Below, piece after piece: positions 1 to 36,872 of a DNA stretch of 36,872 nucleotides (positions are counted from its first letter, which is position 1; each line of letters begins with the position of its first letter). Position numbers and translations under genes: made by a program. This DNA comes from Candidatus Zhuqueibacterota bacterium (GTDB lineage Bacteria > Zhuqueibacterota > Zhuqueibacteria > Oceanimicrobiales > Oceanimicrobiaceae): assembly GCA_029262005.1 (NCBI GenBank), contig JAJDAG010000045.1, positions 1 to 36,872 on the forward strand. Direction: 5' to 3'. The notes beneath the pieces are model-generated. The model did no database searches, had not been told where the DNA came from, and worked only from the letters and a program-made list of their open reading frames with translations.

Positions 1-773
1 AAAGCACGATCGATATCAACCAGTGTGTAGTTGATTTCGTAAGGATCAGAATGGTATAAATTTCCACGAAACGGGCCCTCCAACACGACGCCGGCGGCAT
101 CGAGAAACCAAATGGTGGGAACGCCATAGGTTTGCGTTTCATCATCAGCACGAAACCTGCCTTGCCAATCATAAATCTCGCCATACCCCTGACCCGGCAT
201 GAGATCTTCGCGTTTGTTCATGAGCAAGCGATTGCGCAAATCAAAATACGGTTGAACGGGTATCAAGCCGGACTTAAACGAAGCCTCGGTACTTTCAACA
301 AATGCTTTTGCAGCGGTCTGATATTTTTCAGACTCATCCGGTTCATCGAGCAGAACTCGTTTCTCAAATCCATAGTGCTGGGTTGAATAAATTGGCGAAC
401 ACGCAACTGGAATGATTTGCACCGGCATTTCCTCGTATTTCACATCGATAAAACGAAGAATTTGTAAATCTTCAAAAGAGTCCTGGCACCAAATCCCACC
501 CAACTTGTCCTCTTTTCCCATTGCACCGCCTCCAAAGATATATAAAACATTAACCAGCACATCTTCATTCACTTGAAAAACGGAATGCAGCGTATGTTTC
601 TTCAGTTCCTGATCAAGCACAAAAGTCTGCTCGGAAATTTTTTCTCCCTGCTTGTATGTTAGGCTGCTATTTGAGTCTGCCCTTGCCTCCGCAAACAGCA
701 TTTTTGGATTTCGGGTCAATAAACCAGTCGAAGTCAACACCGCACCGGTTTTTAGAAAAGCGCGTCTATCCAT
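1..773 (-). CDS. Tat-exported thioredoxin-fold protein, partial (3' end outside window)
   Basis: An open frame runs from an ATG at 771-773 to the left edge without a stop, giving 257 residues; the C-terminus is missing. The start is supported by a GGGAGG Shine-Dalgarno sequence eight bases upstream. The N-terminus (MDRRAFLKTGAVLTSTGLL) is a twin-arginine export signal, so the protein probably folds before export. The body reads like an AhpC/TlpA thioredoxin fold: a first strand, then GIWCQDSFEDLQIL with a lone Cys in the usual active-site area, then PVQIIPVACSP, and later YGVPTIWFLDAAGVVLEG, which matches the cis-proline strand and the LDxxGxV turn of redoxins. No CXXC is visible, so ordinary disulfide chemistry is doubtful. 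It could be a peroxiredoxin-like or non-catalytic redoxin. The fold is inferred from pattern only; the Tat signal is clear. Confidence 0.72.
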   Translation of the reverse strand, partial: MDRRAFLKTGAVLTSTGLLTRNPKMLFAEARADSNSSLTYKQGEKISEQTFVLDQELKKHTLHSVFQVNEDVLVNVLYIFGGGAMGKEDKLGGIWCQDSFEDLQILRFIDVKYEEMPVQIIPVACSPIYSTQHYGFEKRVLLDEPDESEKYQTAAKAFVESTEASFKSGLIPVQPYFDLRNRLLMNKREDLMPGQGYGEIYDWQGRFRADDETQTYGVPTIWFLDAAGVVLEGPFRGNLYHSDPYEINYTLVDIDRA

Positions 774-893
774 TACATAAACCTCCCTATTTTTATTTAG
801 CAAAGAAAAAAAGACAGTATTTCACGGCATAAGCAAAGCCAGCTTCAAGCTCACAGGTAGAATAAACTGCCGGGAACTTAACGGGCCATACCA

Positions 894-1820
894 CTAAAGT
901 TTGTTAACAGATTTCAAGAATTTTTGCTCCACCTCAAACTCATTGAGAGACAAACCAAAAATCTCCTCAAAAGTAGTCAAAAACAGATCTTGCCTCATGT
1001 TGCAATTGGCAGTGACAAGAAACGCTTTTAGACGTCCACTGTCAAACTTCCGGCTCAGTTGATAGGTAAATGCGTAAGCAGAATACCATTCCTGAAACTC
1101 ACCAGTTGTTATCTCTTCTTTTTGGAAAAGTTCAGATGCCGGGACATAGCCATGAACGTCAATTTCATCCAAACATTTTTCATAATATGCCTGTGCTGTG
1201 GAAGGGTTTTGAAAGTATCGGCCATAAATGCGCGCTAAAGGATGGGTAAGAATTTTCAACTCTGAATTAATAGAGCTAAAAATTGCCCGTGCTGCAACCT
1301 CAAGGTCAAAAGGTTGAGGGGAAACGATACCGCCACGCAAGTCATCAAACGGAAAAGCCAGGGATGCTTTGGCAGACAAGTCATACCGATACGGTATTTT
1401 CTCAGCTAACTCGATTGCGAAAAGCCTGGCAAGCTCCTTGTAATGTACGTCTTGAACCTCCAGGATGAGGCCCGGTAAAGGCTGGTCCCATCTGTAATAA
1501 TAGATAAAATATTCTGTTTCCGTTTTTTCCCACTCTGTTTCCGATTCAATCAACTGCCGCAAATGCTTCCGAAAGCGAATATCTTCATCAAATTTGATCA
1601 GAACAAGCGGTTGCAGTTGCAGATCCAAATCCATGGCAGCAAGCTTGAGATACTCACGCCACCCTGCGAGCACTTGCGACTTCAATAATTCCGGCTCAGC
1701 ATCACGAACTGCCTGGCGAACGATACGAGCTATCTGAACATCACTCGATTCTATTGGCTCGCTGCTGAATACAACCTGAATGCACAGCAGTAAAAGAAAA
1801 ATTGAGAATAGAATTTTCAT
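894..1820 (-). CDS. secreted protein of unknown function, possibly a degenerate gluzincin-like protein
   Basis: 308 residues with a clear Sec signal peptide (MKILFSIFLLLLCIQVVFSS). I do not recognise the family with certainty. The C-terminal part, from SAYAFTYQLSRKFDSGRL to FEEIFGLSLNEFEVEQKFL, has the rhythm of the end of peptidase-MA-like gluzincins (helix, 'll.tat.n..f..aFe..fG.sl.efE..f'). The middle EYFIYYYRW...YKELARLFAIELAEKIPYRYD resembles their N-terminal strands. However, no HEXXH zinc motif is present; the best positional counterpart is THPLARIYG. If the match is real it is a non-catalytic relative. The gene stands alone on the minus strand, 120 bases upstream of the Tat protein, with no strong Shine-Dalgarno sequence. 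It could equally belong to an unrelated family. Confidence 0.65.
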   Translation of the reverse strand: MKILFSIFLLLLCIQVVFSSEPIESSDVQIARIVRQAVRDAEPELLKSQVLAGWREYLKLAAMDLDLQLQPLVLIKFDEDIRFRKHLRQLIESETEWEKTETEYFIYYYRWDQPLPGLILEVQDVHYKELARLFAIELAEKIPYRYDLSAKASLAFPFDDLRGGIVSPQPFDLEVAARAIFSSINSELKILTHPLARIYGRYFQNPSTAQAYYEKCLDEIDVHGYVPASELFQKEEITTGEFQEWYSAYAFTYQLSRKFDSGRLKAFLVTANCNMRQDLFLTTFEEIFGLSLNEFEVEQKFLKSVNKL

Positions 1821-2208
1821 AGCAAAAAGATAATATAATACATTGCGAAAATCAATCGTTTTGCTAAACTAAAATATGCCCTGGCGGGGCAGGTGATGCT
1901 TTACAACTTACGACACCAACAAACATGATTCACCTACGAGAACAAACCAAAAATTGATTGTCAAGTTGTGAGACAACCAGAAATACAGACTTTGAGAATT
2001 CAACCACAAAGAAAAACAGGTCTGCGGCGAAAATCAGGGCACCGCCACTCGCACCCACAAGATAGCCGCTTGAATTGGGAATAGAACCTTTTGCCTTTGC
2101 GTTTAAAGCAATAATACTTTTCGTGTAACGCAAAAAGCAGATGTATCTGCCCATTGTACAGTTCACGGTCATTACCAGAAGAAGCTCAATTTACGAAATA
2201 TTCCCCCA
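1821..2208. other. intergenic region between divergent genes
   Basis: 388 bases separate the minus-strand secreted protein from the plus-strand beta-barrel gene, so promoters for both should lie here. I see a short copy of the dispersed CACAGAG-type sequence at 2001-2020, an inverted repeat TTTGCGTT...AACGCAAA around 2098-2135, and a palindrome at 2137-2150. An 80-codon minus-strand frame here has no convincing start or composition and I do not call it a gene. Confidence 0.5.
2137..2150. promoter_or_regulatory. palindrome GCAGAT-GT-ATCTGC upstream of the beta-barrel gene
   Basis: A 6+6 perfect dyad with a two-base centre lies 58 bases before the start codon of the outer-membrane protein. Its size suits a dimeric repressor operator, but no second copy was found near the related gene at 25430, so the role is a guess. 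Confidence 0.25.
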
Positions 2209-3159
2209 ATGTCCATTACAGTCCGTTTGCCAAACATAATTACAGGTCTTCTCTTATTGTTAAGCCTTCTTTGCAAAGATGGTATTGCCGGTGCGTGGCC
2301 AAATGGGAAGGGTCATTTCTACGCAAAGATTTCACATCTTCGCTTTTCGAACCAACAAACTTTTAATGAACAAGGCACAAAGCGTCAGAACATAAGTCCA
2401 GACTTCCTCGGCGCTCTCGGTGGCGTTTTTGAGGAAGGCACTTTTGAATCAGCAGGGTTCAGTTTTTATGGGGAAGCCGGCGTGTCCAGCCGAATTGATG
2501 TCATTTTTCAGCTCTACAGTGCGACCATCAGGAATAAATGGCGTTTTGCGAAAGAAGGTAACCCGGATATCGTTCAAGAAAACCAGGGACTTCAGACCCT
2601 GACCGTGGGCATGAAGTACAATTTCTTCACCACGCCAGTGATTTTTTCAGTAAGAGTGCTTGGCAGCGTTCCAACCTATCGAAACAACCAGAAAGAATTA
2701 AACATTGAGCCGGAAGATCTGGATTTCTATGACAACCATCCAGCACTCGGGAATGGTGCGGCCACGCTTTCAATCACACCGCAACTAGGGTACGCTTTCA
2801 AACATTTGCCACTCTGGCTGGAATTAGAAGGCGGCATAAGATTTCGTGCCAATTTATTTTCAGATGAACTACCGTTCCGCTTGCAACTCGGCTACAAATT
2901 CAGAGATTCTATTTATCTGGCAACCTCAGTCGATGCAGTTAGAAGTTTAGGAAATGGCGCATGGCCTAACTTTTTTCGCAATGAGATCGGTAAAGGCCCC
3001 TTTCTAATAAACGACCAGGAGCACTTAAATGTCAGCATGAATGCTGGTTTTGCTGTTTTTGGCCCAGTGTGGTTGGAGGCGGAATATGTAAAAACCGTGA
3101 CAGGAAAAAGAACACCCGCCGGCCAAACCTTTAACTTCGGAATATCCGTGAAACACTAA
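2209..3159 (+). CDS. outer-membrane beta-barrel protein (phenol-degradation-meta/transporter-like)
   Basis: 316 residues beginning with a signal peptide (hydrophobic stretch ITGLLLLLSLLCK, cleavage likely near GIAGAW). The rest alternates polar and hydrophobic residues in amphipathic strands and ends in FNFGISVKH, as expected for an outer-membrane barrel. The mature start AGAWPNGKGHFYAKIS matches AGAWTLAKGQLWVKSS of the protein at 25430, and both proteins continue with similar strand-turn spacing, so they are probably paralogs of the 'meta-pathway of phenol degradation' (PF13557-like) barrel class. Its stop is 16 bases before the DUF3179 lipoprotein gene, so the two are probably cotranscribed. 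The ATG at 2209 is chosen because it gives the complete signal peptide; no good Shine-Dalgarno sequence precedes it. The substrate is unknown. Confidence 0.75.
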   Translation: MSITVRLPNIITGLLLLLSLLCKDGIAGAWPNGKGHFYAKISHLRFSNQQTFNEQGTKRQNISPDFLGALGGVFEEGTFESAGFSFYGEAGVSSRIDVIFQLYSATIRNKWRFAKEGNPDIVQENQGLQTLTVGMKYNFFTTPVIFSVRVLGSVPTYRNNQKELNIEPEDLDFYDNHPALGNGAATLSITPQLGYAFKHLPLWLELEGGIRFRANLFSDELPFRLQLGYKFRDSIYLATSVDAVRSLGNGAWPNFFRNEIGKGPFLINDQEHLNVSMNAGFAVFGPVWLEAEYVKTVTGKRTPAGQTFNFGISVKH

Positions 3160-3175
3160 AGCGAAAGTAAAATTT

Positions 3176-3859
3176 ATGAAGTACGTTTTCTACTTAACCA
3201 TGATGTCAGCACTGTTTTTGTCGTTCTACAGTTGCGACAAACAACCAACTTTCCCATCGCCGACACAATTTGGAATCCTTGACAGGATGAATGATTCAAA
3301 ATGTGAGGGCCTTGCACCGCACCGTGTTGAAACCATTGACGGCTTCCGCAAATGCAGTTTTTTTAATTTTGATAAAATCAGACCCATTGACAACCCCGGA
3401 TTTGTCAGTACCGACAGCATAGACAGCGTGCCGGACGATTGGGAGGTTATCGGCGTATTTGACGGTGACTATGCCAAAGCTTATTTACTGTTGGAAATGC
3501 AAAACCGGGAGCTTGTGAATGATTATTTTGGTGACACACCCGTTGCCGTCGTTTACTGACGGGTAATTATAGGGGTGGAAGTTTTCCATCGAACGATTGA
3601 CGATACAGTCTTTACTATGAGCAACGCCTGGGATCTATGGGCCAATGCGGCAACCATCATCGAGCGCGAACGCTGGCAGGACGGCGATCGCCACACCTGG
3701 TATACAACCTGGAATGGCCGCGGCATCAAAGGCCCGAACCGCAACAAGTTCCTGGAAGAATATCCTGCCTTAATTCAGATTTCAACATACGGTGAATTTA
3801 AAGCGAGATTTGCTTATTTACCGCCGGAGAAGAGGCTGTTTATGTTCAGCACCAGATAA
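3176..3859 (+). CDS. DUF3179-family lipoprotein with an in-frame TGA at codon 128 (candidate selenoprotein, or nonsense-mutated gene)
   Basis: Two open stretches, 3176-3556 and 3560-3859, lie in the same frame and are separated only by TGA at 3557-3559; together they make 227 residues. The N-terminus is a signal peptide with a possible lipobox (LSFYSC, Cys20). Residues 91-127 (VIGVFDGDYAKAY ... ELVND ... PVAVVY) match the first part of a DUF3179 unit, and the part after TGA (GVEVFHRTIDD ... GRGIKGP ... YGEFKARF) matches the rest. In the DUF3179 protein at 23785 the same position is Cys107 (ISLCPLT) in its first repeat and Ser269 (IVYSKEA) in its second. TGA therefore sits exactly on a conserved thiol position. 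A hairpin follows 14 bases later. The protein has only one DUF3179 unit, and the usual P and H of the AYP...HE motif are replaced. If TGA is simply a stop, this is a recent pseudogene, since no other lesion is seen. The function of DUF3179 is unknown. Confidence 0.65.
3574..3590 (+). promoter_or_regulatory. candidate bacterial SECIS-like hairpin
   Basis: GGTGGAA pairs with TTCCATC (seven pairs, one G-U) around a three-base loop GTT. It begins 14 bases after the in-frame TGA and its loop starts with G. Bacterial selenocysteine elements are small stem-loops inside the coding region just 3' of UGA, with a G in a small apical loop, so position and shape fit. A seven-pair stem can also arise by chance. 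Confidence 0.35.
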
Positions 3860-3873
3860 CCCGCACTCGTATT

Positions 3874-6462
3874 TCACAATCTCCTCTGCACAATTGCCAC
3901 TTTCAAAACCTTCTGCAAGTTGAACTCGGGCGCCGTGATATGCGCTAAATAAATGCCCGAAGCAGCTCTCTTGCCATCCCTACGCTTCAAATCCCAGCGT
4001 AAAAATGGCGATACATCGTTTTTATTATATTCACGAATGAACTTTCCGGCAATGGAATAAATACGAATCCGAACCTGGTTTGGCAAGTGGGTAAACGTGA
4101 CAAACTGCTGCGCGGTCAGCGCCGACTCCTGGGAATTGTGCGCGAAATAGGGATTGGGAAAAACATTCACCCGGTCGAATTGTTCCGCCCATGGTGGTGT
4201 TATTTTTTCGATGAGCGCTTCCCCAGCGTAGAAAACAAACCTATCTTCAGGACCGTTGGGAATGCCTTTGCTGGAATCTGCCGGCGGTGAGTAAACCCGC
4301 ACCATTATGCCATCTACCACCGGAAAATTATAACCGCCGCTTTGAACGACCTGCCGGTCAAGAATTGTCTCCTGCGTCGTTAAATCTGTTAGCCGCCAGA
4401 AAATGCCAAGCGTTGGGTCAAGCGCAAAACTGACTTCATAATCGTGGCCGGTTAGCTGTTGCGGCAAAATGACTTCCCACAAAACAGTGCCACCGCTGGT
4501 ACCGTTGGTGTGATCTGCTTGCGCGAAAACAGGGTAGCTGAGATTTTCATCCGCGCCCGGAATGACTTCGACAAAATTAGCGCCCTCTGTGGCCCGGCTT
4601 TTTAACAGCGCGTTTGGGAATGGCAGCACCCAGTCATTTTCCCTTGTGGTATTTTCATTTTCGTGAATCCAACTGTGGTCGATGTTGTAAACCACAACTT
4701 CAAAATAGTAAGGCGCTCCTAGTCGAACTCGATTTTTCGTAAAAGCATCTTCGGTCACTCGTAAATGCAGGTAGGCCCCGTCCGGGCTCGAGTATGCCAG
4801 CGAGTCAAGGTTATTGGCCGCTCGAATCTTAAGCAACCGTCCCTGGCCCGTTTCTTCGTACAAATCGCCAATATTGTTCTTCAGATCAAATTGGGCAATC
4901 GTCGCAACATTGTTCATTCCATTCACTGAATCCGTTGGGACTGGACTATGAAATTGCCTGACCTGGAATCCTTCAAATTGTTGCTCTCCCCAAGTTCGCT
5001 TATCACGCTGTGCCACATAGTCTGCAGCATCCCAAAATAAATCGATGAACTGCCGGCCAAGTTCATCTTCGCCGCTTCGGCTGATAACTTGAGGTGCAAC
5101 AGGTCCTTTAAAATTGGCCTCATAAATCTTCTGGACAAATTTACTTATCTCTTTAGCTTTCGTGATGCTGTTGAGCGCTTCAGTGCCCTGGCCAACGATG
5201 AAAGCGACAACGATATCTTGTTTATCCCCGGGTTCCATTCGAAATGGCCCGGTGTTAAGCAACATGTACTGATTGTCGCCACTATATTGCAACCAACCTG
5301 TTCCGGACACAGGATCGCCTGAATACCAATAATGGGGATCGTCCGTAGAGTTGCCACCGGCCCCCCTTGAAAGCGGATCAAAAAAACTGCCGTCGTGCAT
5401 CAAACCCAATTGGTAAAATCTGGCAATTTGTTGCGTGCCAGGATACCGTAAACTTGCATCACCTGATAAGTATTGGCTAAATGAACTCAAACCAAGTATT
5501 TTGTGATCCCGAAGGGTTTTGACGCCCAGGTTGGGCCCCAAAACAAGTCTGGCAGTGTCACCCGGTGATGAAACCGCTGGTCCCTGCAAAAAATCCACAA
5601 GGAAGGCCGGTGGCGCGACCCCATAATATCTATCTGGACCGTCATTATACGTAAAACCTGCACCCAACTCAATATCACAACCAACCAAGTCATCAGCGTA
5701 GTCACCCAAATCCGGATTATGCTGAGAAGTAAAGTACATGTCTTCAATTGTGTCAGCGCTTTTATTAACAAGACGGTACCGAACAAATATGGTATTAGCC
5801 AACGCACCAGCCCTCGCGGCAAAAGCCCAGGCAGTTACCTGCACTTCCATACCTACGATTTTAGAACCCGCCCAGTGACGGTCATAGATGTCGGTGCCAT
5901 CATTCATCGCGAACCAAAGCATTCGGTCACCCAATAAATCAGGCATATCAACATTTGCATTGTAGAAACCATCGCCATCAAGATCAACATAGTCCGCGCC
6001 GGCAGCAACAGCATTTGCCCATTCAATATAAGCATCAGAACCCGCACCATCTTGAGATGTAACCGTAAAAATCTTATTGTTCGTATCTGCAGGATGCGAC
6101 CCATAGGTACCTGCAATATAATCCCGGATACCAGGGAAATTTGACACAGCAGATGCCCAGAGTTCACCATCGATGAACCCACTAACCCAGAAGGAACTCC
6201 AATACAAAAAATGTAAATCCGAGCCGGCTGGATATTCACCCCAGCGGCCATGTAAAGGACCTGGTAGGCTGTCACCGACATCGGCAATAATCCCGTTATT
6301 GCCAAAAGGAATACTGAGGTTGTTGACTTGCAAATATTTGAAATCACCCAGGATGTTTGGCGCCTGGGTTTTGCCAATTCCTTGCCCGTTGTTCTTTTGG
6401 GCAAAGGCCACGGTGACAACTGATAAAACAGTTATGCACAAAAATAACCCTATTTTCTTCAT
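3874..6462 (-). CDS. T9SS-exported surface protein, 862 residues
   Basis: The ATG at 6460-6462 is preferred over an upstream in-frame ATG at 6504 because it follows AGGAGG (6470-6475) at seven bases and opens directly with a signal peptide (MKKIGLFLCITVLSVVTVAFAQ). The protein is a paralog of the 1125-residue cargo at 16761: both share KYLQVNNLSIPFGNNG, GELWAS, SQDGAGSDAY or its near match, WANAVAAGAD, KIVGMEVQVTAWAFA, DTIEDMYF and FRMEPGD. A DLDGDG loop looks like a Ca-binding turn. The C-terminus is a T9SS type-A sorting domain: NVFPNPYFAHNS, a beta-sandwich with RIRIYSIAGKF and RWDLKRRDGKRAASGIYLAHI, ending KVLKVAIVQRRL. It should therefore cross the outer membrane by T9SS and be anchored or released at the surface. 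Its function is unknown. It lacks the insert of about 260 residues found near the C-terminus of the longer paralog. It is flanked by direct repeats of its own 3' end. Confidence 0.85.
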   Translation of the reverse strand: MKKIGLFLCITVLSVVTVAFAQKNNGQGIGKTQAPNILGDFKYLQVNNLSIPFGNNGIIADVGDSLPGPLHGRWGEYPAGSDLHFLYWSSFWVSGFIDGELWASAVSNFPGIRDYIAGTYGSHPADTNNKIFTVTSQDGAGSDAYIEWANAVAAGADYVDLDGDGFYNANVDMPDLLGDRMLWFAMNDGTDIYDRHWAGSKIVGMEVQVTAWAFAARAGALANTIFVRYRLVNKSADTIEDMYFTSQHNPDLGDYADDLVGCDIELGAGFTYNDGPDRYYGVAPPAFLVDFLQGPAVSSPGDTARLVLGPNLGVKTLRDHKILGLSSFSQYLSGDASLRYPGTQQIARFYQLGLMHDGSFFDPLSRGAGGNSTDDPHYWYSGDPVSGTGWLQYSGDNQYMLLNTGPFRMEPGDKQDIVVAFIVGQGTEALNSITKAKEISKFVQKIYEANFKGPVAPQVISRSGEDELGRQFIDLFWDAADYVAQRDKRTWGEQQFEGFQVRQFHSPVPTDSVNGMNNVATIAQFDLKNNIGDLYEETGQGRLLKIRAANNLDSLAYSSPDGAYLHLRVTEDAFTKNRVRLGAPYYFEVVVYNIDHSWIHENENTTRENDWVLPFPNALLKSRATEGANFVEVIPGADENLSYPVFAQADHTNGTSGGTVLWEVILPQQLTGHDYEVSFALDPTLGIFWRLTDLTTQETILDRQVVQSGGYNFPVVDGIMVRVYSPPADSSKGIPNGPEDRFVFYAGEALIEKITPPWAEQFDRVNVFPNPYFAHNSQESALTAQQFVTFTHLPNQVRIRIYSIAGKFIREYNKNDVSPFLRWDLKRRDGKRAASGIYLAHITAPEFNLQKVLKVAIVQRRL

Positions 6463-6481
6463 CGATAAGCCTCCTGTCCTG

Positions 6482-6658
6482 CTATTGCAATCTCCTCTGC
6501 ACAATTGCCACTTTCAAAATTTTCTGCAAGCCGAGCTCTGGCGCTGCGATATGCGCCAGATACAGTCCCGACCCGGCTCTTTTACCATTCCGGTCATTTA
6601 AGGCCCAACGTAAAAACGGTGACTCTTCGTTGTCCGGTCTTTTTATTTTCAAGATAGT
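6482..6658 (-). pseudogene. remnant of a T9SS cargo C-terminal sorting domain
   Basis: An uninterrupted but startless frame of 58 codons ends at TAG 6482-6484. It reads ...SPFLRWALNDRNGKRAGSG, LYLAHIAAPELGLQKILK, VAIVQRRLQ. This is the end of the sorting domain of the 862-residue cargo (SPFLRWDLKRRDGKRAASG...KVAIVQRRL). The last 45 bases are nearly identical to the 3' end of that gene at 3879-3925. It begins 16 bases after the stop of the lipoprotein at 6674 and ends 20 bases before the cargo start codon. It is either the scar of a tandem cargo copy lost by recombination, or a sorting domain cut off from the upstream lipoprotein gene. Confidence 0.8.
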
Positions 6659-6673
6659 CAATTACAACCAGTG

Positions 6674-7753
6674 TTAATGTGAGTTCAACGAATCAGCTTT
6701 TGTAGTATACGTGATTACGCCGTCCCTGCCGGTAGCCCAAACGACCCTTGACGATGGCGCGACCACATCTAAGTCCACTTCAAAGCCAGTCTCAACTAAT
6801 TTCCAGGTTACACCATAATCCGTTGAAGTCACCAAATCGCCTCCATCAGGAACATCCCATACGTACTGAACAGCCCACACATGGCCAGGATGCTGGCGTA
6901 TCTTCGTATATCGACTTGGGTAGATCGTGACCGGTGCGGGCAACGGGTCCCAGGTCTGTCCACGATTGGTGGTACGTGATTCATGCTCAACAAACGACAC
7001 AATTGCGGTCGCCGGTTCAAGCGCAACTAATGTCCAGGTGATATAATCTGGATCAGGATTCAGGGCGTCCCAGCTTGCACCGCCATCGGATGTCCAATAC
7101 AGATTGTTGTCGGACAACCTCAGTAAGCCACTATTAGCATCTGAAAAATTAACAGCATAATGGCTAGTGGATCCCTTCAAGGTGGTGTTGGCGTTAACCC
7201 AGGTCTGACCGCCATCATCCGTGTGGAGTATGGCAAACGGTGTATTTTCATCGGGAGGAGAATCGCCCATTGCCACACCATTCATCAGATCAAAAAATTC
7301 GATATAGTTGATGAAGTTGGTTATGCCTGGATTTTCGAATTGCACCGCCCAGGTGTCGCCGCCATCGCTGGATTTCAAAATAACTCCCTGCTCCGTTCCT
7401 ACCCAAAGATTGAGTGAATCGATAGCCTCGAAGGTGTAGAAATCACCGCGAGGTGGGCTTAATAAACGCCACGATGCTCCACCGTTTTCAGTCTTATAAA
7501 TCACATTTTCCGCCCAATCAGAGACCCAGGCCACGCGGGCATCCGCCGCTTCGATGATGCGTAGGTGTCGGTGGATGAGCGTATCTGGAAAGCTCTCGAT
7601 GACCGCCCAGCCAAACTCGTTGAAAGTCACCGGTACATAGAGTGGCGGTACACTGCCCTCGTCTGGTTGTTCACTCGAAGTAGATGAATTGAATGCGTTG
7701 CAGCCCAGCACAACCAAAAGGAACGCAAAGAATAACACTTTTGTAAGTTTCAT
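6674..7753 (-). CDS. Ycf48/BNR-repeat beta-propeller lipoprotein
   Basis: 359 residues. The N-terminus is a lipoprotein signal (FFAFLLVVLGC, lipid on Cys18) followed by a short Ser/Thr linker. The body carries repeated Asp-box motifs typical of sialidase/Ycf48 propellers: KTENGGASW, KSSDGGDTW, HTDDGGQTW, WTSDGGASW, TNRGQTW and STDYGVTW, spaced about 45-55 residues apart, consistent with a six- or seven-bladed propeller. The start is supported by GGAGAG eight bases before ATG. In FCB bacteria such propellers are commonly joined to T9SS sorting domains; here the frame stops just before a stray sorting-domain fragment (6482-6658), which may once have been its own C-terminus. Such propellers usually bind proteins or glycans; nothing here indicates an enzyme active site. 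Confidence 0.8.
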   Translation of the reverse strand: MKLTKVLFFAFLLVVLGCNAFNSSTSSEQPDEGSVPPLYVPVTFNEFGWAVIESFPDTLIHRHLRIIEAADARVAWVSDWAENVIYKTENGGASWRLLSPPRGDFYTFEAIDSLNLWVGTEQGVILKSSDGGDTWAVQFENPGITNFINYIEFFDLMNGVAMGDSPPDENTPFAILHTDDGGQTWVNANTTLKGSTSHYAVNFSDANSGLLRLSDNNLYWTSDGGASWDALNPDPDYITWTLVALEPATAIVSFVEHESRTTNRGQTWDPLPAPVTIYPSRYTKIRQHPGHVWAVQYVWDVPDGGDLVTSTDYGVTWKLVETGFEVDLDVVAPSSRVVWATGRDGVITYTTKADSLNSH

Positions 7754-7867
7754 AGAAAGCTCTCCTTTTTTAAACAGTTAGTTTGACAGAACTTACTACA
7801 CGAACTAAATTACACGTCAACTGCTCATCTTGAGAATCGTGTGAACCTTTTACAATATCACTTCTCA

Positions 7868-8128
7868 GCTCACACCTTAGCATAATCATTATCTTTCTGG
7901 TCACGAACTTCCTTCCTCCAGCTCGTACACGTACGGCTGCTGGCCACCAGTGCGCCGTTTTCGCTTTTGCCGTCCCAACTTACCCGATAGTGTCCCGCTA
8001 ACTGCCGGCTGTCAACTAACCTCCTGACCAGCAGGGAATTCCCCGCCTGGCCCATGCAATGGACCGGAAAGCGTATCGCCGACATCGGCAATAATCCCAT
8101 TATTGCCAAAAGGAATGCAGAGGTTACG
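7868..8128 (-). pseudogene. internally deleted, frameshifted T9SS cargo pseudogene
   Basis: Reading the minus strand from 8128, one frame gives CIPFGNNGIIADVGDTLSG then PLHG and EFPAG, the conserved N-terminal block of the cargo family. It continues directly into QEV, which belongs to the C-terminal sorting domain (GQEVRRLVDS). One frame over, the sorting domain proceeds as VRRLVDSRQLAGHYRVSWDG and KSENGALVAS. Another shift gives YVYELEEG, and another SFVTRKIMIMLR, the classic sorting-domain end. The middle of the gene (roughly 700 codons in intact relatives) is gone, and at least three frameshifts have accumulated. No product is expected. Confidence 0.8.
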
Positions 8129-8252
8129 CAGAGAGAAGAATAGCATAATTCGTTTTCAGTAATTTTGAGTCCCCTGGGTTGCATAGGCAACTCCAACTTA
8201 ACTTATAGAAAAAACTTTGCGTATCTTTCGCGTCTCTGTCTGCGTTTTTTTC
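8118..8252. repeat. pair of dispersed CGCAGAGA-type sequences in inverted orientation
   Basis: GCAGAGGTTACGCAGAGAGAA lies at 8118-8138. A longer inverted relative lies at 8211-8252; read on the minus strand it contains ACGCAGACAGAGACGCG and then AAAGATACGCAAAG. The first copy sits where the cargo pseudogene would encode its signal peptide and KYLQ block, so it may mark an insertion or recombination point. The same word family recurs in at least five other gaps. Confidence 0.5.
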
Positions 8253-8393
8253 TTCAGTTTATTCGGATTGAATTATGATAGCTTGTTGTGATTTACAGAA
8301 TGAAATTAATGAGCAGTACAATCACGGACTTAGAGTATCCTGTTAATCCCGTCTAAAGAATTTATCTCCCACGGAAAACAACATAGAGGCGAA

Positions 8394-8713
8394 CTATTTC
8401 ACCATTAACATTTGAATAGATTTGGAAATCCTTTACCCTGAAGCCGGACAAAATAAAGACTACTGGAAACAGCCGTGCCCAAATCGTCACGACCGTTCCA
8501 GAGAATACAATACCGTCCCGCCCTGATATCGTCATCTATTAATGTCTTAATCTCCTGTCCCATGAGATTGTTTATTTGCAGATATTTCACATCTTGCACA
8601 CTTCCTGTCTTTTGCAAGTCCAAAACACGTTTTTCTCCCTTAAACGGCAATCCAGTATTTATCAAAACAAGACTCAACCAAAGTAAGATGAATACGACTT
8701 TCCCGGCAAACAT
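8394..8713 (-). pseudogene. mini T9SS cargo: signal peptide fused directly to the sorting domain, frameshifted at the end
   Basis: An ATG at 8711-8713 opens a frame of 102 codons. It has a signal peptide (MFAGKVVFILLWLSLVLINT), then GSVQDVKYLQINNL, the N-terminal motif of the cargo family. It joins immediately to MGQEIKTLIDDDIRAGRY and ILWNGRDDLGTAVSSSLYF, which is the C-terminal sorting domain. The whole surface domain is missing. The frame ends at 8405 with a non-canonical tail, but shifting one base near 8430 restores KSIQMLMVK and a TAG stop at 8394-8396, the expected sorting-domain end. I therefore read it as a deletion derivative with a one-base loss. A functional 102-residue secreted peptide cannot be excluded. 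Confidence 0.7.
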
Positions 8714-8801
8714 TGGTTCTCTCTATAGTAAAAAATTTAATCTGGATAATTAACAAACTGCCATACCTACTTAGTCTGAAAAAACGACTAAAAAGTAACG
8801 C

Positions 8802-8835
8802 ATAAAAATAAAAAAGCGAACAAAAAGTGTTCGCT
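8802..8835 (-). terminator. Rho-independent terminator of the CHAT operon
   Basis: AGCGAACA and TGTTCGCT (8815-8822 and 8828-8835) form a perfect eight-pair stem with a five-base loop. On the minus strand it is followed by TTTTTTATTTTTA. It lies 170 bases after the stop of the TPR-CHAT gene and ends that transcription unit before the cargo graveyard. Confidence 0.8.
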
Positions 8836-9003
8836 GTGTTTCATGCCTTAACCATTGCAATTTACCCTGACTTTCCTTACAGGGAACCAGGCACGCCAAC
8901 GCCGCACCATTTCAATCTATCAAACTGCGAATTATTTTGGGATTTTGCCGATTGGGATTTTTTGATTTCGCCTTTCTTTAAACGATTTGAACCCGGTGAA
9001 GAT

Positions 9004-12000
9004 TTAGCGCCTAAGCGATCGTCGTGCAATTTTCACAAACCAATAAACTAGCAGCAGAAAAATCGGTAGCAGCAAAAAATAAACTGATGAAGGCGAAGAA
9101 TCAAAGTGAACCGCCGATGCCGAACCCATCAAAACATGACCTGCCCAAAAATAGGGGTGTTTCTTAAAAGTGCCGGCGTCTTTCAAATATTTAATCTTTG
9201 CCTGTTGCAAGGCCACATCTTTGCGCATACCCTTTTTCAAGCCCTGATAAAAAAAATTCATGATTTTGGCGGTTGCTGCGTCATCCACCTGCCAGAGGCT
9301 GGCCAGCATACTTTTTCCACCCGCATGAAAAAAGCCACGCGCCAGGCTGGCCAGGCCCTCACCCCGGCTCATTTTGCCAACCCCGGTTTCGCAGGCACTT
9401 AAAACAACCAGCTCTGCTTTAAGTGTCATGTTGTAGATTTCATAAGCATTTAAATAGCCATCGTTTTCTGAGTCAAAGCCCCGTGCAAGAATCAGCCTGG
9501 AGTACATTGGCATGCGATCCTCGACAACAGAGTGTGTTGCCACGTGGATGATCCCGGCTTCCGTACCTTCGCGCTTAAAATGGCTTTCAGTGGCATCTTC
9601 GCCAAAATAGGCCTGCCCTTTGACCAGGGTCGCCACCGTCCTTACTTCATTTTCCGCTTGCAGCAGGGGTGGGTAATTTTCATTTGCCCGAGCATTTTTA
9701 AAATCAATGCTGTCGGCAAGAGCCGGGTTGGCAAAGGCAAGCAACCTGGCTCCGGATTTCCCAGGCTCGCCCTCTCCGGCGATTGGCAGGTTGCTTGAAG
9801 GAAGATAGCTAAATGCATATTCCTCCATGAGAGTCCTGGCGCCCTTCTCGTCGGAAACCAGCATTTCAAAGGGTAGATAGGCCAATCGGTCATCCGGGAC
9901 AATTATCAAACTCGAAATGCCTTCCAGAAATTTTTCAACAGGTTTAAAAAGCTGAACATAAAGCCGAAAAGCCGATTGAACATCAAAAGCGCTCACCTGG
10001 TATTTTTCAGCCAAATTTCGTGAATCTGAAAAATATGGAACGGTTAAGTTGATTAGCTGGTGCAGGCTGTCGCGGGAAAGACCAGTTGTAAGCGCCACAA
10101 GCGAATCCGCAGTAATAACAAAAATCACAGTATTGTCTTCGCCGACAACATAGTCAAGTATCGCCTGACGCGGGCTTATCAGCCCTTCCTGAATCGCGCT
10201 CACAGGAACACTTCCCGGGTTAAAAAGCTGATCAAATTGTGGGTACTTTGCACAAATTTCGGACCAGAGTTCTTTTTTAGTTACTTCAAGTCGAGTAATT
10301 TCTGCGGTCAAATGAGTGCGCAGGCTGTCGTCGTTGACTCGCTCATGCCGGCGATAGCTCATCTTCAATTGAGTGTTCACTTTCTCCAAAGACACAACCA
10401 GGCTGTCCTGCGGCAATTGCACGTGGTGCAGTTGTATTTGCTCGATCAAAAGCTGTGCCTTAAGCTCCTGAACATATTCATAAGCCATTGGGAAATCACC
10501 CGCGTTCACCCAATATTCAACCAGTCGAAAATAAATTTCAAAAACCCCTTCAGACTGGTAAAATTCCCTGGTTAAAAATAAACCCGACAGCTTACTGCGC
10601 GTTAGCCGCACCATGTTCACAGCCTGGTTGAGATGAAAAACATACAGGGAATCATCCCCGGACTTTTGGTTTAGTTTCGCCAGACTTAAATGCGCCAGAC
10701 GACTCACAGCGGGATTCATTGCCAATTTGCCAAAGGACAAAGCCTGTACTGCGTAATCTTTTGCAGCCCGCAGTTGATTTCCAGCGAAGTAATAGTCACT
10801 CAGATTTAAAAAGGCGCTGCCTGTTTGTTTATTTGCGTTCGCCTTCTGCGCGAACTCCAGAGCCTGCTGCAGATGAATTATTGCCTCAGTACGATTATGC
10901 AAATTCACTAAGGCTGTACCGCTGTTGGTGTGATTAACAGCCAGCCCTTTCTGGTTGTCAAGCTTTATGTTAATTTTTATGGCTTGTGCATAGTAATCCA
11001 GCGCTGTTTGGTACTTTTCCTCCAATTCGTAAATCGCGCCGATATTGCCAAGGTTGGCAGCCTCGAAGCGCGGATTTTTTATCTCTCGGGCAATTTTTAA
11101 TGCACTGGTGTAAGAATCAAGCGCCTCCGCAAAATTGCCAAGTTCCTTGTGGACCAAGCCAATGTTTCCCAGGTGAATGCACTCGCCATATTTATAACTC
11201 ATCTCACGATCCAGAAGTAAGGCCTGGTGATATATTTTCAAAGCCTCAAAAAACCGGCCTGTTTCAAGATAAATAACACCGATGTTTCCCAGAGCAATTC
11301 CTTGCAGCGATTTGTTATCCGTGGCAGTGGCCAACCGGTGCATTTTTTGATAATTCTCCACAGCACGGCCAAATTGATTCATTTTGTAAAAGATGATGCC
11401 AAAGCGGTTCAACGCGATGGTTTGATATTTATTGTCATGCATATCTTTGAATATATCAAAGGCTGTGATATTAAATTTGAGCGCCTCGGCTAAGTCACCT
11501 CTGCTTCGAGCAATTCGACCCAACTCGGACAAGCAAAGCGCCTCACCCTTTTTGTCGCCAATTTGGCGGCTCAGGCGCAACCCCTGGTTGAAACAATCCT
11601 GCCCTCGGTCATAATTGGCCTGTTTAAAATTAGCAACCCCAATGCGGTGGAGACAACGTTCAAAAAGAAAGTCATCGCCGATTTTGGAATAAATTGCACT
11701 CGCCCGCGCTCTGAATTCAATGCTCCGTTCAAGTTGGTTTTGCTTATATTGTTTTTCCGCCACAAGCGACAGTGAATCCGCGCGTACTTTGTTGTTTCGA
11801 AATTCAACATTAAACGACTTATAAAGCCGGTTCAGTTTCAGAAAATAAGTATTTTGACCCTGGCAAAGCCAATCGACCACCGCATGCGCTTGTTGCGCTT
11901 CGGCAGTTCTGTTTTCAAGGTGGAGGCGATTGGCCCGATTTAAGATTTCCTGGACCGTATCGTAAATCAGGTAACTGTGATTACCCCGAAACCACTGCAG

Positions 12001-12147
12001 TGAATCCGCTTGACTTTGTTCGAACCAACTAAAAATTCGTTCCTGAAAATGAGGCTCGCTTTGACCCGAGGCCGGTGAGATAAGAAATAAAGTGTGAATA
12101 AGCAGTAAATATGGCAGGAAACTAATCTTGACATTTTGCGAAATCAA
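9004..12147 (-). CDS. secreted, membrane-anchored TPR-CHAT protease-like protein
   Basis: 1047 residues. It starts at TTG (12145-12147), six bases after the stop of the upstream membrane TPR gene, so translation is probably coupled. Residues 1-29 form a signal peptide ending ASGQ. Residues of about 130-510 hold some nine or ten TPR units (GNIGVIYLETGRFFEALKIY, GNIGLVHKELGNFAEALDSY, GNIGAIYELEEKYQTALDYY). Residues of about 650-1012 form a CHAT domain, a caspase-like cysteine peptidase fold. The expected dyad is present: His872 in IIHVATHS and Cys919 in VVLSACETG, followed by GEGLASLARGFFHAGGKSML and SLWQVDD. A C-terminal transmembrane helix (about 1020-1038) ends in a basic tail, KIARRSLRR. 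Topology therefore puts TPR and CHAT outside the cytoplasm with the tail inside. In other systems TPR-CHAT proteins cleave a partner on a signal. The neighbours suggest the partner is the membrane TPR protein or sigma-factor pathway upstream. The substrate is not known. Confidence 0.88.
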   Translation of the reverse strand: MISQNVKISFLPYLLLIHTLFLISPASGQSEPHFQERIFSWFEQSQADSLQWFRGNHSYLIYDTVQEILNRANRLHLENRTAEAQQAHAVVDWLCQGQNTYFLKLNRLYKSFNVEFRNNKVRADSLSLVAEKQYKQNQLERSIEFRARASAIYSKIGDDFLFERCLHRIGVANFKQANYDRGQDCFNQGLRLSRQIGDKKGEALCLSELGRIARSRGDLAEALKFNITAFDIFKDMHDNKYQTIALNRFGIIFYKMNQFGRAVENYQKMHRLATATDNKSLQGIALGNIGVIYLETGRFFEALKIYHQALLLDREMSYKYGECIHLGNIGLVHKELGNFAEALDSYTSALKIAREIKNPRFEAANLGNIGAIYELEEKYQTALDYYAQAIKINIKLDNQKGLAVNHTNSGTALVNLHNRTEAIIHLQQALEFAQKANANKQTGSAFLNLSDYYFAGNQLRAAKDYAVQALSFGKLAMNPAVSRLAHLSLAKLNQKSGDDSLYVFHLNQAVNMVRLTRSKLSGLFLTREFYQSEGVFEIYFRLVEYWVNAGDFPMAYEYVQELKAQLLIEQIQLHHVQLPQDSLVVSLEKVNTQLKMSYRRHERVNDDSLRTHLTAEITRLEVTKKELWSEICAKYPQFDQLFNPGSVPVSAIQEGLISPRQAILDYVVGEDNTVIFVITADSLVALTTGLSRDSLHQLINLTVPYFSDSRNLAEKYQVSAFDVQSAFRLYVQLFKPVEKFLEGISSLIIVPDDRLAYLPFEMLVSDEKGARTLMEEYAFSYLPSSNLPIAGEGEPGKSGARLLAFANPALADSIDFKNARANENYPPLLQAENEVRTVATLVKGQAYFGEDATESHFKREGTEAGIIHVATHSVVEDRMPMYSRLILARGFDSENDGYLNAYEIYNMTLKAELVVLSACETGVGKMSRGEGLASLARGFFHAGGKSMLASLWQVDDAATAKIMNFFYQGLKKGMRKDVALQQAKIKYLKDAGTFKKHPYFWAGHVLMGSASAVHFDSSPSSVYFLLLPIFLLLVYWFVKIARRSLRR

Positions 12148-12153
12148 TGTGTG

Positions 12154-13044
12154 TTAAATCTCCAATTCTATCAAGCAGTTCAGTATTTGTCGAGCAAAAC
12201 CGGACTTATCCGTCTGTGTTGCAATTACGGAATTCAAATACTTCTGTGCAAGGATAAAATCAGAATTATCGCTTCGTAAATCAAAACGAATTGTTCGGCC
12301 TAACCCAAGGTAAAACTGAATCTCATTTTTAAAAGGAGAGTCCGGTTGAAGTTCATCTAAAGACAGATCTAAATATTTGAGAGAACTGTCCAGTGCCGTT
12401 GACTCAAAATGAGTGAACAATCCAAAGGTGGTATTCCTGCTCTGTTTCAGGTAAGTCAAGCCCAAATAATAAGCACTGAACATCTTTTCCGTTTGTCCTC
12501 CTTCTGCGGAAAATTGCTGCCGGGCGAAATAAAACTGCTCGATCGCTTCATTTAATTTATCTTCGTTAAAAAGAATCTTTCCCTGGGTTATTGACGTTGT
12601 TGTGCCCCGAGCTATCGGCAGAGTAATATCGAGACTATCTGCAAAAACAGGCTCATACGGCAATTGGGTAAAATCAATGACAAGTTGCAGCGAAAAAAAC
12701 AACAGTACTGCGGTTGCAAAAACAATGGCTGGAAATCTATTTTCTGAAAAAGCCCACCTTCTTTGGGCCTGGCGAGCCTGAACAGCGGGTTGTCCGGCTG
12801 GTTGTTGCGGCAAAAATATCATATCAGCAAACCCGGCAGCATCGATTTCGCGATAAACCTCAAGGTAGTTAGAATATAAGAAATGAATATATTCGTTTAC
12901 CTCAGGCTTAGAGATGCGCCAGGATTCTACAAGCTCGAATTCCTTGTCGGACAGGCGTTCGCTTTTATCTTTGACACCGATACTTTCCTCGGCAAGATGT
13001 ATCGCGTAGCGAACAATTAAGTCATTGAATTGTTTGTCAGTCAC
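12154..13044 (-). CDS. single-pass membrane TPR protein, candidate anti-sigma factor
   Basis: 296 residues from a GTG start (13042-13044), with AAGGAG seven bases upstream. The N-terminal ~100 residues are helical and charged (NDLIVRYAIHLAEE, KEFELVESWRISKPEVNEYI), resembling in pattern the cytoplasmic helical domain of FecR-type anti-sigma factors. A transmembrane helix spans about 105-124 (PAIVFATAVLLFFSLQLVID), preceded by positive residues, so the N-terminus is inside. The C-terminal part, about 150-296, carries TPR-like helices (GKILFNEDKLNEAIEQFYFA, AYYLGLTYLKQS) and would be periplasmic. It lies between the ECF sigma gene and the CHAT gene in the same direction. Position and topology fit a sigma regulator that the CHAT protein could cut or bind. 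It has no zinc-finger anti-sigma motif; the anti-sigma role is an inference from context. Confidence 0.75.
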   Translation of the reverse strand: MTDKQFNDLIVRYAIHLAEESIGVKDKSERLSDKEFELVESWRISKPEVNEYIHFLYSNYLEVYREIDAAGFADMIFLPQQPAGQPAVQARQAQRRWAFSENRFPAIVFATAVLLFFSLQLVIDFTQLPYEPVFADSLDITLPIARGTTTSITQGKILFNEDKLNEAIEQFYFARQQFSAEGGQTEKMFSAYYLGLTYLKQSRNTTFGLFTHFESTALDSSLKYLDLSLDELQPDSPFKNEIQFYLGLGRTIRFDLRSDNSDFILAQKYLNSVIATQTDKSGFARQILNCLIELEI

Positions 13045-13107
13045 AGTAAAACTCCTTGGTTGGAGGGCAATGTCTCAGCGAGCACTCCTTGAAGCAGCAT
13101 GTAGAAA

Positions 13108-13124
13108 CAGAGAAAAACCAAAGC
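13108..13124. repeat. dispersed 17-base sequence CAGAGAAAAACCAAAGC
   Basis: Found in the gap between the sigma factor and the membrane TPR gene. The same 17 bases occur inverted at 23407-23423, and a one-base variant occurs at 13845-13860. Confidence 0.6.
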
Positions 13125-13218
13125 GCTGCATTCCAAAACTTTCTCTTCGTTGACCAATTGGCAAAATTAATGGTCACACTTAACTGTCGTGAAGTTATAG
13201 AAAATAGTAACGCTGCAA

Positions 13219-13812
13219 TTAGATTTTTTGATTGAATTTTTTGCTTAGTTTTTGCTTTAACCGTTGGAACCGCATTTTTATGGATGCTTCGGAAAGGAAT
13301 AGCTCCCGGGAAATTTCTTTATAATTTTTGCCATCTAACTTTAATTGAATTAAATGTTTGTTGACCGGGTCGGAAATAGTATTTAAGAGGTCCTGGAATA
13401 CAATTTCATGTAATATTTCGTCATCTCCTGGGGTAATACTGCCGTCACATAGATCGCTTTGGCCTTTAATACTAATGTGTGCCAGCTTGTATTTTTCACG
13501 AAAATAGTCGTTTATCACATAAGTGACGATTTGGGCAACATACCGCTTAATTTTAATCGGTTCTCTTATGTTCGAAAAATTTTTGATTAAACGAAGGTAG
13601 GTTTCCTGGCTGAGATCTTCGACGATACTGCTATTGCAGATTACTCTGGACAAAGTACATTTAATCTGATTTTGAAGTTGACGGCACACTTTTTCCATTG
13701 CCCGGCGCTCACCTGCTTGTGCCCGCCTGACCAGGTCAGCAAGCTCTAAACTATCATCCGGGTCCTCCTTTTTTTCATTGCCTGATTGCAAGGGCGTATT
13801 TTCGATCCTCAA
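13219..13812 (-). CDS. ECF-type RNA polymerase sigma factor
   Basis: 197 residues. Region 2 lies at about 28-92, with the region 2.2 helix VEDLSQETYLRLIKNF that contacts the core polymerase. Region 4 lies at about 140-193, with the helix-turn-helix YKEISRELFLSEASIKMRF and RLKQKL. Region 3 is absent, as in ECF factors. The start is uncertain: TTG at 13810-13812 opens the frame without a strong Shine-Dalgarno sequence, and the first ~18 residues look unstructured. It is followed after 174 bases by the candidate anti-sigma gene and then the TPR-CHAT gene, all on the same strand. This order suggests that the sigma factor is held at the membrane and autoregulates the cassette. The promoter it recognises is not identifiable from one site. 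Confidence 0.88.
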   Translation of the reverse strand: MRIENTPLQSGNEKKEDPDDSLELADLVRRAQAGERRAMEKVCRQLQNQIKCTLSRVICNSSIVEDLSQETYLRLIKNFSNIREPIKIKRYVAQIVTYVINDYFREKYKLAHISIKGQSDLCDGSITPGDDEILHEIVFQDLLNTISDPVNKHLIQLKLDGKNYKEISRELFLSEASIKMRFQRLKQKLSKKFNQKI

Positions 13813-13844
13813 TTATGCATTTAAAAATTCAACGCTGAGCGCCG

Positions 13845-13860
13845 CAGAGAAAAATCCAAA
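13845..13860. repeat. dispersed sequence, variant CAGAGAAAAATCCAAA
   Basis: It lies just upstream of the sigma-factor gene. It differs by one inserted base from the 17-base copies at 13108 and 23407. Confidence 0.5.
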
Positions 13861-14032
13861 CTGCCAAAACTAGCCTGATTAATTCAAAAATTCACAATTT
13901 AAGGTCAAAGGTCATGCACAGGATTGTCACTAAGGAGGATTCTTGCTAGCCTGGTAAACGGCTGTAAATTAACAAGAATTCCCCTGAATGACAACGGTGT
14001 TATGAATCTATTCAGGTTAGAAGAAATCGTTG

Positions 14033-15430
14033 TTAATTTGCATGTTCCTTGATAAAATCGCGCCAATTTTCATTCCGTACCCCACCGGTCAAAGTAGAGT
14101 GGACCAGTCTGAATGAATTAAACCCGGTAATGTCAACAAAGACAAACTCAACGCCGCTTTCCAGGTTGAAATAATTCCAGATTTCAAAAGGTTTACTGGC
14201 AGTTGTACTGCGATTCCAGTCAATTTCAGAAGGTTCCCCGTAGAGAATAAAAACTCTTCCGCGATCGGTGCGCCATCCCTCTCGACCCAGACCTTTAAAC
14301 CGCTCATTTGCATCCTCTACTCTCTGCAAATAACTAAGCCGGAAATCATTGACTTTACTCACAGGGTTGGTGTTATTCTTGTCCCAAAAAGTCTTGAGAA
14401 ATTTACGCTTGGCGTCAACTCCGGACAAACTATTGTAAAACTCTTTGCCCTCCTTCCGCAAAATATACTGAATATACTTAAACTCCAGGTCGAGAGCCGC
14501 CTCATCGATTTCTGCAAAAACGCCGAGAGAACCATCGTCTTGCAGCGCTCCACTACCAACGGCTGCCACTTGTGACGGGTTATAAATAAAGAATTTCCGC
14601 GAAATTGAATCCAATACCTTTCCAAGTGGATCAAGTATACTGAAATTGCAGAGGAAAACGCCACTGGGTAAGTCACCAACCTGCACCCTTCCTATCTCGA
14701 TACTCGTGTCGCCTCTGCGTTTCTTATTTCGTTTTCTCGAAAGGTGTGAGTACACCGTGTCGCCATTTACATTTGACAAATGGCAAAGTGTGCTGTATTG
14801 ATCCGAGGTGAGCCCGGATTGCAAATTGTACGCCTCAATGTAGTAGTACAACGTTGGCAGGCCGGCACCAAATGTTGCCCCGGGGTTCGGCAGCACTTCC
14901 AGTGTGTTCTTACAAAATACATTATTAGCATCCTTAGCCGCTCTTTTTATCGAAGTACTTACTTCCATGTCACTGAGTCGCACACCATCCCCGGTTTTCC
15001 ATTTACCGATGGGAAAATTAATGCGCGTACTATCCGACTTTCCGGGCGCACTCAGATCTTCGACAATGAGGGCAAGTTTATACTCCCCGGGTTGGGCTTG
15101 ATAGCTAAGGACATCGACGAAATTTGCCGAGTTGTTGAGCCTGGTCGTATCATCGATAACCAGTGGCACTTTCCATAAATCATCGACCCAGGCAGAATCG
15201 TTCCGGCTTATGCGCAATCTTACCATTGCCTGAGCAGTAAATGCAGAGTCCGATGGCTCAAATTTTAAATCAGACTGCCTGATGGCATAGTAGACTTCAA
15301 AATAGCTATCCTGTCCACTCAACTTATATTCAGCATAGTCGACGGCCAAACGGATTTCACCAGCCTGAACTGAATTAACAAAAATAAATGTGTAGAGCAG
15401 TAAACCCAATCTTAAAATAAAGCAACGCAT
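14033..15430 (-). CDS. GWxTD-domain secreted protein
   Basis: 465 residues with a signal peptide ending near VNSVQAG. The C-terminal quarter has the defining GWxTD signature, GWRTDRGRVFILYGEP at residues 385-400, followed by FEIWNYFNLESGVEFVFVD. This family is common in FCB and Acidobacteria genomes, usually as a secreted protein with an N-terminal beta-sandwich, and its biochemical role is not known. The N-terminal 300 residues are rich in beta strands, consistent with that. AAGGGA lies eight bases before the ATG and a TATAAT-like -10 lies just upstream. It is downstream of the PorV-like gene but separated by a terminator, so it is probably its own unit. The gene ends 220 bases before the sigma factor. 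Confidence 0.88.
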   Translation of the reverse strand: MRCFILRLGLLLYTFIFVNSVQAGEIRLAVDYAEYKLSGQDSYFEVYYAIRQSDLKFEPSDSAFTAQAMVRLRISRNDSAWVDDLWKVPLVIDDTTRLNNSANFVDVLSYQAQPGEYKLALIVEDLSAPGKSDSTRINFPIGKWKTGDGVRLSDMEVSTSIKRAAKDANNVFCKNTLEVLPNPGATFGAGLPTLYYYIEAYNLQSGLTSDQYSTLCHLSNVNGDTVYSHLSRKRNKKRRGDTSIEIGRVQVGDLPSGVFLCNFSILDPLGKVLDSISRKFFIYNPSQVAAVGSGALQDDGSLGVFAEIDEAALDLEFKYIQYILRKEGKEFYNSLSGVDAKRKFLKTFWDKNNTNPVSKVNDFRLSYLQRVEDANERFKGLGREGWRTDRGRVFILYGEPSEIDWNRSTTASKPFEIWNYFNLESGVEFVFVDITGFNSFRLVHSTLTGGVRNENWRDFIKEHAN

Positions 15431-15444
15431 TGTGAAAGTCCCTT

Positions 15445-15473
15445 ATTATAATGCTGGTTTATAAATATTTACA
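15445..15473 (-). promoter_or_regulatory. possible promoter of the GWxTD gene
   Basis: On the minus strand TATAAT (15445-15450) is preceded after 17 bases by TGTAAA, a weak -35. It lies 15 bases before the start codon, a short leader, and overlaps the region just upstream of the AAGGGA ribosome site. The -10 match is perfect, the -35 poor. Confidence 0.35.
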
Positions 15474-15540
15474 TAAATTTGTCCTTAAAACTTACTCTCC
15501 TAAAGCTCACATCAAGAATGTACAGATTCAGGTTATCATT

Positions 15541-15583
15541 AGCAAAAAAAAAGAGGTCAGCCCAAATACAGCAGGCTGACCTC
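15541..15583 (-). terminator. Rho-independent terminator after the PorV-like gene
   Basis: GAGGTCAGCC (15553-15562) pairs perfectly with GGCTGACCTC (15574-15583), a ten-pair stem with an 11-base loop. On the minus strand it is followed by nine T residues. It closes the receptor-cargo-PorV transcription unit 58 bases after the PorV stop. Confidence 0.9.
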
Positions 15584-15640
15584 CAGTTTCTACAGAACCA
15601 TACAACCAGGCAGTTATACAGCACTGGTTGTCAAACACGT

Positions 15641-16669
15641 TTAGTTACCGCCAATTCCGAATTTGACTGAAAACACATGGTTTGCATCGAAAACATCGAC
15701 ATCTCTATAAGCATAGTCGAAAACAACATCAACACCACCAATAGCGTAATTCAAGCCAGCGCCAAAAGAAGCACCGAATACTGAGTTATCTGTTTCTTCG
15801 GTCAGCATGTCATAGCCACCACGCAGAAAGAACAAGTTGTTAAAACTATACTCTGCGCCAAACCGCAAGCTATTATCTGATTCGTTGGCATTCTGGAAGG
15901 TACTGGCCAATTGGATGCTGTTATTTTCACCAACAGCATAGTCATAAGCAATACCAAATTGAAAATTACTAGGAATGTTAAACTTATCAGAAAGAGCCTC
16001 AAAGACGCCATCGGAAGATGTAGGCGAAGAGTCATCAACAGCCGCCTTTTGCTCCAAATCGCCACCGGTGAATCTCATATTACCACCGATGTTCTTAAGC
16101 GCCACACCCAACGAAAGATTGTTGCTGAAACGATACTGTGCACCGAAATCAACCGCAAAACCGTTGGCGCTAACATCCATAATACCTTCATGGATAAACT
16201 TCACCGTGGCGCCACCACTGATTCTGTCGGTGAGCGCCTTGGCGTAAGAAACGCCGGCCACAATAGCGCTGGGCGAAAATGTAGAACCATCACCATCCGG
16301 GCTAGCAACAGATGTCTCAACAATGTCACCAAAATCAAGTGACTTAACACTGAAAGCAACCGTTCCGAGATCACCCATATGGCCTGAAACGGCAATGTAG
16401 TTGAGGTTCATGTCGGCAATATAGCTCATACGGCTAAACATCGCCTCGGATTTGCCAGCCTTATCAAGACCTGCTGGATTCCAGTAGAGAGCCTCGATGC
16501 CGCTGGCCGAAGAAACAAAAGCGCCGCCCGTAGCAATGTACTGAGCGCCGACAGGGATGTTCAGCTCCTCAGCTCCGCTCGTTCCGAGTCTTGCATTGCT
16601 CTGAGCAAACAAGCTGGAGAACGCGAACAGTACCAAAACGCATCCCATTAATATTTTAAACCTATTCAT
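15641..16669 (-). CDS. PorV/PorQ-family outer-membrane protein (T9SS-associated)
   Basis: 342 residues with a signal peptide (ILMGCVLVLFAFSSLFAQ). The mature N-terminus is the hallmark of the UPF0164/PorV group: LGTSGAEELNIPVGAQYIAT then GGAFVSSASGIEALYWNPAG, where the GA...A...G..A..WNPAGL pattern lines the first barrel strands. The rest is a 14-strand-type FadL-like barrel ending HVFSVKFGIGGN. PorV is an outer-membrane partner of the T9SS that accepts cargo by its sorting domain and shuttles it to the attachment complex. Here the gene follows the large cargo gene directly, which suggests a dedicated PorV for that cargo. A strong terminator follows. Confidence 0.88.
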   Translation of the reverse strand: MNRFKILMGCVLVLFAFSSLFAQSNARLGTSGAEELNIPVGAQYIATGGAFVSSASGIEALYWNPAGLDKAGKSEAMFSRMSYIADMNLNYIAVSGHMGDLGTVAFSVKSLDFGDIVETSVASPDGDGSTFSPSAIVAGVSYAKALTDRISGGATVKFIHEGIMDVSANGFAVDFGAQYRFSNNLSLGVALKNIGGNMRFTGGDLEQKAAVDDSSPTSSDGVFEALSDKFNIPSNFQFGIAYDYAVGENNSIQLASTFQNANESDNSLRFGAEYSFNNLFFLRGGYDMLTEETDNSVFGASFGAGLNYAIGGVDVVFDYAYRDVDVFDANHVFSVKFGIGGN

Positions 16670-16760
16670 TGTTATGCTCCATATTTAATATAATCCTATT
16701 GCTTGGGTAAGCTAGAGAGATGAGTACCAAACCCATCCCAATTTAACCTAGTGCAAGCAT

Positions 16761-19700
16761 TTAGAATCTCTGCACCCTTGACACTTTCGAAATTACAGCA
16801 ATCTTGACTACTTTTTGCTCACCCAGTTCACCAGCCTCAATATGCGCAATGTATACGCCTGATGCAACCTTAAGACCGGATTCGTTCAACAAGTCCCAGC
16901 GCATGAACGGTGAGTCATCACTCTTCACAATTGTCCTGACCAGTTTACCAGAGATCGTGTAAATACGAACTTTGGCCTGGCTAGGCATATGAGAGAAAGT
17001 AACAAACTGATCCTCTTCAAATGTTGGGCCTTCAAGTGAGTTATTGGCGAAATACGGATTTGGAAAAACATTAACAGAGGCGAAATTACTCTTCTGGGCG
17101 TTCAGACCAGACAAAGCCGGATCCGAGGCCGTGCTGAAGGCAAACGTGTCATTAACACCATTCGCTTTGTTGGTCACGATCTTGAAAATCGTGCCTTCTT
17201 CCGGCAGAGGTGCAGCAACGTTAGCCGGGTACGTAGGATCAGTAGTTTCGCCACCATTCCAGCTCACCAGTGACATTCTCATGAAACCGGGAACCGAATT
17301 CCAGGGTGCACCCGGGAATTTGAAAGCCCAGAGTGTCTCATCGCTGGCACCGGCCGGATCGGCTTCGTGCGCAGCTACCAGGGCATCATATCCTGCCTGG
17401 CCTGGTGTGGTATCCAGTGGCTCAACCCAGTAAAGAGCATCTAACCAGGGATCATTCGTGCCACCGGAGGCGGCGTGATCCGCACCATCTCTTACCAGGT
17501 TATAGGCGTCATCATCATCATAATCGAGAACCCAGCAGAACAGCCGGTAATCGTCACTCGGATCGCTGGTTGGGCCAACATTCCACAACTCAAAAGGTAC
17601 ATTTTGTACCACGGCGTTGGTTGACCAGTTGAAGAAAGCTTTACCGCCGGCCGCTGTGAACCTGATTTCATAATCATTCGGAATCAGGTGGGAAATACCC
17701 TGGTCTGATTCACCGAGTCCACCTGTGTACTGGGTCGTGCGGGCAAAGAACCTGCCGTAAGAACCATTAGTGTTGTCGTTTACTTCGACAAACCACATCG
17801 AGCCATTGGTTTGCTGGTTACCAATATCAGTTCTGCCGAGGCCAGGGAAACCTTGATAATCAGCAGCAGCACCAACAGGTGAAGCCAGGACGCCACTTGC
17901 ATTGGCCGTAACCTGGAAGTCTTTGAAATCAAAGGCAGGGCCAACAACCTTAACCATAATACCATCTACAACCGGGTAGCTAAAGCCACCGGCCTGATTG
18001 GGTTGAGCATCCAGAACAACAGCATTTGTTGTTGTATTGGTCAGTCTCCACTTTGTAGCGCCATCAGTTGTGTCAACAAAGAAAGAGACCATGTAATTGT
18101 CACCTGTAACTTCAGTCGGATCGACAATATCCCAGGTAACTGAGCCATCGCTGGGGCCCGAATCATGAGTCGTTGAGTTACCGAGCGAAACAAACGCGTT
18201 TTCGGTAAAACCAGGAGTGAGATCCATAAAATTTAAACCATCGGTGAAAGCATTTTGAAGAATCTGACTTGGGACGGTTGCGACCCAGTCATTATCAATC
18301 ACCGTGTTCTCATTCTTTACGATACCGTTCCGGTCTACGCCATAACCGATGACGCCAAAATAGTAAACCGTACCCAGCTTAAATGCCTCACCCGTGAAAG
18401 CATCGCGGGTCAAGCGCACATTAACATGCGCACCGGCATCATTGTCAAAAGCACTGGCTTCCAGGTTATCTTCGGCGGAAAACAGAAGAACCCGACCTTG
18501 ACCGTCAACATCGGCATACAGATCACCAAGATCGTTATTGAGGTCAAAACGACCAATAACTTTGGAATTCTGAATTCCATCCACTTCATCAGAAGTCGAT
18601 TTTGAACGAAATTGCTTGACGATAAAGCCTTCAAACTGCTGATCTGCACCCGCTTTCAGTTGCCTGTCGTTTACCGCTTCGGCCGCGTCCCAAAGGATGT
18701 CGACGACAAAATCGCCACCTTCATCTTTAGTTACTCTGCCACGCAACTGAACAGCCGGTGGAGGACCAGCAATATCGAAGTTTTGATCATAGATGGTTTG
18801 TGCAAGAATGTCCACTTCCTTGGCCACAGTCACGCTGTTAAGCGGACCATCGCCCTGGCCAACAACAAAGCCGGTTACGATATCCTGAACGTCACCCGGC
18901 TCCATTCTGAAAGCGCCGGTGTTGAGCAACATACGTTGATCGTCGCCACCACTTTGCAACCAACCAGTTTGAGACTCAGGATCACCCGAATACCAGAAAT
19001 TGGGATCGTCTGAAGCGCTGCCGCCTGTACCTCTTTCGGTCGGCTCAAAAACTTCACCCTGTTGGGTTAAGCCAGTCATGTAAAACCTGGCTTCTTCCTG
19101 CGTATCCGGATCGCCCAAACTCGGATCGCCTTGCTTATACTGGGTAAATGAACTCATACCGAGAACTCTGTGATCGAGAACAGTCTCAACACCCAGGTTA
19201 GGCCCACGAACCAGCTGAGCAGTGTCACCCGGTGATGCCACCAGAGGACCCTGAAAAAAGTCTACCAGAAAGACCGGTGGCGCATCGCCATAAGCACCAT
19301 CTGAACCTTCATTATACGTAAAACCTGCACTGAGTTCAACATCACAACCGATCAAGTCATCGGTGTACTCGCCCAGATCCGGATCATGCCAGGAGGAAAA
19401 GTACATGTCTTCAATTGTATCAGTGCCTTTATTAACCAGGCGGAAACGGATAAAAGCGATATTACCCAAAGCGCCACCTCTGGCAAAAGCCCATGCTGTA
19501 ACCTGAACTTCCATACCGACGATTTTGGCGCCAGGCCATGCACGGTTACCAACTGCAACGCCATCATTCAAGGTAAACCACAACATTTGGTCACCCAACA
19601 AATCAGGCTTATCAACCGCAGGATCGTATGAACCATTGTCGTCGGTGTCAACAAAGTCAGCGCCGGCAGCAACTGCATTGGCCCAATCTGCATAGGCATC

Positions 19701-20138
19701 GGAACCGGCAGCATCTTGAGATGAAACAACATAAATCTTGTTGTTCGCATCACCCCGATCCGTGCCAAAGGAACCTTCAATATAGTCCTGCACACGAGAA
19801 GCGGATGCCACCCCTGATGCCCAGAGTTCACCACCGATCATACCACTGACAAAGAAACCACTTGAAAAGATAAAATGGATATCAGAACCAGCAGGAAACT
19901 CGGCATAAGAACCATGCAACGGGCCTGCAATGCCGTCACCAACATCAGAAATTATACCATTATTCCCGAAAGGAATACTGAGATTATTAACCTGCAAATA
20001 TTTCACATCTCCAATCACATTGGAGCCTGTGAATTTCCCCAAACTCCGACCTGCATCTTCCCTGCCGACAACGACCAATGTCACCGCGACAAGACTGACC
20101 AGGATCAGGAGAAAAACAAGGCTATTTCTTTTAAACAT
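16761..20138 (-). CDS. large T9SS-exported surface protein, 1125 residues
   Basis: Signal peptide: MFKRNSLVFLLILVSLVAVT. GGAGAAAG stands before the ATG. It is a paralog of the 862-residue cargo across the first ~680 residues (KYLQVNNLSIPFGNNG, EFPAGSD, GELWAS, WANAVAAGAD, WYSGDP, LLNTGAFRMEPGD). It contains an Asp-rich loop DTDDNGSYDPAVD that resembles a Ca-binding turn. After GIMVKVVGP it has an extra region of about 250 residues (FQVTANASG ... FAFSTASDPA) that the short paralog lacks. The C-terminus is a T9SS type-A sorting domain: NVFPNPYFANNSLE, KVRIYTISGKLVRT, RWDLLNESGLKVASGVYIAH, then the basic end ISKVSRVQRF. It lies between the receptor (43 bases upstream) and PorV-like gene (91 bases downstream), likely one operon. 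Its function is unknown; abundance at the surface is plausible but not shown. Confidence 0.88.
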   Translation of the reverse strand: MFKRNSLVFLLILVSLVAVTLVVVGREDAGRSLGKFTGSNVIGDVKYLQVNNLSIPFGNNGIISDVGDGIAGPLHGSYAEFPAGSDIHFIFSSGFFVSGMIGGELWASGVASASRVQDYIEGSFGTDRGDANNKIYVVSSQDAAGSDAYADWANAVAAGADFVDTDDNGSYDPAVDKPDLLGDQMLWFTLNDGVAVGNRAWPGAKIVGMEVQVTAWAFARGGALGNIAFIRFRLVNKGTDTIEDMYFSSWHDPDLGEYTDDLIGCDVELSAGFTYNEGSDGAYGDAPPVFLVDFFQGPLVASPGDTAQLVRGPNLGVETVLDHRVLGMSSFTQYKQGDPSLGDPDTQEEARFYMTGLTQQGEVFEPTERGTGGSASDDPNFWYSGDPESQTGWLQSGGDDQRMLLNTGAFRMEPGDVQDIVTGFVVGQGDGPLNSVTVAKEVDILAQTIYDQNFDIAGPPPAVQLRGRVTKDEGGDFVVDILWDAAEAVNDRQLKAGADQQFEGFIVKQFRSKSTSDEVDGIQNSKVIGRFDLNNDLGDLYADVDGQGRVLLFSAEDNLEASAFDNDAGAHVNVRLTRDAFTGEAFKLGTVYYFGVIGYGVDRNGIVKNENTVIDNDWVATVPSQILQNAFTDGLNFMDLTPGFTENAFVSLGNSTTHDSGPSDGSVTWDIVDPTEVTGDNYMVSFFVDTTDGATKWRLTNTTTNAVVLDAQPNQAGGFSYPVVDGIMVKVVGPAFDFKDFQVTANASGVLASPVGAAADYQGFPGLGRTDIGNQQTNGSMWFVEVNDNTNGSYGRFFARTTQYTGGLGESDQGISHLIPNDYEIRFTAAGGKAFFNWSTNAVVQNVPFELWNVGPTSDPSDDYRLFCWVLDYDDDDAYNLVRDGADHAASGGTNDPWLDALYWVEPLDTTPGQAGYDALVAAHEADPAGASDETLWAFKFPGAPWNSVPGFMRMSLVSWNGGETTDPTYPANVAAPLPEEGTIFKIVTNKANGVNDTFAFSTASDPALSGLNAQKSNFASVNVFPNPYFANNSLEGPTFEEDQFVTFSHMPSQAKVRIYTISGKLVRTIVKSDDSPFMRWDLLNESGLKVASGVYIAHIEAGELGEQKVVKIAVISKVSRVQRF

Positions 20139-20180
20139 ACTCTTTCTCCAATTAAATTAAAAACCAGAACTGGCTCTACT

Positions 20181-23027
20181 TTATCTGTAGTTGAGCCTCA
20201 GACCAAGTCTGATTTGACGAGGAATACCAAAACGCGTCGGATTCTGTTCGAATGCTGTGTAATCTGAAATGAAAGCGGCAGAACCTGTGGGTGAACCGTC
20301 AATAGCATTTTGGCCGGCAGGCGTATTGAGAAAACCTGTTGTTTCTTCATCGCCGGTAGAGCGGAATACAGTGTTAACATTTCTCTGGTCGGTTAAGTTA
20401 ATGACCTCCAAATACGGCTGAATGCGCCATGCACCGGCATTCATTATCTTCTCAACCTTCAAGTCAAGCCTAAACTGGCTTGGACCATTGGCAGAGTTAA
20501 TATAGCCTCTGGTATCACCAAAGTTGGTGGTTGAAGCCAACACGTCCTGGCTCTCAAGCGGCGTGTAGGGCCGACCGGAGTGATACGTTAACAGTAAGTT
20601 CGCACCTGTGCGTTGCAATATACCGCCAACGCCTTGTGGAATACGAAGGTCCAGATTACCGGAAAGCGTATGGCGTTGATCAAAATTCAAAGGCGCAATT
20701 GCTTTGGGTGTGTCGCCATCGTCATTACGGAAAGCCGCGACAAAACTTGAACTTTGCGAAGAACCGGTGCCTTCGGCCAAACTAAAAGTATAATCGAAAG
20801 AAGCAGCAATATTGTGTGTACGACGCAAGTCAAACTTAAAGGCAAAACCGCGAACAGTACCAAAATCGGTATTGGTCGGCGTCATGTAGATTTCCTGTTG
20901 AATGCCCCGGTTAAATTTAACTTGAGCGATGTTTACCAGACCTTTAACGTCTTTGTAAAACGCGGTAAAATCGATAGCCACGTTGGCGCCAATGGTCTTG
21001 CGCACACCTGCTTCGTACTGAATTGTTTCCTCACTCTCCAAATCACCAACCTGCATGGTGAAATTATTATCACTTATGAGGCGATTAAAACGATTTCTTG
21101 ACCAGTAAAGATCGATCAAGCGCGGTCTCTGAATGAATTTTCCGTACTGAGCATGGAAAATTGTATTGTCACTAACAGGAAAACCAATACCGATACGTGG
21201 CACCAAATCATATTCAGCTTCAGTAGCCTCAAAATCCGCATCATCAAAAATTTGGTCATCTCCAAACGCAAATGGATTGACCCGATCTCTGAGTTTTTCG
21301 CCCTTAGCATCGAAGTAGTCAAACCTCAATCCAAGATTCAACACCAGATCGCCTAACTCAACTTTATCCTGAACATAAAGATAAGCCTCTTTTGGTTTGC
21401 GGGCCGTATCATTGTCTTGTTTACCGTCAGCCGTGTAACCATAGAAATTATTACTGACACTTTGTTGCGTATAACGGTCAAAGGTGTCTGTATCATTAAC
21501 TACGCCATCATTATTAAAATCACGCTCATCATTAGGCGTATCAAGATCATCCCGTATACCAACTGCCAGGCGAGCAGGTGCAATATCATAATAATTGATA
21601 CGGTTTTGATTGAATCCTGCACCGAACTCAAACAAGTGCTTGTTCCATTGGGTGGTCAAATCCAGGTGCAGGCCATTGGTCAAAATCTTGTACTCTTCAT
21701 ACCCATTGCTAACGCGACCATTCTCGAAGAAAATACCGGTGCTGTCTTCCGGAGCACGAGAACCCTGACTAACGCCCAACTCGCGCATACGAACATTTTG
21801 AGTCGTATCGCCATAAGCCTCAAGATTGTCAAAGTGAACGCCATCGCCTTCAGCATAATTGATCAGACGTGACGTTGCACGCACATTCCAGAATGTGCTG
21901 GGGCTGAAGTTGTGCGTAAGCCGTGCACTGTACGAAAAATTGTCATCCTCTATGCGAGTATTGTGTTCAGCGTTGTTTTTGGCATAGGAGTGAATGTAGC
22001 CTCGCGCGTTACGCTGAGAACCTGTACCAGTTAATTGCATCCGGAAATCGCCCATGGCATGCGAGGTCTTTGCCGACCAGCGCCACAGATCTTCGTCATT
22101 TTCCGGTAAAATATCTGAATCAATACCTGCTGAAGGAATCTTCAGACCGAGAGAATGTGGATTACCTTCTTCGAAATCATTTCTTTCAACAGTAGCAAAG
22201 AAAGTGTGATTTGCATTTCCCGGCAATATCGGGCCGGCCAAATTAAAACTGTAAATATTGTAGCCGTAATTGTCAGTCAACTCACTGGTAATACCTTCTG
22301 TGCCAAATGAGTAATTTGAACGACCTGACTTTGTGGTAATGTTTATCACACCACTCTGAGCCTGTCCATACTTGGCTTCAAAACCACCAACCTGCATGGA
22401 AACCTGCTCAATTGCGTCGTTACTAACTTGGCCGGAGTTGGTGCCATAAAGTACGTCATTCTGCAAAACGCCATCAACATAGTAGGCCGTTTCATTGCCG
22501 CGACCACCACGAATGTTGACAGTAGCATTATCACCAACACCGCCGCTACCCTCATTAACAACAACACCAGCCTGAATAGAAACAGCGCTGGTTGCACCAC
22601 GAATAGGCAACTGGTTGATCTGATCTGCATCAACGACACGAATTGTGTTGGTTGCATTTTTCTCAAATACCTTTTTCTCTGCAATCACAACCAACTCTTC
22701 AACAAACAGGGCTTCTGAAGACAATTCAAAATCAATCTCTTCAGTCAAGCCTGCAACTGCACGTACATCTTTTACAGTCAGCTTGTTGTAACCAATAAAA
22801 TTGGCTTGCAAGTCGTGCCTGCCAGGAGGCACACCCAAAATATAAAACTCACCATTAACGTTGGTGGCAGCACCGAGCGTCGTTCCCACCAAAACTACGT
22901 TTGCACCGGGTAAAGGATCGCCTGTCTCCTTATCGATCACTTTCCCTGCAATCTTTCCTGTGGCCTGAGCGAACAACATCGCAGGAACCAACAGAGCGAT
23001 TGCTACCAGAAAAAACCTTTTAGTCAT
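20181..23027 (-). CDS. TonB-dependent-receptor-like outer-membrane protein with carboxypeptidase-regulatory-like N-terminus
   Basis: 948 residues. Signal peptide 1-20 (LLVPAMLFAQ). Residues of about 24-105 form a CarboxypepD_reg-like beta domain (KIAGKVIDKETGDPLPGANV, GEFYILGVPPGRHDLQ), the extension found on SusC-like and T9SS-associated receptors. The plug is at about 120-235 (VDADQINQLPIRG, NIRGGRGNETAYYVDGV, GVINITTKSG). The remainder is a 22-strand-type barrel ending RQIRLGLRLNYR with a terminal aromatic-Arg. No TonB box is obvious. GGAGGT precedes the ATG at four bases. It is the first gene of the receptor-cargo-PorV unit. By analogy it either imports a ligand bound by the surface cargo protein or is a structural partner of it; no SusD gene is present. 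Confidence 0.88.
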   Translation of the reverse strand: MTKRFFLVAIALLVPAMLFAQATGKIAGKVIDKETGDPLPGANVVLVGTTLGAATNVNGEFYILGVPPGRHDLQANFIGYNKLTVKDVRAVAGLTEEIDFELSSEALFVEELVVIAEKKVFEKNATNTIRVVDADQINQLPIRGATSAVSIQAGVVVNEGSGGVGDNATVNIRGGRGNETAYYVDGVLQNDVLYGTNSGQVSNDAIEQVSMQVGGFEAKYGQAQSGVINITTKSGRSNYSFGTEGITSELTDNYGYNIYSFNLAGPILPGNANHTFFATVERNDFEEGNPHSLGLKIPSAGIDSDILPENDEDLWRWSAKTSHAMGDFRMQLTGTGSQRNARGYIHSYAKNNAEHNTRIEDDNFSYSARLTHNFSPSTFWNVRATSRLINYAEGDGVHFDNLEAYGDTTQNVRMRELGVSQGSRAPEDSTGIFFENGRVSNGYEEYKILTNGLHLDLTTQWNKHLFEFGAGFNQNRINYYDIAPARLAVGIRDDLDTPNDERDFNNDGVVNDTDTFDRYTQQSVSNNFYGYTADGKQDNDTARKPKEAYLYVQDKVELGDLVLNLGLRFDYFDAKGEKLRDRVNPFAFGDDQIFDDADFEATEAEYDLVPRIGIGFPVSDNTIFHAQYGKFIQRPRLIDLYWSRNRFNRLISDNNFTMQVGDLESEETIQYEAGVRKTIGANVAIDFTAFYKDVKGLVNIAQVKFNRGIQQEIYMTPTNTDFGTVRGFAFKFDLRRTHNIAASFDYTFSLAEGTGSSQSSSFVAAFRNDDGDTPKAIAPLNFDQRHTLSGNLDLRIPQGVGGILQRTGANLLLTYHSGRPYTPLESQDVLASTTNFGDTRGYINSANGPSQFRLDLKVEKIMNAGAWRIQPYLEVINLTDQRNVNTVFRSTGDEETTGFLNTPAGQNAIDGSPTGSAAFISDYTAFEQNPTRFGIPRQIRLGLRLNYR

Positions 23028-23029
23028 AA

Positions 23030-23104
23030 CTACCTCCAGATTAAATAATAATGTAACTTAACACAGGGTAACACTCCCTCCAAGGAACCTCCCTCACCTC
23101 CTTT
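23030..23104 (-). promoter_or_regulatory. leader of the receptor mRNA with stacked ribosome-binding sequences and a possible 17-codon leader peptide
   Basis: On the minus strand AAAGGAGGTGA (23094-23104), a near-perfect anti-anti-SD match, is followed by GGGAGG and a TTG start at 23083. This opens LEGVLPCVKLHYYLIWR and a TAG stop at 23030-23032, two bases before the receptor ATG and overlapping its own ribosome site. This could allow translational coupling. The strong ribosome site has no other use visible. The spacing to TTG is longer than usual, so the peptide is speculative. Confidence 0.22.
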
Positions 23105-23406
23105 CATTAATTGGGAGTAGATAGTTTGAATTTAACAACAAATGTCTTGAGTTAGTGTAAGGCTCCCGGCCAATTGCAAACAGTATGCCAGTCAACCGTT
23201 ACAAGAAGGAGCACAATTTACACTTCGCATATATTCTTAATATTTAGACACTTATAAAAAGTCAGCCCAAAAGCTTGTTGGACAAAAAATGCGTTAACTT
23301 GTGCAAAAAATTTCACATGCCCACTGACGCGATTTTGCATAGACACGCAATTCTCAAGGCAATCTTTCGGGGCAACCATTTGAGCGGTTGGGCACTCAAT
23401 ATAGTT

Positions 23407-23482
23407 GCTTTGGTTTTTCTCTGCGGTTTATAATCTGCTTTATTCATGAATTTTGCCATAGAGACACAGAGCACACTGAGAA
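23407..23482. repeat. two dispersed CGCAGAGA/CACAGAG sequences, head to head
   Basis: 23407-23423 is the exact inverse of the 17-base word at 13108-13124. 23455-23482 reads GCCATAGAGACACAGAGCAC in the opposite orientation. The pair lies in non-coding DNA 300 bases before the DUF3179 gene. Confidence 0.55.
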
Positions 23483-23784
23483 TACAAAACTTACAACAAC
23501 TGCTCTCACTAAAGATAGTTTTTAAGAGCAAGTGGCGATTACATATCCTGACACTTGATTGATACAATTGCCCACACACAATTCAACATGGAGCACCACC
23601 GGTTTGCCATACTTTCCGCAACAAAACAGAGCATTTGGCCCAATGGCTTCTCTGGAATAAACGACCACCGTGTTCATGTTGAAACTAAAAAGCGAAAGGA
23701 TGACACCTCCGTCAATAACAGTTCGCGACAAGAATCGCATAGAACAAAAAACTATAAGCTCTTAAGTTAAAGGTCGTTACCATC

Positions 23785-25179
23785 ATGAATTCTATCCTGA
23801 TTAGACTCACCCCCATGCTCTTGATACTCGTTTCAGCACTGCACTTAAATGGCCAAACCACACTCGATTGCACTGTTCAGGACGATAAGATTGCTCGTGG
23901 ATGTTTCTCAGGCAGAGATTGCATCCCTGCACTTACCAACCCAAAGCTCCTGCAGGCAGATGAGGCTGCTTACCTTAATGACAGCGACCTCGTTCTCGGT
24001 GTTTATAAAAACGGTATTGCCAGAGCTTATCCGCACCCGATTCTTTGGTGGCACGAAATTGTTAACGACACTTTAGCCGGCGAAAAATTTCTAATTAGTC
24101 TCTGCCCACTCACCAGCACCGGGCTTTTGTTTGATGCCACCTTAGATGGTCAGGAGCATGACTTTGGTGTGTCGGGTTTACTTTATAACAACAACCTTAT
24201 TATGTATGACCGCGTTTCCGGAGAAACACTTTTTCCACAAATCTGTTTTATCGGGAAAAGAGGTCCCCTGGCCGGCGAACAACTCAAGCTGCTGCCTATT
24301 GTGGAATCAACCTGGGCAGCCTGGAAAGCGCTTCACCCCAATACCACTGTCTTGTCTGATGATACGGGTGTAAGCAGAAATTATTCTCGCTATCCATACG
24401 GAGATTATCGCGTAAACAACGATTTCTTACTTTTCCCACTAACACGAGATGATCGGCGTCTCCCGAGAAAGGACATTGTTCTTGGCGTGATTCTTAACGA
24501 TATTGAGCGTGCCTATCCTTTCAAAGCCATGGGAGAGTACGCCGTCTTTAACGATGAAATCGGTGGAACCAAAATTGGCATCGTTTATAGCAAGGAAGCC
24601 CAAATAGCGGTTCCATTTTTTAGAACAATCAACGGCCAGGACACCCAGTTCACCTTTCATGAAGCCATTGAAAAAAACAGCCTGGTTCTTTTTAGAGATA
24701 CCCAAACAGGCTCCATTTGGGATATGAGCGGAAAAGCGGTTTCCGGCGCCATGGCCGGCACTGGAGTCAGGTTGGAACAGGTTCCCGCCTACAACTCAAT
24801 GTGGTTTGCCTGGGGCGCCTTCTGGGATAAGCCTGAAATAGCGGATGTCGCATCCCTGCTCACGTCGGTACAAGACGAATCCCCCGCGAATATCCCCGAG
24901 GCTTTCGTACTACAGCAAAATTACCCGAACCCTTTTAACCCGACAACCGAAATACAATACAGTCTGAGCCAACCAGGCAACGTGACCCTGAAAATTTACG
25001 ACGTCCGGGGCAACGAAGTGGCGACCCTCATAAACAATGAAGCGCAGCAACCTGGAACAAATACAATTACATGGCATGGCACGGATAACTTCGGCACAGG
25101 GGTTTCTTCTGGAGTATATTTCTACCGGCTGAGTTCGGGTAGATTGTCAATTTCCCGAAAAATGCTTCTGGTTCGCTAA
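23785..25179 (+). CDS. DUF3179 protein with a T9SS sorting domain
   Basis: 464 residues, with a signal peptide (MLLILVSALHLNGQ). Two DUF3179 units lie in tandem. Unit 1 spans about 69-190, with AYPHPILWWHEIVND, Cys107 in ISLCPLTSTG and MYDRVSGETLFP. Unit 2 spans about 231-350, with AYPFKAMGEYAVFND, Ser269 in place of Cys, LFRDTQTGSIWDMSG. The first unit keeps the P, H-E and Cys that mark the family; the second has lost H and Cys. Residues 373-464 are a T9SS type-A sorting domain (FVLQQNYPNPFNPTTEIQYS ... GVSSGVYFYRL ... KMLLVR), so the protein is exported to the surface. AAAGGT precedes the ATG. DUF3179 has no known activity. The gene is 250 bases upstream of a beta-barrel gene, repeating the pairing seen at 2209-3859. 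Confidence 0.9.
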   Translation: MNSILIRLTPMLLILVSALHLNGQTTLDCTVQDDKIARGCFSGRDCIPALTNPKLLQADEAAYLNDSDLVLGVYKNGIARAYPHPILWWHEIVNDTLAGEKFLISLCPLTSTGLLFDATLDGQEHDFGVSGLLYNNNLIMYDRVSGETLFPQICFIGKRGPLAGEQLKLLPIVESTWAAWKALHPNTTVLSDDTGVSRNYSRYPYGDYRVNNDFLLFPLTRDDRRLPRKDIVLGVILNDIERAYPFKAMGEYAVFNDEIGGTKIGIVYSKEAQIAVPFFRTINGQDTQFTFHEAIEKNSLVLFRDTQTGSIWDMSGKAVSGAMAGTGVRLEQVPAYNSMWFAWGAFWDKPEIADVASLLTSVQDESPANIPEAFVLQQNYPNPFNPTTEIQYSLSQPGNVTLKIYDVRGNEVATLINNEAQQPGTNTITWHGTDNFGTGVSSGVYFYRLSSGRLSISRKMLLVR

Positions 25180-25222
25180 ATCGAAGACACAAATGTTGAA
25201 CAGCCAAAAACGAACGACGATT

Positions 25223-25376
25223 CAACCACAGAGGCAGGGAGTTATGGAATTTGTTTAACTTCTGCTTACCTTTTGTCTTATCAGGCAAAGGCCGGATTTT
25301 TTGCTAAATTGCTGAAATCAGTAGGAAACTTGAGTACGTTAAAACAGCCTTTGCGCTCTCCGTGCCGCCGTGGCAT
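25223..25376. repeat. inverted pair of CCACAGAGG-type sequences
   Basis: CAACCACAGAGGCAGGGA (25223-25240) and the roughly inverse TGCGCTCTCCGTGCCGCCGTGG (about 25351-25372) bracket some 110 bases between the DUF3179 and barrel genes. They resemble ends of a small mobile or transcribed repeat, but no target duplication is evident. Confidence 0.4.
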
Positions 25377-25429
25377 GTTTGCTATACCGGAATAGTTACC
25401 TTTAATCAACCTGCAGCGAAACAAACTTT

Positions 25430-26341
25430 ATGAATATCATGCTTAAGCCAGTCAAAACAACAATTATTCTATCACTTTGGGTTTTACTCCTTAGCTCTAA
25501 CGTGTTTGCCGGTGCCTGGACGCTGGCAAAAGGACAGCTCTGGGTAAAGTCCTCCGTGTTTGTCCAGCGCACGCACGATCGCTACGCAGCGGCGATCTTT
25601 TTTTGCGATGGCCAGTTGTGCGACAACGGAGAAAGGACGCCTTTTTTCTTCAATGGAGAGGTCAAGTCCAATGTCGCAACCATGGATGTGTGGTACGCCT
25701 TAACAGACAGAATGGAGCTACAATTTCAGGTGCCTTTTTTTGACATCGCCTTCATTGATGACATAGATCCCAATCGCCCGAAATCAAAAGAATTTGGTGA
25801 TATAAAATTTGGGTTGCGTTATCGCCTTCTTTCCCAGCCTTTGGTCACCACATTTAATGTTGCCGCAAAAGCACCGACCGGTTTTTTGAACAAAGACTCT
25901 GAAGTCGTTCCAGTTGGAGATGGGCAATGGGATTTACACCTGCAGAGTCAGCTTTCCCGTTCATTGTACCCGCTACCTTTTTATGCGAGCCTTGATATTG
26001 GTTACAAATTTCGTTTTGACCCAAATGTTAAAAAGACCAATCTCGCTCCGGGAGACGAATTTACACTCAGAGCAGAACTTGGCTTCAATCTAAATAAACG
26101 CGTTTTGCTCAAAGCTGCCCTGGACGGCTTTTGGGGCAACGAGTTCACCGCTATCCTGTCTGACTCAAGACTGGCGCTCGCAAATTCCGATCGAAGTATT
26201 CTATATTTTGAAACGGGATTCTATTGGGAACTGAAAGCGCCGCTTGCTATCGAGGCGTCAGTTAGAACAAGTTTGTCCGGGAAGAACTATCCTGCGGGAG
26301 AGGTTTACGGGATGGGCTTGTCATATACTTTTTCGCTGTAG
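25430..26341 (+). CDS. outer-membrane beta-barrel protein, paralog of the one at 2209
   Basis: 303 residues. A signal peptide (TTIILSLWVLLLSSNVFAG) is followed by AGAWTLAKGQLWVKSSVFVQ, matching the mature start of the 2209 protein. The barrel strands include MELQFQVPFF, FGDIKFGLRYRLL, TFNVAAKAPTGF, YASLDIGYKFRF and ELGFNLNKRVLLKAALDGFW, and the protein ends GMGLSYTFSL, a canonical outer-membrane C-terminus. The strand order resembles the phenol-degradation meta-pathway/transporter barrel class. Two in-frame ATGs (25430, 25439) precede the signal; the first is listed, but the second would serve as well. It is next to a DUF3179 gene and so may be its outer-membrane partner. The substrate is unknown. 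Confidence 0.78.
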   Translation: MNIMLKPVKTTIILSLWVLLLSSNVFAGAWTLAKGQLWVKSSVFVQRTHDRYAAAIFFCDGQLCDNGERTPFFFNGEVKSNVATMDVWYALTDRMELQFQVPFFDIAFIDDIDPNRPKSKEFGDIKFGLRYRLLSQPLVTTFNVAAKAPTGFLNKDSEVVPVGDGQWDLHLQSQLSRSLYPLPFYASLDIGYKFRFDPNVKKTNLAPGDEFTLRAELGFNLNKRVLLKAALDGFWGNEFTAILSDSRLALANSDRSILYFETGFYWELKAPLAIEASVRTSLSGKNYPAGEVYGMGLSYTFSL

Positions 26342-26472
26342 TAGAGCCGGAACGGCACGCTCAGGCCTTGGAGTAAATCAAGAAAAGAAAGAGTGAAATT
26401 ACTTCTACTTGTCGTTTTGGTCCTTTCGTTTTCGAGTAAAACACATTCCGGCTGACGCTTCGCCTCAACCAT

Positions 26473-27834
26473 TTACAGTCCATATTTCTTAATTTTGTAA
26501 CGCATTGTCCGCAGGCTGATTTTCAATATTTTAGCAGCCTCTGACTTGTTGCCGTCTGCACTTTTAATCGCTTCTTGCAAGATCAGTTTTTCGGCTACGT
26601 CAACTTTATCCTTAAAGGTTGGGCCGGCCACACTGAGAAAGTCGCCGTGACTACCTTTCTGTGAACGTTTGCCTGTGACCAGCGGTAAATGTTCAGGTAA
26701 AATCACCTCACCATCACCTAAAATCATAGCGTTTTCAACGGCATTTTCAATCTGCCGCACATTGCCGGGCCAATCATAATTCAAGCAAATCTGCAGTGCT
26801 TCATTAGATAAAACAGGCATGGGAATCTTGTTGTAAAGACTAATTTTCTTGATGAAATGATCGAGCAACAAAGGAATATCATCCTTACGCTCACGCAACG
26901 GCGGAAGTATCATGGGTATGACATTAAGGCGATAATACAAGTCTTCACGAAACCGCCCATGTTCAATCGCGTCCTCCAGATTACGGTTTGTAGCCGCAAT
27001 CACCCTGACATCAACATCTATGGTCTCGCTATCTCCCAGCCGGCTGAATTGACGCTCCTGCAAAAAACGAAGTAGCTTTACTTGTATATTTTCAGAGATG
27101 TCGCCAATTTCATCAAGAAAAATGGTGCCATTTTCCGCCATCTCAATACGCCCTTTCCTGTCACTGTCAGCACCGGTAAATGCACCTTTTTTGTAGCCAA
27201 AAAGTTCACTCTCCAACAGCGTTTCGGGAAATGAAGCACAACTAATTTCGACCAAAGGCTTGCCGGCTCTGAGGCTATTGTAATGTATCGCACGAGCCAC
27301 AAGCTCTTTACCGGTACCACTTTCCCCCTGAATGAACACAGTCGATTGTCTCTTGGCAACTTTCTCGATTGTCTGAAAAACATGTTGCATGACAGCGCTT
27401 CTGCCAACAATATTTTCAAAGCTGTAAGTGGACTTAACCTGCTGCTTAAGTTCAACATTTTCACGCTGCAGCTTCTGCTCATCAACAGCCTTTTCCAGAA
27501 TAACAAAAAGTTCATCGAGATCCAGCGGTTTGGTCAGGTATTCGTACACGCCGCGCTTCATCGCTTCCACAGCATCCTTCACTGAACTGTAGGCAGTCAT
27601 GACAATGGTCTTCATCTCAGGGGCAAATGGCAAAGCGCGCTGGTAGAGCTCCATGCCATTTATTTCCGGCATTTTCAGATCGGTCAACAATATATCAAAG
27701 GACCGCTTCTGCAAAATCGTCAATGCTTTCCTGGCGCTGTCAACGCCATCGACTTCATGCCCTTCTTCACGGAGAATTTCCGTCAAGCCGGAAAGTGTAT
27801 TACGGTCATCTTCAACAATTAAAATTTCAGCCAT
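26473..27834 (-). CDS. sigma-54-dependent response regulator (NtrC/AtoC family)
   Basis: 453 residues with all three domains. The receiver spans 1-115, with the acidic pair Asp9/Asp10, phospho-acceptor Asp52 (LLTDLKMP), Thr80 and Lys102. The AAA+ domain spans about 140-375, with Walker A GESGTGKE (170-177), the sigma-54 contact loop GAFTGA (217-222), Walker B GTIFLDEIGD and the arginine-finger region FREDLYYRLNV. A Fis-type helix-turn-helix closes the protein (GNKSEAAKILKISLRTMRY then KIKKYGL). It activates RNA polymerase holding sigma-54 upon phosphorylation. The partner histidine kinase is not in this window and the gene is isolated, so its target is unknown. No -24/-12 promoter was recognised nearby. 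Confidence 0.95.
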   Translation of the reverse strand: MAEILIVEDDRNTLSGLTEILREEGHEVDGVDSARKALTILQKRSFDILLTDLKMPEINGMELYQRALPFAPEMKTIVMTAYSSVKDAVEAMKRGVYEYLTKPLDLDELFVILEKAVDEQKLQRENVELKQQVKSTYSFENIVGRSAVMQHVFQTIEKVAKRQSTVFIQGESGTGKELVARAIHYNSLRAGKPLVEISCASFPETLLESELFGYKKGAFTGADSDRKGRIEMAENGTIFLDEIGDISENIQVKLLRFLQERQFSRLGDSETIDVDVRVIAATNRNLEDAIEHGRFREDLYYRLNVIPMILPPLRERKDDIPLLLDHFIKKISLYNKIPMPVLSNEALQICLNYDWPGNVRQIENAVENAMILGDGEVILPEHLPLVTGKRSQKGSHGDFLSVAGPTFKDKVDVAEKLILQEAIKSADGNKSEAAKILKISLRTMRYKIKKYGL

Positions 27835-28043
27835 GCAGTGCGCCTTTTCACTCCGAACTCAACGGGTTTTACTTGCCCTGTCAACCCGCAGGCTTTATGA
27901 GAGAATTTGCTTTTACTATGTCGCCTTGTGCGGCGTAGTATGGAGATGGTTTAAACAAACATGTGATTGGTCAGCCACGGAAGTGTGTGGCGTGAAAAAA
28001 AAATTTACTTTGCCCCTTCTCAGTAAAAACCGGGCCAATAAAA

Positions 28044-29009
28044 TCAAAGCGCCTTTAATTCAGTGGCATTTACAATATTAGGTACCGCTTTTCCGTGTAA
28101 ATAGTCCGATAAAGTTTCGCCGATCTCACTGGCAAGGCGTTTTTGTGCATCAATGGTGCTGGCACCCAGATGTGGCGTTGTAATGATATTCGTCAACTTA
28201 CTCAAACGAAAATCAGCAGGTGGCTCACTTTCAAAGACATCAAGCGCTGCACCTGCGACTTTGCCGCTTTCAACCGCCCGATAAAGTGCCGCTTCATCAA
28301 CAACGCCACCGCGAGAAACATTGATAAGCCGTAATTCTTTTTTACAAACAGCAAATTGTTCGTCTGAAATCAAATTGCGAGTGTGTCGATTCAGTGGAAC
28401 GTGCAACGTAATAAAATCAGACTGTGCAATCAGGCTGTCAAAATCGACTTCTTTAACACCGATAGCCTCGAAATCCTCTGGTGACAAAACAGGGTCAAAA
28501 GCAATGACCTTCATGCCAAAAGCAAGAGAGCGGCTGGCGACCTCTTTGCCGATTTGCCCAAGGCCGACAATACCGAGGGTTTTACCAAACAACTCTACTC
28601 CCACAAACTGGCCGCGCTGCCACTGCTCATCACGCATGGACAAGTAGGCCGCGGGAATTTTTCTCGCCAGGGCAATCATAAGCGCAAAGGTCTGTTCTGC
28701 AGCAGAAATTGTATTGCCTCCGGGTGAATTCAGTACTGCAATTTTGTTCCTTGTAGCGGCTATCAAATCGACATTATCGACGCCGGTACCAGCCCTGCCG
28801 ATCACGCGCAGATTTACGGCTGTGGTGATAATATCGGCAGTAACCTTGGTTGCGCTTCGCACCACAAGTCCGTGATATTGCGAAATGCACGCCTGCAAAT
28901 CAGCGGCAGACAGCCCCGGAGTGTAAGTAACGACACACCCTTTTTTTTCCAGCAAGGCAACACAATCCGCATCCACAGCATCCGAGATTAAAACTTTATA
29001 CCCAGGCAT
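28044..29009 (-). CDS. serA: D-3-phosphoglycerate dehydrogenase, short form without ACT domain
   Basis: 321 residues of the D-2-hydroxyacid dehydrogenase family. NAD binding: GIVGLGQIG (146-154), with Asp172 after strand two. Substrate and catalytic residues: RSATKV (51-56), Arg233 in NVSRGGVVDEAAL, Glu262 in DVFESEPP and His280 in TPHLGAST. The ending AVPNIVNA is characteristic of SerA. The C-terminal regulatory domains of long SerA are absent, so serine feedback through ACT is unlikely. Its ATG directly abuts the TAA of the aminotransferase gene upstream, and the pair covers the oxidation and possibly transamination arms of serine synthesis. A related 2-hydroxyacid dehydrogenase function remains possible. 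Confidence 0.85.
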   Translation of the reverse strand: MPGYKVLISDAVDADCVALLEKKGCVVTYTPGLSAADLQACISQYHGLVVRSATKVTADIITTAVNLRVIGRAGTGVDNVDLIAATRNKIAVLNSPGGNTISAAEQTFALMIALARKIPAAYLSMRDEQWQRGQFVGVELFGKTLGIVGLGQIGKEVASRSLAFGMKVIAFDPVLSPEDFEAIGVKEVDFDSLIAQSDFITLHVPLNRHTRNLISDEQFAVCKKELRLINVSRGGVVDEAALYRAVESGKVAGAALDVFESEPPADFRLSKLTNIITTPHLGASTIDAQKRLASEIGETLSDYLHGKAVPNIVNATELKAL

Positions 29010-30149
29010 TTATTCGTCTTCCATGAAAATGCGTTGAACAGCCCGGACACCTGCTCCCGGCTCAAAATTCCAGTTGAAATCACGAAGTGTTAGTTCCACA
29101 GCGGATGCCATTGCTACCATGTCGAGGGCATCGTAGTAACCCATGTGAGCGATCCGAAAAATCCTGCCTTTCAACTGAGCTTGTCCGCCCGCAACAGTGA
29201 TGCCATATTTCTCCCGCATACGATTGACAAACTTGATGCCGTCAATAGATTCAGGTACTTTTATGGCCGTCAAAGAGTCGGAGGGTGAATGAGCAAAAAG
29301 TTCCAGGCCGAGCGCTAGCGCACCCTGGCGTGTAGCGTGGGCCAGCCGCGCGTAATTTGCCCACATATTTTCCAGGCCTTCGGCGCGAATCATCGACAAC
29401 GATTCGCGCAACCCCATCAGAAGCGTAATACCAGGCGTCCAGGCGGTCGCCGTTTTCGCCAAAGCCACTTTTTCCTTTTTAAAATCGAAATAGAATTTGG
29501 GCATATTTGAACTACCGACTCGTTCCCATGCACGTTGGCTCATGGCAACAACAGAAAGTCCCGGCGGTGCCATCAGACCTTTCTGGGAGCCGGTTACCGC
29601 CACATCTATCCCCCACTCGTCCATCTTGAAAGGCAGCACTCCGGCTGAAGTAATGGAATCAACCACCAGCAATGCATCGGAGTTGTTGTGCACAATGCCT
29701 GCAATGGTCTCAACGTCGGATGCAACCCCGGTGGATGTTTCGCTATGCGTTATAAAAACAGCCCTGGTATCGGAATTCTCTCTAAGAAACTTTTTTATAT
29801 CATCCGGGTTGACGGCATCACCCCACGGCACATTATGAATGTGTGTATTGGCACCGTAGGCAACACACAATTCCCCCCATCTCTCTCCAAACTTGCCACC
29901 TGAAACTGTTAATACTTTCTCATCTCTCGACAACAAATTAACGACACAGGCTTCCATAGCGCCGGTACCGGAAGAAGTAAGTACAAACACATCTCCTTCA
30001 GTTTGAAAAAAGTAGTGTAGGTCATCTATGACGCCTGCCAGAATTTCCTTAAACTCCGAACCGCGATGATGCATCATCGGATTCGACATTGCTACTCGCA
30101 CCCGTTCCGGTATTTGTGTGGGGCCTGGTGTAAAAAGTCTGGGACGCAT
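29010..30149 (-). CDS. class V PLP aminotransferase (serine-pyruvate / alanine-glyoxylate type)
   Basis: 379 residues. It opens with FTPGPTQIPERV and HHRGSEF, typical of the small-molecule class V group that includes alanine-glyoxylate, serine-pyruvate and soluble-hydrogenase small-subunit-like enzymes. SSGTGAMEA binds the PLP phosphate, VVDSITSAG carries the ring-binding Asp, and TGSQKGLMAPPG holds the Schiff-base lysine, Lys190. The end RIFRIAHMGY contains the substrate-carboxylate Arg. Coupling to serA suggests it makes phosphoserine or serine by transamination, as this family does in several bacteria lacking a canonical SerC. The start overlaps the engB stop (TAATG). The exact amino donor and acceptor cannot be told from sequence. 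Confidence 0.88.
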   Translation of the reverse strand: MRPRLFTPGPTQIPERVRVAMSNPMMHHRGSEFKEILAGVIDDLHYFFQTEGDVFVLTSSGTGAMEACVVNLLSRDEKVLTVSGGKFGERWGELCVAYGANTHIHNVPWGDAVNPDDIKKFLRENSDTRAVFITHSETSTGVASDVETIAGIVHNNSDALLVVDSITSAGVLPFKMDEWGIDVAVTGSQKGLMAPPGLSVVAMSQRAWERVGSSNMPKFYFDFKKEKVALAKTATAWTPGITLLMGLRESLSMIRAEGLENMWANYARLAHATRQGALALGLELFAHSPSDSLTAIKVPESIDGIKFVNRMREKYGITVAGGQAQLKGRIFRIAHMGYYDALDMVAMASAVELTLRDFNWNFEPGAGVRAVQRIFMEDE

Positions 30150-30736
30150 TATTGTTCCAAAAAGGTCAATATTTCCCGCATGAGCATTTTTTTCCCCATA
30201 CCATTAACTGAAGAAAATGGGATAATTTCTCTTGCAATTAGCGGGGTCAATTCTCGGGTTAATTTTTTCAACTGATTCAGTAAAGCTGATTTTGAAAGTT
30301 TATCTGTCTTTGTGGCCACGAGGCAAACAGGGCGTTTTATTTCTTTGAGCCACTCAAGCAACTGCATGTCAAGCACGCTGGCGCCATGCCGAACATCAAT
30401 AATGGATACCACCCCTTTCAGGTTCTCGCTACTTAGCAGATACTGTCCGATGAGCCGTTGCCAATGCTCTTTTTCGCTTTTTGAGACTTTAGCGTAACCA
30501 TAGCCCGGCAAATCCACAAAGTAGTATTTATTATTGATAAGGAAATAATTGAGATGGCGGGTCTTACCGGGAGTTGAACTGGTTTTCGCCATTTTCTTCC
30601 GGTTCAGGATACAGTTTATCAGGCTGGACTTACCGACATTCGAACGTCCGGCAAACGCGACCTCATTAAGCCGATCAGTAGGCAATTGGTCCAGGCCTGC
30701 AACACTTTTTACAAACTCAACATGGGTTATTTTCAT
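30149..30736 (-). CDS. engB: ribosome-biogenesis GTPase EngB (YsxC/YihA)
   Basis: 195 residues, normal length. The GTPase motifs are G1 GRSNVGKS (30-37), G2 with STPGKT, G3 DLPGYGYA (75-82) and G4 TKTD (142-145), and SSVNG provides G5. The family binds the large ribosomal subunit during assembly. It is 11 bases after the lon stop and overlaps the aminotransferase start by one base, so it belongs to the same message. Confidence 0.96.
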   Translation of the reverse strand: MKITHVEFVKSVAGLDQLPTDRLNEVAFAGRSNVGKSSLINCILNRKKMAKTSSTPGKTRHLNYFLINNKYYFVDLPGYGYAKVSKSEKEHWQRLIGQYLLSSENLKGVVSIIDVRHGASVLDMQLLEWLKEIKRPVCLVATKTDKLSKSALLNQLKKLTRELTPLIAREIIPFSSVNGMGKKMLMREILTFLEQ

Positions 30737-30747
30737 GGCCGTTGAAT

Positions 30748-33087
30748 CTAAACAAATGCTGCTTTAAGCACTTGATCCATCTCCTTCACGGAAATAATCT
30801 TAAGGCCCTTTTTGACCATGTCATTAATTTCAATCAAATCCTTTTCATTTTCATAGGGTACGATAACCTTCTTAATGCCTGATCGTTTCGCTGCAAGCAA
30901 CTTTTCGTTGAGCCCCCCAATACCCAAAACATGACCGCGCAAGGTTATCTCACCTGTCATGGCAAGCTCTTTTTGCACACGTTTTCCGGTCAGCGCAGAG
31001 ATAAGCGCAACAGCAATCGTAATTCCGGCTGACGGGCCATCCTTGGGGGTCGCGCCTTCAGGGACATGAACATGAATATCTTTTTCTTTCCAAAATTCAC
31101 CTTCAATACCCAGGCTCAAGGCATTTGTCCGCGCATAAGAAAAGGCAGCCTGGGCGGATTCTTTCATAACATCACCAAGTTTCCCGGTCAAGGACAGCTT
31201 GCCTTTGCCAATCATTATATTGACTTCTATCTCCAGAACATCTCCACCATATTGTGTCCAGGCAAGGCCAAGAGCCGACCCCAGCTGATGCTCGTGCGCA
31301 AGTTTGCGATCGCGGAATTTGGCAACGCCCAGATATTTCTGCAGGCTCTCGGTCGTTACACTGTGTATCCTCGTTTTACCGTCAAGCACGATTTCTTTTG
31401 CAATCTTCCTGCAAACAGTAGCCAATTCACGCTCCAGATTACGCACACCCGCTTCCCGCGTGTACTCGCGTATTACCTGCTGAATAGCAGCCTTCTGGAA
31501 CTTAAGTGAGGTCTTCTTCAAACCGTGTTGTTTTAACAATTTAGGCAGCAAAAACCTGGTGGCAATCTCCATCTTTTCATAGTCGAGATAACCAGGAAGA
31601 TTAATAACCTCCATACGGTCACGCAAAGGCTCGGGTATCTGACTTTCGACATTAGCTGTGGTTATAAACAGAATCTTGCTCAAGTCGTAGTCAACCTCAA
31701 GGTAGTGATCGTTGAAAGCTTTATTCTGCTCCGGATCAAGTACTTCCAGCAAAGCGGATGAAGGATCTCCCCGGAAATCCATGCTCATTTTATCAACTTC
31801 ATCTAACAAAAAAATCGGATTAACGGTCTTGGCCTTCTTGAGACTTTGAATAATTTTACCCGGCATTGAACCAATATAGGTTCGACGATGACCACGAATT
31901 TCAGCCTCATCACGAACGCCCCCAAGCGAAACGCGAACAAAATTACGGCCCATTGCGTCTGCAACCGACTTGCCCAATGATGTCTTGCCAACTCCCGGAG
32001 GCCCGACAAAGCAGAGAATCGGCCCCTTTATATACTTGGATAGTTTCATCACTGCGATGTGTTCAAGTATTCGCTCTTTTGGCTTATCCATGGCAAAGTG
32101 ATCGTTATCGAGAACCTTGGCAGCCACGCCAACATCGAGACTGTCTTTGGTTTTCTTATGCCAGGGCACAGCCACCAACCAATCCAGGTAGTTTCGAATG
32201 ACAGTAGCTTCAGGGGAAAACGGTGAGGTTTGCCTGAGTTTCTCCAACTCGTCCAGAGCCCGTTCCTCAGCCTCAACGCTCATTTTTGCCTTCTTTATTT
32301 TTTCGCCTAAGAAGGCAATCTCACCATTCGCCTCTCCCTCATCTCCCAACTCTTCCTGAATGGCACGCATCTGTTCCTGCAAAAAAATATGTTTTTGTGA
32401 TTTATGTATTCGCCCACGCACCTTGTCTTCCAAACCACGCTCCAGCTCAAGAATTTCTATTTCAGATTCAAGGAGCTTCAAAAGATATGTGAGCTGTTTT
32501 TCAGAAGTTCTTGCTTCAAGCAACTTCTGTTTATCTCCCACATCTGTTTGTAAATGCGAGGCGACCAAATCCGCAAACCGGTGCGGCTGACCGGCCCGTT
32601 CCACAGCGAGCAAAATCTCATCAGGCAAATTTCGATGCAGCTTGACGTATTCTTTAAACAGAGCACTGACCCGACGCACTTTAGCCTTCACCTCCGGCGT
32701 AACCGTATCCGGCTCAGACAACACATCAATTTGAGCCTGAAAATGGTTATCCACAGACAAAAAGCGTTTTATTCGACCACGAACAATGCCTTCAACCAAT
32801 ACTTTCATCAGGCCATTGGGCAGCTTCAAAACTTGTAAAATGCGTGCAACCACGCCCACACGATACAAGTCCTTCTTGTCAGGCTCATCCACATTTACAT
32901 CTTTCTGCGCGGAAAGAAAGATGTGTTTATCCAACAACATCGACTCTTCGATGGCTTTCAGAGAAGCCTCCCGCCCGATGAGTAACGGATAAATCATATA
33001 CGGGAACACCACAATTTCCTTAAGTGGAAGAATTGGCAGGCGCGTATTGATTTCGATTACAACGTCATCACGAATAACTTTATGCAT
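30748..33087 (-). CDS. lon: ATP-dependent protease Lon (LonA)
   Basis: 779 residues. The N-terminal substrate domain begins [17 protein letters not shown], followed by a coiled region at about 190-260. AAA+ domain: Walker [10 protein letters not shown] (362-370), Walker [10 protein letters not shown] and arginine finger LRDRMEVI. The peptidase domain has Ser686 in PKDGPSAG and Lys729 in [10 protein letters not shown], the Ser-Lys dyad. It degrades misfolded and regulatory proteins in the cytoplasm. A terminator-like hairpin separates it from clpX, so it may also have its own promoter, fitting separate heat control. The protein is complete. Confidence 0.97.
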
Positions 33088-33100
33088 ACTTAATTAATCC

Positions 33101-33142
33101 AAAACAAAAAATCTCCCAGCAGCACTTCGCTGAGGAAGATTT
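33101..33142 (-). terminator. terminator-like hairpin between clpX and lon
   Basis: On the minus strand AAATCTTCC pairs with GGGAGATTT (one G-U), with CAGC/GCTG closing an inner stem. The T-rich run TTTTTTGTTTTGG follows. It would end or attenuate the tig-clpP-clpX message before lon. Confidence 0.65.
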
Positions 33143-33174
33143 ATCTTTCGTTCCCTATTTTAAATTACTGGAAG

Positions 33175-34422
33175 TCAAGCACTTTTCTTTACCTGCTTAA
33201 AGCCAAGTACCGGCTCGCTTATCTTTTGCACTGAGCCCTTTGTAATAACGCAATGCCCAACATCTTTTCTGGAGGGCAAATCATACATCAGGTCCAGCAT
33301 AACTTCTTCAAAAATTGACCGTAACGCCCGAGCCCCCGTTTTTCTGATTTTGGCGATTCGGACAATTTCACGCAATGCATCCGGCTCCATTTCAAGCTCA
33401 ACATCGTCCATTTCAAAAAGACGCTTGTATTGCTTTGTAAGCGCGTTTTTAGGTTTCACTAGAATTTCAAGAAGCGCATCTTCGTCGAGTTCATCAAGCA
33501 CTGCTACCACGGGGAGCCTACCTATTAACTCGGGGATTAAACCGTACTGCAACAAATCTTCCGGCTCAATATGGTTCAGTAAATCAGGCCGAGTCTCGTC
33601 GAAAGTTTCCTTTACTTCAGCGCCAAAGCCGATGTTCTTTTTACCAAGTCGTGCACTGATTATCTTGCTCAGCCCAACGAATGCACCACCACAAATAAAC
33701 AAAATATTTTTCGTATCGATGTTAATGAGATTCTGCTCAGGATGTTTGCGACCACCCTTTGGCGGTACAGCAGCTTGTGTTCCCTCAAGCAGCTTAAGCA
33801 ATGCCTGCTGCACACCTTCGCCGGAGACATCGCGGGTTATCGAAGGATTACCATCCTTACGAGTTATTTTGTCAATCTCATCAAGATAAACAATGCCACG
33901 CTCCGCCTTTTCAACATCATAATCGGCTGCCTGCAAAAGCCGAACGAGAATATTCTCAACGTCTTCGCCGACATAGCCGGCTTCAGTCAACGTCGTCGCA
34001 TCGGCAATCGTAAACGGCACTTGTAGAAATTTTGCCAGGGTTTGGGCAAGAAGTGTCTTGCCTGTTCCGGTAGGACCAACTAATAAGATATTGCTTTTAT
34101 CAATCTCAACATCATCAAAAGCGTCGTGTGATTTGATGCGCTTATAGTGATTATAAACAGCCACAGCAAGATTTTTCTTGGCAAAATCCTGACCAATTAC
34201 ATAATCATCCAACGCATTTTTAATGTCCGCTGGGAGAAGATCGTCACCTTCAAAGGCCTGGCCCCGACGAATATAGTCTTCTTTGATAATATCACTGGCA
34301 CTGCGAACACACTCGTTGCATATATAAACATCAGGTCCGGTAACAATGCACTCAACCTGATTAGAGTTCTTACTACAGAATGAGCAAACATACAGCCGCT
34401 CTTTACTTTCTCGTTCTCCCAA
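33175..34422 (-). CDS. clpX: ClpXP ATPase subunit ClpX
   Basis: 415 residues. The zinc-binding domain has Cys13, Cys16, Cys35 and Cys38 (CSFC ... CNEC). The AAA+ domain has Walker A GPTGTGKT (116-123), a pore loop in AGYVGED, Walker [11 protein letters not shown] and the conserved [19 protein letters not shown]. It unfolds substrates for ClpP. The start is TTG at 34420-34422 with AGGGAG eight bases upstream, 12 bases after the clpP stop. No frame-compatible ATG gives a full zinc domain. Confidence 0.97.
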
Positions 34423-34434
34423 CCGACTTACTCC

Positions 34435-35058
34435 CTATCTGCTATCTGATTTCTTATTGGCCTTCTTTTTTGTCAGCCCTCTACGATCAATCACGTCATC
34501 GATGATTCCATATTTTTTGGCCTCATCCGCTGACATAAAAAAATTACGGTCCGTGTCTACGGTGATTTTTTCAACTGTCTGCCCTGTGTGCAGGGCGAGA
34601 ATTTCGTTTAGCCGCTCACGCGTGTACAGAATTTCACGTGACTGAATCTCAATGTCCGATGCCTGGCCTTGCGCCCCACCAAGCGGCTGATGGATCATAA
34701 TTCTTGCATGGGGCAACGCAAACCGTTTTCCCTCAGCCCCGGCAGCCAGCAAAACGGCCCCCATACTAGAAGCCTGTCCCATACAAAAGGTGACTACATC
34801 GGGTTTTACGTGTTGCATTGTATCATAAATGGCAAGGCCGGCCGTTACATAGCCACCCGGCGAGTTAATGTAAATAGAAATATCTTTATCCGGATCATCT
34901 GCTTCCAAAAACAACATTTGAGCGATGGCAAGACTCGCCACAACATCATCGATTGCTGTTCCAATAAAAATTATCCGTTCTTTTAAAAGGCGGGAAAAAA
35001 TGTCGTACGCGCGTTCGCCTCTTCCTGTTTGCTCAACTACAACTGGTACCAGTCCCAT
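34435..35058 (-). CDS. clpP: ATP-dependent Clp protease proteolytic subunit
   Basis: 207 residues, normal length. The active-site Ser98 lies in GQASSMG and His123 in RIMIHQP. The third triad position, Asp in DTERDRF of E. coli, is Asn172 here (DTDRNFF). The handle region [15 protein letters not shown] and the C-terminus are normal. It forms the barrel that degrades proteins delivered by ClpX, whose gene follows by 12 bases. An Asn at this position is known from Listeria ClpP1, which is active in mixed complexes; no second clpP is visible in this window. Confidence 0.96.
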
Positions 35059-35095
35059 AGTAATCTCTTTCCTTATATTGCAACTTCAAATATCA

Positions 35096-36391
35096 TTAAG
35101 ACGACATGGAAGCCTGCCTGGCCTTCTCAATATCTTTTCGTGTTATCTTCTTTTCTTTCACTTTGGCAGCACTTTCAAGACAATCGAGGATTTTTTCTTC
35201 AAGCATCTCATCCTCAACCCGACTGCGAGTCTTTGCATCTTTCAGTGATTTCAAAATCTCCTTTTCAGGAATACCGCGTTCCTTCGAGATTTTTGACACA
35301 AATGCTTTTTTATCCTCAGCAGTTACCGTGATATTTTCCAACTCCTGCAGCTTATCTTTGGCCAATTCCCACCGAAGATTCCAAACCGCGGAAGGGCGAT
35401 ACTCATTTCGTAGCTGCTCTTCATTAACTTCTTCAACTGCTTCCTTTTTCGCGGTCTCAAGAATGGCATCAAGATAATTCAAAATCATCGATTCCGGAAG
35501 CTCAAAGGCGTTCTTTTTCAAAAGCTCATCAATCAGTTTCCGCTGCAGCGCCCGCCGTGAATTTGTTTCTGCTTGTTGCCGCAGATGGTCTCGAATATCG
35601 GCCCGCAAAGCATCCAATGTTTCAAACTCACCGACATCTTTGGCTAATTCATCGTCAAGTTCAGGGAGTTGTTTCGATTTTATTTCTTTAACATTTATTT
35701 CGTAATGCTCATTTTCTTTCGCATTACCGTTCTCATCGACAGCTTCAAGTTCGACATGGCGCTTTTCACCGGCCTTAACACCGACAAGCTGTGCGGCCAG
35801 CGCGCCATTGGTGTCCGGGTTGAGAACAAGCATTTTATCATCGAATTTTTTGCCAATGATTGGCAAACCAGCCGAATCAACTTCCTGGAAATCCACCACC
35901 AAATAATGCCCTTCCTCAGCACCGCTTTCCACTGGTTCCATCACAGCCATTCTCTCCCTGACATCATCGAGAGCCTGGGACACATCCTCATCAACCACTT
36001 CGTAAACTTCCTTTTCAACTGAAAGACCGGTATAATTTTTCAGTTCAATTTCAGGCACAACTTCCACTGTTGCCCTGAATTGCAGACCTTTGTCAATATC
36101 GTACTGAATGTCTTCCAGCTTGGCAGGGGCCACAGGGCGCAACCCTTCCTTTGTTCTCACATCCTTAAAAACACTTTGAACAACTTCGTCAATTACCTCT
36201 CCCTGAATCGCATCCCCATACATTTTCTTGATGAGCCCCAGCGGCACTTTGCCTTTACGAAACCCTTCGAGCTTCACACCTTTTTGATACTTCTCATAGG
36301 CTGCAGTAAAATGTGGAACCAGCTCAACCGCGGTCACATCTACTTCAACAACTCTCTCGAAATCACCTTGTTTTGTTACTTTTGCATCCAA
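35096..36391 (-). CDS. tig: trigger factor, ribosome-associated chaperone
   Basis: 431 residues from the TTG at 36389-36391. This start gives the proper N-terminus DAKVTKQGDFERVVEVDV, whereas the longer frame opening at 36469 would run through the tRNA gene. The ribosome-binding signature appears as VKLEGFRKGKVPLGLIKKMYG. The FKBP-like middle domain (about 145-245) is present but weakly conserved (GHYLVVDFQEVDSAG), so prolyl isomerase activity may be poor. The C-terminal helical arms run to the end. It receives nascent chains and is followed after 37 bases by clpP, the usual tig-clpP-clpX order. Confidence 0.93.
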   Translation of the reverse strand: MDAKVTKQGDFERVVEVDVTAVELVPHFTAAYEKYQKGVKLEGFRKGKVPLGLIKKMYGDAIQGEVIDEVVQSVFKDVRTKEGLRPVAPAKLEDIQYDIDKGLQFRATVEVVPEIELKNYTGLSVEKEVYEVVDEDVSQALDDVRERMAVMEPVESGAEEGHYLVVDFQEVDSAGLPIIGKKFDDKMLVLNPDTNGALAAQLVGVKAGEKRHVELEAVDENGNAKENEHYEINVKEIKSKQLPELDDELAKDVGEFETLDALRADIRDHLRQQAETNSRRALQRKLIDELLKKNAFELPESMILNYLDAILETAKKEAVEEVNEEQLRNEYRPSAVWNLRWELAKDKLQELENITVTAEDKKAFVSKISKERGIPEKEILKSLKDAKTRSRVEDEMLEEKILDCLESAAKVKEKKITRKDIEKARQASMSS

Positions 36392-36436
36392 TTGGCTAAT
36401 TCTCTTTTGTGAAAAATATTTAACTGTATAAATAAG

Positions 36437-36519
36437 TGCGAGAGGAGGGACTCGAACCCACACAAGCAAAGCTCACTAGATCCTAAATCTAGCGCGTCTA
36501 CCAATTTCGCCACTCTCGC
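36437..36519 (-). tRNA. tRNA-Leu (anticodon UAG)
   Basis: 83 bases. The acceptor arms GCGAGAG and CTCTCGC pair fully, discriminator A. The anticodon arm CTAGA-TTTAGGA-TCTAG shows anticodon TAG. A long variable arm, as in class II leucine tRNAs, precedes the T arm GGGTTCGAGTCCC. The CCA end is not encoded. A sigma-70-like promoter lies directly upstream and tig begins 46 bases downstream. Confidence 0.96.
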
Positions 36520-36530
36520 GATCGGCCACA

Positions 36531-36559
36531 AATATAAAAATTATTGCTGTGAATGTCAA
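36531..36559 (-). promoter_or_regulatory. sigma-70-type promoter for tRNA-Leu and the tig block
   Basis: On the minus strand TTGACA (36554-36559) is separated by exactly 17 bases from TATATT (36531-36536). Transcription would begin near 36524, a few bases before the mature tRNA at 36519. Confidence 0.85.
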
Positions 36560-36731
36560 ACGAAAAACTCGAAGAAAAGAATCGGAACCGAGGAAAGGAA
36601 GATGAGATAAATCCTGCGTAATCAGGATTCAATTTGTGCTTTTCCATAACATGAAGCAGGGCTGTACAACCACCTTGCCAGAACAGCATATCACCCCGGG
36701 ACAATGAGCCTTTCCGGCAACCAGACAACGC
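36560..36731. other. short intergenic stretch before the insertion element
   Basis: A seven-pair hairpin AATCCTG-CGTAAT-CAGGATT lies at 36610-36629, without a clear T-run. A minus-strand frame across 36498-36728 overlaps the tRNA and has no start site; I see no gene. Confidence 0.4.
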
Positions 36732-36872
36732 ATGATTAACGACATTTATATTTCCCTGTTGGCGACAATTAAAATTCCCTATTATTCAACGGAGTTTTCA
36801 TACTATCCAAGAAGAGCAAAGACATAAAGGAGGGCTATCTTGGATGGTAACAGATCAACAAGTCAGGAGATA
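36732..36872 (+). mobile_element. probable left end of an IS21-family insertion sequence (partial)
   Basis: Two copies of a 22-base motif, ACGACATTTATATTTCCCTG at 36739 and GCGACAATTAAAATTCCCTA at 36762, lie 23 bases apart with 17 of 22 bases matching. IS21 elements carry such multiple direct repeats at their ends. They are followed by a well-placed ribosome site and an ORF start whose residues resemble IstA. The exact end base and the rest of the element are outside the view. Confidence 0.5.
36844..36872 (+). CDS. start of a putative IstA-type transposase (only nine codons visible)
   Basis: AAAGGAGGG stands nine bases before an ATG that begins MVTDQQVRR and runs off the window. Several IS21-family transposases open with MVTDEQVR or MVTDQQVRR before their first DNA-binding helix. 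Nine residues are too few for certainty; the repeats just upstream are the main support. Confidence 0.4.

Follow-up and report, generated by a model that had tools for sequence, protein, structure and literature searches.

A conserved trio of genes for an ECF sigma factor, a zinc-less anti-sigma factor and a predicted exported TPR-CHAT protease in KSB1 bacteria, a candidate envelope signalling module

Some bacterial phyla commonly encode exported TPR-CHAT proteins, for which the literature that we found gives no function; to our knowledge, the partners known so far for TPR-CHAT proteases are intracellular CRISPR parts. What such a protein might do outside the cytoplasm is the question raised by three neighbouring genes, all on the minus strand and in the order sigma factor, anti-sigma factor, CHAT protein, in the window, i.e. 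the whole stretch of 36,872 nt analysed here, from an uncultured KSB1 bacterium. Together, these genes look like a switch that passes signals across the cell envelope:

13219..13812, minus strand: ECF-type sigma factor gene, 197 aa (Sigma70_r2, NCBIfam sigma70-ECF, PDB ECF SigE/RpoE)
12154..13044, minus strand: gene of a membrane-bound anti-sigma factor, zinc-less variant, 296 aa (orthologues, shared order, zf-HC2 relative)
9004..12147, minus strand: gene of a predicted exported TPR-CHAT protease, 1047 aa (Pfam CHAT and TPRs; N-terminal hydrophobic segment)
8815..8835, minus strand: intrinsic terminator (hairpin with an 8-bp stem and a T-rich tail)

The ORF coordinates were confirmed, with uncertain TTG starts for the sigma and CHAT genes; the gaps measure 174 nt between the sigma and the middle gene and 6 nt between the middle and the CHAT gene, and the terminator hairpin lies around 170 nt past the CHAT stop codon. 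A first-pass annotation of this DNA had described three same-strand genes with a shared terminator, and coordinates, strand and the hairpin with its T tail were all re-found.

The sigma protein matched Sigma70_r2 of Pfam (E 1.4e-6) and the NCBIfam sigma70-ECF superfamily model (E 4.8e-13), both over the cut-off, while Sigma70_r4_2 of Pfam scored under it, and a search of PDB sequences returned ECF SigE/RpoE. With sigma70-ECF and Sigma70_r2 over their cut-offs, we classify it as an ECF sigma factor with regions 2 and 4. A search for a bipartite ECF promoter common to the regions upstream of the sigma genes gave a signal no better than that of shuffles. The only conserved element found there is GGTCACAA; as GGTCACAA/AGTCACAA it precedes five of the eight window-type sigma genes, being absent upstream of those in the window, L038 and L053. 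No -10 shared by the window-type sigma genes was seen.

The middle protein, for which the Pfam search gave no match, has the following parts:

12835..13044, minus strand: predicted cytoplasmic domain of the sigma-binding type, residues 1-70, three helices (hhalign; AlphaFold2 model)
12676..12732, minus strand: predicted single transmembrane helix, residues 105-123 (hydropathy)
12160..12597, minus strand: predicted periplasmic TPR domain, residues 150-295 (AlphaFold2; Foldseek to TPR folds)

Its orthologues in two further genomes (G005, 4e-38; G026, 4e-20) share the gene order of the window, as does a relative in G029, which carries zf-HC2. Moreover, the N-terminus aligned with the second domain of zf-HC2-bearing relatives (hhalign 97.2 %, E 4.6e-11). 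The zinc ligands of the zf-HC2 fold are missing in the window protein, L037 and L038 and kept in L042, L045, L048, L053 and L077; because of this loss, we file the middle protein as a zinc-less anti-sigma relative and not as a zf-HC2 protein. Judged by the zf-HC2 relatives in shared gene order and the hhalign result, i.e. by sequence comparison, it belongs to a known kind of anti-sigma factor, in agreement with the candidate role first assigned to it. The AlphaFold2 model has N-terminal helices at residues 3-22, 33-45 and 47-69 (pLDDT block means 58-84) and a TPR fold C-terminal to the transmembrane helix (Foldseek TMt about 0.8), so that the earlier description of one transmembrane helix with TPRs beyond it stands. 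Foldseek with this model returned TPR and other helical folds only, none with E <0.001, and matched no solved anti-sigma domain to the small N-terminal domain. No paralogue of the middle protein was found in the window's genome, and a peptide-pattern scan of GTDB contigs found no close relatives of the protein.

The CHAT protein is organized as follows:

12061..12147, minus strand: predicted signal peptide, residues 1-29 (hydropathy; small-residue c-region SPASG)
9121..9972, minus strand: CHAT protease domain, residues 726-1009 (Pfam)
9532..9534, minus strand: catalytic His872 (CHAT alignment; codon position)
9391..9393, minus strand: catalytic Cys919 (CHAT alignment; codon position)
9028..9084, minus strand: predicted C-terminal transmembrane anchor, residues 1022-1040 (hydropathy; followed by the basic tail KIARRSLRR)

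Pfam assigned CHAT (PF12770) with an E-value of 3.7e-66 and 223.9 bits against a curated cut-off of 24, plus many TPRs. The His/Cys dyad is present in 152/155 aligned CHAT proteins and in 33/34 of the sigma-linked ones, and an N-terminal hydrophobic segment was found in all 30 layout A/B CHATs. Signal peptide, TPRs, His872/Cys919 and C-terminal anchor, all reported before, were thus recovered, the two hydrophobic ends by hydropathy alone. Hydropathy and flanking charge fit a periplasmic CHAT domain, which would then share its compartment with the periplasmic domain of the anti-sigma factor, as had been proposed. Against PDB sequences, the whole protein gave only TPR matches and the CHAT domain alone gave weak matches to CHAT structures; a model built from four sequences was poor (pLDDT 53 overall, <50 for most of the CHAT part).

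Is the neighbourhood of these genes more than an accident? CHAT genes are numerous in KSB1, with 7 in the window's genome and up to 26 in one genome, and so are ECF sigma genes, with about 19 candidates in the window's genome, which would favour chance adjacency or a plain operon neighbourhood without functional meaning. Against this stand the positions of the sigma genes around 93 KSB1 CHAT genes, which peak sharply and strand-specifically at exactly two genes' distance, i.e. at -2 on the same strand (12/78) and at +2 on the opposite strand (12/76), with 0-3 at each of the other offsets (Fisher 3e-13), in two layouts and several families, as well as the co-occurrence across genomes. Six KSB1 genera, from three families, have retained the window-type order of sigma, anti-sigma and CHAT genes. 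In KSB1, the linkage of sigma factor, anti-sigma factor and CHAT, which takes two gene orders, therefore far exceeds chance; accidental adjacency was rejected on the offset peaks, which bring it close to refuted, and we give it hardly any credence. Conservation of the three-gene order in relatives, on which the first-pass annotation had staked its proposal in advance, is borne out by the six genera and the two peaks.

The linkage was also found in some Bacteroidota; in Acidobacteriota, no sigma/anti-sigma link was seen within +/-2 genes of 19 sampled CHATs. A sigma-based scan of GTDB contigs recovered three KSB1 cassettes and, elsewhere, unrelated ECFs. Since 121/155 sampled CHAT genes have no sigma pair in a recognized layout, CHAT proteins have other roles as well.

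Two observations go beyond the first-pass annotation, i.e. an Arg-small-residue step in the linker of the anti-sigma factors and a CHAT tree that tracks the type of anti-sigma domain. In the window protein, the step lies at:

12604..12609, minus strand: candidate cleavage step Arg146-Gly147, in the linker that joins the membrane to the TPRs (Arg146 invariant in A3; motif in CHAT-linked anti-sigmas)

It is common to CHAT-linked anti-sigma factors of both kinds, those with a TPR domain in the periplasm and those with an unrelated second domain type there (type I). An Arg followed by a small residue occurs in the linkers of 38/44 CHAT-linked vs 21/40 unlinked anti-sigma factors, and R[GSN] was observed 32 times against 14.0 expected from shuffled linkers, in counts that include related, non-independent sequences and for a motif spotted post hoc. 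The type-I family has 12 invariant columns, among them Arg135, which is retained in five members outside the set used for its discovery. Anti-sigma factors of the same families with no adjoining CHAT (L041, L043, L245, L246) also retain the linker Arg, so that it may be structural or may serve a CHAT protein in trans. Arg146-Gly147 is a candidate cleavage site. As to the tree, the CHAT phylogeny needs a single change to account for the anti-sigma domain type (0/500 shuffles were as low) vs 5-7 changes for the gene layout. Likewise, clade-I CHAT and type-I anti-sigma factors occur in the same 15/82 KSB1 genomes, with two uncertain exceptions, and in the same 2/99 Bacteroidota genomes.

We consider it rather probable that the trio is an envelope signalling module, in which an ECF anti-sigma pathway would have the periplasmic CHAT protein as its dedicated site-1 protease. 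This model joins computed features, i.e. gene identities, module conservation, anti-sigma homology, the intact dyad, the linker Arg and the co-segregation of types, to a topology, sigma binding, cleavage, site-2 step and signal that we infer. The N-terminal domain of the anti-sigma factor would hold the sigma factor at the membrane, with its TPR domain in the periplasm, and the TPR-CHAT protein would be exported and then anchored on the periplasmic face. The TPRs had been suggested as the signal sensor, a role that is speculative; in the model, a signal received by the TPR superhelix of CHAT would allow the His/Cys dyad to cut the anti-sigma factor in the linker that joins the membrane to its TPR domain, Arg146 being the most probable residue to precede the cut, whereupon a general intramembrane site-2 protease, for which M50 candidates are present, would complete the cleavage and release the sigma factor. 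The earlier suggestion that CHAT acts on the anti-sigma factor thereby gains indirect support from the Arg-small step and the type co-segregation, which are consistent with cutting as a putative step; other Arg-specific periplasmic proteases could possibly be the cutter.

The same data can be read differently. Where the layout is convergent or divergent, CHAT forms a transcription unit of its own beside the sigma pair and must have its own promoter, so that CHAT might be an output gene, i.e. an effector of the sigma factor, with the anti-sigma TPR domain sensing envelope damage and another protease removing the anti-sigma factor. Regulators often adjoin their targets, and a linked pair inherited vertically would equally show the co-segregation of CHAT and anti-sigma types. 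We nevertheless find an output role unlikely: it leaves unexplained both the Arg-small step across two unrelated periplasmic domains and why the CHAT type follows the anti-sigma periplasmic domain and not the gene order, and GGTCACAA, which precedes sigma genes, was found in only 2/93 CHAT upstream regions.

More doubtful still is a sensing complex without cutting, in which the CHAT TPRs would bind the anti-sigma domain and alter its grip on the sigma factor, or a CHAT protein that cuts another target, the product of which would be the signal. TPR-type domains occur in both proteins, on what is predicted to be one and the same side, and type co-segregation suits a protein-protein contact as well as a protease-substrate one. 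However, the dyad kept in nearly all linked CHATs would be needless for pure binding, and the conserved Arg lies in a linker otherwise free to vary.

Dedicated site-1 proteolysis, by contrast, makes one exact prediction, i.e. that the anti-sigma factor is cut after Arg146. Extending it, we lean slightly towards a wider view. In KSB1 and in some Bacteroidota, a large family of ECF pathways would rely on exported TPR-CHATs for dedicated, Arg-directed site-1 proteolysis, and these proteases would have co-evolved with at least two types of anti-sigma periplasmic domain, which have a cleavage motif in the membrane-proximal linker in common. If true, exported TPR-CHATs would have a general function, namely to make the first cut when signals pass from envelope to genes. 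A link between CHAT and an anti-sigma factor outside CRISPR was not found in the literature searched, the scope of which stopped short of the large ECF reclassification (10.1093/nar/gkaa1229).

Among known systems, the proposed module can be set beside two classical pathways. In DegS-RseA-sigmaE and PrsW-RsiW-sigmaW, an anti-sigma factor with one transmembrane helix holds an ECF sigma factor and is cut first on the outer side, by a site-1 protease anchored in the membrane, and then by an M50 site-2 protease. The proposed module would likewise have a one-helix anti-sigma factor, an anchored site-1 protease and M50 candidates, but its site-1 enzyme would be a caspase-like CHAT cysteine protease with a TPR superhelix, where the classical pathways use PrsW or a DegS-type serine protease. 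A dedicated protease acting on an ECF anti-sigma factor, as proposed here, is also found in CalpL-CalpT-CalpS, in which CalpL cuts the anti-sigma factor and the ECF sigma factor is released, and in SAVED-CHAT a CHAT domain starts a proteolytic cascade; both belong to type III CRISPR and are triggered by cyclic oligoadenylate via a SAVED domain (PMC11417357, PMC11229360), whereas Pfam found no SAVED domain in the window CHAT protein.

The closest likeness drawn by the first-pass annotation was to the type III-E Craspase, where a TPR-CHAT protease, Csx29, is paired with the inhibitor Csx30 and the ECF sigma factor CASP-sigma, and where cutting of Csx30 was proposed to relieve sigma inhibition (PMC10028731). 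The parallel holds as an analogy, in that both systems combine a TPR-CHAT protease, an ECF sigma factor and an inhibitor of the latter, and fails as to the parent system: the Csx29 model NF041237 gave the window CHAT 23.4 bits against a cut-off of 300, which places it outside Csx29. In line with the earlier statement, no CRISPR part was found: a scan of the window for direct repeats (>=20 bases, spaced within 150 bases) came back empty, and PADLOC gave no CRISPR matches for the three proteins. Furthermore, Csx29 is cytoplasmic and RNA-guided through Cas7-11 (PMC10028731), whereas the window CHAT is predicted to be exported and its inhibitor to be a transmembrane anti-sigma factor of the zf-HC2 kind. 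If the proposed module is real, Csx29-Csx30-sigma would belong to a broader class of pairings between CHAT proteases and sigma inhibitors.

The draft genome that holds the window, as contig C145, measures 5.77 Mb. The first-pass annotation had described three same-strand genes ending at one terminator, an observation confirmed by the open reading frames, the domain matches and the hairpin, i.e.:

13219-13812, minus strand, ECF sigma factor gene
12154-13044, minus strand, middle gene, encoding a 296-aa protein with one transmembrane (TM) helix
9004-12147, minus strand, TPR-CHAT gene, encoding a 1047-aa protein
8835-8815, hairpin with an 8-bp stem and a T-rich tail

In the order sigma, middle, CHAT, the genes are separated by 174 nt and then 6 nt, and the CHAT domain (residues 726-1009 of the 1047-aa protein) has both catalytic residues, His872 and Cys919, intact. 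The cassette is flanked by genes for a BNR/Sortilin-repeat protein with a lipoprotein-like start (6674-7753) and a GWxTD-domain protein (14033-15430), which are not part of the conserved module in relatives.

The succession of sigma factor, anti-sigma factor and CHAT is well supported as a conserved module. Around 93 CHAT genes of KSB1, most likely the host phylum, a sigma gene occupies 12 of 78 same-strand slots at position -2 and 12 of 76 opposite-strand slots at +2, against only 0-3 for any other combination of position and strand (Fisher p 3e-13, kinship ignored), and in nearly all of these loci the gene separating sigma from CHAT encodes a one-TM anti-sigma factor. The layouts are sigma > anti-sigma > CHAT (layout A) and CHAT tail to tail with anti-sigma and sigma (layout B). 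The 43 Bacteroidota CHATs include layout A twice (near-identical copies in two genomes) and layouts B and C, the latter divergent, four times each; among 19 Acidobacteriota CHATs none of the three was seen. In the third layout (L157, L167, L171 and L174, Bacteroidota) the sigma gene diverges from a short operon for a secreted or lipoprotein-like protein and CHAT, and near some of these loci Lys-Gly or Arg-Asn replaces Arg-Gly/Ser in the anti-sigma linker. The window's own genome harbours a second CHAT (L062, G000:C107) adjoining a sigma/anti-sigma pair in convergent layout, whose anti-sigma differs from that of the window and keeps Arg-Gly in its linker. A second conserved CHAT kind, different from that of the cassette, occurs in many KSB1 genomes as the CHAT domain of one very large open frame of approximately 2600-2880 aa (e.g. 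G016:C44:12204-13010, G009:C112:25868-26686 and G077:C2:396648-397469).

The middle protein has no Pfam or NCBIfam match. When 82 genomes of the phylum were searched for its relatives, the order sigma > middle > CHAT was found to be kept at L037 (G005), L038 (G026) and L042 (G029), and the survey of the 93 CHAT genes, a comparison that the first-pass annotation had proposed, added the window-type loci L045, L048, L053 and L077. In L042, L045, L048, L053 and L077 the middle protein opens with a zf-HC2-type anti-sigma zinc finger (above the Pfam cut-off in L042, by motif in the other four), followed by a second domain, the TM helix and TPRs. In the window protein, L037 and L038 this second domain has its counterpart at the N-terminus (hhalign 97.2%, E 4.6e-11), the zinc ligands being gone from all three, and an AlphaFold2 model of the middle protein shows three N-terminal helices, a low-confidence stretch and then TPRs. 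The suggestion that it is an anti-sigma factor is therefore well supported by these relatives, and binding of the sigma factor is predicted.

Its TM helix is preceded by basic and followed by acidic residues, and therefore the N-terminal approximately 100 residues are probably cytoplasmic and the TPR domain periplasmic. The CHAT protein begins with a signal peptide-like sequence, MISQNVKISFLPYLLLIHTLFLISPASG, and ends in a hydrophobic helix and the basic tail KIARRSLRR; by the positive-inside rule, its TPRs and CHAT domain would also be periplasmic. Hydropathy and charge thus agree with the earlier view that both face the same compartment, as a predicted topology.

The kind of CHAT tracks the periplasmic domain of the anti-sigma factor, not gene order, because on the CHAT domain tree partner type, i.e. 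TPR (type T) or a second, unrelated domain, apparently a beta sandwich (type I), is a single change (0/500 shuffles as low), versus five changes for layout A and seven for layout B on the larger CHAT tree; tree placement covers part of the low-score CHATs. Profiles of type-I anti-sigmas and of their CHAT partners (clade I) were each run on the same 82 KSB1 genomes. Type-I matches across the periplasmic domain were found in G015, G022, G027, G033, G042, G043, G044, G052, G053, G056, G062, G066, G074 and G080, and additionally in G045 on a cut contig (L237); the clade-I CHAT genomes are the same set. G010 and G011 give partial CHAT matches of unsure placement and have no type-I anti-sigma (Fisher p 1e-14 with both counted against, kinship ignored). 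Training sequences came mostly from linked loci, i.e. with the anti-sigma next to the CHAT gene, which makes the untrained genomes G045, G052, G056, G062 and G066 the cleaner test. The two genes are split between contigs in G052, G056, G062 and G066; in G066 both contigs stop <200 bases from them, as expected from an assembly break. Of 99 Bacteroidota, just two, G137 and G148, have a full-length type-I anti-sigma, in both cases adjoined by a clade-I CHAT.

The aligned post-TM stretches of linked anti-sigmas show an Arg ahead of a small residue (in most cases Gly or Ser), generally 20-40 residues beyond the membrane and shortly before the folded domain. Both domain types have this step, type T (DITLPIA-RG-TTT in the window, Arg146) as well as type I (e.g. 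PYLEGMLSDVS-RS-ESV); in type I, Arg135 of alignment A14 is among 12 invariant columns and R-S is kept in five members outside it (L242, L243, L244, L246 and L237). With five patterns tried, the motif noticed before the test and kin not independent, R[GSN] at residues +10 to +48 past the TM occurs in 32/44 linked versus 17/40 unlinked anti-sigmas (p 0.008), the latter including relatives of linked families with the Arg (L041, L043, L245 and L247), and R[GSTAN] in 38/44 versus 21/40 (p 0.0008). Shuffled linked linkers gave 14.0/44 expected for R[GSN], 0/300 reaching 32; unlinked linkers likewise exceed their own shuffles (17 versus 10.0). The plainly unrelated GEF-type anti-sigma family of the same genomes (L248, L251, L257, L258 and L260) has no family-wide Arg-small step. 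L107 (G062:C106, CHAT at 5457-8873) is alone among the sigma-linked CHATs in having a broken dyad (Thr for His), and its anti-sigma has no clear step, a single case that proves nothing.

A proteolytic role of CHAT in the module is likely. The exported CHAT would be the site-1 protease of an ECF pathway, cutting the anti-sigma between the membrane and the periplasmic domain, with the conserved Arg as the probable P1 residue, and an M50 site-2 protease, for which the genome holds three candidates, would complete sigma release. Arg at P1 is familiar in clan CD cysteine proteases, e.g. gingipain R, separase and metacaspases. In the main rival explanation, the sigma factor controls CHAT as one of its outputs. 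For CHAT as site-1 protease, the basis in sequence comprises the parts, their order and conservation, the dyad, the linker Arg and the co-segregation; topology, binding, cutting, site 2 and signal are steps of the mechanism that we infer.

GGTCACAA or AGTCACAA precedes 5/8 window-type sigma genes (L037, L042, L045, L048 and L077), 109-195 nt upstream of the start. One or the other is found before 2/93 CHAT genes and none of the other sampled sigma genes, the background frequency of GGTCACAA being 0.004 per 300 nt. This candidate autoregulatory element is absent from the window.

In the literature searched, with the main ECF classification outside its coverage, we found no description of an exported CHAT paired with an ECF anti-sigma. 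The Csx29-Csx30-CASP-sigma system (PMC10028731) has a similar working outline, but the CHAT of the window falls outside the Csx29 family (23.4 bits versus a cut-off of 300) and is predicted to be exported; a repeat search of the window found no CRISPR repeat, in line with the first-pass annotation. Other systems differ in using a Lon protease (CalpL-CalpT-CalpS) or a SAVED sensor (SAVED-CHAT) (PMC11417357, PMC11229360). The module of the window comes nearest to DegS-RseA in its predicted topology and proposed logic.
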